Shown: positions 1-44,438 of the stretch, piece after piece | Numbering within the stretch: position 1 is the stretch's first letter | Layout: each line of letters opens with the position of its first letter | NCBI GenBank assembly: GCA_016178595.1 | Contig: JACOSY010000006.1 | Span: 1-44,438, forward strand | Source of the DNA: Ignavibacteria bacterium | GTDB lineage: Bacteria > Bacteroidota > Ignavibacteria > UBA10030 > SZUA-254 | Direction: 5' to 3' | Length of the DNA stretch: 44,438 nucleotides | Notes under the pieces: generated by a model | Database searches by the model: none | What the model was told of the DNA's origin: nothing | The model's input: only the letters and a program-made list of their open reading frames with translations | Made by a program: the position numbers and the translations under genes

Positions 1-3000
1 CGCCAAGCATGAACACTTCATCACGCACGTTGGCAAAGTTCGGCATCGGATAGAGCTTCCGTTGTTCGAGCGGCGTGAAGCCGGGCTGTTTGGCCTGTGC
101 GACCCCATTGACCACCCAGTTCCAATTCTTAATCGATATCGCACGGGGCCCGCTAAAAATCCCGCACACTGTCACAGTCTCTCCCTGTGCCACATTCGCT
201 CCACTAAACGTCCACATCAGACCATCGAGCGATGTCTTCTGGGAAAATGGGCCGCTGCTGGTAATCTCTGATATGAGGAGTCCGCTGTTTTGCAGTTTTG
301 CTGCCATCTGCAGGGCGTCTGCGGTGTTCCCTGTGGCATTTACAAACTGGGCACAGAAGGCATCGGCGACAGGCCTCTTCTTGATGCCTTTCTTCTGTGC
401 TAAACCTTCCAGCGTGAATGTCCGAAACGTTTTTCCATAGACAGGAGGTGCCACGATGAAGTCAACAGTCGCACTCTGCCCGTCAGCAACAATCGTATTC
501 TGCTCAACATTGATAAACGTATCAGCGATACTCATCCCGAACGCGACCGAAAGTGTGTCATAGACCGTATGGTTACCGTTAATCCGCATCCACGGATATC
601 CACTATCAGCCTCGCAGGCGATATATGTACCGGCCTCCGAAACACCAAGTGTGAGTGAGCTCGTGTCTCCTTCTGCGAGTAAGTTCGCCGGAGAGACTGG
701 CGCCCTGTACAGTGACAAATGCCACCTTTTGAGACTCTGATCGTATGTCGTGGCAGCATTGCCGTCACTGTCTCTAATCTTGACAATGCGGATAGAGGCT
801 GTGCCTGTTCCGCTTACTGGTAGACTGGATGGTGAACCACTGGCATCATGTGCAAACGAGAGTACCGCAGAAACAGCTCCAAGAGCGGTTGGAGTAAACC
901 TAATGTAAAACTTTCGGCTCGCAGCTGGCAGAATAGTTCCCGATGTTGGAATGACGCTGAACATGCCATTCGAAGAGGTGACACCGCTGATTGATAGAAG
1001 GGATGTCCCAGGATTGGTAACCGTTATACTATCTATTTGGCTCGTTCCGACAATTGTGTTGGCAAACTGCAACTGCGCCGGAGTGAATGAGAACCCGGGG
1101 GCAACCCCCGTACCGCTTACTATAAAGGAATCGGGCGATCCTGGTGCATCATGATTGTACACAATGCTTGCTGTTCTTAATCCTACCGATGCAGGAGCGA
1201 ATGTGATAAAAAACTTCTTGTTCCCACCCGGTGGAATACTCCCATTTGTCGGAGTTACACCGAAACGAGGATCTGTTGATGTCACGGACGCGATGTTCAG
1301 CGTAAGCGTGCCCGTATTTACAATCGTCATACTGTCCTGCTTACTGGAACCCACCACAACATTGCCGAAGGTAACTCGGGGTGTGATGGTGAATCCCTGG
1401 ATAACACCAACACCATTGAGGCCCACGACGCCTGGTGACCCTGACGCATCGTGAGTGAATGTTACGTTTCCTGTCTTTGTCCCGGTACTTGTTGGCGTGA
1501 ACGCGACGGAATATTTTTGGCGGTCGCCTGGTGACAGAACCACCCCTGAAGGGTTAACCGCGAATTGCAGATTGTTTGATAGTACGGAGGAAACTGTGAG
1601 AGCCGAAGAACCGATATTGGTAATAGTGACACTATCTGGCTTCGTGGATCCGACGTTTACATTTCCATAATAGACATTCGTCGGCGATACAGAGAACATA
1701 GGCATCACTCCGATTCCGCCAATCGCTACGTCTGATGGAGATCCGCTGGCATCGTGCGTGAATGTTACGGTTGTGTTCTTCGCCCCCACAGATGTGGGAC
1801 TAAATGTAACATAAAACTTCTTGATCGCACCTACTGCAAGATTGCCACTCGAAGGAAACATTGTAAATTCACTCGCGTTCGAGGCAGCTAAGGAAATCGT
1901 CAGGGGCGATGTGCCAGTGTTGGTAACGGTAAGGCTATCTGTCTTGCTCGACCCAACGACTACGTTTCCGAAGGAGATGTGTGATGGCAAGACTGAGAAC
2001 CCAGGCGCATCAATCACGATGGTGTAGTTCTTCGTACCCGAACAACCCACGTTATCGACTACAAGCAACGTAAAGGTCGAACTCCCCGATGTCGTTGGCG
2101 TACCTGAAATCGAACCGGCCGAGGAAAGAGTGAGTCCTACCGGAAGACCGCCGGACGAGAGTGAGAACGAATAGGGCCCGTTTCCGCCGCCGGTTGTTAC
2201 AGATTGGTTGTACGCGGAATTTACTATTCCATGCGGCAAAGAAGCCGGAGAGATGTTGAATACAGGGCAAACAATTTCAACACTATAAGCCCTGATGCCT
2301 GTACAGGTTTGTGCATCGGCGGCTGTGAGTGTAAACGTGTAAGTACCGACCGTCGATGGTGTACCTGTGAGAAGTCCCGCAGTTGAGAGGGTGAGACCAG
2401 TCGGCAACGAGCCCGACGTGACACCAAACGTATACGGCGCTGTGCCACCACCGGCTGAGATGGTTTGGCTGTATGACGTCCCTGCTGTTCCGCCGGAAAG
2501 CGTGGCGGGGTTTACAGTAATGATAGGACATTCCATTGTAACCGAGTATCCCCTGCTGCCACTGCAACCTTGAGCATCCGTGGCTGTGACTGTAAAGCTA
2601 TAGATGCCCGCCGTTGTTGGTGTACCCGATAGTATTCCGGTTGGAGGAAGTGTGAGTCCTCCTGGAAGCAATCCGGTCGTCACAGCAAAGCTGTAGGGAG
2701 CCGTACCGCCGCTCGCCGTAAGTGTTTGCAAGTAAGAGCTTCCAACCGTACCGTCAGGCACTGTGGAAGGGCTTATGATAATGGTTGGACACTCGATTGA
2801 GATAGCATATAATTTACTTCCAGTGCACCCTTGGACATCGGTTGCATTCACGGTAAAGGAAAATGTTCCCACAGTCGTCGGTGTTCCTGTAATAGCGCCT
2901 GAAGAAAGCAATGTAAGTCCACCAGGGAGTGGCCCCGAGAGAATGGCGAATCCGTACGGCGCCGTCCCTCCCGTCGCAGTAATGGTATGATCGTACGAAA

Positions 3001-6000
3001 CCCCTACTCTCCCACCCGGCAGCGAAGAAGGATTCATTGAGATCACGGGACAATCTATTACCAAGGTGCATGATCGACGTCCTGGGCACCCCTGATTGTC
3101 CGTTGCCAGAATCTGGAAGGTATACGTCCCGACCGTTGTCGGTATTCCCGATAGGTTTCCGAGTGCAGAGAGCGTTACACCGCTCGGCAAGGAACCTGAA
3201 CTTATGCTAAAGGTATATGGAGTTGTTCCACCACTCGGCGTGATCGTCTGATTATATGTCAATCCAACCGTGCCATGGGGGAGGCTCGTTGGAGCAAGGT
3301 TGATCGTCGGACAGTCAATTGTGATCTCATAACTCCGGCTTCCGGCACACCCCTGCGCATCCGTAGCTCGAATCGTCAGCGAGTACGTACCAATCGTCGA
3401 AGGAGTTCCTGAAACTAGACCGGCTAAGGAAAGTGTTAATCCGGGTGGCAGCGCATCAGCGATGACCGTGAATGAGTATGGTGCTGTTCCGCCACTGGCT
3501 GTGATCGTCTGGGTATATACCGATCCCGCAATACCATTCGGTAACGTGCTTGGGCTGAGAGTGATTGTGGGACAGTTGATCGAGACGGTGTATGCATGAT
3601 CATTTAAACACCCCTGGGCATCGGTTGCGGTGATAGTAAAGGTAAAGCCGCCAGCAAGCGTCGGTGTCCCGGAGATGAGCCCGGATGACAAGAGTGTGAA
3701 GCCGGTCGGTAATGCGCCTGCAGTAACGCTGAATGAATATGGTGCTGTCCCACCGCTTCCGGAAATCGTTTGGCTGTACGAAGTACCCACTACCCCGTTT
3801 GGCAAGCTGGCAGGACTCAGAACGATGGTCGGACAGTCAACAGTGACCGAGTATGCCTTGCCGCCGCTGCAACCTTGTGCGTCCGTTGCTGTAATCGTAA
3901 AGGATGATATCCCGACAAGTGTTGGCGTACCTGATAGTGTTCCAGAGGCTGATAGCGTCAATCCGGCGGGAAGCGAACCACTCGTCACCGCAAAGCCATA
4001 AGGATTCGTACCACCATCCGCCGTTAGTAGTTCACTGTAGGGACTCCCTACCGAACCATTCGATAACGTCAAGGGACTGATCGTGATCGCACCACAATTG
4101 ACCGTAATCAAATAGCTCCGATTACTTTGACATGCGTTCGCGTCAATCGCCGTTACCATGACTGTGTAGCTTCCGATAGTCGTTGGTGTCCCGGAGAGAA
4201 TACCTGTACTCAAAAGACTCAGGCCAGGCGGCATTACACCACCGGTGACAGAAAAACTATACGGCGATGTGCCACTGCTCGCGGTGAGAGTTTGGCTGTA
4301 GGAATCATGTGCAATTCCATCCGGAAGTATGGCTGGACTCAGTACAATCGATGGACAGCTAACCGTGACTGTGTATGAGCGCACTCCTGTACATCCTTGC
4401 GCGTCTGTAGCAGTAATGTCGAACACAAAACTGCCGAGTGTGTTCGGCGTTCCTGAAATGTTCCCTGAAGAGGAAAGAGTGAGCCCTCCTGGAAGTGCGC
4501 CAGACGTCACGGCAAAGCCATAGGGTAGACTTCCTCCACTCCCAGTCACCGTCTGACCGTAAGTCGCGCCAACGATTCCATTAGGAAGCGATGAAGGACT
4601 TACGGTGATTACCGGACAATCGATTGTGATGGAATGGTTTACATTGCCTTTACAACCCTGCGCATCTGTCGCTTCAACCGTGAAGGAAGACGTTCCGACC
4701 GTTGTTGGGTTTCCGGAAACAACTCCACCGGCAGAAAGTGTCAGCCCGGCTGGAAGCGATCCAGCCGAAAGAGCAAAGCTGTACGGCGCTGTGCCGCCAC
4801 CACCCAGAATGCTCTGGCTATAGGGAGAACCGACCGTACCATTCGGAAGAGACGAGGGACTAAGTGTAATCGCCGGACAGTCGACAATGATTGAGTATCC
4901 TCTCATCCCTGTGCACCCCTGAGCGTCCGTTACTGTCACTGTGAAGCTCGACGTCCCGATGGTTGTCGGAATCCCGGAGAGAGCTCCCGATGATAAGAGT
5001 GTCAAACCATTCAGCAAAGACCCCGCCGTAAGGGCAAAGGAATATGGCGCCGTTCCGCCGGACGCTGAAATTGTTTGACTGTACGAAGAACCAACGACCC
5101 CGTGTGGAAGTGAAATCGGATTAACACTGATTGCCGGACAATTGATGGTGACTGTGTATGATCGGCCCCCGGTACATCCCTGTGCATCAGTCGCAGTCAC
5201 CGTGAAGCTGAAAATGCCTACAGCGGTTGGGATCCCGGACAAAAGACCAGCCAACGAGAGAGTGAGCCCGCCCGGCAACGTTCCTGATGTAGCGGCAAAC
5301 GAGTACGGCGCAGTCCCGCCGTTGGCGCCGAGCGTCTGACTATAGCTAGAACCGACCACGCCCAACGGGAGTGAAGACGGGCTTACGCTTATTGACGGGC
5401 AATCGATCGTCAACGAATAATTTCTTGTGCCCGTACATCCTTGCACGTCAGTCGCCGTAACACTGAAGTTGAACGTCCCAATGATAGAGGGCGTTCCAGA
5501 TAAGAAACCAGTCAACGTTAATGCCAAACCAGATGGCAATGAGCCCGCAGTGACTCCGAAGCTGTAGGGCATCGTTCCACCACTTCCACTAATCGTCTGA
5601 CTATAGGATGAACCTACTACTCCATTTGGCAAACCAGTCGGGCTGAGGTTGATGCCAGGACAATCAACCGTTACCGTATATGATATACTCCCCGTACACC
5701 CCTGTGCATCAGTCGCAGTAATAGTAAACGCTGAATATCCTACCATAGTCGGTGCTCCAGTCAATACGCCTCCAGCCGAAAGTGAAAGGCCATCTGGTAA
5801 CGTACCCGAGGTGATCGCGTAAGAAATAGGTGCGGTGCCAGAGTTCGCTGTGATAGTCTGGCTATAGGAGGATCCGACCACGCCGTTGGGTAGCGATGAG
5901 GGACTCAGCGTAATGGTCGGACAATGGATAGTGATCGAATACGACCGACTTCCGGTATTGCCCGAGGGATCTGTTACTGTCACCGTGAAGGAATAGGTCC

Positions 6001-8155
6001 CGATCGTTGTGGGTGTTCCTGATATAACACCCAATGAAGAGAGAGTCAACCCTTGCGGTAGAGATCCGGAAGTGACTGTAAAATTGTAGGGAGTGGTTCC
6101 TCCACTCGCCGTCAGGGTTTGCGAGTACGGTATGCCAACCGTCCCGTCGGGCAATGTTGCCGTACTTGGGTTAATTGCCAAGTACACTACAACCGAGTAG
6201 CCCGCGCTCCCGGTGCATCCTTGTGCGTCGTTGGCGGTGACGGTAAACGTATAGGTTCCTGCGGCGGTCAGTGTTCCACTCAGCGAACCTGATGAGGAGA
6301 GTACAAGTCCCGGCGGCAATGTACCGGCACTGACCGAAAACGTGTACGGTGCTGTGCCACCCGATGCTGTGATCGATTGACTGTATGCAACACCTGTTAT
6401 ACTTGTTGGAAGAGAAGACGGACTCAGCGTGATGATTGGACAGCCAATCGTTATGGTGTATGGACGACTCCCTGTTTTCCCTCCAGCGTCGACGACACTG
6501 GCAGTAAAAGTAAAGCCTCCTATTGTCGTCGGTATACCCGAGAGAACACCCGACGATGAAAGCATGAGCCCTGGCGGAAGCGAGCCTGATTGTATTGAGA
6601 ACGCATACGGTCCTGTTCCGCCACTCGCAGTCAATGTTTGGCTGTATGCGCTTCCGACAGTTCCAGCGGGAAGTGAGGTGGGCGCAATTGCAAGGAATAT
6701 CGTGACTGTATAGCTGCGATCCCCCGTACACCCTTGGGCATCTGTGGCCCTGACGGTGAACGTGAAGTTGCCTGCAGCAGTCGGTGTTCCGGAGAGCACA
6801 CCGCCGCTTGAGAGGGTTAGCCCTGTTGGTGGCGAGCCACTCGTTACGGAATATACGTAAGGTGCAGTTCCGCCACTTGCCGTAATGGTCTGACTGTACG
6901 CTGTGCCAACTATACCGTTAGGTAACGATGCTGGATTGACGGTGATGGTTGGGCAGTTGATCGTTAGTGAGTAACCCCGATTACCTTGGCAATTGTTATC
7001 ATCAGTCGCTGTTACGGTGAACGTGAAGTTGCCGGATGCCGTGGGGGTTCCAGAAAGCATTCCACCAGATGAAAGTGTAAGCCCATTTGGTAATGTACCG
7101 CCTGTTACTTGAAAACTATAGGGAGATGCCCCACCGCTTGCCGTAATGGTCTGATTGTACGCTGTACCAACTGTCCCGCTGGGAAGTGTCGCTGGACTGA
7201 GAGTGATCGTTCCGCATGATACGCCGCCGGTCGTTGTGCGGAGAATTGTGCCACTTGCACCAACCGCGGTTCCTGTATTCGCATCGGAGAAGAAAACGGC
7301 AAAGATGTCGTTTGTTGTTCCACTCGCTTGGCTTGTCCAAGTTGTTCCACCGTTCGTTGTACGAAGAATTGTTCCGCCATTACCTACCGCCGCACCTTTA
7401 TTTGCATCACTCAAGTGAATCCCTTGCAGAGTCTGTGTCGTTCCACTGGTCTGCGCTGTCCAGGATGTTCCACCATTTGTCGTTTGGAGAATCGTTCCAT
7501 TGACTCCGACAGCGGTTCCCGTGTTTGCGTCACTGAAGTATACATCGTTCAGATTACTTGTTGTTCCACTCGTTTGACTTGTCCAGGTTGTGCCGCCATT
7601 GGTTGTGCGCAGGATATTTCCACTGTTTCCAACGGCAATTCCGGTGTTTACACTGGTGAAGAAAACAGAATTCAGACTATTGCTCACACCACTCGTTTGG
7701 CTTGTCCAGGTCGATCCACCATTGGTGGTATGGAGAATGGTGCCGCTTGCACCAACGACCGTCCCATTATTCGCATCGGAGAAGAAGACACTGCTTAAGT
7801 TGACGGTTGACCCGCTCGACTGGCCTGTCCAATGCACGCCGGCATCTGTGGTTCGAAGAATTGTGCCGCTCGATCCGACCGTTGTTGCTGTATTCTCATC
7901 GATGAAATAGATTCCCGTGAGGTTGTTGGATGTTCCACTCGATTGACTCGTCCACGTTGTTCCACCATTTGTTGTGCGGAGAATAGTACCGCCACTTCCC
8001 ACAACCGTGCCAGTGCTTGCACTGGTGAAGAACACTCCGTGGAGTGCTGTCGAGACGCCGCTCGTCTGCGCCGTCCAGCCCTGGGATCGGACCAAATCGT
8101 GCATCATCAGTGAGATGCCGACGAGGAACAGAAAGGAGATTGATTTCCTTTTCAT
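1..8155 (-). CDS. Giant secreted repeat protein (YCF48-like, putative Ig and choice-of-anchor-D repeats), C-terminus outside window
   Basis: The minus frame starting at the ATG at 8155 stays open to the left edge, giving at least 2718 residues without a stop. The start is fixed by AGGAG at 8163-8167, seven bases upstream. Residues 1-24 form a signal peptide ending near VRSQG. About seven 41-residue repeats (residues 26-312; key residues GTILRTTNGGTTW) resemble YCF48/BNR-like propeller blades. About twenty 87-residue repeats follow (317-2040; key residues SGGTxPYxF, LPPGLTLSSxGxLSGTPT, DAQGCTG, CPTI), matching putative-Ig (He_PIG) domains with two cysteines per repeat. Four roughly 100-residue repeats (2042-2456; HDASGSP, GTGxxPGF, VGSSxxDS) match choice-of-anchor-D/ASH domains. 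A non-repetitive region follows to the edge. A large adhesin or surface-layer role is inferred. A T9SS sorting domain would be expected beyond the window but is not visible. Confidence 0.9.
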   Translation of the reverse strand, partial: MKRKSISFLFLVGISLMMHDLVRSQGWTAQTSGVSTALHGVFFTSASTGTVVGSGGTILRTTNGGTTWTSQSSGTSNNLTGIYFIDENTATTVGSSGTILRTTDAGVHWTGQSSGSTVNLSSVFFSDANNGTVVGASGTILHTTNGGSTWTSQTSGVSNSLNSVFFTSVNTGIAVGNSGNILRTTNGGTTWTSQTSGTTSNLNDVYFSDANTGTAVGVNGTILQTTNGGTSWTAQTSGTTQTLQGIHLSDANKGAAVGNGGTILRTTNGGTTWTSQASGTTNDIFAVFFSDANTGTAVGASGTILRTTTGGVSCGTITLSPATLPSGTVGTAYNQTITASGGASPYSFQVTGGTLPNGLTLSSGGMLSGTPTASGNFTFTVTATDDNNCQGNRGYSLTINCPTITVNPASLPNGIVGTAYSQTITASGGTAPYVYSVTSGSPPTGLTLSSGGVLSGTPTAAGNFTFTVRATDAQGCTGDRSYTVTIFLAIAPTSLPAGTVGSAYSQTLTASGGTGPYAFSIQSGSLPPGLMLSSSGVLSGIPTTIGGFTFTASVVDAGGKTGSRPYTITIGCPIITLSPSSLPTSITGVAYSQSITASGGTAPYTFSVSAGTLPPGLVLSSSGSLSGTLTAAGTYTFTVTANDAQGCTGSAGYSVVVYLAINPSTATLPDGTVGIPYSQTLTASGGTTPYNFTVTSGSLPQGLTLSSLGVISGTPTTIGTYSFTVTVTDPSGNTGSRSYSITIHCPTITLSPSSLPNGVVGSSYSQTITANSGTAPISYAITSGTLPDGLSLSAGGVLTGAPTMVGYSAFTITATDAQGCTGSISYTVTVDCPGINLSPTGLPNGVVGSSYSQTISGSGGTMPYSFGVTAGSLPSGLALTLTGFLSGTPSIIGTFNFSVTATDVQGCTGTRNYSLTIDCPSISVSPSSLPLGVVGSSYSQTLGANGGTAPYSFAATSGTLPGGLTLSLAGLLSGIPTAVGIFSFTVTATDAQGCTGGRSYTVTINCPAISVNPISLPHGVVGSSYSQTISASGGTAPYSFALTAGSLLNGLTLLSSGALSGIPTTIGTSSFTVTVTDAQGCTGMRGYSIIVDCPAITLSPSSLPNGTVGSPYSQSILGGGGTAPYSFALSAGSLPAGLTLSAGGVVSGNPTTVGTSSFTVEATDAQGCKGNVNHSITIDCPVITVSPSSLPNGIVGATYGQTVTGSGGSLPYGFAVTSGALPGGLTLSSSGNISGTPNTLGSFVFDITATDAQGCTGVRSYTVTVSCPSIVLSPAILPDGIAHDSYSQTLTASSGTSPYSFSVTGGVMPPGLSLLSTGILSGTPTTIGSYTVMVTAIDANACQSNRSYLITVNCGAITISPLTLSNGSVGSPYSELLTADGGTNPYGFAVTSGSLPAGLTLSASGTLSGTPTLVGISSFTITATDAQGCSGGKAYSVTVDCPTIVLSPASLPNGVVGTSYSQTISGSGGTAPYSFSVTAGALPTGFTLLSSGLISGTPTLAGGFTFTITATDAQGCLNDHAYTVSINCPTITLSPSTLPNGIAGSVYTQTITASGGTAPYSFTVIADALPPGLTLSLAGLVSGTPSTIGTYSLTIRATDAQGCAGSRSYEITIDCPTINLAPTSLPHGTVGLTYNQTITPSGGTTPYTFSISSGSLPSGVTLSALGNLSGIPTTVGTYTFQILATDNQGCPGRRSCTLVIDCPVISMNPSSLPGGRVGVSYDHTITATGGTAPYGFAILSGPLPGGLTLLSSGAITGTPTTVGTFSFTVNATDVQGCTGSKLYAISIECPTIIISPSTVPDGTVGSSYLQTLTASGGTAPYSFAVTTGLLPGGLTLPPTGILSGTPTTAGIYSFTVTATDAQGCSGSRGYSVTMECPIITVNPATLSGGTAGTSYSQTISAGGGTAPYTFGVTSGSLPTGLTLSTAGLLTGTPSTVGTYTFTLTAADAQTCTGIRAYSVEIVCPVFNISPASLPHGIVNSAYNQSVTTGGGNGPYSFSLSSGGLPVGLTLSSAGSISGTPTTSGSSTFTLLVVDNVGCSGTKNYTIVIDAPGFSVLPSHISFGNVVVGSSKTDSLTVTNTGTSPLTISLAASNASEFTMFPSSGNLAVGAIKKFYVTFSPTSVGAKNTTVTFTHDASGSPSDVAIGGIGVMPMFSVSPTNVYYGNVNVGSTKPDSVTITNIGSSALTVSSVLSNNLQFAVNPSGVVLSPGDRQKYSVAFTPTSTGTKTGNVTFTHDASGSPGVVGLNGVGVIQGFTITPRVTFGNVVVGSSKQDSMTIVNTGTLTLNIASVTSTDPRFGVTPTNGSIPPGGNKKFFITFAPASVGLRTASIVYNHDAPGSPDSFIVSGTGVAPGFSFTPAQLQFANTIVGTSQIDSITVTNPGTSLLSISGVTSSNGMFSVIPTSGTILPAASRKFYIRFTPTALGAVSAVLSFAHDASGSPSSLPVSGTGTASIRIVKIRDSDGNAATTYDQSLKRWHLSLYRAPVSPANLLAEGDTSSLTLGVSEAGTYIACEADSGYPWMRINGNHTVYDTLSVAFGMSIADTFINVEQNTIVADGQSATVDFIVAPPVYGKTFRTFTLEGLAQKKGIKKRPVADAFCAQFVNATGNTADALQMAAKLQNSGLLISEITSSGPFSQKTSLDGLMWTFSGANVAQGETVTVCGIFSGPRAISIKNWNWVVNGVAQAKQPGFTPLEQRKLYPMPNFANVRDEVFMLG
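2040..7210 (-). repeat. About 20 tandem coding repeats of ~261 bp (putative Ig domains)
   Basis: The DNA encoding the Ig-like part of the giant protein is a tandem array with unit length near 261 bp. Equivalent points (the codons for QGC) fall near 2299, 2562, 2823, 3087, 3343, 3607, 3868, 4130, 4390, 4650, 4912, 5173, 5435, 5697, 6215 and 6728, with degenerate equivalents near 2052, 5960, 6477 and 6990. Units are similar in protein but clearly diverged at DNA level, so the array is old rather than a recent slippage product. The short plus-strand frames inside it are mirror images of the repeats, not genes. Confidence 0.85.
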
Positions 8156-8675
8156 GAAAATTCTCCTAATGAAAAGAGTGCTAAGTCTCCCCCTAAGTGG
8201 ATCAAGAAGGTGAATCAACAACTATCCAATTTTTACAGATCAGATTTGAGAAGCAGAAACTTATTTGTCAACTCGGATTGCGTGGTGTCGGGACAAACAA
8301 AGCCGAAGTACGCTCATCTATTGTCTCTGTACAATCCCAGGAAGCTGTCGAATCTTTATCGAGCGATCATGAGCCTGATTGCAGATGATTGCAGTTGGTA
8401 CGCTACGTTTTCTATGCTTGAGATCGTGACTTTTCGAAACCCCTTGGGTAAGGCGCGTCATTTTCACACCCAATATGAAAACCGGTGAAAGTCGTGGCAG
8501 GCCAGTCGGGGCAATGTATCCAGAAAAACTGAGAAAGTCAATCACTTTTTCTAACAGAAACGGTGGGTAATGACTTCACAGCAATTTCCAAAAAAATTGC
8601 TTTTTTCATGAAATTTCCTGTCATTGATGATGAACGACGATTCATCCACTTGAGGACTTTCCCTATCGTTACACG
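8156..8675. other. Divergent intergenic region between the giant protein and the BatA-like gene
   Basis: 520 bp without a convincing gene. On the minus strand a TTGACA (8271-8266) could be the -35 of the giant gene, but the -10 that would match it is poor. On the plus strand AGCAATTT (8580-8587) pairs with AAATTGCT (8594-8601) and is followed by six T, a weak terminator-like hairpin. Upstream of it, 8428-8539 has nested complementarity: GACTTT/AAAGTC at the ends, CCCC/GGGG inside, and TTTCAC/GTGAAA. It may be a structured leader or small RNA, but no known family is recognised. Confidence 0.35.
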
Positions 8676-10853
8676 ATGACGTTTCTGAATCCCTTGGTGT
8701 TATTCGGCCTGGCGGCTGCAGCCATCCCGCTGATTCTCCACCTGTTTAACCTTCGCAAGCTTCGTACAATCGAGTTCAGCACGCTGACGTTCCTGAAGGA
8801 ACTGCAGCAGACGAAGATCCGCAGGCTCAAGCTTAGGCAGATTCTGCTCCTGATCGTCCGCACGCTCCTCATCATCCTGATCATCCTGGCATTTGCACGA
8901 CCGGCTCTTCGAGGAACGATTCTCGGGACTATTGGAACGCACGCACATTCCAGCGTCGTATTCATCCTCGACGACTCATTCAGCATGACGGCAAGCGATG
9001 AACACGGAGAGTACTTCAAGCAGGCAAAGGATGCGACGATCCGGCTTATTGATCTTTTGAAAGATGGCGACGAAGCATACCTGGTCAAACTTTCCGATGT
9101 ACCGAACGCGACAATCGATCCGGCGACACACGACTTTTCTACTTTGCGGAAAGTTGTGAACGAATCGGACGTCTCTTCGATCCACCGCTCTCTTGATGAT
9201 GCGCTTCGACTTTCCGCCAAACTTCTCCAACGTTCACGAAATGCCAATAAGGAGATGTACGTCATCAGCGACATGCAGGCAACACTTGTCAATGCCCGCG
9301 CCCAGATGAGCACACCGGCGAACTTGTTCGACGAGCAGGTAAAGTTCTTTGTCGTGGAGATCGGTTCAAAGGCTGGAACGAATATCGGCTTAGATTCAGT
9401 CTCCGTGAAGACGACAATCTTGGAGCGTGAAAAACCAACAACGATCCACGCCTCGCTGCGAAACTTCAACAGCGTGCCGCTGAACGATTACGTCGTCAGC
9501 GTATTCCTGGACGGAACGCGCGCCGCCCAGAGCAGCGTCTCGATTGAACAGTCGGGCTCCGCGTCTATCGAATTGGAAGCAATCCCCAAACGAACAGGCT
9601 TCATCAAAGGTTATGCAGAGATCGAGCACGATGCAATAGAACAGGATGACCGGCGCTACTTCAGCCTGTACGTCCCCGAACATATCAATGTCGCAGTCGT
9701 CGGCGATGCGCTCCTGGATGACCAGTTCATCCTGCTCGCACTGCAGGCGAGCAGGAGCGAAGTGGACCAATCTCTGTTGCGTGTCCAGCAAACTACTGTT
9801 CAGAAATTTCCGCTGCTCGATCTCAAGAATTTTGATGTTCTCGTCATCATAGATCTGACGACACTCTCAGCAAGCGACGCGCAGAAAATTCAAAGTTTCG
9901 TCCAGCGCGGCGGCGGCGTGGTACTTTTTCCTCAGTCGACTCTCCCACGGACGGGTAGCATTACTTCCCCTCTGCTTGTAGCGCTCAATATTCCACCGGT
10001 CGATCGAGTGACGGCGTATCCTGCCGAGAACGGCGTTTCGTTTCAAAAAGCCGACCTCGACCATCCATTGTTCACGACGATCTTTGAACGAGAACAGAAC
10101 GGGCGACGACAGGAACAACAACACATCGAGTCACCCGGCATTACAGCCTCACTCACTCGCCAGGCAGGAAGACACGGGCGCACAATTATTTCTTTAATGG
10201 ATGGATCTGCTTTTCTTTCGGAGCACAATCTTGGCGAAGGGAAGATTCTCTTTTTCTCTATTTCTCCGGTTCTCACGTGGTCCGATTTTCCGTTGAAAGG
10301 AATTTTTGCTCCACTTATTCACCGCTCCATCATCTATACATCTTCGAGCAGTGAGATCGTTCCTTCGTATCTCGTTGGCGATGAACCGACGGTAACCGTT
10401 CGCCGCAGCGCTGTTGTTGAAAACGGCGCGCAGTTCACTCTCGTCCAGCCGGACGGTACAGAAGAACTCGTCCAGTCATCGGAACAATCGAACACGAACG
10501 CCGGACGTTCAGTTTTTTCCTTCACATTAAAACGTCTGAACCAGCCGGGCTTTTACGAGATTCGCAGCGGTACCACTCCTCTCATTGTTTTTGCTGCGAA
10601 TATCGACTCACGGGAATCCGACATGAGAAAAATGACGCGGGAAGAATTTGTAACGGCGAGTACGCGACTTGGAATCCCGGCGCATTCGATTCAGTCAATC
10701 CAGCCTGACGATCAGTTGCAGGCCGCGGTCATGCATTCACGCTTCGGCGTCGAACTCTGGCGATACTGCATTGGCCTGGCTCTTGTGCTCGCGTTAGTGG
10801 AAATGCTCATCGCACGCGACAGCAGGAAAGCAATGCAGGGAGCAGCGGCATGA
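8676..10853 (+). CDS. BatA-type membrane protein with von Willebrand factor A domain
   Basis: A 725-residue inner-membrane protein. Residues 1-20 form a hydrophobic segment followed by HLFNLRKLRTIEFSTLTFLKEL, the signature of the BatA (aerotolerance regulator) N-terminal domain. A second membrane segment lies at about 60-75. A vWA-like domain follows from about residue 90 with a MIDAS-like DDSFSMT motif, then a beta-rich periplasmic part, and a last membrane helix near 697-714. Proteins of this layout are usually annotated as BatA/vWA-domain proteins of unknown role in Bacteroidota. The gene stops 10 bp before hflX, so the two are probably co-transcribed. Function beyond the family is not known. 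Confidence 0.8.
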   Translation: MTFLNPLVLFGLAAAAIPLILHLFNLRKLRTIEFSTLTFLKELQQTKIRRLKLRQILLLIVRTLLIILIILAFARPALRGTILGTIGTHAHSSVVFILDDSFSMTASDEHGEYFKQAKDATIRLIDLLKDGDEAYLVKLSDVPNATIDPATHDFSTLRKVVNESDVSSIHRSLDDALRLSAKLLQRSRNANKEMYVISDMQATLVNARAQMSTPANLFDEQVKFFVVEIGSKAGTNIGLDSVSVKTTILEREKPTTIHASLRNFNSVPLNDYVVSVFLDGTRAAQSSVSIEQSGSASIELEAIPKRTGFIKGYAEIEHDAIEQDDRRYFSLYVPEHINVAVVGDALLDDQFILLALQASRSEVDQSLLRVQQTTVQKFPLLDLKNFDVLVIIDLTTLSASDAQKIQSFVQRGGGVVLFPQSTLPRTGSITSPLLVALNIPPVDRVTAYPAENGVSFQKADLDHPLFTTIFEREQNGRRQEQQHIESPGITASLTRQAGRHGRTIISLMDGSAFLSEHNLGEGKILFFSISPVLTWSDFPLKGIFAPLIHRSIIYTSSSSEIVPSYLVGDEPTVTVRRSAVVENGAQFTLVQPDGTEELVQSSEQSNTNAGRSVFSFTLKRLNQPGFYEIRSGTTPLIVFAANIDSRESDMRKMTREEFVTASTRLGIPAHSIQSIQPDDQLQAAVMHSRFGVELWRYCIGLALVLALVEMLIARDSRKAMQGAAA

Positions 10854-10863
10854 AGGGACACTC

Positions 10864-12150
10864 ATGAAACTCCTCATGACCGAAGAGCGTGAACGAGCAA
10901 TTGCGATTGGCCTCATTACGGATCGAACGCGGCGACAGCAAGGAGAAGAATATCTCGACGAACTTGTGCTGCTTGCCGATACTGCCGGAGCAGTCGTTGT
11001 CCGAAAGGTCTTTCAAGAGCGAAACCGCATAAATTCCGCAACATTTATTGGAAGCGGAAAAGCACTGGAGGTAGGTCGTCTTGTGGAGGATGAAAAGATC
11101 GATTTGGTTGTTTTCGATGACGATCTATCACCCGTGCAAGTCCGCAACCTTGAGAAAGTCATCAAGTGCAAGATCATCGATCGGAGTGGACTCATCCTCG
11201 ACATCTTTGCTTCGCGCGCCAAGACAAAGGAAGCGATGACGCAAGTCGAGCTTGCACAACTCCAGTACCTTCTTCCCCGTCTCACGCGACAATGGACACA
11301 CCTTTCGAAACAGTATGGCGGCGTAGGAACAAAGGGACCCGGCGAGCAACAAATCGAAACGGACAGACGTGCCATTCGCACTCGCATCAGCCGCCTGAAG
11401 GAAAAATTAGAGCACATCAGCCGTGAGCGGGAAGTCCAGCGCAAAGGCCGTAAAGAAATGATCCGTGTCGCGATGGTTGGATATACCAATGCAGGCAAGT
11501 CGACCTTGCTCAGGCTCCTCTCCGGTGCGGATGTGTTGGTTGAAGATCGTTTGTTCGCAACACTCGACACGACCGTGCGAGCAGTCACCCTCGGGCCTGC
11601 AAAAACGATTCTTCTTTCGGATACTGTCGGATTCATCCGGAAATTACCTCCGCACCTCATCGCGTCATTCCGCAGCACGCTCGCCGAAACTGCTGAAGCG
11701 GACATCCTCTTGCATGTCGTTGATGTCAGCCACCTCAGTTTCGAAGAACATATCGCCGTGGTAAACGACACGCTCCATGAATTGAATGCGCAGGGAAAAC
11801 CAACGATCTACGTGTTCAACAAGATCGATAAACTTGCCGATCGTTCCCTTCTTCACGGCCTGTCGAAGGAGTATTCGCCCGCCGTTTTCATTTCTGCGGA
11901 ACGAGGCCTTAACATCTCGAGCTTGAAGCAGGAACTACTGACACTCGCCGCCCACGACAGTTCCGAGCAGACCATTTCGATCAAGCAATCGGATTACGGT
12001 ACGATTGCGAAGCTTCATGAAATTGCGGAAATTATCGGTAAAGAGTATGAGAATAATTCCGTCATCGTCCGATTCCGCGTAAGCCAGAAAAATATGGATC
12101 GACTGAAAAAACTCCTTGGGAAGCGCTTCACTGTGGCAGGGCAGGATTAG
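10864..12150 (+). CDS. hflX: Ribosome-associated GTPase HflX
   Basis: A 428-residue Obg/HflX-family GTPase. The N-terminal HflX domain carries the glycine-rich GSGK segment and the linker motif KGPGEQQIETDRR around residues 155-170. The G domain follows: G1 at GYTNAGKST (about 204-212), G3 at DTVGF, G4 at NKID, G5 near SAE. HflX binds the 50S subunit and splits stalled or stressed ribosomes. Length is typical. The ATG at 10864 follows the BatA-like gene by 10 bp, suggesting an operon. Confidence 0.95.
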   Translation: MKLLMTEERERAIAIGLITDRTRRQQGEEYLDELVLLADTAGAVVVRKVFQERNRINSATFIGSGKALEVGRLVEDEKIDLVVFDDDLSPVQVRNLEKVIKCKIIDRSGLILDIFASRAKTKEAMTQVELAQLQYLLPRLTRQWTHLSKQYGGVGTKGPGEQQIETDRRAIRTRISRLKEKLEHISREREVQRKGRKEMIRVAMVGYTNAGKSTLLRLLSGADVLVEDRLFATLDTTVRAVTLGPAKTILLSDTVGFIRKLPPHLIASFRSTLAETAEADILLHVVDVSHLSFEEHIAVVNDTLHELNAQGKPTIYVFNKIDKLADRSLLHGLSKEYSPAVFISAERGLNISSLKQELLTLAAHDSSEQTISIKQSDYGTIAKLHEIAEIIGKEYENNSVIVRFRVSQKNMDRLKKLLGKRFTVAGQD

Positions 12151-12203
12151 CGCAGAGCTGATAGGAATCCGATCGGTCACCGACCCTCAATCATGCAAAG
12201 ACC

Positions 12204-12995
12204 ATGCTCGACATCGCCATAGAAGCAGCCCGGAGCGCAGGCAAATACTTGAAACAAAATCTGGGAAGAGTTCGCCAGATCCGACTCAAAGAGGGAGAGG
12301 AGAAGAACCTCGTCACCGAAATCGACAAGGGATCCGAAGAGATTATCATTGACACCATCAAGAAACATTTTCCAGTCCACGATATTCTCGCCGAAGAAAG
12401 CGGTCGGAAACACGGACGGACATCGGAGTATCGCTGGGTCATCGACCCTCTCGATGGGACGACAAATTTCACGCACGGCTTTCCGGTCTTCTGTGTTTCC
12501 ATTGCTCTGGAGCGGAAGGGCGAGATCATCCTCGGCGTGATTTACGATCCGAATTTCGACGAGATTTTCACCGCTGAACAAGGAAAGGGCGCTTTCCTGA
12601 ACGGCAAAAAGATGAGCGTCTCCCGCATCGATTCGCTGACAAAAAGTTTGCTGGTGACGGGCTTCCCTTATAACATCACAAAGAATCCCGATCACGCCGT
12701 CGAACATTTCGTCAACTTCCTCATGCGCGCGCAGGCAGTTCGCCGCATGGGCTCGGCCGCGATCGATCTCGCTTATGTCGCCGCCGGACGCTATGAAGGA
12801 TTCTGGGAAGTAGCGCTGAATCCCTGGGACATGGCAGCCGGAGCGTTGCTCGTCACCGAGGCTGGCGGAAAAATAACGGACTTTTCCGGCAACCCTTTTT
12901 CCATTTACCGGAAAGAGATCCTCGCCTCAAACGGATTGGTGCACGATGAGATGATGCAAGTGCTTCGATCATTCGAGAATGCTATAATGAAATGA
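12204..12995 (+). CDS. suhB: Inositol monophosphatase family protein (SuhB-like)
   Basis: A 263-residue Mg-dependent phosphatase of the inositol monophosphatase family. The metal-binding motifs are all present: AEES near residue 68, WVIDPLDGTTNF near 78-90, and the C-terminal NPWDMAAGALLVTEAGG. Such enzymes hydrolyse myo-inositol 1-phosphate or related sugar phosphates; in enterobacteria SuhB also acts with the transcription antitermination machinery. Which role applies here cannot be told from sequence. It lies 53 bp after hflX on the same strand. Confidence 0.9.
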   Translation: MLDIAIEAARSAGKYLKQNLGRVRQIRLKEGEEKNLVTEIDKGSEEIIIDTIKKHFPVHDILAEESGRKHGRTSEYRWVIDPLDGTTNFTHGFPVFCVSIALERKGEIILGVIYDPNFDEIFTAEQGKGAFLNGKKMSVSRIDSLTKSLLVTGFPYNITKNPDHAVEHFVNFLMRAQAVRRMGSAAIDLAYVAAGRYEGFWEVALNPWDMAAGALLVTEAGGKITDFSGNPFSIYRKEILASNGLVHDEMMQVLRSFENAIMK

Positions 12996-13124
12996 CGTTC
13001 GGCAGTCGATTGGTTTGTTGTCCGACAACTCGCAAGAATGAGAGGCCGGATGTCTCCATGTGGGAGGCGGCTTGGTGTAGACGATGGAAAATCAAGCAGA
13101 GCTTCACTCCTCGTAATCGTTTAG

Positions 13125-13565
13125 TTACCGACCTGTTGCGATTTCAATCAAAAGCCTGATCATAACGACGAGGAATGTTCCGCCGAAGAGCGTCCATATC
13201 GCTAACAGCGCTAATCGTTCTTTAGTGAGTTTCCAATCGAGAGCGATCACAGGATAGGTCTTGATAGCCATATCTTTAGTCACGCCGATGCGGCAGGCAA
13301 GTCGCACGTTCTTTGGAATTTGGCGGGCATAGAAGGGCACAAGTCCCACAAGCGCCGCTTCTTCAAGTGGTGACATTGGCGGTGCACCCTTGCCATCAAC
13401 GACCTCGACACGGCATGTTCCACACAAACCGTTACCGAGACAATTGAGAATCTTGTCTTTCCCAACGTACGGAGAAATACCTTTTTTCAAAAGCGCTTTC
13501 CGAAGGTTCGTGCCTTCGGTGATTTCGATTGTCTGGCCTTCGTTAATAAGTGTAATAACCGGCAT
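13125..13565 (-). CDS. Membrane-anchored 2Fe-2S ferredoxin
   Basis: A 146-residue protein starting at the ATG at 13565 (MPVITL), preceded by GGAG seven bases upstream; the longer frame from 13586 has no such site. Residues 1-95 form a 2Fe-2S ferredoxin domain with ligands in the order C-x5-C-x2-C (CLGNGLCGTC, about 46-55) and a later cysteine in RLACRIG. The C-x5-C spacing is the adrenodoxin rather than the plant type. A single hydrophobic helix (about 120-139) near the C-terminus probably anchors it to the inner membrane. The electron donor and acceptor are unknown. Confidence 0.85.
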   Translation of the reverse strand: MPVITLINEGQTIEITEGTNLRKALLKKGISPYVGKDKILNCLGNGLCGTCRVEVVDGKGAPPMSPLEEAALVGLVPFYARQIPKNVRLACRIGVTKDMAIKTYPVIALDWKLTKERLALLAIWTLFGGTFLVVMIRLLIEIATGR

Positions 13566-13607
13566 GCATGAACTCCAGTAATACAAAAAAGATTTCAGAA
13601 CGGTTTT

Positions 13608-14057
13608 TTATGGCTTCTTCACTATTTCGGGTGGAACATGGAAGAGATAACTGTTGAGGAATTCCAATTTCTCATCCCGCTCCGTCAACTCGACCAAGAG
13701 CAGGTCTCGAAGCGAGAGGAGACCCACCAGCGTTTCACCGGAAATGACCGGTAAGTGCCGGCAATTTGCCGCCTTCATTTTCTTCAAGCAGGATTCCTCG
13801 CTTTCGGTCGCATCAGCGACAACGAGATCTTTTGTCATCACCTGTGCAACGGTCGTCTTCTTTGGATCCAATTCTCTCGCAATGACTCGCGTAATCAGAT
13901 CGCGCTCGGAAAAAATTCCGACCAGCCGCGTTCCGTCCAGAACAGCGATTGCTCCGACATTCTTGTCAGCCATGTACCTCGCTGTGTCGAAGACTGAATC
14001 TGTTCGTTGTACCGCAAACACTGGCCGGTTCTGCACGAGACTACCGATCGTCGTCAT
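13608..14057 (-). CDS. Tandem CBS-domain protein
   Basis: A 149-residue protein consisting almost only of two CBS domains: one from about 8 to 60 (VGAIAVLDGTRLVGIFSERDL) and one from about 70 to 125 (CRHLPVISGETLVGLLSLRDL). Stand-alone CBS pairs bind adenine nucleotides and act as sensors or regulatory subunits. It is encoded just upstream of the membrane ferredoxin on the same strand, 42 bp apart, so co-transcription is plausible; a functional link is only inference. Confidence 0.88.
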   Translation of the reverse strand: MTTIGSLVQNRPVFAVQRTDSVFDTARYMADKNVGAIAVLDGTRLVGIFSERDLITRVIARELDPKKTTVAQVMTKDLVVADATESEESCLKKMKAANCRHLPVISGETLVGLLSLRDLLLVELTERDEKLEFLNSYLFHVPPEIVKKP

Positions 14058-14143
14058 AAGTCTCTCCTTTCTGCGGGAGGTGTGAAAAGATATAAAATTT
14101 TCAGTGAGTTTTCAAGTAAAAAATATCCGGCACACGCCGGCCG

Positions 14144-15487
14144 TTAGAGCGTAAGTCGGTTTTGCCACGGATGAACTCCATGTTCATCGATAAATGCACG
14201 GATGAGTGCAGGCGACGGAGATGGCTTCGTTGCGATGCTGAATGCTCGCTCGATTCGGTTGATTGCCTGCTCAAGAACGTGTGTGTGTTCTGTGTACAGA
14301 ACCGCAAGTGTTTCTCCGGCACTCACGCTTTCTCCATTTTTTTTCGTGACAAGAATTCCCGCCTTGGGATCGACGATGTCGTCGATTTTCATTCGGCCAG
14401 CACCGAGCATAATGCCGACGAATCCAAATTCCAGTGCATCAATGTTATCGATGTAGCCCGAGCGCGGGCATTTCACGTCGGCCACGAAGGTACTCTTCGG
14501 ATAATGCTCAGGGTGTTCGACGTATGACACGTCGCCGCCTTGCCGACGGACGAGCGCAACAAACTTCTCCCATGCCTTACCGTTCCGAATAACATCCCGG
14601 CATTTCACTATTCCATCCTGAATACTCCGCGCTTTTCCACCGAGCATTACCATCGCTCCGCCAAGCGTGCAGGCAACTTCCATCAGGTCGGGGACGATCC
14701 GCCCTTTCATGCACTCGATGCATTCTACGACTTCCAGCCAATTCCCGATTGCATAACCCAACGGCTGATTCATGTCCGTGAGAAATCCGACGGTCTTTTT
14801 TCCAAAACGATTCCCGATCTGGATGAGTGTTGTCGCAAGCTCGATCGCTTCCTCATCCGATTGCATGAACGCACCCTTCCCGGTCTTCACGTCGAGCACG
14901 AGTGCATCGATTCCTTCGGCAAGCTTCTTGCTCATAATGCTTCCGGCAATGAGCGGAACGCACTCAACGGTTCCGGTCACGTCGCGCAGCGCGTACATCT
15001 TCCCGTCGGCAGGAGCGATCTCGTGCGTCTGTCCGATCATGACGACGCCGATCTCTCCGATGGCAGATTTGTATTCATCCAGCGAAAGATTCGTGCGAAA
15101 ACCCGGGATGGATTCGAGTTTATCGAGCGTGCCTCCTGTGTGACCGAGGCCCCTGCCTGAGATCATCGGCACAGGGACGCCGCACGCAGCCACCATGGGC
15201 GCGAGGATGAGTGACACTTTATCGCCGACACCTCCCGTGGAATGCTTATCGACTTTCACGCCGGGTATGGACGAAAGATCGACGACAATGCCGGAGTGAA
15301 GCATGAGATCGGTGAAGATGGCTGTCTCTTCGAAATCCATTTTACGAAAGTAGACGGCCATCAGGAAGGCGGACATCTGGTAGTCGGGAATCACGCCGCG
15401 AACGTAGCCATCGATGAGGAAGTGCATCTCGTCGCGCGTCAATTTCTCTCCGTTTCGTTTCCTGCGTATGATCTCAGTAGGATTCAA
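14144..15487 (-). CDS. deoA: Thymidine / pyrimidine-nucleoside phosphorylase
   Basis: A 447-residue phosphorylase that splits thymidine (or pyrimidine nucleosides) with phosphate, in nucleoside salvage. The family signature KVDKHSTGGVGDKVSLIL is present near residues 78-95, with GRGLGHTGGTLDKLESIPG following. Length (about 430-450) is typical. The order all-alpha, alpha/beta, C-terminal alpha/beta domain is consistent. Whether it is strict DeoA or a broader Pdp cannot be settled by eye. Confidence 0.93.
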   Translation of the reverse strand: MNPTEIIRRKRNGEKLTRDEMHFLIDGYVRGVIPDYQMSAFLMAVYFRKMDFEETAIFTDLMLHSGIVVDLSSIPGVKVDKHSTGGVGDKVSLILAPMVAACGVPVPMISGRGLGHTGGTLDKLESIPGFRTNLSLDEYKSAIGEIGVVMIGQTHEIAPADGKMYALRDVTGTVECVPLIAGSIMSKKLAEGIDALVLDVKTGKGAFMQSDEEAIELATTLIQIGNRFGKKTVGFLTDMNQPLGYAIGNWLEVVECIECMKGRIVPDLMEVACTLGGAMVMLGGKARSIQDGIVKCRDVIRNGKAWEKFVALVRRQGGDVSYVEHPEHYPKSTFVADVKCPRSGYIDNIDALEFGFVGIMLGAGRMKIDDIVDPKAGILVTKKNGESVSAGETLAVLYTEHTHVLEQAINRIERAFSIATKPSPSPALIRAFIDEHGVHPWQNRLTL

Positions 15488-15502
15488 GGAATTTTGAAAA
15501 GA

Positions 15503-15557
15503 AGTTATTAGTTATCTGTTATCGGTTAACCGATAACAAGTAACGGATAACAGATCT
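15503..15557. repeat. Palindromic repeat of the TTATC/GTTA family
   Basis: Contains a perfect 20-bp palindrome, GTTATCGGTTAACCGATAAC, at 15518-15537 inside a wider run of TTATCNGTTA-like words in both orientations. A related sequence occurs at 43962-43999, just after the second helicase frame. It lies between deoA and the zinc-ribbon gene. Confidence 0.7.
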
Positions 15558-15582
15558 TGTGAAGTTTCAATGTAGGCGGTTT

Positions 15583-15771
15583 TCATACTTCCACTTTTAC
15601 CACAAACTTCTTCTTACATCGGTTGCACTGCAGCTCAAACGTTGCCCAGTTGTTCCGCTCGTAGTAGGAAATCTCGGCAAGCTCGCCTTCGCACTTGCGA
15701 ACGATGCAGCGCTTCACGTCGAGGCGATACGTTCGTTCCTTCGGCATCGGTTCGTCGCTAAACTGATCCAC
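15583..15771 (-). CDS. Small four-cysteine (zinc-ribbon-like) protein
   Basis: A 62-residue protein with two cysteine knuckles, CIVRKC and CNRC, about 28 residues apart, suggesting a zinc ribbon. A GTG start at 15771 is chosen because AGGAGG lies eight bases upstream inside the end of the Nudix gene; the two frames overlap by 14 bp, which implies translational coupling. A start at the ATG at 15747 is possible but has no ribosome site. The C-terminus is basic and valine-rich (KKKFVVKVEV). No family or function is recognised. Confidence 0.65.
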   Translation of the reverse strand: MDQFSDEPMPKERTYRLDVKRCIVRKCEGELAEISYYERNNWATFELQCNRCKKKFVVKVEV

Positions 15772-16321
15772 TGAGAGTTCCCTCCTTCCGAAGAATTCGT
15801 TCGCCCAGAAAAATCCCGCAGATGGTCTTTCCATCGACAATCTCACCCCGTTCAATCATTGCAATGGCATCGGAAAGCGGCAGCAGCTTCATCGTCATCG
15901 TGAGCTCGCCTTCTTCGAGCTTCCGGCCATCGGGTGTCTGCGTGAGATCGGTGGCAAGGTAGATGTGCAGCACTTCGCTGCAGAACCCCGGCGTCGTGGA
16001 GATTGCCGTCAGCTTGCGCCATGTGGATGCGGCACAACCTGTCTCTTCCGCCAGCTCGCGCTTCGCGCAGTCGATGGGGTTTTCGCCGATGTTCAGTTTT
16101 CCCGCGGGCAATTCCCACATGAACTTGTCGAATGGATACCGATGCTGGTAGACAAGAATAATCCGGTTGTCCGGATACACTGCGAGGATGACCGAACCGC
16201 CGGAGTGTTCCGCGACTTCGCGGACCGAGCGGTTGCCGGACGGATACTCGACATCATCAACGATGACATTGAACACGCGTCCCTGGTAGAGTTTATTTCT
16301 TCGCAAGAGTTTGAGCTGCAT
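15758..16321 (-). CDS. nudF: ADP-ribose pyrophosphatase (Nudix hydrolase)
   Basis: A 187-residue Nudix hydrolase. The Nudix box runs from GKLNIGENP through the catalytic REL-AEET-G helix around residues 74-96, preceded by the MWELPAG segment typical of ADP-ribose pyrophosphatases. These enzymes cleave ADP-ribose to AMP and ribose 5-phosphate, clearing free ADP-ribose. The start overlaps the end of the MscS gene by 29 bp and the stop overlaps the small cysteine protein, so the three genes form a tight operon. Confidence 0.88.
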   Translation of the reverse strand: MQLKLLRRNKLYQGRVFNVIVDDVEYPSGNRSVREVAEHSGGSVILAVYPDNRIILVYQHRYPFDKFMWELPAGKLNIGENPIDCAKRELAEETGCAASTWRKLTAISTTPGFCSEVLHIYLATDLTQTPDGRKLEEGELTMTMKLLPLSDAIAMIERGEIVDGKTICGIFLGERILRKEGTLSGSV

Positions 16322-17381
16322 CAGAATCTTTCATTGAGAGAAGACGCGGAAGAACAGGAATCTCGATGCCCGCCTGCCGGAATGCTTCGTAGATGCGCTC
16401 GCGGAGCGCGGTTTCAATCGAGAATTTTTTCGCCACGTCCGGTGTGCGAGCACTCAGTCGTAGTCGGATTGCAGCATCGCCGAGGTTGATGACGTGAACT
16501 TCAGGAGCAGGATGCTTCTGAATATCCATGCGTTCATGGGCAAGGTTGATCATGATAGAACGTGCACGCTCGACGTTCGTACCGTACGCAACGTTCACTT
16601 CCACGACAATACGCGTGCTGAAATCCGGCAGCGTGAGGTTCACGATCCGGCTCTTGATCAGATCGCCGTTCGGGATGATGACCAGGTTATTATCCTGATT
16701 GAGGATGCGAGTGCTGCGAAGACCGATCTGGTACACTTCTCCCTCTTCACCGGTCGGCAGCTTGATCCGATCGCCAAGTCGGACCGGTTGATCGACGAGA
16801 ATGACGAACCAGGCGATCATATTGGCGATGGTCTCCTGTGCCGCGAGCGCTATCGCCAGCGATCCCACGCCGAGCGACACCAGAAACCCACCGATATTAA
16901 CCCCGATGTAATCGAGGATAATCATCGTGACGATGAAGAAGACGACGATGTTTACCAACTTCGATGTGAAGGGGACGATGGTGGTCGAGACGTCGCTGCG
17001 ATTTTGTATCGAGACCCGATCGGTGTACCAACCGATCGTGATCCTGATAAGACGACTCGCGAGCTGGGCAAGGATGACGACAAGGAGGATAAAGAGACCG
17101 ATTGAAAGATAATCGAGAATCTGATGTGCCGTTACATCCGCCGGTATGAGACCTTTTCGCACCTCACGGATTGCAATGCTGCATCCTGCAATGATTGTCA
17201 GGACGACAGCCTTCGATTCGATGGCACCGATGATTCGGTCATCGAGATCCTTTGCCGTCTGCGTGGCAAGCCGTTTCGCAATGAAACCAATGAGGCTGCG
17301 GAGAAGTCCGCCAATAATCGCCGAGCCGGCTACAATCAGTACGGCAATGAACGTATGAAAGAGAAGCGGATCGCGGGACAT
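16293..17381 (-). CDS. MscS-family small-conductance mechanosensitive channel
   Basis: A 362-residue membrane protein with several hydrophobic helices in residues 1-170 and the pore-lining helix with the alternating Gly/Ala pattern SLGVGSLAIALAAQETIANMI near 190-210. The MscS beta domain follows (QPVRLGDRIKLPTGEEGEVYQIGLRSTRI). MscS channels open on membrane stretch to relieve hypo-osmotic shock. It is the first gene of the MscS-nudF-zinc-ribbon group. Confidence 0.9.
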   Translation of the reverse strand: MSRDPLLFHTFIAVLIVAGSAIIGGLLRSLIGFIAKRLATQTAKDLDDRIIGAIESKAVVLTIIAGCSIAIREVRKGLIPADVTAHQILDYLSIGLFILLVVILAQLASRLIRITIGWYTDRVSIQNRSDVSTTIVPFTSKLVNIVVFFIVTMIILDYIGVNIGGFLVSLGVGSLAIALAAQETIANMIAWFVILVDQPVRLGDRIKLPTGEEGEVYQIGLRSTRILNQDNNLVIIPNGDLIKSRIVNLTLPDFSTRIVVEVNVAYGTNVERARSIMINLAHERMDIQKHPAPEVHVINLGDAAIRLRLSARTPDVAKKFSIETALRERIYEAFRQAGIEIPVLPRLLSMKDSDAAQTLAKK

Positions 17382-17430
17382 GATGGAATTAGTTTAGCAA
17401 GATTTTAGACGATGTTCGTCTTGCACTTTG

Positions 17431-17530
17431 ACTCTCCCCCTCTTCAGTTCTCCCCCTACAAGGGGGAGAAAGTTCCGCGCCGAAGTTTCCTCCCCTTGTA
17501 GGGGAGGACGGAAGGTGGGGTGAGGTTATA
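17431..17530. repeat. Compound palindromic repeat
   Basis: Two hairpins in a row: TTCTCCCCCT (17448-17457) with AGGGGGAGAA (17461-17470), and CCTCCCC (17489-17495) with GGGGAGG (17501-17507). Both lie inside an imperfect outer repeat of ACTCTCCCCCTCTTC and GAAGGTGGGGTGAGGT. This has the look of a non-autonomous palindromic mobile element. It sits between MscS and the AT-richer two-gene patch. Confidence 0.7.
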
Positions 17531-17574
17531 AGTAATATTTTTATATTTGTCATGGCTCAAGATGGAAACAAAGT

Positions 17575-17925
17575 TTATTCTTCCAGCTTTCCGCTGTACG
17601 GTGAAATCACTTTAACTTTTACATTCCAGCCGGCAATCTTCTTCCCGTCTTCGGTAAAGTGAGTACGGACGATTTCTATCCAATGGTCTTGGTCAAGTTT
17701 CTCAACCATTCTCACTAAACGCTTGTAACTCCTCCAGCGAACAGAACTTAAAAGCTCCTTGGTAATTGGAAAGGTGATTGGGTTGGACCTCGCATCAATT
17801 GTTGCGAGCACAAGTTTACCGTACACCCAATGCAACTCGTTGAATTCTCTATCCCTGAAGATCGAATGTGGGATAACAATAGCATCTTCAGGGTGTACGC
17901 GCTTCAACTTTACATAGTCCGGCAT
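17575..17925 (-). CDS. Hypothetical protein, possible winged-helix
   Basis: A 116-residue protein with no family I recognise. It is rich in aromatic and charged residues (FNELHWVYGKL, SVRWRSYKRLVRMVEKL, HWIEIVRTHF), a pattern compatible with a small winged-helix DNA-binding fold, but this is a guess. It is read on the minus strand right after the GIY-YIG gene (28 bp apart). Both are visibly more AT-rich than their neighbours and lie next to a palindromic repeat, suggesting a small acquired patch. Confidence 0.6.
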   Translation of the reverse strand: MPDYVKLKRVHPEDAIVIPHSIFRDREFNELHWVYGKLVLATIDARSNPITFPITKELLSSVRWRSYKRLVRMVEKLDQDHWIEIVRTHFTEDGKKIAGWNVKVKVISPYSGKLEE

Positions 17926-17952
17926 GATATTAGATTTGATCCAGATTCTTGT

Positions 17953-18372
17953 TTAACCAACATCTTGATACTCTGGTTTCCAACCTCGCCAGCACCCAAC
18001 ACATTTAACGCGTAAGCCAGGACGAGATATTCTAGAAGTTGTGCTTTGGATATTACCCCATGGACTGATCCGTTTTATGAGTAAACTTTCTGTGTCCGAG
18101 ACGAGCTGCTCAGAAATCTTTAGACCTTGGGGCAGATATATCACGCCGACCATGGCAATATGATTTGTTATACCGCGCTCATTTTCAAGATCATTCCAAA
18201 ATCCTTTCTTAGCGGAGTAGCACCATCTCCCTCGAACGGTACTCTGGTATGCTTTGCCGATATACAAGATTTCTTGACAATCAGATGTGAGATACGCATA
18301 GAGAACGCGCTGTAAATCCCACTTTCGATCACTCTTGCCTCTAATAAATTTCCAATGAACTTGAATCAACAT
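17953..18372 (-). CDS. GIY-YIG-like nuclease domain protein
   Basis: A 139-residue protein with the elements of a GIY-YIG domain: a first strand VLYAYLTSD in place of the strict GIY, then ILYIGKA (the YIG strand), an arginine-containing helix (TVRGRW), and the acidic helix DTESLLIKRISPWGN with the metal-binding Glu. The C-terminal tail has two cysteines (KCVGC). GIY-YIG nucleases occur in homing enzymes, restriction systems and repair. There is no restriction methylase beside it. AT-richer composition and pairing with the 116-residue hypothetical gene suggest horizontal acquisition. Confidence 0.68.
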   Translation of the reverse strand: MLIQVHWKFIRGKSDRKWDLQRVLYAYLTSDCQEILYIGKAYQSTVRGRWCYSAKKGFWNDLENERGITNHIAMVGVIYLPQGLKISEQLVSDTESLLIKRISPWGNIQSTTSRISRPGLRVKCVGCWRGWKPEYQDVG

Positions 18373-18443
18373 GTCTTTTACGCCTTAGCAAATAATTGTA
18401 AGAACTTTGCCATATTGCACATCACTCTAAAACATCGCTCCAC

Positions 18444-19022
18444 TCAATCTTCCCTATATCCTCTACTCCCCGGCTTCTCTACCGGGATTCCCTGCTTACA
18501 CAGAGGACATTCCTGTGGTCGATACGTGACAACTTCCATCGTCATTGTCGCGAAGAGGTCCGGCACATCCGACTTCCCGCCGCTCCGGTCGACAATCGCG
18601 CCGACGCCAACGAATTTCCCGCCGCATTGTTGAACGATGTCGATCACTTCTTTCACAGAGCCGCCGGTCGTGATGACGTCTTCACACACCAGCACATTCT
18701 CACCGCGTTCGATCTCGAAGCCGCGGCGAAGCTGCATCGTTCTGTCCTTCCGCTCGGCGAACATCGTCCGCACGTTTAACTGTCGTCCCACTTCTTGCCC
18801 AACGACAATCCCGCCAAGCGCAGGAGCAATCACAACATGTATTCCACTTCCGGAGAAATGTCGGGCAATTTCTCCACAGAGTCGCTCAGTATTTGCCGGA
18901 TACTGAAGAACCTTCGCGCACTGGAAATAATGCGGGCTATGCAGTCCCGACGTGAGCTGAAAATGCCCTTCGAGCAGCGCGCGCGATTCTTTGAACATCG
19001 AGAGAATTTCGTCTTTGTTCAT
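18444..19022 (-). CDS. pyrE: Orotate phosphoribosyltransferase
   Basis: A 192-residue PRTase that joins orotate to PRPP in de novo pyrimidine synthesis. The PRPP-binding motif VLVCEDVITTGGS is at about 110-122, with the upstream APALGGIVVGQEV and FAERKDR segments typical of PyrE. A C-terminal extension with CPLC could bind metal. Four-hairpin element 1 begins 26 bp upstream of its start codon. Confidence 0.92.
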   Translation of the reverse strand: MNKDEILSMFKESRALLEGHFQLTSGLHSPHYFQCAKVLQYPANTERLCGEIARHFSGSGIHVVIAPALGGIVVGQEVGRQLNVRTMFAERKDRTMQLRRGFEIERGENVLVCEDVITTGGSVKEVIDIVQQCGGKFVGVGAIVDRSGGKSDVPDLFATMTMEVVTYRPQECPLCKQGIPVEKPGSRGYRED

Positions 19023-19048
19023 GCCCTTCTATGGAAGAAACCCGAATC

Positions 19049-19197
19049 ATTGCCACGAGCTTTAGCTCGTGGATAAAAATGCAGCAAAAAACGAATGATG
19101 GGTTTCAACCCATTTCTTAACCTTGACCTATCTGACGCGGGGCTAAAGCCCAATTGCTTTCTAACTTCTTCAACCACGACCTAAAGGTCGTGGCAAT
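19049..19197 (+). repeat. Four-hairpin composite element, copy 1
   Basis: Four palindromes in order: A, CCACGAGCTTTAGCTCGTGG at 19053-19072; B, ATGGGTTTCAACCCAT at 19098-19113; C, GGGCTAAAGCCC at 19140-19151; D, CCACGACCTAAAGGTCGTGG at 19174-19193. The unit is bounded by ATTGCC (19049-19054) and GGCAAT (19192-19197). The same four stems recur at 22852-22991. It lies between the TPR gene and pyrE. Confidence 0.88.
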
Positions 19198-19246
19198 AGT
19201 TGAAACCCCGGCAATTTTTTATCAACCGGATGTTCTCAGCGATCGG

Positions 19247-19564
19247 CTAAAGGCCGAGTTCATCGATCGCTTCCTGCATCTCCGTCTGTGCGTGTGTGTC
19301 GCCAACGAGTGCAGCAATCTGAATTCCCTTCTCAAGCGTCGTGAGCGCTTCTTCCTGACGATTGAGTTGTGCGTAGAGCAGCCCGAGTTGATGATAGGCT
19401 GGAACATAATTCGGATCGAGAACGATCACATCTTCGAACTTGGCAATCGCCTCCGGGAACTGCTGCTGCGTGACGTACTCCAGCGCGAGCGCGTAATGGT
19501 TGAAGGGAGCTTTCGGATCGTCGTCAAGAAAATTCTTCAGGATCTCGAATCGATTCGAGGTCAC
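19247..19564 (-). CDS. TPR-repeat protein
   Basis: A 105-residue protein with about two tetratricopeptide repeats (PFNHYALALEYVTQQQFPEAIAKFEDVIVLDP then YVPAYHQLGLLYAQLNRQEEALTTLEKGI, given here only as landmarks), so a likely protein-protein adaptor. The start is taken as the GTG at 19564, which overlaps the stop of the upstream pterin dehydratase as GTGA and has AAGGAG 11 bases before it. The longer frame from 19654 would run through that gene. The partner is unknown. Confidence 0.75.
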   Translation of the reverse strand: MTSNRFEILKNFLDDDPKAPFNHYALALEYVTQQQFPEAIAKFEDVIVLDPNYVPAYHQLGLLYAQLNRQEEALTTLEKGIQIAALVGDTHAQTEMQEAIDELGL

Positions 19565-19836
19565 AAGCTCTCGATCTCCTTCGCAAGCGTGCAATCTTTC
19601 TCCGTCAATCCTCCAGCGCTGTGCGTCGAAAGGACGAGCGTGACCTTGTTCCACCGGATGTCGATATCGGGATGGTGGTTCGCTTTCTCCGCAAGCAGTG
19701 CGACGGAATTCACGAAGCCCATCGCATGAACGAAGTCCTTCAACTCGAAGGTCTTCTTGATTTCTTTTCCAGCCCGCGTCCAGCCATTGAGTGAGCGCAA
19801 TTCCTTGGTAATCTGATCGTCAGTTAAGAGCGGCAT
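19561..19836 (-). CDS. phhB: Pterin-4a-carbinolamine dehydratase
   Basis: A 91-residue single-domain enzyme that dehydrates 4a-hydroxytetrahydropterin. The active-site signature NHHPDIDIRWNKVTLVLSTH is present near 51-70. No aromatic amino-acid hydroxylase is visible nearby; in many bacteria without one the protein is thought to serve in pterin or molybdopterin metabolism. It lies in a tight run with a CADD-like protein and a deformylase, so a pterin/folate theme is possible. Confidence 0.92.
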   Translation of the reverse strand: MPLLTDDQITKELRSLNGWTRAGKEIKKTFELKDFVHAMGFVNSVALLAEKANHHPDIDIRWNKVTLVLSTHSAGGLTEKDCTLAKEIESL

Positions 19837-19855
19837 GGTCCCTCCTATGTATCAC

Positions 19856-20383
19856 CTACAACGTGTGTGTATTCTTCGAAGCGTTTACCGATTTCTTCCA
19901 TTCACTTCGCATGACGATATGTTTCGAGTCGATTGCCCGGTCAATCGCCAACATGCCGTTGATGTGGTCGATCTCGTGCTGAAGCAATTCCGAAAGTCCG
20001 CCTTCGGCAGGCAGGTCGTTTATTGTTCCTTGTGCATCATGAAAGCGAACGACAACTTTCACGTTTCGCCTCACCTTCACCAGAATATCCGGAAACGAAA
20101 AGCAATCATCCCACAACAACATGGTCGCGCGAGAGCGGTTGACGATTTCCGGATTGATAAGAGCAATCGGGCGGTCGACATCGACGAAGATGATCCGTTT
20201 GGTCACTCCGATCTGTGGCGACGCAATACCCCGACCAAATCCGTTCCGGGTCCGAAAATCGACGAGCGTATCAGTCAAGTCTTGAATAAGCGCTTTAACA
20301 GTGCCGTCGGAGAACGATCTCACCTTCTCGCACTTCGCCCGAAGTGTTGGGTTCCCGAGGAGAAGGATTTCTCTGACAGCCAT
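19856..20383 (-). CDS. def: Peptide deformylase, divergent
   Basis: A 175-residue metallohydrolase removing N-formyl from nascent proteins. Motif III is intact (QHEIDHING, metal ligands H136 and H140). Motif I is GRGIASPQIG instead of the usual GxGLAAPQ, and motif II is WDDCFSFP instead of EGCLS, keeping the ligand C94 but changing its surroundings. The gene begins 3 bp after the CADD-like gene. It may be a second deformylase or one with altered specificity. Confidence 0.82.
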   Translation of the reverse strand: MAVREILLLGNPTLRAKCEKVRSFSDGTVKALIQDLTDTLVDFRTRNGFGRGIASPQIGVTKRIIFVDVDRPIALINPEIVNRSRATMLLWDDCFSFPDILVKVRRNVKVVVRFHDAQGTINDLPAEGGLSELLQHEIDHINGMLAIDRAIDSKHIVMRSEWKKSVNASKNTHTL

Positions 20384-20386
20384 AGC

Positions 20387-21076
20387 TTAGTTCAATGCCG
20401 GTTGAACGTAGACGCGGTACACGCCATCCAGCAAGCGCAGCATGGCATGCGCCGATGTCTCCGCCGCCGTGAGGCATCCTTGCCGATCTTCTTCGTTTGT
20501 TGCATACCGTCCGAGAATATTTTTCTCGCTGCCGGAGTGGTACACATCTGCTTCCTGGTGGACGGTAAAGAACGAAAGCGCACGATCGCTCGTGACGCCG
20601 TAGAATTTTGTCAAGCCTTCGATCTTAACGCGCGCGACTTCAGGAATCTGCGACTCGTACGCAAACAATGCCGCAACGCCTTCGAGGTACGAGCCGTCGC
20701 GCGTGACGGAACGCAGTGTTTCGATCGCTTCTTTCGTTTCGGGCAGTATCGGTGCGTGCGATGCCTCGTCCTCATTCACGCCCAGCGACTCCGCAAACTT
20801 CATCCAGAGTCCGGGATGGTTGCCATCGCCGCGCTCTTCTTCGATAAGATTTTCCAGCAGTTCCTGCCGGACGGAAAGGTGCGGCGTGTTCGCGTGCGTC
20901 GCGCTGATGAGTGTCGGGAACGCTTGCACGAAGTGATAGTACTGCTTCGCATACTCGCGAAGCGCTTCGCGGCTCAACTTGCCCATTGTCCATGTTTGAT
21001 AGAATGGATGACCGAGCATGCTGTTCCGCGCGACCACGGCATCAAGCTCTTCCAAGAACGATTGACGAGTATTCAT
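20387..21076 (-). CDS. CADD-like di-metal oxygenase, candidate p-aminobenzoate synthase
   Basis: A 229-residue all-alpha protein of the TenA/PqqC-like superfamily, closest by motif to Chlamydia CADD. The six ligands recalled for CADD (E81, H88, E142, H174, D178, H181) match E80, H87, E141, H173, D177 and H180 here, all shifted by one. Tyr26 and Lys151 match the Tyr27 and Lys152 reported to be consumed when CADD makes p-aminobenzoate. This points to a folate-precursor role. The protein is read just upstream of the deformylase and the pterin dehydratase. CADD residue numbers are from memory and should be checked. Confidence 0.78.
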   Translation of the reverse strand: MNTRQSFLEELDAVVARNSMLGHPFYQTWTMGKLSREALREYAKQYYHFVQAFPTLISATHANTPHLSVRQELLENLIEEERGDGNHPGLWMKFAESLGVNEDEASHAPILPETKEAIETLRSVTRDGSYLEGVAALFAYESQIPEVARVKIEGLTKFYGVTSDRALSFFTVHQEADVYHSGSEKNILGRYATNEEDRQGCLTAAETSAHAMLRLLDGVYRVYVQPALN

Positions 21077-21150
21077 TGAACCTCCTGTTATTTGTTTGTC
21101 GGATATTAGATATTAAATATTGGGTTTTCTATGTACATGGAATTCATCAT

Positions 21151-21969
21151 TCAAAGAAATCCTTCTGCTTTTCTCACTCGCCCGAGTTTCTGTCCCAAAA
21201 ATCGCTCCCCGACTTCTGTAAACTTGTGGGGAATGTCGCTCACGAAGAACTGCACATTCGCCTTTTGATTGCTCGGGTTCTTCACTCCATGCTCGTCGAG
21301 AACGCGCGCTACTTCTTCTGCCGTCGCTATGCCGGAATCGATCAGAGCAGTCGCTCCATCGAAGACATGTTGAATGACCGATGTGAGGATCGGGTAGTGC
21401 GTGCACCCAAGAACGAGCGTGTCGATTTTTTGCAGCTTCAATGGAAATAAATATTCTTTCGCGATCAACTCTGTCGCTTTGTGATCCACCAATCCCTCTT
21501 CTGCAAGAGGAACAAAGAGAGGACACGCCTGACTCACCACTGTTGCCTTCGAATCGAGCCGGCGAATCGCGTTCACATACGCATTGCTGGCAATCGTACC
21601 AACAGTTCCGATGACGCCGATCCGTTTCTTCGATGATGCTTCGACGGCAGCTTTTGCGCCGGGTAGAATCACGCCGACAACCGGAACCTTCGAATGTTTC
21701 TGCACAACCTCCAGCGCGACGGACGATACCGTGTTGCAGGCAACGACGATCATCTTCACAGTGTGTCGCATCAGGAAATCGGTGTCCTGAGCCGCGTACT
21801 CACGAACGACTTGCGGAGATTTGGGTCCATACGGAACGCGCGCGGTGTCGCCGAAGTAGACAATATTCTCGTGTGGAAGACGCTGCATGAGCGCGCGCAC
21901 GACCGTGAGTCCGCCAATCCCTGAATCAAACACACCGATAGGTTGTACCTGCTGAGGCTTCGACGTCAT
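21151..21969 (-). CDS. murI: Glutamate racemase
   Basis: A 272-residue cofactor-independent racemase giving D-glutamate for peptidoglycan. The two catalytic cysteines are in ACNTVSS (C78) and LGCTHYPIL. The N-terminal IGVFDSGIGGLTV and YFGDTARVPYG segments are canonical. It is 74 bp upstream of the CADD-like gene on the same strand. Confidence 0.95.
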   Translation of the reverse strand: MTSKPQQVQPIGVFDSGIGGLTVVRALMQRLPHENIVYFGDTARVPYGPKSPQVVREYAAQDTDFLMRHTVKMIVVACNTVSSVALEVVQKHSKVPVVGVILPGAKAAVEASSKKRIGVIGTVGTIASNAYVNAIRRLDSKATVVSQACPLFVPLAEEGLVDHKATELIAKEYLFPLKLQKIDTLVLGCTHYPILTSVIQHVFDGATALIDSGIATAEEVARVLDEHGVKNPSNQKANVQFFVSDIPHKFTEVGERFLGQKLGRVRKAEGFL

Positions 21970-22030
21970 AAACGTGTTGGCAATATAGGAAATGACGGCG
22001 GGATTAGCAAAAGAAGTTTCACAATGGAAT

Positions 22031-22066
22031 GAACTACGCCCGCCGCAAGCGGCGGGGAACTAACCC
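22031..22066. repeat. GC-rich palindrome
   Basis: CCCGCCGC (22039-22046) and GCGGCGGG (22049-22056) form a perfect 8-bp stem with a two-base loop, flanked by GAACTACG and GGAACTAA. It lies between the DinB gene and murI. It looks like a dispersed palindrome; the GC-rich stem has no T run to make it a terminator. Confidence 0.55.
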
Positions 22067-22138
22067 CTGAGAGATTAGAGGATTATGGGCTTCGTTTCAT
22101 CCGTTCAATCCGTTGTGAATATACTCATCTGCTGTGTA

Positions 22139-22666
22139 TCACTGACGTTGTTGAAGAACACGAGCAAGAGCACTCATCCGTGCGAGATGATGATCGTCGT
22201 GCTCAGCGACAAAGAATACCATGTCCACCAGCCGCATCGGTCGCTTCAAACGCGGGTGTTCAGCAGTGAGGGTGATCTGTTGATCGTCAAGCGTCTCGAG
22301 GCGTTGAACGAATCGCGCACGCGCAACTTTGAATGAATGTACTACCGCCTCAATGGAATTTGCGTTGTGGTTTGCCTGGTAAGTCTTCCGGTTGGTCATA
22401 TCGGCAGCACGAAGAATTTGCACGCCCGAAAGAAAGTCGTCGATTCTTCCTTCGTGCAGCTCGTCAAGATCGTAGAGGTGACCGACATGTTCCTGGATCG
22501 ACCAACCATCGTTCATTCGTACCGTTCGAATATTGCGCGGATAGCGCTGGACCATCTCTTTGACTCGTGAAGGCGTCCCGCGAACTCGCTCGAGAATGCA
22601 CGGGAAGAGTCCGGCAGGAAAATCGAAATTAAACGTGCGGTCGATCCAGTTGGTTTGTGTAATCAT
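22139..22666 (-). CDS. DinB-family protein
   Basis: A 175-residue four-helix DinB/YfiT-superfamily protein with three likely metal histidines: EHVGHL (about 58-63) and the C-terminal EHDDHHLARM. Family members are metal-dependent transferases acting on thiols such as bacillithiol or mycothiol, or have unknown roles. A promoter TTGACA-N17-TACGTT reads toward it from 22731. It is related to, but distinct from, the BstA-like protein at 29033. Confidence 0.8.
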   Translation of the reverse strand: MITQTNWIDRTFNFDFPAGLFPCILERVRGTPSRVKEMVQRYPRNIRTVRMNDGWSIQEHVGHLYDLDELHEGRIDDFLSGVQILRAADMTNRKTYQANHNANSIEAVVHSFKVARARFVQRLETLDDQQITLTAEHPRLKRPMRLVDMVFFVAEHDDHHLARMSALARVLQQRQ

Positions 22667-22702
22667 GATAATTCACGACAGAGGATACGGATTCGTAGAT
22701 TG

Positions 22703-22731
22703 AACGTAGCAAAATTCCCATCGTATGTCAA
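22703..22731 (-). promoter_or_regulatory. Promoter of the DinB gene
   Basis: Minus-strand TTGACA at 22731-22726 and TACGTT at 22708-22703, separated by 17 bases and ending 37 bp before the DinB start. The -35 is the exact consensus. The spacer begins TACGATG, similar to the promoter near 28.4 kb. Confidence 0.55.
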
Positions 22732-22824
22732 GCTGGCCCATCGGAACTCATCCCTTCTCCCCGCGAACGAAGGCGGGATCTTCGTCTTAAGAAGAGAAGG
22801 GAGCGCAAGCCTCTCTCTTCGTGA

Positions 22825-23025
22825 CAGGCTGTTGAAAAAGGGAATTCATAGCCACGAGCTTCAGCTCGTGGAGAACAATCCTAGAAAAATCGTGATGGGT
22901 TTCAACCCATTCCATCAAAGAGACCCGTTTTTGTGAGGGCTCAAGCCCGTCGATTTTTTTGATACCGATAACCACGACCTAAAGGTCGTGGCAAATCGCA
23001 CCGCAGAGAGTTTTTCAACAGCCTG
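22825..23025 (+). repeat. Four-hairpin composite element, copy 2, with terminal inverted repeats
   Basis: The stems of copy 1 recur in the same order and orientation: A at 22852-22871, B at 22895-22910, C at 22937-22948 and D at 22972-22991. Start-to-start spacings are 43, 42 and 35 against 45, 42 and 34 in copy 1, while linkers differ. A perfect 15-bp inverted repeat, CAGGCTGTTGAAAAA at 22825-22839 and its complement at 23011-23025, encloses the unit as in a MITE. Confidence 0.88.
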
Positions 23026-23057
23026 CTAAGAAAGGGATTTTTTGAAACTCCGGGTAC

Positions 23058-23086
23058 TTGACACAACACGATATTGTTCTTACATT
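23058..23086 (+). promoter_or_regulatory. Promoter of the barrel-Rieske gene cluster
   Basis: TTGACA at 23058-23063 and TACATT at 23081-23086 with a 17-base spacer, about 74 bp before the chosen start of the beta-barrel gene at 23160. It also argues against the longer reading frame that would begin inside the -35. Confidence 0.65.
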
Positions 23087-23159
23087 CCTGCACACACTTG
23101 TCTGCTTGCTATGCGTGCGACAGGTTGTTTCCCGACAACTCACATACAGAAAAAGCAAG

Positions 23160-23807
23160 ATGCGAATCGCCCCGATTCTTGCCGTGCTCGTACTATCGGT
23201 CCAATTATGTTCTTCCCAAACTTCAGGCTCCGATGATGGAAGAATACGCATCTCCCTCACTACGGGACTTTCCCTTCCGATGAAGGAATCGTTCCGGGAT
23301 AATTATGACCAAAGCCTGTTCGTCAGCAATGCACACGTTCCTCTTTCGCTGGCGCTGGGGATCGAATACCCGCTCTCGCCAACGACCGGTCTCATGTTTT
23401 CCTTCGAGCGCAAGAACTACCGCCTTGCATCCAGCGATGAGATTTCGCTTGCGGTCATGCCTGCGTTAGCAGGCGTCCAGTATCGCTTCTCGAAAGAACA
23501 AATCGATCTCGGCGGATTCTTTCCGTACATTGGAGTGCGCGCCGGATGGTACTGGGCACTCTTCTCGGCAAAGCTGCTGGTAACAACGCAAAATGGCCCG
23601 GACCTTGTTGCCATCCTTGACGAATCAAAGAGTTACTTCGGCTATGGCGCTCTCTTTAATGTCGGCCTCGATCATCCGCTCGGCGAACGCACCACGCTGG
23701 GATTTGATGTTCAATATGACGTCAACACTCTCGGCTCAGTCGATGATGGCGGACTTGGGAATCTCGGCGGATTTCTTTTCGGTCTTAAATTTGCAATCGC
23801 ACTATAG
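23160..23807 (+). CDS. Outer-membrane beta-barrel protein
   Basis: A 215-residue secreted protein. The ATG at 23160 opens a clear signal peptide (MRIAPILAVLVLSVQLCSS, cleavage before QTSG). The rest is alternating hydrophobic strands with glycine turns (SLALGIEYPLSP, GLMFSFERKNY, YIGVRAGWYW, GYGALFNVGLDHPLG) ending in FLFGLKFAIAL, as in small OmpA-like barrels. It is the first gene after the promoter at 23058 and stops 11 bp before the lipoprotein gene. Substrate or ligand is unknown. Confidence 0.78.
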   Translation: MRIAPILAVLVLSVQLCSSQTSGSDDGRIRISLTTGLSLPMKESFRDNYDQSLFVSNAHVPLSLALGIEYPLSPTTGLMFSFERKNYRLASSDEISLAVMPALAGVQYRFSKEQIDLGGFFPYIGVRAGWYWALFSAKLLVTTQNGPDLVAILDESKSYFGYGALFNVGLDHPLGERTTLGFDVQYDVNTLGSVDDGGLGNLGGFLFGLKFAIAL

Positions 23808-23818
23808 GAGACATGACG

Positions 23819-24253
23819 ATGAATACTATAGTGGTTCGAATCCTCCTCTGTCTTCTTTTCGGAATGCTTCTTTTACAATGCCGTCAAGAGCCACTGACAA
23901 GCCCGAAACAGGATGAGCCACGGCCCTCGTCACCCGCAAATCCGGACACCGCCCGATTCGGAGGAGACATCCCTCGTTTCTTCGAATTGGCTCAACCTTA
24001 CCCAAATCCATTTAATGGAAGCACGACCATGACAGCAGCAATTCCCCAAGAGTCGTTCATCTTGCTCGTCGTCCAGAATCCTGTCGGCGATGTACTGAAC
24101 GTTCTTGTCGCGGAAACGCTCGAGGCCGGCTACTATAGTATCACCTGGGACGGCACCAACAGTCAGGGAAAACTTCTCAAAGAAGGCTACTACTTCATCA
24201 GCATGCAAGCAGGGTCGTTCCTACAATCACGGCTCGTGAAGCTAGAACGATAG
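23819..24253 (+). CDS. Lipoprotein bearing a T9SS-type / FlgD-like C-terminal domain
   Basis: A 144-residue protein starting at the ATG at 23819, eight bases after AGGAG. Residues 1-20 are a lipoprotein signal with lipobox LLLQ-C21. A proline- and charge-rich linker (22-52) follows. Residues 55-144 resemble the type A sorting domain of T9SS cargo or a FlgD-Ig fold: FELAQPYPNPFNGSTTM, ITWDGTNSQGKLLKEGYYF, then QSRLVKLER at the end. Usually this domain ends a much larger secreted protein; here it is nearly the whole mature protein. It stops 8 bp before the Rieske gene. Confidence 0.75.
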   Translation: MNTIVVRILLCLLFGMLLLQCRQEPLTSPKQDEPRPSSPANPDTARFGGDIPRFFELAQPYPNPFNGSTTMTAAIPQESFILLVVQNPVGDVLNVLVAETLEAGYYSITWDGTNSQGKLLKEGYYFISMQAGSFLQSRLVKLER

Positions 24254-24261
24254 GACGACTG

Positions 24262-25383
24262 ATGCGCAGTATTGCAGATCCGCCGGACTTCACCCTTGAG
24301 AATCTCACCGAAGCGCCGATCGAGCGCTCGGAGACGATTCCCTCCAGTTGGTATACCGATCCACGCATGCACGAAATCGACTTCGAATGGATTTTCGCAA
24401 GAACGTGGCAAGCTGTCGGTCATGTATCGCGCGCACAGAATCCGGGCGAGTACATCACTGCGACTGTCGGCGGGAATCCGATCATCGTCGTTCGTGGGAA
24501 GGAGAATGAGCTGCGGGCATTCTTCAATGTATGCCGGCACCGCGGCGGGCCGCTTGCCATTGACGAACATGGAACCTGCAACGCGCTGCAGTGCAAATAC
24601 CACGGCTGGACGTATTTGCTTGATGGAAGCCTGCGCGGCGTACCGAAATGGGATCGTGTCGATTTGTTCGACAAGAAAGATTACGGTCTCGTCCCGGTGG
24701 CAGTCGATCGGTGGGAAGGCCTGCTGTTCGTACACCTCAATAGTGCTGCGAGAATCCCCGTTCTGCAATCGACAATGGAAGGAATTGTGGATCGCATTGC
24801 ACCGCACTCGCTCGCGACGAAGAAATTTTCCCGCCGTGTCTTCTACGATGTGAATTGCAACTGGAAGGTCTATGTCGATAACTATCTCGAAGGGTATCAC
24901 CTCCCGCACGTTCATCCCGAGTTGTGCAACCTTCTTGATTACCAACAGTATGTTACGGAGACGCATGAACGGTATTCGCTGCAGTACAGTCCATTTACGG
25001 GCAAGAATAATGTGTACGGCTCGAGGGAGGGTGCTGCATTTTATTATTTTCTTTTTCCGAACTTCATGCTCAACATTCTCCCGGGCAGACTCCAGACGAA
25101 CATCGTGCTGCCACTCTCACACAATCGGTGCCGCATCATCTTTGATTACTATTATGACGACATCGCCTCCCCGGGTGCGCTCAGGTTGATCGAGAATGAC
25201 ATAGCATATAGCGACAAGATTCAGCAGGAGGACATGGAGATTTGCGGGCACGTTCAGCATGGCATCGAGTCGGTGGCGTATGACAAAGGACGCTTCTCAG
25301 TGGAAATGGAACAAGGGGTGTACCATTTCCAGTGCATGCTCAAGAAGGCATACCGGCAGATTGTTGAACAAACGCACGGCTGA
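24262..25383 (+). CDS. Rieske-type aromatic-ring-hydroxylating oxygenase, alpha subunit
   Basis: A 373-residue oxygenase. The Rieske 2Fe-2S site is C91-x-H93 and C111-x2-H114. The mononuclear iron site is in DNYLEGYHLPHVHPEL (D206, H213, H218). The overall layout resembles choline monooxygenase and the glycine-betaine demethylase GbcA. Such enzymes hydroxylate or demethylate with O2 and electrons from a reductase, which is not encoded beside it. An amino-acid permease follows, suggesting an amine or amino-acid-derived substrate (inference). Confidence 0.88.
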   Translation: MRSIADPPDFTLENLTEAPIERSETIPSSWYTDPRMHEIDFEWIFARTWQAVGHVSRAQNPGEYITATVGGNPIIVVRGKENELRAFFNVCRHRGGPLAIDEHGTCNALQCKYHGWTYLLDGSLRGVPKWDRVDLFDKKDYGLVPVAVDRWEGLLFVHLNSAARIPVLQSTMEGIVDRIAPHSLATKKFSRRVFYDVNCNWKVYVDNYLEGYHLPHVHPELCNLLDYQQYVTETHERYSLQYSPFTGKNNVYGSREGAAFYYFLFPNFMLNILPGRLQTNIVLPLSHNRCRIIFDYYYDDIASPGALRLIENDIAYSDKIQQEDMEICGHVQHGIESVAYDKGRFSVEMEQGVYHFQCMLKKAYRQIVEQTHG

Positions 25384-25458
25384 CTTCTCCATAATCTTCT
25401 CTTCCAAATGGAAGGGGAGATCACCGGAGGTTGAACGTAACAACCGCAAACCATTATC

Positions 25459-26805
25459 GTGACACCGGATCACCATAGCACTGACGATCACTCTCCGACC
25501 GAGCTTCGCCGCGAACTGTCGCTTCTCGACTCCACGATGATCAATGTCGGATCGATGATCGGGTCGGGCATTTTTATCGTTCCTGCTGCAATTGCACTCA
25601 CTCTTCACTCATCAGTGCTCATGATCCTGATCTGGGTTATCGGTGGAATCGTGAGTCTTTTTGGTGCCCTCTCGGTTGCAGAACTCGGTGCTCTCATGCC
25701 GCGCGCCGGCGGACAATATGTGTACCTCCGGGAAACGTACGGGCCTCTCTGGGGATTCCTCTACGGCTGGGCGGCGTTCACGGTCATCAACACTGCATCG
25801 ATTGCGGCTGTTGCCGTTACGTGCGCAACATACATGGGATATTTTTTTCCGCTCACGACGCTTGCGATCAAGCTCGTCGCAATTGCATCCGTTATCGTTC
25901 TCACGATGATCAATTGTTTCGGGGTCCGGCTGGGCGCGGCGGTGCAGAATATTTTCACATTCCTGAAGATCGGCAGCCTTCTCCTCCTCGCGCTCTTTTC
26001 ATTCGTATTGAGCGGCGGGACTATTGCAAATTTCTCGCCTGCACTGCCGGCAATGCCTCTCACGAATCTTGCCGGCTCATTGGGGCTGGCATTGATCGGC
26101 GTGCTCTGGGCATACGATGGATGGATTGAGATCACCTACGTTGCAGGAGAAGTCAAAGAACCGCAACGGATCCTTCCTCGTTCACTCGCCATCTCAACGC
26201 TGCTTGTCATCGGAAGCTACGTGCTGATTAACCTGGCATTTATGTACACGTTACCGGTGGATGAGATGTCGCACTCCTCGCTCGTTGCAGCCGATAGCGC
26301 GATCAAGACGATGGGACCGGCCGGCGCGGCGGTCGTTTCTCTTGCCGTTATCGTCTCGACATTTGGCGCGAATAACGGATTCATTTTCACCTGTCCGCGC
26401 ATCTACTATGCGATGGCAAAAGAAGGGTTGTTCTTCAGATGGCTTGCCCACATCCACCCGACATACGGAACGCCGGTTCCATCGTTGATCGTCCAGGCTG
26501 CGCTCGCATCCCTCCTCATCCTCAGCGGCACGTACGAACAACTGATCACGTACGTCGTGTTCGCATCGTTTCTCTTCTATGCGATGTCCGCCGGGGCAGT
26601 GATGATCCTGCGGAAGCGCTCGCCGGAGCTGCCCCGCTCATACAAAACCTGGGGCTATCCGTTCACACCGATAATTTTCGTGCTGTTCGCGCTGTATCTG
26701 GTAACCGACACCATCGTGGAAAATCTGCACGACGCACTCATCGGTGCCGGAATTGTCCTTGCCGGTATGCCTGCATACCTGTTTTGGAAGAAGCGCAAAG
26801 CATGA
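25459..26805 (+). CDS. APC-family amino-acid permease
   Basis: A 448-residue inner-membrane transporter with about twelve hydrophobic helices. The first carries the APC signature GSMIGSGIFIVPA, followed by ELGALMPRAGGQYVYLRETYG. The C-terminal helices end in LFWKKRKA. The start is a GTG at 25459, giving a polar N-terminal stretch of about 30 residues. It lies 75 bp after the Rieske gene and overlaps the GNAT gene by four bases. Confidence 0.9.
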   Translation: MTPDHHSTDDHSPTELRRELSLLDSTMINVGSMIGSGIFIVPAAIALTLHSSVLMILIWVIGGIVSLFGALSVAELGALMPRAGGQYVYLRETYGPLWGFLYGWAAFTVINTASIAAVAVTCATYMGYFFPLTTLAIKLVAIASVIVLTMINCFGVRLGAAVQNIFTFLKIGSLLLLALFSFVLSGGTIANFSPALPAMPLTNLAGSLGLALIGVLWAYDGWIEITYVAGEVKEPQRILPRSLAISTLLVIGSYVLINLAFMYTLPVDEMSHSSLVAADSAIKTMGPAGAAVVSLAVIVSTFGANNGFIFTCPRIYYAMAKEGLFFRWLAHIHPTYGTPVPSLIVQAALASLLILSGTYEQLITYVVFASFLFYAMSAGAVMILRKRSPELPRSYKTWGYPFTPIIFVLFALYLVTDTIVENLHDALIGAGIVLAGMPAYLFWKKRKA

Positions 26806-27395
26806 ACATTCAGCCGGTCACACTCGAAGGCGCAACGGTTACACTTGAGCCGCTCACGATTGATCACCACGCAGCGCTCTGTAACGTCGGTCTTGATCCT
26901 GAGCTCTGGAAAGTGACCATGATGCTCATTCGAACACCGGACGACATGAAGCAGTACATCGAGACCGCTTTACAGTGGCAGAAGGATGGAACTGCGCTCC
27001 CATTTGCCATCGTTGAGAAATCATCCGATACTGTTGTTGGAAGCACGCGTTATGGCAACATCGACCACGCAAGCCGGCGTGTCGAGATAGGCTGGACATG
27101 GGTCGCACGGCAATGGCAGCGAACGTATGTCAACACTGAAACAAAATATCTGTTGTTGAAACATGCATTCGAAACACTCGGTTGTATTCGTGTCGAATTC
27201 AAAACCGACTCCATCAACGAGCGGTCGCGGAATGCATTACTCCGGATCGGAGCCAGGGAAGAAGGCGTTCTTCGCAACCACATGATCACACCCGCCGGCC
27301 GCATCCGGCACTCGGTGTACTACAGCATCATCGACTCCGAATGGCCGGAGGTGAAGAAGTTTTTGGAACAAAAACTCGTGCAGCACGAAAGGTGA
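26802..27395 (+). CDS. GNAT-family N-acetyltransferase (RimJ/RimL-like)
   Basis: A 197-residue acetyltransferase. The ATG at 26802 overlaps the permease stop as ATGA, so translation is probably coupled. The fold markers are GSTRYGNID, the beta-bulge RVEIGWTWV, the acetyl-CoA region near NTETKYLLLKHAFETLG, and KTDSINERSRNALLRIGAREEG, the RimJ/RimL-type ending. The substrate may be a product of the upstream oxygenase or a protein N-terminus; neither is shown. Confidence 0.85.
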   Translation: MNIQPVTLEGATVTLEPLTIDHHAALCNVGLDPELWKVTMMLIRTPDDMKQYIETALQWQKDGTALPFAIVEKSSDTVVGSTRYGNIDHASRRVEIGWTWVARQWQRTYVNTETKYLLLKHAFETLGCIRVEFKTDSINERSRNALLRIGAREEGVLRNHMITPAGRIRHSVYYSIIDSEWPEVKKFLEQKLVQHER

Positions 27396-27474
27396 TCTTC
27401 CGAGAGATGAGCCGTAAATTTCAGGAAGAACCGAAGGGAACCGTCATCCGCTACATCATGGTGGTATAACGCAT

Positions 27475-27575
27475 GGCGGCAACACGCAGCGTTTTTGCGA
27501 ACTCATAACAACCAATTCCTGTCAGCAAAAACCGTTGAGCTTCCAAGGTCGAACGGAGTGCGTCATGTTGCCGCC
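27475..27575. repeat. Inverted repeat GGCGGCAACA
   Basis: GGCGGCAACA at 27475-27484 and its exact complement at 27566-27575 enclose about 80 bp. Inside, GTTTTTGC (27491-27498) and GCAAAAAC can pair. No gene is convincing here. It lies between the GNAT and Bor-like genes, which converge. Confidence 0.5.
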
Positions 27576-27592
27576 TGATAGCTGCCGGGTGA

Positions 27593-28021
27593 TCAGTATT
27601 CGACGTAAGCTGCTCGATGTTCCTTAACTGCAATATCCGCTGCCTTCACTAGCGCGTCGATGAACTCTTGATCGGTTGCGCCACTATGCAGCGTGATGTC
27701 TGGTCCCTGATACAGAAGAGAAGAAGTACTTTTTTCAGCACAGGTGACTTTAATTTCCATCGGTGTGTAGATTCCGAATGTCAGGGCTCCTACGAGTTGA
27801 TTGACGAAACTTAGCTGCGTTTCAACTTTCGCAACTCCGTTAGGGCATTTGGCTTCTGTTGCGACGGTACTCGGCGGAACTAAACCGTATACCCAGGAAG
27901 CTGCAAAAGACTCCTCAATGGTTTCTGTCGACGGCTTCAAGCCAGTCACCACGGTAGCGTGATAGCAACCGAAGAGAACGAAGGCTGATGCTATGGCAAA
28001 TACACGATAAAAATTAGTCAT
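27593..28021 (-). CDS. Bor/Iss-like lipoprotein
   Basis: A 142-residue lipoprotein. Residues 1-18 are a signal with lipobox LFGC. The mature part follows the pattern of phage lambda Bor (Lambda_Bor family): ESFAASWVYGLVPP, a cysteine in EAKCPNGVAKVETQLSFVNQLVGALTFGIYTPMEIKVTC with the conserved NxLVGxxTxGIYTP. Bor/Iss confers serum resistance in E. coli; in environmental bacteria the role is unknown. A C-terminal extension of about 45 residues goes beyond lambda Bor. It ends beside the inverted repeat at 27475-27575. Confidence 0.78.
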   Translation of the reverse strand: MTNFYRVFAIASAFVLFGCYHATVVTGLKPSTETIEESFAASWVYGLVPPSTVATEAKCPNGVAKVETQLSFVNQLVGALTFGIYTPMEIKVTCAEKSTSSLLYQGPDITLHSGATDQEFIDALVKAADIAVKEHRAAYVEY

Positions 28022-28278
28022 GATAACTCCTTTGTGATTGTTTATTGTTTGTTATTTAGATTACATTTGAAAATAAGTACATGGTGCAAACTACTCAGTT
28101 AGCAAGTTTGGTTTGCCGCCCTTGTTTCTAGGGCGACCTACAATCCAATATTTCTTCCAAATAATTCACTGGCAACTACTGTAATTCCGAATTTCGTTTT
28201 TCTCTCACTGGCAGCTCTAAAGACGAATGTCGTTGTTCCGGTTTCTAGTCCCTCAGTTATTTAAATTGCCGAAGAATC

Positions 28279-28325
28279 AAAAAACCCGCAGCATGAAAAC
28301 GGTTGTCGTTTCATCCTGCGGGTTT
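28279..28325 (-). terminator. Strong intrinsic terminator, minus strand
   Basis: Read on the minus strand, CCCGCAG (complement of 28316-28322) and its partner at 28285-28291 extend through CGTTTCAT/ATGAAAACG to a stem of about 15 bp with a short loop, followed by six T (28284-28279). No protein gene ends here on the minus strand, so it probably ends a small RNA. Confidence 0.75.
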
Positions 28326-28420
28326 CAAGAACACTATCTTCTATGCAAACCCTCCGCACAATCATCCCCGCAAATGTCCCGAAACTAACAGGACATTCTG
28401 AAACCGGCTCCGCAATTCTC
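28279..28420 (-). ncRNA. Candidate small RNA
   Basis: A transcript of about 140 nt is predicted between the minus-strand promoter (28455-28427) and the terminator. It contains one more hairpin, AATGTCC/GGACATT (28373-28379 with 28391-28397). The only frame inside is about 19 codons and lies mostly over the promoter, so a non-coding RNA is more likely. No known family is recognised. Confidence 0.45.
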
Positions 28421-28426
28421 AGGTTG

Positions 28427-28455
28427 AATGTAAAAGTTCTTCATCGTAATGTCAA
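28427..28455 (-). promoter_or_regulatory. Promoter of the candidate small RNA
   Basis: Minus-strand TTGACA (28455-28450), 17 bases, TACATT (28432-28427). The -35 and -10 are identical to those at 23058-23086, and the spacer start TTACGATG resembles the DinB promoter. Confidence 0.55.
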
Positions 28456-28480
28456 ACTGACCCGTTAGTGCCGGTCTCAT

Positions 28481-28709
28481 TCGTCCTTCGACTCCGCTCA
28501 GGACGACGATGCCCTGCTTTATCATCATGAATGACCCTCTCCCCGTGACCCCTCTCCCAATCCTTCGACTTCGCTCAGGACAAGTTTGGGAGAGGGGTGT
28601 CCCGACGCAAGTCGGGACGGGGTGAGGGTAATGCAGGATTCACGACGTCTCGTGTCATTAGAAGCGAAGTATATGATTTATTATTGAGACTCTTCGCTAC
28701 GCTCAGAGT
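28481..28709. repeat. Nested palindromes with the TTCGACTYCGCTCAG core
   Basis: TCGTCCT/AGGACGA at 28481-28506 encloses TTCGACTCCGCTC. Next, ACCCTCTCCCCGT (28534-28546) and ACGGGGTGAGGGT (28617-28629) enclose a CCCCTCTCCCAA/TTTGGGAGAGGGG stem, a TCCTTCGACTTCGCTCAGGA hairpin (28561-28580) and a GTCCCGACGCAAGTCGGGAC hairpin (28600-28619). A last small hairpin is ACTCT/AGAGT at 28689-28709. The same core recurs at 44085-44128. Confidence 0.75.
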
Positions 28710-29032
28710 GACACTTAAGACAGTGAGTCAATTTGATTGGTCATTGTACCTATGACTGATCTGGCAGAGGAGCGATGCCATTGCGTCCCTCTTGAGAGGG
28801 ACCGGAGGGGTGTGTTGAGAACCGGTCGCATTCTGAATGTGAAAGAATGATTAAGAGTGAAGTGTCATCTCCAGTTACCCACCCCGTCGACTTCGTCGAC
28901 ACCCCTCCAAGGGAGGGGACTTCGCATGCTGATATTTCGAACTGACTCGCTACTACATTTACTACCCGTTTGCAACTTACCGTCGAGAGTGGTACATTTT
29001 GACTTCTCATTCACCATTACCGTTAAAAACTT

Positions 29033-29560
29033 ATGACCGACCTTCGCTATCCCATCGGACGCTTCCAGATGGAACCGATCGCAAACGACGAGCATCGCAT
29101 GCAGTGCATCCAGCATATCGCCGATGCGCCGCAGAAACTTCGTGCCGCCGTGCGCGGACTTTCCGACCAACAGCTCGACACGCCCTACCGGCCGGAGGGC
29201 TGGACCGTCCGGCAAGTCGTGCATCATGTACCCGATAGTCATCTGAATGCATACATCCGCTTCAAGCTCGCGATGACGGAGACTGAGCCAGCCATCAAGA
29301 CCTACAACGAAACGAAGTGGGCTGAGCTTCCCGAGGCGCGCACCGCTCCAATTGAAATGTCGCTCACGCTGCTGGAATCACTCCACCAACGATGGGTATT
29401 GTTCCTGAAGACTCTCACGCTTCCCGATCTCCAGCGGCAGTTCAACCATCCGGAGCACGGGCTGATGAAACTCGAATTCCTGTTGCGCCTCTACTCGTGG
29501 CACAGCCGGCATCACGTCGCGCACATAACATCGCTCCGCGAGCGGATGGGCTGGAAGTAA
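29033..29560 (+). CDS. bstA: YfiT/BstA-like thiol transferase (DinB superfamily)
   Basis: A 175-residue protein matching the bacillithiol transferase BstA/YfiT: N-terminal LRYPIGRF, GWTVRQVVHHVPDSHLNAYIRFKLA near 60-85 with metal histidines, WAELPEA, and the C-terminal LYSWHSRHHVAHI. BstA couples bacillithiol to electrophiles such as antibiotics. Whether this organism makes bacillithiol is not shown here. The gene stands alone between repeat-rich spacers. Confidence 0.85.
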   Translation: MTDLRYPIGRFQMEPIANDEHRMQCIQHIADAPQKLRAAVRGLSDQQLDTPYRPEGWTVRQVVHHVPDSHLNAYIRFKLAMTETEPAIKTYNETKWAELPEARTAPIEMSLTLLESLHQRWVLFLKTLTLPDLQRQFNHPEHGLMKLEFLLRLYSWHSRHHVAHITSLRERMGWK

Positions 29561-29594
29561 TACCCTCCCGCTCTTCTACGCCACTCATTGTCGG

Positions 29595-29672
29595 ATGAAC
29601 GTTTTCAGCAGCGCTCTCCTTACCTTGGTGCTTTTCACGACTGCACCTGTCACGAAGCTCCATGCACAGTGA
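29595..29672 (+). pseudogene. Orphan signal-peptide frame (possible gene remnant)
   Basis: A 25-codon frame encoding a hydrophobic, secretion-type peptide ending at an AxA-like site (MNVFSSALLTLVLFTT, then KLHAQ and stop). It looks like the first codons of a secreted protein whose body is gone. It ends 38 bp before the palindromic element at 29710. A chance frame cannot be excluded. Confidence 0.35.
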
Positions 29673-29709
29673 GGTAGTGTATCAGTCTCAGAAGAAAGAA
29701 GTCCACAGG

Positions 29710-29820
29710 AGACCTCACCTATCATCCTCTCCTAATAGGAGAGGATGAAATGGCATTGCGCACGTATACGCGGGTGCGTAAACGCCCTCTCCTCTCAGGA
29801 GAGGGCCACGGGTGAGGTCT
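29710..29820. repeat. MITE-like element with three hairpins
   Basis: AGACCTCACC (29710-29719) and GGTGAGGTCT (29811-29820) are perfect terminal inverted repeats. Inside are TCATCCTCTCCT/AGGAGAGGATGA (29722-29748), a weak GCGCAC/GTGCG pair, and GCCCTCTCCT/AGGAGAGGGC (29784-29806). It has no coding capacity. The architecture parallels the other compound palindromes in the window. Confidence 0.8.
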
Positions 29821-29898
29821 GATCAACTTGGCTCACTCTCGACTTTTTTCAAACTGATACACTACCCACAGGGATCGCAACTTGATTCTTCGATAGGA

Positions 29899-30684
29899 TC
29901 AGTCGTACCGATCGAGCTTGAACTTTTCACCAAGGTAGAGCCTGCGAGCCTCGGAATCGTTCGCGAGGTATTCCGCACTGCCCGACGTGATGATTTTTCC
30001 TTCGAAGAGGAGATAGGATCGATCGGTGATCGAGAGCGTTTCGTGGACATTGTGGTCGGTAACGAGGACGCCGATGCCGCGATTTTTCAAGTCGTGAACA
30101 ATGCGCATGATATCTTCGACGGCAATGGGGTCGATACCGGCAAACGGCTCATCCAGCAGGATGAATTTAGGATCGGTTGCGAGCGCGCGGGCAATTTCCG
30201 TTCGCCGCCGCTCACCGCCTGACAGCATGTATCCTTTGCTATTGGCGACGTGGGTGATGCCGAAGTCCGCCATTAATTTCTCGCAGCGCACCTCGCGATC
30301 GGCACGCGGGAGACGCATCAATTCCAGAACGGCAAGAATGTTTTCACGAACGCTCATCCGGCGGAAAATGGACGCTTCCTGCGAAAGATACCCGATTCCC
30401 ATCCGTGCCCGCCTGTACATCGGCTCCTTGGTGATCTCAGCGGCGTCGACGAACACCTTTCCTTCCGTCGGCTGTATCATCCCGACAACCATGTAAAACG
30501 TCGTGGTCTTGCCTGCCCCGTTCGGTCCGAGCAATCCTACAACTTCGCGCTGACGCACTTCGATGCTTACCCCGTTGACAACAAGCCGCTTCTTGTAGCG
30601 CTTGCTCAACTGTTCGGCGCGCAGCGTCAGGAGACCATCACGAGCTGGCAGCTCACTCATACTATATTGCTGAGACTCTTCCAC
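29899..30684 (-). CDS. lptB: LPS export ABC transporter ATPase LptB
   Basis: A 261-residue ABC ATPase. Walker A is LGPNGAGKTTT, followed by the LptB-typical FYMVVGMIQPTEGKV; the Q-loop region is GIGYLSQEASIFRRMSV, the signature LSGGERRRTEIARAL, and Walker B is FILLDEPFAGIDPIAVEDI. LptB powers extraction of LPS from the inner membrane with LptFG, which are not in this window. It is the last gene of the Kdo/Lpt operon, 44 bp after the OstA-like gene. A start further in is possible, since residues 1-15 are poorly conserved in type. Confidence 0.93.
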   Translation of the reverse strand: MEESQQYSMSELPARDGLLTLRAEQLSKRYKKRLVVNGVSIEVRQREVVGLLGPNGAGKTTTFYMVVGMIQPTEGKVFVDAAEITKEPMYRRARMGIGYLSQEASIFRRMSVRENILAVLELMRLPRADREVRCEKLMADFGITHVANSKGYMLSGGERRRTEIARALATDPKFILLDEPFAGIDPIAVEDIMRIVHDLKNRGIGVLVTDHNVHETLSITDRSYLLFEGKIITSGSAEYLANDSEARRLYLGEKFKLDRYD

Positions 30685-30728
30685 GTTGTTAATGTACGCA
30701 ATTCACTCTACAGTTAATAGGAGCAACG

Positions 30729-32051
30729 TTACCGGCTGCCGACTCCTTTCTTGTCGACAGCCGTAGAGGGTCTTCCAGGTTTGTCCGCCCGCCAGACGAA
30801 TCCTTGCAGGTTGTAGTCAGACTCTTTGTGCCTGATAAGTTTTTCCGGGAAGAATTGTCCCTCGACACCGGCGATGACTTTGAGCTTATCGATCCGTCCG
30901 TTACGGAATGTAATCGTCACGTGATCGCCGGAGATCTTGTTGACGCCATTCGGTTTCTTGTTGTCGAAGACATAGTAGAGACTCGTCGCCGTCTTCTCAA
31001 CATCGATGCGGTGGAGTTTGTTGTCCTGGAACCGCATGACGATTTCCTGTCCGGTCATCTGGTTGAAGCGGTTCGGGAAGCGCACGTCGGCTTGCGAGAT
31101 GGCGCGGGCACGTCCCTCGACGTAGACATGCTCAAGCTTCCGCTTGTTCAGTTTGAGGAAGATGGAATCTCCCGTGATCTGGTTTTCCTGCGCGCTATCG
31201 CTCGTGTACCAGATAAACGGAGACTTTCGGAGAAGCACGCTATCCGTCTTCGTGAAGAAGACACAGAACCCGGCTTCGGCAGCAAAGTCCTTCCGGAAAA
31301 GTCGTACGCTATCGGTTGCAACAAGCCGCGGAAGAGAATCCCGATACGATTCCATCATCGTGCTCAAGACGGTGAGCGTATCGAACGCACCTTCCGCGAC
31401 GGTATCGACTTGCACGACCCTGGGATTTCCGGTCATCGTGCTGTAGCCCTGCGTGCGGAAATTCTCGAAGTGGCTGCCGAAGATCGTCATCCTGTTCCCG
31501 GCATTCCTGATGACGACATTGCCGCGCGCGATTGTGTGCTGCGTTTCGCGGTAGTAGATCACTTCATCACCCGTGAGAACGGAGCCGGAGTCTTCAGCGA
31601 TGACGTTGCCGCGGAAGAAGGCTTTTTTTCCATTGACGAAATACCTGCCATACTCGGACTTGAGCATCGTCCGCCCGTCCTCGACCATAACGCGATCAAA
31701 CGCTTCCGCCTCATGTTCCTTCCCATAGTAGATCCCGCGCATGGCAACCATGCGCATCGTGCTGTCGAGGACTTCCACCTCTCCTTCGAGGATAATTTTG
31801 TTAGTGTTACGGAATTCCGTCGCGTGCTGGCATGTGACGACGACACCTCCTTGCGTAAGCCGTACGTTGCCGATCAGCTCGCGAACCTGCTGTCCTTCCA
31901 CATTTCGCCCGACAAGACTATCGGCATGAACGAGATGGACGAGACTTGTGTCCCGTTGTGCAAACGTCGTTGTCGCTGCTACTGCGATGAGAAAAGGAAC
32001 GATGAAGAGCATTCGCCGCAGATCCCAACGGTCTCGACACACGCTATTCAT
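30729..32051 (-). CDS. OstA/LptA-family LPS transport protein
   Basis: A 440-residue periplasmic protein with a signal peptide (ends near TTTFA-QRD). It then shows repeated short beta-jellyroll turns of the OstA type: HADSLVGR, GNVRLTQGGVVVTCQHA, LEGEVEVLDSTMRM, FRGNVIAEDSGSVLTGDEVIYY, ARGNVVIRNAG. The LptA-like fold bridges LPS across the periplasm. It is longer than LptA and lacks a barrel, so it is not LptD. The start overlaps the end of lptC by eight bases; an internal Met before LFIVPFLIA is an alternative. Confidence 0.85.
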   Translation of the reverse strand: MNSVCRDRWDLRRMLFIVPFLIAVAATTTFAQRDTSLVHLVHADSLVGRNVEGQQVRELIGNVRLTQGGVVVTCQHATEFRNTNKIILEGEVEVLDSTMRMVAMRGIYYGKEHEAEAFDRVMVEDGRTMLKSEYGRYFVNGKKAFFRGNVIAEDSGSVLTGDEVIYYRETQHTIARGNVVIRNAGNRMTIFGSHFENFRTQGYSTMTGNPRVVQVDTVAEGAFDTLTVLSTMMESYRDSLPRLVATDSVRLFRKDFAAEAGFCVFFTKTDSVLLRKSPFIWYTSDSAQENQITGDSIFLKLNKRKLEHVYVEGRARAISQADVRFPNRFNQMTGQEIVMRFQDNKLHRIDVEKTATSLYYVFDNKKPNGVNKISGDHVTITFRNGRIDKLKVIAGVEGQFFPEKLIRHKESDYNLQGFVWRADKPGRPSTAVDKKGVGSR

Positions 32052-32616
32052 TCGGCTTCGCCTGCCCTGTCACCTTGAATATCGTGTAGTGATTCAGCGA
32101 TTGGTCGGATTCAAAACCATGTCCCTGGAGATGTTCGGCAGGGGACTTGATGTCGACAAAGGCTGTCGTGGTAACTTTCTGCGTGCGATTGTTCCAGAAC
32201 AATTCCTCGGTGCGAAGCGTCGTGCCGCTATCGGAAACCACGACGACGTTGTCGTGCGCTTCGAAATCGTGCGTCACGTCGTTCACTCTCCCCCATTTCG
32301 CCGTAAGGATGGACGTGTGACGCTGCTGCCGATCATAGAAATCGACCGTGATCGAGGAATCCAGAAGTGTGGATCGCTTATCGGAAAACATCGCAATGTG
32401 ACCGGCATGGAGAATCCCGGTCACGCGTCCTGAATCCGTGAACGTAATGGTCGCATTCCAGCTTTCTTGTGTTGGAATATCGTATCCGATACTCGCCGAA
32501 GAGATGGCGGGCTTCATTTTTTCCTCGGAACAAGCAGAAAGCAGAGTGCAGAGAACGACAAACATGACGAAAACATCTGTGGCTGCTTTTTTACTTTTGA
32601 CTTTCGACTTTTGCAT
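32044..32616 (-). CDS. lptC: LPS export protein LptC, lipoprotein form
   Basis: A 190-residue protein with a basic start, hydrophobic segment and lipobox LLSAC, followed by a beta-jellyroll of LptC type (residues ~55-180: HAGHIAMFSDKRSTLLDSSITVDFYD and VVVSDSGTTLRTEELFWN as landmarks). LptC passes LPS from LptB2FG to LptA. E. coli LptC has a membrane helix; the lipoprotein form is common in Bacteroidota. It begins 3 bp after kdsD and overlaps the OstA gene. Confidence 0.85.
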   Translation of the reverse strand: MQKSKVKSKKAATDVFVMFVVLCTLLSACSEEKMKPAISSASIGYDIPTQESWNATITFTDSGRVTGILHAGHIAMFSDKRSTLLDSSITVDFYDRQQRHTSILTAKWGRVNDVTHDFEAHDNVVVVSDSGTTLRTEELFWNNRTQKVTTTAFVDIKSPAEHLQGHGFESDQSLNHYTIFKVTGQAKPNE

Positions 32617-32619
32617 TGA

Positions 32620-33597
32620 CTACTGGGTTTCTCCTCCCAATCCTGCCTTTACCAACTCGTGCAGATGCACCATACCGATCGGACGGTGGGCATCATCGAC
32701 GATAATGAGCTGTGTGATGTTGTGCGCTTCCATCTCCTGCAGCGCGAGCGCCGCAAGCGTCTCTTTCGTAATAGTCTTTGGATGTTTCGTCATCGCCATC
32801 GCTGCCGTAACGTGCGAAACATCGGTAGTCTTCTGCAAGAGACGGCGTAAGTCGCCATCAGTGACGATGCCGAGGAGCGTATTGTCGCCATCGACAACGC
32901 ACGTGGCGCCGAGCCGCTTGGATGTGATTTCGAGAATTGCATCACGGAGTGGAATATCCTTGTGGACGGCGGGGACGGCGGCTCCGGTCACCATCAGCTC
33001 TTCGATCTTGAGGAGAAGACGTTTCCCGAGATTGCCGCCCGGATGGTACAGTGCAAAATCTTCTGCAGTGAATTTTCGCCTGTCGAGGAGAGCCATTGCA
33101 AGCGCATCGCCGAACGCAAGCGTCGCCGTCGTCGAGGATGTCGGAGCAAGATCGTACGGGCACGCTTCTTCTTTCACACTCACATCGAGCACAATATCCA
33201 CCGATGAAGCCAGCGTGGAATTGACGTTGCCGAACATTGCGATCATGGGTACGCCGATCCGCTTGAGCAAGGGGAGAAGGTTCTGCAGCTCAAGCGTGTG
33301 GCCGCTCTTCGAAATGAGAATGACGACATCTTCCTTCCGAACCATTCCAAGATCCCCGTGCAATGCATCGGACGGATGCAGAAAGAGCGACGGCGTGCCG
33401 GTGGAGTTCAGCGTTGCGACAATTTTTCTCGCCACGATTCCGGACTTCCCCATGCCGGTGACAACCACGCGCCCTTTGGACGCGTAAATCAGCTCGACCG
33501 CCTTGGCGAAACGCTCGTCGATGCGTTTCTCCAGCGCCGCAACAGCTTCCGCTTCAATCCGGATAACCTGCTTCCCTTTTTCAATAGAAGAGTTCAT
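32620..33597 (-). CDS. kdsD: Arabinose-5-phosphate isomerase (KpsF/GutQ/KdsD)
   Basis: A 325-residue enzyme converting ribulose 5-phosphate to arabinose 5-phosphate, the first step of Kdo synthesis. An N-terminal SIS domain (VVVTGMGKSGIVARKI near 45-60, SKSGHTLEL near 98) is followed by ALYHPGGNLGKRL and two CBS domains (about 205-320). It sits with kdsA and kdsC, as the pathway predicts. Confidence 0.94.
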   Translation of the reverse strand: MNSSIEKGKQVIRIEAEAVAALEKRIDERFAKAVELIYASKGRVVVTGMGKSGIVARKIVATLNSTGTPSLFLHPSDALHGDLGMVRKEDVVILISKSGHTLELQNLLPLLKRIGVPMIAMFGNVNSTLASSVDIVLDVSVKEEACPYDLAPTSSTTATLAFGDALAMALLDRRKFTAEDFALYHPGGNLGKRLLLKIEELMVTGAAVPAVHKDIPLRDAILEITSKRLGATCVVDGDNTLLGIVTDGDLRRLLQKTTDVSHVTAAMAMTKHPKTITKETLAALALQEMEAHNITQLIIVDDAHRPIGMVHLHELVKAGLGGETQ

Positions 33598-33618
33598 GCT
33601 GCTTTTCCATTTGTGAAT

Positions 33619-34386
33619 TCACTTCCGAAAGAGTCCGGCAAGCCGCCGTATCATCGACGGCTTTTCCTTTCTATCGGATTCCACAAGTCCATCGATGTGG
33701 ACTTTCGTTCGGATCTTGTTGTAGGTCAGAAATGCATACGTTAATTCTTCGTCGGTGTATTTCGCAAGATCGGCGAAAAGCCGTTTTGAATCGAGCGCGA
33801 TCTTTGGATCACGGATATTCCTGTGCAGCATCAGCTCGTTGTAATAGTTTGTCGCCGGAATAAGCCGGTTGACCATCGATGCGGCGTCATACACCCACAT
33901 TCGTTTGTCAATCGGACAGATCGCCAGCATCAAACGATCGCCTGTCGATGTGTGCATGAAAACTTCACGCACCGGCTTCATACATTGCGGACATGGTTCG
34001 CCGATACTCCATGTCGAATACGTCCACCGGCGCGATTCTTCGAATTCCTCGGGAATGAAATCAGCCCGATGGCTGACGATCTCGATGGAAATCTGTGCAT
34101 CCAAAATCTCTCTCACGGTGATGGAGAGTATGCCGAAGTTTGTCTCAATCGCTCCGTACGCAAACACCGCCGGAAGCGGACTTTCCAAATCAACGCGCGC
34201 ACCTTTTTCGCCAAGAATGATTTCCCCTTGTCCTCGCCTTCCTTCCCCAATCACTTCCATCGAATCAAGCAGCTCACGGTAACGTTTGTAGCCTGGCCGA
34301 TCTGCGGGCAGTATCCATTCGATCCATTCTCGCTCCCTCGGTGAAAGCAGCCTTGGGTAGACATTATTGGTGAGCGGCTCGGTCAT
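33619..34386 (-). CDS. Uncharacterised protein inside the Kdo operon
   Basis: A 255-residue protein of unknown function. The ATG at 34386 lies 4 bp after the kdsC stop; the longer frame would run through kdsC. The N-terminal 110 residues include SPREREWIEWILPADRPGY and GQGEIILGEKG. A CPQC pair near 143-146 and a later cysteine in AICPIDKR suggest a small metal site. The C-terminus is helical and basic. There is no signal peptide or membrane helix, so it is probably cytoplasmic. Its fixed place between kdsC and kdsD suggests a role in Kdo or LPS assembly. Confidence 0.75.
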   Translation of the reverse strand: MTEPLTNNVYPRLLSPREREWIEWILPADRPGYKRYRELLDSMEVIGEGRRGQGEIILGEKGARVDLESPLPAVFAYGAIETNFGILSITVREILDAQISIEIVSHRADFIPEEFEESRRWTYSTWSIGEPCPQCMKPVREVFMHTSTGDRLMLAICPIDKRMWVYDAASMVNRLIPATNYYNELMLHRNIRDPKIALDSKRLFADLAKYTDEELTYAFLTYNKIRTKVHIDGLVESDRKEKPSMIRRLAGLFRK

Positions 34387-34390
34387 AGAG

Positions 34391-34921
34391 CTAAAGAAGT
34401 TTTTGTGCACGAAGAATCCTATCGAGAATTTCACGGACGGCGCCGCGACCGCCATTCGCCTGCGTAACGTAATCGACTTGATCGCGGACGACTTTGATGC
34501 CATCCTTCGGTGCAGCGCTGAATCCTACCTTTCGGAGAAGCGGCAGATCAAATTCGTCGTCACCGATAAAGCAGACTTCCCGATAATCGAGCTTATATGT
34601 GTGTTTCAGCTTTTCAAACGCTTTCACTTTATTCATTGCCCGCTGAATGATGTCGGTAATGCCGAGCCGTTTCGCACGAAGCTCAATGACTTTCGATTCT
34701 TTGCCGGAAATGATCGCCAGCTTCAAGCCTTTCTCAATCGCACGTGTAATGCCGTAGCCGTCGTGCGCGTGGAAGCACCGGTACTCGCTTCCATCCGAAC
34801 CAAAGATAATTCGACCGTCGGTAAGCACGCCGTCGGCATCCAGGATAACGAACCGGATGCCTTTCAACTTTTCTTCAAGCGTTGTTCGAGATTTACGCGA
34901 GCGCAAGTTTTCCCTTGACAA
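34391..34921 (-). CDS. kdsC: 3-deoxy-D-manno-octulosonate 8-phosphate phosphatase KdsC
   Basis: A 176-residue C0-type HAD phosphatase. The nucleophile motif is LDADGVLTDG near residue 27, motif II is ISGKES, and motif IV is GDDEFDLPLL near 120. It removes phosphate from Kdo-8-P to give Kdo. The start overlaps the kdsA end by 29 bases. Confidence 0.92.
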   Translation of the reverse strand: MSRENLRSRKSRTTLEEKLKGIRFVILDADGVLTDGRIIFGSDGSEYRCFHAHDGYGITRAIEKGLKLAIISGKESKVIELRAKRLGITDIIQRAMNKVKAFEKLKHTYKLDYREVCFIGDDEFDLPLLRKVGFSAAPKDGIKVVRDQVDYVTQANGGRGAVREILDRILRAQKLL

Positions 34922-35720
34922 TTGTATCGAGAGCGGTGACTTGCTTCAGGAGATCGTCCAGCAGATCGAGCTTGAGCTGACTTGCCGCGTCGCTCAACGC
35001 GCGTTTCGGATCGGGATGCGTCTCAATGAAGAGACCGTCAATACCCACGGCAACACCCGCACGGGCAATCGGGAAAATAAACTCAGGCTGGCCTGAGGTA
35101 CTATTCTTCCCGGCTCCCGGAAGCTGGACAGAATGTGTCGCATCGAGAATGACCGGATACCCGGACTCTCTCATGATCGTGAGCGAGCGCATATCGACGA
35201 CAAGATTATGATAACCGAATGTCGTGCCGCGCTCGGTGAGCATCACTCGCTTGTTGCCGGTGCTCTCCACTTTCTTCGCAGCGTGTTGCATATCTTGTGG
35301 TGCGAGGAATTGTCCTTTCTTGATATTGACAACTTTGCCGGTGCGGCCGGCTGCTTGCAACAGCCCGGTTTGGCGCGAGAGGAATGCCGGGATCTGAAGA
35401 ACGTCGGCGACTTCCGCAGCGGGCGCGGCTTCAAGTTCCGAATGGATGTCTGTGAGGATGGGAACGCCGAATTCTTTTTTTACTTCCATAAGAATCGTCA
35501 GCGCATCATCCATGTCAAGACCCACAAACGATGAGCCGCTTGTACGGTTCGCTTTCTTGTAGGATGCTTTGAAGATAAAAGGGATGCGATGCTTCCGCGT
35601 CACTTTCTGGATGCGTGCAGCGACGCGGAGCGTGATCTCTCGTCCTTCGACGACGCACGGTCCCGCGATGAGAACAAGAGGATTGCCGCTGCCTATGTTG
35701 ATTTTTCCGAGCGTTACCAT
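34893..35720 (-). CDS. kdsA: 2-dehydro-3-deoxyphosphooctonate aldolase (Kdo-8-P synthase)
   Basis: A 275-residue aldolase condensing arabinose 5-phosphate with phosphoenolpyruvate. The signatures are LIAGPCVVEG, FKASYKKANRTSGSSFVG, ILTDIHS, LTERGTTFGYHNLVVDMRSL and DATHSVQLPGAG. The start at 35720 is supported by a promoter at 35776-35749 and by usual length; the longer frame from 35825 runs across that promoter. It is the first gene of the kds-lpt operon. Confidence 0.95.
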   Translation of the reverse strand: MVTLGKINIGSGNPLVLIAGPCVVEGREITLRVAARIQKVTRKHRIPFIFKASYKKANRTSGSSFVGLDMDDALTILMEVKKEFGVPILTDIHSELEAAPAAEVADVLQIPAFLSRQTGLLQAAGRTGKVVNIKKGQFLAPQDMQHAAKKVESTGNKRVMLTERGTTFGYHNLVVDMRSLTIMRESGYPVILDATHSVQLPGAGKNSTSGQPEFIFPIARAGVAVGIDGLFIETHPDPKRALSDAASQLKLDLLDDLLKQVTALDTIVKGKLALA

Positions 35721-35748
35721 GAAGTCACGAGTTGTTTTTCGCTTGCTC

Positions 35749-35776
35749 AAAGTACGAAAAAGGGAAGGAATTTCAA
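35749..35776 (-). promoter_or_regulatory. Promoter of the kds-lpt operon
   Basis: Minus-strand TTGAAA (35776-35771), 16 bases, TACTTT (35754-35749), about 29 bp before the kdsA start. The -10 follows the TACNTT pattern of the promoters at 23.1, 22.7 and 28.4 kb. Confidence 0.45.
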
Positions 35777-35831
35777 AGGAAGGATTCCTTAGACACTTTG
35801 TTCTTCTATAGCTATACTGTTGCAACTACTC

Positions 35832-35942
35832 TGTCATTCCGCATGAGCGCTTTGTGGCATCATGGCGCTTCGCGCTACTTGGTGCGGAATCGAGTATTCG
35901 TGCCGGGTTCTGGATTCCGTCTAAGAGCACGACGGAATGACA
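35832..35942. repeat. Element with TGTCATTCCG inverted ends
   Basis: TGTCATTCCG (35832-35841) and CGGAATGACA (35933-35942) form a perfect 10-bp terminal inverted repeat around 91 bp. ATTCCGC (35836-35842) can also pair with GCGGAAT (35884-35890). It fills most of the space between the divergent kdsA and ispE promoters. Confidence 0.75.
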
Positions 35943-35994
35943 AGCTAAAGAATTCTTTGCATCTCACTCCCCTTTCCCGTATTTTCAAAACACA

Positions 35995-36867
35995 ATGAAC
36001 TTGAAAGCCTACGCAAAAATCAATCTCGGTCTGCGCATCCTCCGAAAGCGGGAGGATGGCTATCACGACATCGAGACCATCTTCCACCGCGTCAACATCT
36101 TTGACGAGATCGCGCTCTCGCCTTCGAATACAATCTCCATGGAATGCAGCGATGCAAGCATCCCGACAGACGAACGAAATCTCTGCATCAAAACCGCACG
36201 ATTGCTGGAACACGAGTCGCGTGCAATACGCGGCGTCCAAATCATTCTGAAGAAAGATATCCCCGTCGGCGCCGGACTCGGCGGCGGCAGCTCCGATGCC
36301 GCGGCAGTGCTGCTCGGACTCAACAAACTCTGGCAGCTCAACCTCTCCCACGAAATGTTACGCTCACTTGCACTCACGCTCGGCGCGGATGTCCCTTACT
36401 TCCTCCGATCAGGCTCGGCGTTTGCGACCGGTCGGGGCGAAATCCTGGAGTACTTCTCACTCGACGTTCCCTACTGGATCGTGCTTGTGTGCCCTAACAT
36501 CCACGTCTCAACCGCGTGGGCATATCAAAACACTCACATCACATATCGCACACCTGTGGTGAGCGGGGTCGAACCATTGCACATTTCACTCAAAGAGATC
36601 GTGCTCAATCATATCACATATCCGAAAAAACTGCAAACTCATCTCCACAACGACTTCGAGCCTCTCGTTTTCGCGACGCATAAATCAGTCTCTCACGTAA
36701 AGGATACACTCATCGCGGATGGTGCAGTCTTCGCTCAGATGTCGGGCAGCGGGTCGTCGGTGTACGGCTTCTTCACATCCGAACAACAGGCGCGGGCAGT
36801 CATGAATGAATTCGGAAGACGGTGCCGCGTGTTTCTCACACCGCCAAACTTCCGACCAAATGAATAA
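35995..36867 (+). CDS. ispE: 4-diphosphocytidyl-2-C-methyl-D-erythritol kinase
   Basis: A 290-residue GHMP kinase of the MEP isoprenoid pathway. The N-terminal AKINLGLRI, the DGYH motif, and the ATP-binding VGAGLGGGSSDAAAV (about 91-105) are canonical, as is the C-terminal MSGSGSSVYG. A possible promoter TTGCAT-N17-TATTTT (35957-35985) ends only 10 bp before the ATG, so the leader would be very short. Confidence 0.95.
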   Translation: MNLKAYAKINLGLRILRKREDGYHDIETIFHRVNIFDEIALSPSNTISMECSDASIPTDERNLCIKTARLLEHESRAIRGVQIILKKDIPVGAGLGGGSSDAAAVLLGLNKLWQLNLSHEMLRSLALTLGADVPYFLRSGSAFATGRGEILEYFSLDVPYWIVLVCPNIHVSTAWAYQNTHITYRTPVVSGVEPLHISLKEIVLNHITYPKKLQTHLHNDFEPLVFATHKSVSHVKDTLIADGAVFAQMSGSGSSVYGFFTSEQQARAVMNEFGRRCRVFLTPPNFRPNE

Positions 36868-36873
36868 AGTAGA

Positions 36874-36902
36874 TTGCTTCTTCTCACCCTTTTCTCTATA
36901 TT
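36874..36902 (+). promoter_or_regulatory. Promoter of the TonB-dependent receptor gene
   Basis: TTGCTT (36874-36879), 17 bases, TATATT (36897-36902), immediately followed by an 18-bp palindrome. It lies in the 54-bp gap after ispE. Confidence 0.5.
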
Positions 36903-36920
36903 CAGTGAAAATTTTCACTG
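36903..36920. promoter_or_regulatory. Palindromic operator-like site
   Basis: CAGTGAAAATTTTCACTG is a perfect 18-bp palindrome starting right after the -10 box and ending one base before the ATG at 36922. It covers the expected transcription start and any ribosome site, as a repressor operator would. The regulator is not in the window. Confidence 0.5.
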
Positions 36921-36921
36921 C

Positions 36922-38937
36922 ATGATCATCCGACTCCTCTCGATCATTCGTCTCACTGCAGTACTCTTCCTGATTACCCAATTGGGACGAGCGCAAATTC
37001 ATCCCACCGGCACGACGCGAGCTGACACGATGAAGGTGGTCGCTGCAGAAACGCTCGCCACTCCCCGCGTTCCTTTGCTCCTCGTCGGCTCCATCGATCG
37101 ATCGCTGCCACGGCAGAACATTCTCATCGACTCGATCGTCAACTTCACCGACTATCGTTACCTCGGCGATCTGTTGTGGAGTGTGCCCGGAGCGTTCATC
37201 CGTGATTTTGGAACTCCCGGACAATGGCAGCAGCTTTCCATTGCGGGAGTTGAACCGCGTTCCGTCCAGTTCTTGAGCGATGGCATTCCGTTGAACGATT
37301 CCTACAGCGGCTTGTTCGATCTGTACTTGTATCCGACCGAAAACATCGAGCGCATTGAGCGCGTCACGGGGACGCGGGCGTTTCTCTACGGCCTCAATAG
37401 CACGGGCGGTACGATCAATCTCGTCACGAAGAGCAGGAAAGCCATCCATTCATACTCGCGCATACGGTATAGCGAGTCAGGCTACGGTTACAGCTTCATC
37501 GACGGCATGTTCAGCCAGGATATTATCCGCGGACTGAACCTCACTGCGGGTATTTTCCATCATTCGTTCGGCGGACGATTTTCGAATAGCAATTACGATC
37601 AATGGAATGGCCGAACAAAGCTGCGGTACAACATCAGCAATACGGTCAATCTTTTCGCATCGGAGATGTACAATCAAACATACTGTGGCCTCTGGGGCGG
37701 CGTCGATACGGCGACACTGCCGGCGGTACGATTCGACCGGCTACGGGCAACGATTCGCAACCCGGATGCGTATGAAAAACTCGCGCGCCACGACGTGCAG
37801 GGGGGAATTGCAGCAAAACTTTTTGCGGATACCAACGCTATCAGCACGCTGACGCTCTTCTATTCCACACAACTTCGTGAATATCGCGACGAGGAAAACC
37901 GTCCCTCGCCCAATGGCATTTTCATCCGGCAGGATCAGGATTCACGGTGGTACGGTGCGCGGTTCCAACACGAGCAGTCGATACACAATCAGCGACTTAC
38001 TATCGGCGGAGAAGTTGTTACGCGACGTGTTCTCATTTCGCCTGCGACGAATGCACTTGAGAAAACACAACTCGCCGTATTTGGCAAAGCCGATTTCACC
38101 CTTGGAACTTATTTGACTGTGTCACCCTTTGTGCGGTTTGAGAACTATCTCGGTTACACACGGCTCTCACACGGCGGCGATGCGACGATCACTCCTCTTC
38201 CGCAGTTACAATTCTTTGGAGGATACGCACGCTCATACCGCTTTCTCACATTTCAGGAGTTCGAACACCCTGCATCGATTTCCATTGTTACTCTTTCAGG
38301 ATACTCGCCGGCCGCGGTCGCCGAAGCGCCGGAACGCCATGAACTTTTTGAAGGAGGATTCCGATGGAACAACGAGCATTGTTACTCGTTCGAACTTCGA
38401 CTCTTCCATCGAACAATCCGCGATGCGATGACACTGTTGACAGCTCCTCAGCCGATCGATCCGAATAATTATGCTTTCTCTCGATATGAAAAAGTGATTC
38501 TTCGCGGCGCGGCGGGAAATACTTCGCTCCGCTTCGGCAGTTTTGTATTGGAAGGCGAAGTGCAGTATCTCGATTACGTCAATGACGACGATCCTGCAAG
38601 AACATTACCTCAATGGTCGGCCGGCGGCGGTATCTTCTTTTGGGATACGCTCGCGGGTGGACATCTGAATCTGAAAATCGGGCTCCGTGGGCGTGCATTC
38701 AGTTCATATGTCGGACGTGAGTTCAACACGCTGGCGCTCGCGTATGTTCCCAATGGACAGGAAACGCTTGTCGATGCTGCTGGGACAGCAGATTTTTTTC
38801 TTGTCGCACATTTGGGCGATGCCTACATTCATCTTATCATGGAAAACCTTTTCGATCGGCAGTATATCATGAACAGCTTCTACCCGATGCTCGATCGCTC
38901 ATTGCGCTTCGGAGTGAGTTGGGAGTTTGCGGATTGA
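36922..38937 (+). CDS. TonB-dependent outer-membrane receptor
   Basis: A 671-residue protein. A signal peptide (MIIRLLSIIRLTAVLFLITQ, cleavage near GRA-Q) leads to a plug domain of about residues 55-165: LGDLLWSVPGAFIRDFG, VQFLSDGIPLND, IERIERVTGTRAFLYG, and NSTGGTINLVTK. The barrel follows to the end, finishing with FGVSWEFAD, an aromatic-rich last strand. There is no carboxypeptidase-like extra domain, so it is not of SusC type; it is BtuB-sized. The ligand is unknown. The start at 36922 follows the palindrome. The stop overlaps the LOG gene. Confidence 0.88.
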   Translation: MIIRLLSIIRLTAVLFLITQLGRAQIHPTGTTRADTMKVVAAETLATPRVPLLLVGSIDRSLPRQNILIDSIVNFTDYRYLGDLLWSVPGAFIRDFGTPGQWQQLSIAGVEPRSVQFLSDGIPLNDSYSGLFDLYLYPTENIERIERVTGTRAFLYGLNSTGGTINLVTKSRKAIHSYSRIRYSESGYGYSFIDGMFSQDIIRGLNLTAGIFHHSFGGRFSNSNYDQWNGRTKLRYNISNTVNLFASEMYNQTYCGLWGGVDTATLPAVRFDRLRATIRNPDAYEKLARHDVQGGIAAKLFADTNAISTLTLFYSTQLREYRDEENRPSPNGIFIRQDQDSRWYGARFQHEQSIHNQRLTIGGEVVTRRVLISPATNALEKTQLAVFGKADFTLGTYLTVSPFVRFENYLGYTRLSHGGDATITPLPQLQFFGGYARSYRFLTFQEFEHPASISIVTLSGYSPAAVAEAPERHELFEGGFRWNNEHCYSFELRLFHRTIRDAMTLLTAPQPIDPNNYAFSRYEKVILRGAAGNTSLRFGSFVLEGEVQYLDYVNDDDPARTLPQWSAGGGIFFWDTLAGGHLNLKIGLRGRAFSSYVGREFNTLALAYVPNGQETLVDAAGTADFFLVAHLGDAYIHLIMENLFDRQYIMNSFYPMLDRSLRFGVSWEFAD

Positions 38938-39512
38938 GTGCAGCGCCTCACATCGTTTCTGTCTTCGGGAGTTCTCGATCCAGGCGCGGCGAGGAAGAGT
39001 ACCAACGCGCGTATGACGTCGGTCGTGCGCTCGGCAGTGCGGGATTCACGATCTGCAACGGCGGGTACGGCGGAACGATGGAAGCCGTTGCCTGCGGAGC
39101 AAAAGAAGCCGGCGGAAGAACCATTGGCGTTGTCTGCGACTTCTTCTCGCGCGAAGCAAATCGCTTCATCGACGAAACAATCGTCATGGAAACGCTTGTC
39201 GATCGACTGATGAAACTGGTAGAGTTGGGTGATGCGTACGTTATCTTGAAAGGAAGTACCGGAACGCTCCTCGAGCTTGCAACGGTCTGGGAATTCATCA
39301 ACAAAAAAGTCATTGACGAAAAACCGGTTGTCATCGTTGGGAACTTCTGGTCTCCTGTCACTCGCACACTGACGAACGAGCTTGTCCACGAGGGAATGGA
39401 ACAAGCAACGAAGTACGTATCCACCGTGCAAACACCGGAAGAGTGTGTCGCGTTGCTGCGGGAGAAACTGAGCGGCGATCGAGCACAATCGGAAAGGAAC
39501 CGATTGATTTGA
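38934..39512 (+). CDS. LOG-family protein (possible nucleotide/cytokinin phosphoribohydrolase)
   Basis: A 192-residue Rossmann-type LOG protein. Motifs are VSVFGSSRSRRGEEEYQ, GFTICNGGYGGTMEAVACGAKEAGG, and a variant of PGGxGT: LKGSTGTLLELATVWEFINKK. LOG enzymes release free bases from nucleoside monophosphates. The start is taken as TTG at 38934, overlapping the receptor stop as TTGA, with GGGAG eight bases before it; this implies coupled translation. Confidence 0.8.
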   Translation: MSAAPHIVSVFGSSRSRRGEEEYQRAYDVGRALGSAGFTICNGGYGGTMEAVACGAKEAGGRTIGVVCDFFSREANRFIDETIVMETLVDRLMKLVELGDAYVILKGSTGTLLELATVWEFINKKVIDEKPVVIVGNFWSPVTRTLTNELVHEGMEQATKYVSTVQTPEECVALLREKLSGDRAQSERNRLI

Positions 39513-39522
39513 CCCAATTAAT

Positions 39523-39551
39523 TTGACATAGTCCATTTCTTTTCGTAACAT
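39523..39551 (+). promoter_or_regulatory. Possible promoter of the RDD gene
   Basis: TTGACA (39523-39528), 17 bases, TAACAT (39546-39551), about 190 bp before the RDD start. The -10 is weaker than in the other examples. Confidence 0.35.
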
Positions 39552-39736
39552 CCTGCCGTGACAAACACGAGAGAAGTTTCCTGCCGCCGCAAGCATCTCC
39601 CTTTGCGAGAGGCTACCTGTCTTTCTTTTCGTTTCATTCTTCACAATCCGTGTCATCAGAAAAGCATTCGCAACCTCGTCGTGTGTCAGCCGTACATTGG
39701 TATCGAACCGGAACTTCACTAACCAGAGAGACCGTT

Positions 39737-40249
39737 ATGGAAACCACAACCACACCGCCCATCGCAACCGCAATACCGCAACCTCGCCCCGTTTCGTATG
39801 CAGGATTCTGGAAGAGGTTCTTCGCATGGATCATCGACCACATTCTTCTCGGTGTCGTCGAGCTCTTCATTTTCATTCCCTTCATCGGCATGATGGGACT
39901 CGGCACGCTTGGCTGGCACAGGGACGACTTCGAAGAACCGTCTCTCGAGTTCCTCGTCGCGTTGGTTAGCGCCTACATTGCCGCCGTGGGACTCGCACTT
40001 CTGGCAAGCTGGCTCTACTATGCGCTCATGGAATCCAAGAAAGGCGCCACGCTCGGCAAGATGGCTCTCGGGATCATGGTGACGGACATGCACGGCAATC
40101 CGATCTCGTTCGGACGGGCATCGGGCCGCTACTTTGCCAAGATCGTCTCGAACATCACGCTCGGCATCGGCTTCATCATCGCCGGCTTCACACAGCAGAA
40201 GCAGGCGCTGCACGATATTCTGGCGGGGTGCCTTGTGGTGAATAAGTAG
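39737..40249 (+). CDS. RDD-family membrane protein
   Basis: A 170-residue protein with a proline/threonine-rich cytoplasmic start, then the RDD domain: YAGFWKRFFAWIIDHILLGVVELFIF (first helix with the Arg-Asp pair), a second helix near 75-95, and the C-terminal GATLGKMALGIMVTD and LHDILAGCLVV. The ATG at 39737 is chosen over a far upstream frame start. RDD proteins are membrane proteins of mostly unknown role, some linked to ion transport. Confidence 0.85.
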   Translation: METTTTPPIATAIPQPRPVSYAGFWKRFFAWIIDHILLGVVELFIFIPFIGMMGLGTLGWHRDDFEEPSLEFLVALVSAYIAAVGLALLASWLYYALMESKKGATLGKMALGIMVTDMHGNPISFGRASGRYFAKIVSNITLGIGFIIAGFTQQKQALHDILAGCLVVNK

Positions 40250-40365
40250 CTCCTGCGTTTTTGTGCAAGGGGTGAAAATCAAGGATTACAAGGCGACCGA
40301 CAAGTTTGCGGACAAGTATCCAAAGAAGGTAAGCAGCGAACAATGAATGAAGAAGGGAGGCAATC

Positions 40366-40761
40366 ATGGATAAATTCGATCCTCTGCCAAAACGGGTCGA
40401 AGAACTAGCCAGCATCACGGTTGATTCAGCATTTAAGGTACACAGCACACTTGGACCAGGACTTCTGGAATCTGTATACGAAATTTGTCTCGTACATGAA
40501 CTCAAACATAGAGGCATGAGGGTTGAAAGACAAGTTGCTGTTCCATTCGTTTACGATACTGTTAGGTTTGATATAGGCTTTCGACTTGACATCCTCGTCG
40601 AAGAACAACTTATTGTTGAGCTCAAAGCCGTCGAAACAATGATGCCGCTTTTTGATGCACAGTTGCTTACGTATTTAAAACTGACCGGTCATCGGTTAGG
40701 GCTTCTAATCAACTTTAATGTACCGTTGATCAAAGACGGGATTCGTCGAATAATTCTTTAA
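40366..40761 (+). CDS. GxxExxY family protein
   Basis: A 131-residue protein of the GxxExxY family (PDDEXK_3). The name motif is GLLESVYE near residue 29, and the nuclease-like core RLDILVEEQLIVELKAVE carries D, E and K in the PDDEXK order, followed by QLLTYLKLTGHRLGLLINF. An AGGGAGG site lies five bases before the ATG. An imperfect inverted repeat follows at 40772-40814. The family is widespread and often sits near mobile elements; function is unproven. Confidence 0.88.
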   Translation: MDKFDPLPKRVEELASITVDSAFKVHSTLGPGLLESVYEICLVHELKHRGMRVERQVAVPFVYDTVRFDIGFRLDILVEEQLIVELKAVETMMPLFDAQLLTYLKLTGHRLGLLINFNVPLIKDGIRRIIL

Positions 40762-40771
40762 CTCACAGTGT

Positions 40772-40814
40772 CTTCGTGTCTTTGTGGTCGAAAAGGAACC
40801 ACGAAGGCATAAAG
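40772..40814. repeat. Imperfect inverted repeat after the GxxExxY gene
   Basis: CTTCGTGTCTTTGTGGT (40772-40788) and ACCACGAAGGCATAAAG (40798-40814) match at about 12 of 17 positions when one is reversed. The words resemble dispersed palindromes seen beside this gene family. Confidence 0.45.
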
Positions 40815-40980
40815 AGAAAATGGTCTACCATGCGGAAGCTGCGCGATCTCTTTAACGGCCCGCGAACATCTTTTCATTGCCATTTCCTGCCGCATTTGAT
40901 ATATTGATTCAAGAAGTATACGAGTATGTGAGAAGGGTTTCTGCCATCCCGGGTACTCATCTCTTCGGTTGCATCATCAT

Positions 40981-41964
40981 ATGAAAAAATACACACTCAA
41001 AAAACCGGCGGGCGAGCTTCATCTTGTCCATCCGCAGCAATTCCAGATCGACTACAAGAACGAGCTGAACCCTGCGCAGTACGAAGCGGCGACGTCTGTG
41101 AACGGCCCGCATCTCATCGTTGCTGGCGCGGGCACGGGGAAGACGCGCACGATCGTGTATCGCGTTGCGTTTATGGTTGAGCTTGGCGTGAAGCCGGAAC
41201 ACATCCTTCTCCTCACCTTCACACGCAAGGCGGCACAGGAGATGCTTCGCCGTGCTTCGATCGTTCTCGATTACCGGTGCGAAAAGGTGGCAGGAGGAAC
41301 ATTCCATTCGTTCGCAAATCTTACGCTCCGGAAACATGCACCGCTCCTCGGGTACGACCGCAGCTTTACGATCCTCGATCAGGGTGACGCGGAAGATGTC
41401 GTGAACCTCATCCGTACACGGCTGAAGCTCGACACGAAGGAGCGCCGCTTCCCCCGCAAAGAAACGCTCTACGATCTCCACAGCCGGTCGATCAATACCG
41501 TCACGCCCGTTGCCGATCTCCTTGCGGCAGACTATCCGCACTACCTCGAGCTCGAATCAGACATTCGAAAAGTGCATGACATGTACACCGAGTACAAGAA
41601 GTCGCACAACCTCATGGACTACGACGACCTGCTTTTGAATCTTGTACGATTGTTGAAGGAACAGGAATCGATCAGGGCGGATGTATCGAACCGCTACAAG
41701 TACATCATGGTCGACGAGTACCAGGACACGAACAAGCTTCAATCGGAGATTGTCCGACTTCTTGCATACAAACACCGGAACGTTATGGTCGTCGGTGACG
41801 ACTCACAATCGATCTACGCATTCCGCGGCGCTTCCATCCGCAACATTCTTGATTTCCCGGAGGAATTCCGAGAGTGCAAAGTCATCAAGTTGGAAGAAAA
41901 CTATCGCAGCACGCAGGCGATCCTGAACGTTGCCAATGAGATATTACAAAGAGCGCTCGACTGA
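40981..41964 (+). CDS. UvrD/PcrA-like helicase, N-terminal half
   Basis: A 327-residue frame holding the first half of a superfamily 1A helicase: Q motif LNPAQYEAA, Walker A AGAGTGKT (about 49-56), motif Ib region GTFHSFA, motif II VDEYQDTN (about 243-250), motif III GDDSQSIYAFRGA, and motif IV LEENYRST. It stops at 41964 after ILQRALD. In intact UvrD/PcrA the sequence continues directly into what is encoded at 42933-43952. By itself it lacks motifs V and VI and could not be a full helicase. A start at 40969 is possible. Confidence 0.85.
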   Translation: MKKYTLKKPAGELHLVHPQQFQIDYKNELNPAQYEAATSVNGPHLIVAGAGTGKTRTIVYRVAFMVELGVKPEHILLLTFTRKAAQEMLRRASIVLDYRCEKVAGGTFHSFANLTLRKHAPLLGYDRSFTILDQGDAEDVVNLIRTRLKLDTKERRFPRKETLYDLHSRSINTVTPVADLLAADYPHYLELESDIRKVHDMYTEYKKSHNLMDYDDLLLNLVRLLKEQESIRADVSNRYKYIMVDEYQDTNKLQSEIVRLLAYKHRNVMVVGDDSQSIYAFRGASIRNILDFPEEFRECKVIKLEENYRSTQAILNVANEILQRALD

Positions 41965-42006
41965 GACATGCAAAACCAATTCCCGCCAGCAATCTTACAC
42001 TATTCA

Positions 42007-42825
42007 ATGTCAATGCAAACACGCCTCGCAGTTCTCTTGACAATTCTGCTTGCAGTTTTTCTTCTCGGCTGTCCTTCAACGCAGGAAGTGAAGAAGGAAG
42101 AGCCTCCGATAAAACCCGGCACAACGAAGGAGAAGAAGCCGACCGAGCCTGAGATAACGCTACAGGTTGCCTTACTCGACCTTTCATCCTATACGAAGAA
42201 GATCGAGAACGTCGACGTGACGCAATTTGCGAGCGAGCTGAAGCGCGAAAAGATCGACGTCCTGGCGCTGCAGGGAATCACACGCTACCCCGGCCTTTCG
42301 ACACGAGTCGATATCGTTGAAGCGCTGACCAACACCGCTGAAATGCGGAACGTTTTCGGCGAAACGATCACACTCAACAACAGGCAAGGCGGGAATGCAA
42401 TCTTCTCGACGTACCCGATACGTTCGAGCGAGAATTCGCATTACACAGAATTGCAATCAAACGGGTTCGAGGCGGCACTGCAGGCAATGATCGATTGCGG
42501 AGTCCGGGATGTCGTCGTTGTGAGTACAAAATTGCCGGAGAAGGCGTCGGTAGGGGAGCTGGCAAGCACATCGAATCTGTTCAGCGGGTTCAGCTCGTTT
42601 TACATCAATCATCCCATTATCATTATGGGGAGTGTTCCGCCCTCCGGCATGTTACAGGTGAGCCAGACATACACGGAAGTGCGGCAGGTGCACGATCCCA
42701 AGCTGCCGCGTGCGTGGTATTCGAACGACGGCTCTCTGAAACCCGGCAGCGTGAGGATCGAACGAACGATCTTCGGACCGATGGTGATTGTCCAGTTCGG
42801 AATTTTCAGGCAGAAGCAGCCATAA
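42007..42825 (+). CDS. Lipoprotein with a degenerate endonuclease/exonuclease/phosphatase fold
   Basis: A 272-residue lipoprotein with signal and lipobox VFLLGC, then a charged linker. The mature part follows the order of the EEP (DNase I-like) fold: VALLDLSS, IDVLALQGI, GGNAIFSTYPI, VRDVVVVSTKL, IIIMGSVPPSG. The catalytic positions are changed: LQE is LQG (Gly near residue 90), NTHL is STKL, GDFN is GSVP, and no terminal SDH is seen. It is probably non-enzymatic. It lies between the two helicase halves, with no clear promoter of its own. The start may be at 41968 or 42013. Confidence 0.65.
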   Translation: MSMQTRLAVLLTILLAVFLLGCPSTQEVKKEEPPIKPGTTKEKKPTEPEITLQVALLDLSSYTKKIENVDVTQFASELKREKIDVLALQGITRYPGLSTRVDIVEALTNTAEMRNVFGETITLNNRQGGNAIFSTYPIRSSENSHYTELQSNGFEAALQAMIDCGVRDVVVVSTKLPEKASVGELASTSNLFSGFSSFYINHPIIIMGSVPPSGMLQVSQTYTEVRQVHDPKLPRAWYSNDGSLKPGSVRIERTIFGPMVIVQFGIFRQKQP

Positions 42826-42834
42826 GAACGTTGT

Positions 42835-42922
42835 GGTAGGACAGAACCCCTGTTCTGTCCGGACAGGACGGAGTCCTGTCCTACCAATTTCTTAACGAAG
42901 GCGACGTGACGCTACGTCGCCT
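42835..42922. repeat. Three hairpins before the second helicase half
   Basis: GGACAGAAC/GTTCTGTCC (42839-42860) and GGACAGGAC/GTCCTGTCC (42861-42881) lie back to back and are enclosed by GGTAGGACAG/CTGTCCTACC (42835-42885). A third hairpin, AGGCGACGT/ACGTCGCCT, is at 42899-42922. They fill nearly all of the gap between the lipoprotein stop and the next ATG. Confidence 0.8.
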
Positions 42923-42932
42923 GCTGAGATAA

Positions 42933-43952
42933 ATGACAAGACACAAATATACCAAACAGCTTTTCACGCACAAGAAGGAAGGCTCGCTCCCGCAGCTCGT
43001 CATCGCGGAGAACGAAAACAGCCAATCCAAATTCGTCGTCCAGAAAATCCTCGAGCTTCGCGAGCAGAATATCCCGCTCGACGACATCGCCGTTCTGTTC
43101 CGATCCTCCTTCCTCTCGTTCGATCTCGAAATCGAGCTGACGAAAGCGAACGTCCCGTTTGTGAAATACGGCGGCTTCAAGTTCATCGAGACCTCGCATG
43201 TGAAAGACTTGATTGCCTACTTGCGCGTGCTGGAAAATCCGAGAGACGTCGTCTCGTGGAACCGCATTCTTCTCCTTCTTGATAGAATCGGTCCACGAAC
43301 GGCTGAGAAAATCATCGACGATATCCTTCACCGCCATGCATCCACATCGGCGTCTTCCTTCTGGAAGGAGTACAATTCATACCCGGCGCATATAAAAGAG
43401 TTATTCGAGACTCTCAAGTTGATTGTACCCGAGAAGTACGATCCCGCAGAAAAAGTTTCGCGCATCATTACCTACTACCATCCGATCTTCAAGAAGCGGT
43501 ACGACGATCACACCAAGCGCAAGAAAGACCTCGACGCATTCGAACAGATCGCCGCACGGTACAAAGACGTGAATAACCTCCTTGCCGACCTCGCGCTCGA
43601 GCCGCCGAACGAGAGCATCACGGACATTTCCTCCCCCGGTCACGATGACGAATACCTGACACTGTCGACGATTCACAGCGCCAAAGGACTCGAGTGGCAC
43701 AGCGTCTTCATCCTCTACGCGCTCGACGGCCGTTTCCCCACAACCCGCGCCGCCAATGACGTCGACGAGATGGAAGAAGAGCGGCGGCTCATGTACGTCG
43801 CCTGCACGCGCGCGAAGGAAAATCTTTTCATCACGTATCCCATCAATATCTACGACCGGGAAACGGGAACGATTCTCACCAAACCGTCACGCTTCCTTGA
43901 AGGGTTGGACGAGAAGCTGCTCGAGCCGTGGGTGATTGAAGAGGAAGGATGA
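42933..43952 (+). CDS. UvrD/PcrA-like helicase, C-terminal half
   Basis: A 339-residue frame with the second half of the helicase: the segment after motif IV (KYTKQLFTHKKEGSLPQ), motif IVa-like IAVLFRSS, the FVKYGGFKFIETSHVKDLIAYLR stretch, motif V LSTIHSAKGLEW (about 243-254) and motif VI EEERRLMYVACTRAKENL. Together with the N-half it makes about 666 residues, near a full PcrA length. No ribosome site precedes the ATG at 42933, and an in-frame TAA lies just before it. Confidence 0.85.
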   Translation: MTRHKYTKQLFTHKKEGSLPQLVIAENENSQSKFVVQKILELREQNIPLDDIAVLFRSSFLSFDLEIELTKANVPFVKYGGFKFIETSHVKDLIAYLRVLENPRDVVSWNRILLLLDRIGPRTAEKIIDDILHRHASTSASSFWKEYNSYPAHIKELFETLKLIVPEKYDPAEKVSRIITYYHPIFKKRYDDHTKRKKDLDAFEQIAARYKDVNNLLADLALEPPNESITDISSPGHDDEYLTLSTIHSAKGLEWHSVFILYALDGRFPTTRAANDVDEMEEERRLMYVACTRAKENLFITYPINIYDRETGTILTKPSRFLEGLDEKLLEPWVIEEEG

Positions 43953-44306
43953 TGAAGGAAGTTATCCGTTATTAGTTACTCGTTATTGGCTACTTGTACT
44001 CGATAGGAGATCATCTGACAGTTGTTGCGACAGAAGAAGTGTGGGCGCAGGGTGGGAGTGTACTGCCCTAATTTCAACGCCATGCTTCGACTCCGCTCAG
44101 CATGACGTCACCCTGAGCGAAGTCGAAGGGTCTCCCAAGCCAAATGAGAAGAGTGCCGGTGTGAGTGCAGCGTTGACTTTTCTTTGTGGATCAAGTATCT
44201 TGGAGGGATTTGCGTGCGCGGAGTGAAAAGAAATCAAAACGCAATGCGTATATATAATGTTATGTTGCATTGCGGCTACCATTTGATTTAATTCAAACAG
44301 CTGGAT
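43953..44306. other. Intergenic region with palindromes before the IS30 end
   Basis: After a TTATCCGTTA-type repeat (43962-43999) come two back-to-back palindromes: CATGC/GCATG (44081-44104) and ACCCT/AGGGT (44110-44131). They carry CTTCGACTCCGCTCAG and its near-complement (44085-44100 with 44113-44128). No gene is convincing. Confidence 0.6.
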
Positions 44307-44438
44307 TCAATGAGCAAGTGCAACACGCCGGTTAAAGACTTCGCGTGGTGTTTGATAATGTAATATTTTTCTTGGTCTGTTGTTCATGCGTCGTTCTAAA
44401 CGTTTCACATCAGCATTGGAGACAGCGTCGAAGTTTGT
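44307..44438 (-). mobile_element. IS30-family transposase, C-terminal end (partial)
   Basis: The minus frame entering from the right edge encodes 43 residues ending at 44307. It has the IS30 ending: RRMNNRPRKILHYQTPREVF then VALAH and stop. The rest of the transposase and the right end lie outside the window; the left inverted repeat should be within about 50 bp of the stop but cannot be fixed without the other end. Confidence 0.85.

Follow-up and report, generated by a model that had tools for sequence, protein, structure and literature searches.

Two separate genes encode the parts of a UvrD-family helicase

The window analyzed here is the whole 44,438-nucleotide contig JACOSY010000006.1 of an Ignavibacteria bacterium (Bacteroidota), one entire contig of a 3.1-Mb draft genome in 61 contigs. 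Close to its end, two forward-strand genes each encode part of a UvrD/PcrA-type helicase. The gene for the N-terminal part (positions 40981 to 41964) covers domains 1A and 1B and the motif IV strand and helix of domain 2A, with motifs I, Ia, II, III, and IV. It starts either at an ATG at 40981, where the alignment of its homologues begins, or at a TTG at 40969, and its product ends in ...NVANEILQRALD before the stop codon at 41962 to 41964. The gene for the C-terminal part (42933 to 43952) opens with MTRHKYTKQLFT... and covers the remainder of 2A together with 2B, carrying motifs V and VI. The N half matches UvrD-helicase (PF00580, E value of 7e-75, 252.6 bits against a cutoff of 23) and the C half UvrD_C (PF13361, E value of 1e-50, 173.3 bits against a cutoff of 25.6). 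Both domain assignments and the open reading frames agree with the original prediction, which had placed motifs I to IV in a frame ending at 41964 and motifs V and VI in a frame starting at 42933. The invariant residues likewise agree with SF1A membership for the N-terminal ATP-binding core (motifs I to III and IV) and for the C-terminal core (motifs V and VI); the two cores lie on a single polypeptide in the outgroup homologues and on two polypeptides here and in relatives of the same order.

Aligned to the TIGR01073 pcrA profile, the N half covers positions 3 to 295 and the C half positions 299 to 637, and on PcrA itself (1pjr) the two halves cover residues 11 to 302 and 307 to 647. Since this coverage is nearly contiguous, almost nothing is missing and the break is clean, as had been proposed from the adjacency of the two ends in intact homologues. 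The break lies between PcrA residues 302 and 307, and an intact sequence from a related family (f20) crosses the same junction uninterrupted (NEIIDKAAREKYTKVLYT). We take the cut to fall in PcrA domain 2A, just past motif IV. With 276.7 bits for the N half and 169.1 bits for the C half, neither reaches the PcrA equivalog cutoff of 911.2 bits, and the aligned part of the pair ends at profile position 637 of 725, so that it is without the C-terminal extension of PcrA. The genome also encodes a canonical PcrA-like open reading frame of 755 amino acids (aa); the split pair is thus an additional helicase, paralogous to that PcrA and no replacement for it, and is not required for PcrA's essential role.

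The interval between the two coding parts (41962 to 42932, forward strand) differs in content by lineage, as judged from the junctions and the open reading frames within the gaps. In the window it holds the predicted lipoprotein gene, confirmed as an open reading frame at 42007 to 42825 and encoding 272 aa from the ATG at 42007 (285 aa from 41968). In the spacer ahead of the C half lies a near-perfect inverted repeat at 42834 to 42886 (GGTAGGACAGAACCCCTGTTCTGTCC...GGACAGGACGGAGTCCTGTCCTACC), a hairpin from a dispersed repeat family to which the genome has 32 complete or partial matches. A search against Rfam found no element near the break. The hexamer CTGAGA does flank the insert as a direct repeat (41961 to 41966 and 42924 to 42929), but the window contains this hexamer 21 times where chance predicts 25 occurrences, and we reject it as an insertion footprint; the argument that excision between the two copies would leave a TGA in frame falls with it, the 6-mer being a chance occurrence.

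We found no neighborhood that is conserved across families, except in family f9, where the same gene follows the N half in four genomes. Immediately upstream of the N half in the window is a gene for a PDDEXK_3 family nuclease-like protein (40366 to 40761), which the relatives compared do not have next to the helicase. At 44307 to 44438, on the minus strand, an open reading frame runs off the end of the contig (...RRMNNRPRKILHYQTPREVFNRR); it presumably represents the C terminus of an IS30-type transposase, and a repeated insertion sequence probably forms the end of the contig.

The same break throughout an order

We searched the family (15 genomes) and the order (98 genomes) separately for each half. 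Matches to the C half were present in 66 genomes and matches to the N half in 69. In two genomes (G017 and G091) the N-half matches were weaker (43 to 46% identity) and belonged to intact open reading frames of 681 to 750 aa; being both weak and intact, these are other helicases. Wherever N and C halves share a contig, they form two reading frames on one strand, N preceding C, and our reanalysis of the fetched DNA placed the split at the same residue in 56 of 56 loci that have both halves, counting the window. The N protein invariably terminates a little past N[YF]RSTQxILNxANEIL, and the C protein begins immediately ahead of KxLYT. No uninterrupted copy was found in any relative within the order: the order's copies are all split, and their halves are not unrelated proteins. 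The draft state of the genome, in its 61 contigs, might raise the suspicion of misassembly or of a sequencing error at the locus; 56 loci, taken from independent assemblies and with differing gap sequences, share the identical split, which makes such an artefact virtually inconceivable.

The arrangement of the halves also bears on whether they might be rejoined after all, by recoding (stop readthrough or frameshifting), by a split intein, or by RNA trans-splicing. Gaps of merely 2 to 30 bp in some relatives, a few of them in frame, would suit such a mechanism, but the stop-to-start distance across split loci ranges from -4 bp to 7.2 kb (the latter in G071), gaps of 1 to 7 kb or a separation onto different contigs occur, and the start of the C half may overlap the stop of the N half. 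The N-half stop codons are mixed (TGA in 27 loci, TAA in 18, and TAG in 11), and the relative frames of the two halves are evenly distributed (17/21/18). At the junction there is no extra intein-like sequence, no added domain in either half, and no Rfam intron, that is, none of the flanking sequence by which a split intein or trans-splicing would be recognized. We consider rejoining highly improbable. In several loci of families f4 and f6 the stop and start are arranged as TGATG, TAATG, or 4-base overlaps, which is compatible with translational coupling. At the other extreme is f9, the single additional family of the class to carry the split, in which the N and C halves are on different contigs in five genomes; in one of these (G100) they are at least 23 kb apart, as calculated from the lengths of its contigs.

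Genomes with an apparent single half mostly reflect contig ends or incomplete assemblies, and near-complete genomes keep both. Some genomes of the order are without both halves (mostly in f6, and also in f3); in these the pair is dispensable. Some N or C halves seem to contain stops, which in the cases inspected fall at the margins of the alignment and do not interrupt the motor internally. In G006 (L162, 550 to 1533) the gene after the N half codes for an unrelated repeat protein, and motif IV is ESYRST, not ENYRST; no C half was found in this assembly, which is 61% complete. In G042 the split pair is present twice on one contig, in opposite orientation and at equal scores (G042:C31:35570-37770 and 87557-89757), reflecting either duplication or an assembly effect.

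Gap contents and the intercalated lipoprotein

The lipoprotein gene lies exactly where an insertion that broke the helicase would lie, and a homologue occupies the same place between the halves in f1 and in part of f2, though only there. A gene-into-gene insertion was one reading offered by the original prediction; in a fuller form of it, the lipoprotein or another mobile gene would have split the helicase and later losses would have left bare gaps. It fits poorly with the remaining families. The gap in f5 (L143 to L156) holds a homocysteine S-methyltransferase gene (PF02574, E value of 6e-68), the gaps in f4, f6, part of f2, G005, G014, and G064 are without a conserved gene, and the halves in f9 are unlinked. 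In many f4 genomes the lipoprotein homologue and the helicase genes are on different contigs, and the lipoprotein shows no features of transposition. We also considered whether the lipoprotein of f1 and the gap gene of f5 share an ancestor, and rejected this on a profile comparison probability of 1.4% and on the Pfam assignment of the latter. As the two are unrelated, the spot between the halves took up genes at least twice. Because the gap content varies by family and many f4 genomes carry the lipoprotein elsewhere, we read the lipoprotein gene, from these sequence comparisons, as a later, unrelated passenger and not as the general cause of the split. It could have been the very first insertion at the root of the split, but an insertional cause overall seems to us improbable.

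The lipoprotein has a weak, below-cutoff match to the endonuclease/exonuclease/phosphatase family (PF03372, E value of 3e-4). Nine members of the lipoprotein family have QG, QQ, QT, or QS where this fold normally has QE, and since the catalytic Glu after Gln is replaced in all nine, the protein is probably not an active member of the fold. Conserved motifs of the lipoprotein family are RYP and FGE..RQ.GN, and its dN/dS values are 0.12 to 0.28.

Intact homologues and the origin of the split

Intact single open reading frames of about 655 to 760 aa (with a few longer frames included) encode homologues in the other families of the class and phylum that we sampled, in Deltaproteobacteria, and in Rhodohalobacter, and these outgroup homologues are contiguous across the point at which the order's genes are divided, as gene fission would require. 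The intact members of the subfamily are 42 to 62% identical in the C half. G165 is a partial exception, with a frame of 318 aa. In a phylogeny of the N and C parts of 94 sequences, 56 of which are split entries and include f9, all 56 split entries form one clade with a support of 1.0 that is sister to the intact f20. Trees of the N part and the C part alone also recovered the split clade, with low support (0.33 and 0.19). A single split clade with an intact sister indicates that the fission was single and old, and the simplest reading of these sequences would place it in an ancestor of the order and one other family of the class.

Selection and structure argue for a functional pair

An interrupted frame that holds a foreign gene is the usual appearance of a dead gene, and a decaying helicase broken by insertion was among the readings originally proposed. 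The dN/dS check on each half speaks strongly against it. Across genera, values calculated by NG86 for nine pairs are 0.013 to 0.075 in both halves; they are rough, dS being saturated in several pairs, and the unsaturated pairs are concordant. Comparison of the window with locus L104 gives 0.06 to 0.07, and the split halves are no higher than intact relatives (0.03 to 0.2 where computable). Sixteen catalytic positions in motifs I to VI are invariant in 56 of 56 split pairs, so that every catalytic residue is kept in a split that is fixed throughout an order. With both halves under strong purifying selection, a pseudogene is extremely improbable. Joint inheritance of the halves together with this purifying selection is what gene fission predicts.

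AlphaFold2 models place both halves in the expected folds. The N half (pLDDT of 86.5) has PcrA (3pjr) as its best match (Z score of 33.7, rmsd of 2.0 over 281 residues), and the C half (pLDDT of 81.2) matches UvrD-family structures at Z scores of about 22 to 25, for example 9dci_A (Z score of 24.9, rmsd of 4.0 over 308 residues). Conservation is higher in the 2A segment at the tail of the N protein (0.86) than in the remainder of the N half (0.77), yet the model of the N half alone places this segment poorly (pLDDT of about 50 to 70), as would be expected if its structural surroundings come from the C protein.

We also considered that the halves might have taken on separate functions without forming a joint motor, the N protein acting, for example, as a DNA-binding ATPase and the C protein as a regulator of PcrA. 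That the halves can be unlinked and that a canonical PcrA is available as a possible partner would both accommodate such a division. However, motif IV in the N protein and motifs V and VI in the C protein, which work only jointly in known SF1 motors, are equally invariant, and the halves are retained together in near-complete genomes. Separate functions are therefore quite improbable, in our view somewhat more so than an origin by insertion.

A predicted two-subunit SF1A motor

The same break across an order, together with strong selection on both halves, makes a working two-part motor the most likely interpretation of these sequences, rather than a gene broken by a lipoprotein gene. We assign a probability of roughly 0.86 to a two-subunit SF1A (UvrD-family) helicase that arose by one old fission and in which 2A would be completed in trans; among the three readings first offered, it is the two-subunit helicase that the data support. 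We hypothesize that an ancestral one-chain UvrD/PcrA-like gene (SF1A, 3'-5') underwent a single split, in the loop that follows the helix of motif IV in the RecA-like domain 2A. The resulting N subunit of about 330 aa would comprise 1A and 1B along with the initial strand and helix of 2A, and the C subunit of about 340 aa the remaining 2A and 2B. The ATP site would lie between 1A (motifs I, II, and III of the N subunit) and 2A (the motif VI arginine of the C subunit), with motif IV of the N subunit completing 2A. Because the ATP site and 2A would be shared between the subunits, neither should be a motor alone and noncovalent association would be needed; neither half has gained a new dimerization domain. 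The heterodimer would work like a monomeric UvrD-family translocase. We infer this mechanism, including assembly, ATPase and helicase activity, polarity, and cellular role, from known SF1A structures.

A more speculative extension, which we think unlikely though less so than the alternatives above, is that the split brought a gain of function: a motor switched by the assembly of two separately controlled subunits, with its formation as the regulatory step. Separate control is suggested because the subunits are unlinked in f9 and appear translationally coupled in parts of f4 and f6.

SF1A helicases are textbook single-chain motors. The split pair resembles PcrA, UvrD, and Rep (PcrA 1PJR/3PJR, UvrD 2IS1, and Rep 1UAA) in its seven motifs, in the order of 1A, 1B, 2A, and 2B, and in fold, but these are one chain, whereas the pair is two chains cut within 2A. 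AddAB, RecBCD, and AdnAB are likewise SF1A motors that need several polypeptides; each of their subunits, however, has its own complete or degenerate core, whereas the split pair divides one core. A helicase gene divided in two in a natural lineage is known from the Lhr helicase of Nanoarchaeota (PMC3655853), which belongs to another helicase family and has differing split sites in two nanoarchaea with strongly reduced symbiont genomes, in contrast to the one fixed site found here throughout an order whose genomes measure about 3 Mb. The split mitochondrial cox2 gene (COXIIA/COXIIB) offers a parallel in its fission into complementary polypeptides, thought to be heterodimeric, with unrelated open reading frames between the halves (PMC5374615), but it encodes an organellar membrane protein, and an insertional origin involving a nuclease has been proposed for it. 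In a limited search of the open-access literature, with subscription papers outside its scope, we found no earlier description of a split or two-subunit UvrD-type helicase.

The locus carries a practical warning, in that annotation pipelines may label such genes "partial" or "pseudogene." It is also a clear example of gene fission in bacteria, with the gene still intact in the sister lineage and the outgroups. An ancient and maintained break inside a RecA-like domain would, moreover, constitute a natural test of the extent to which mechanical coupling in this family of motors depends on an unbroken chain.
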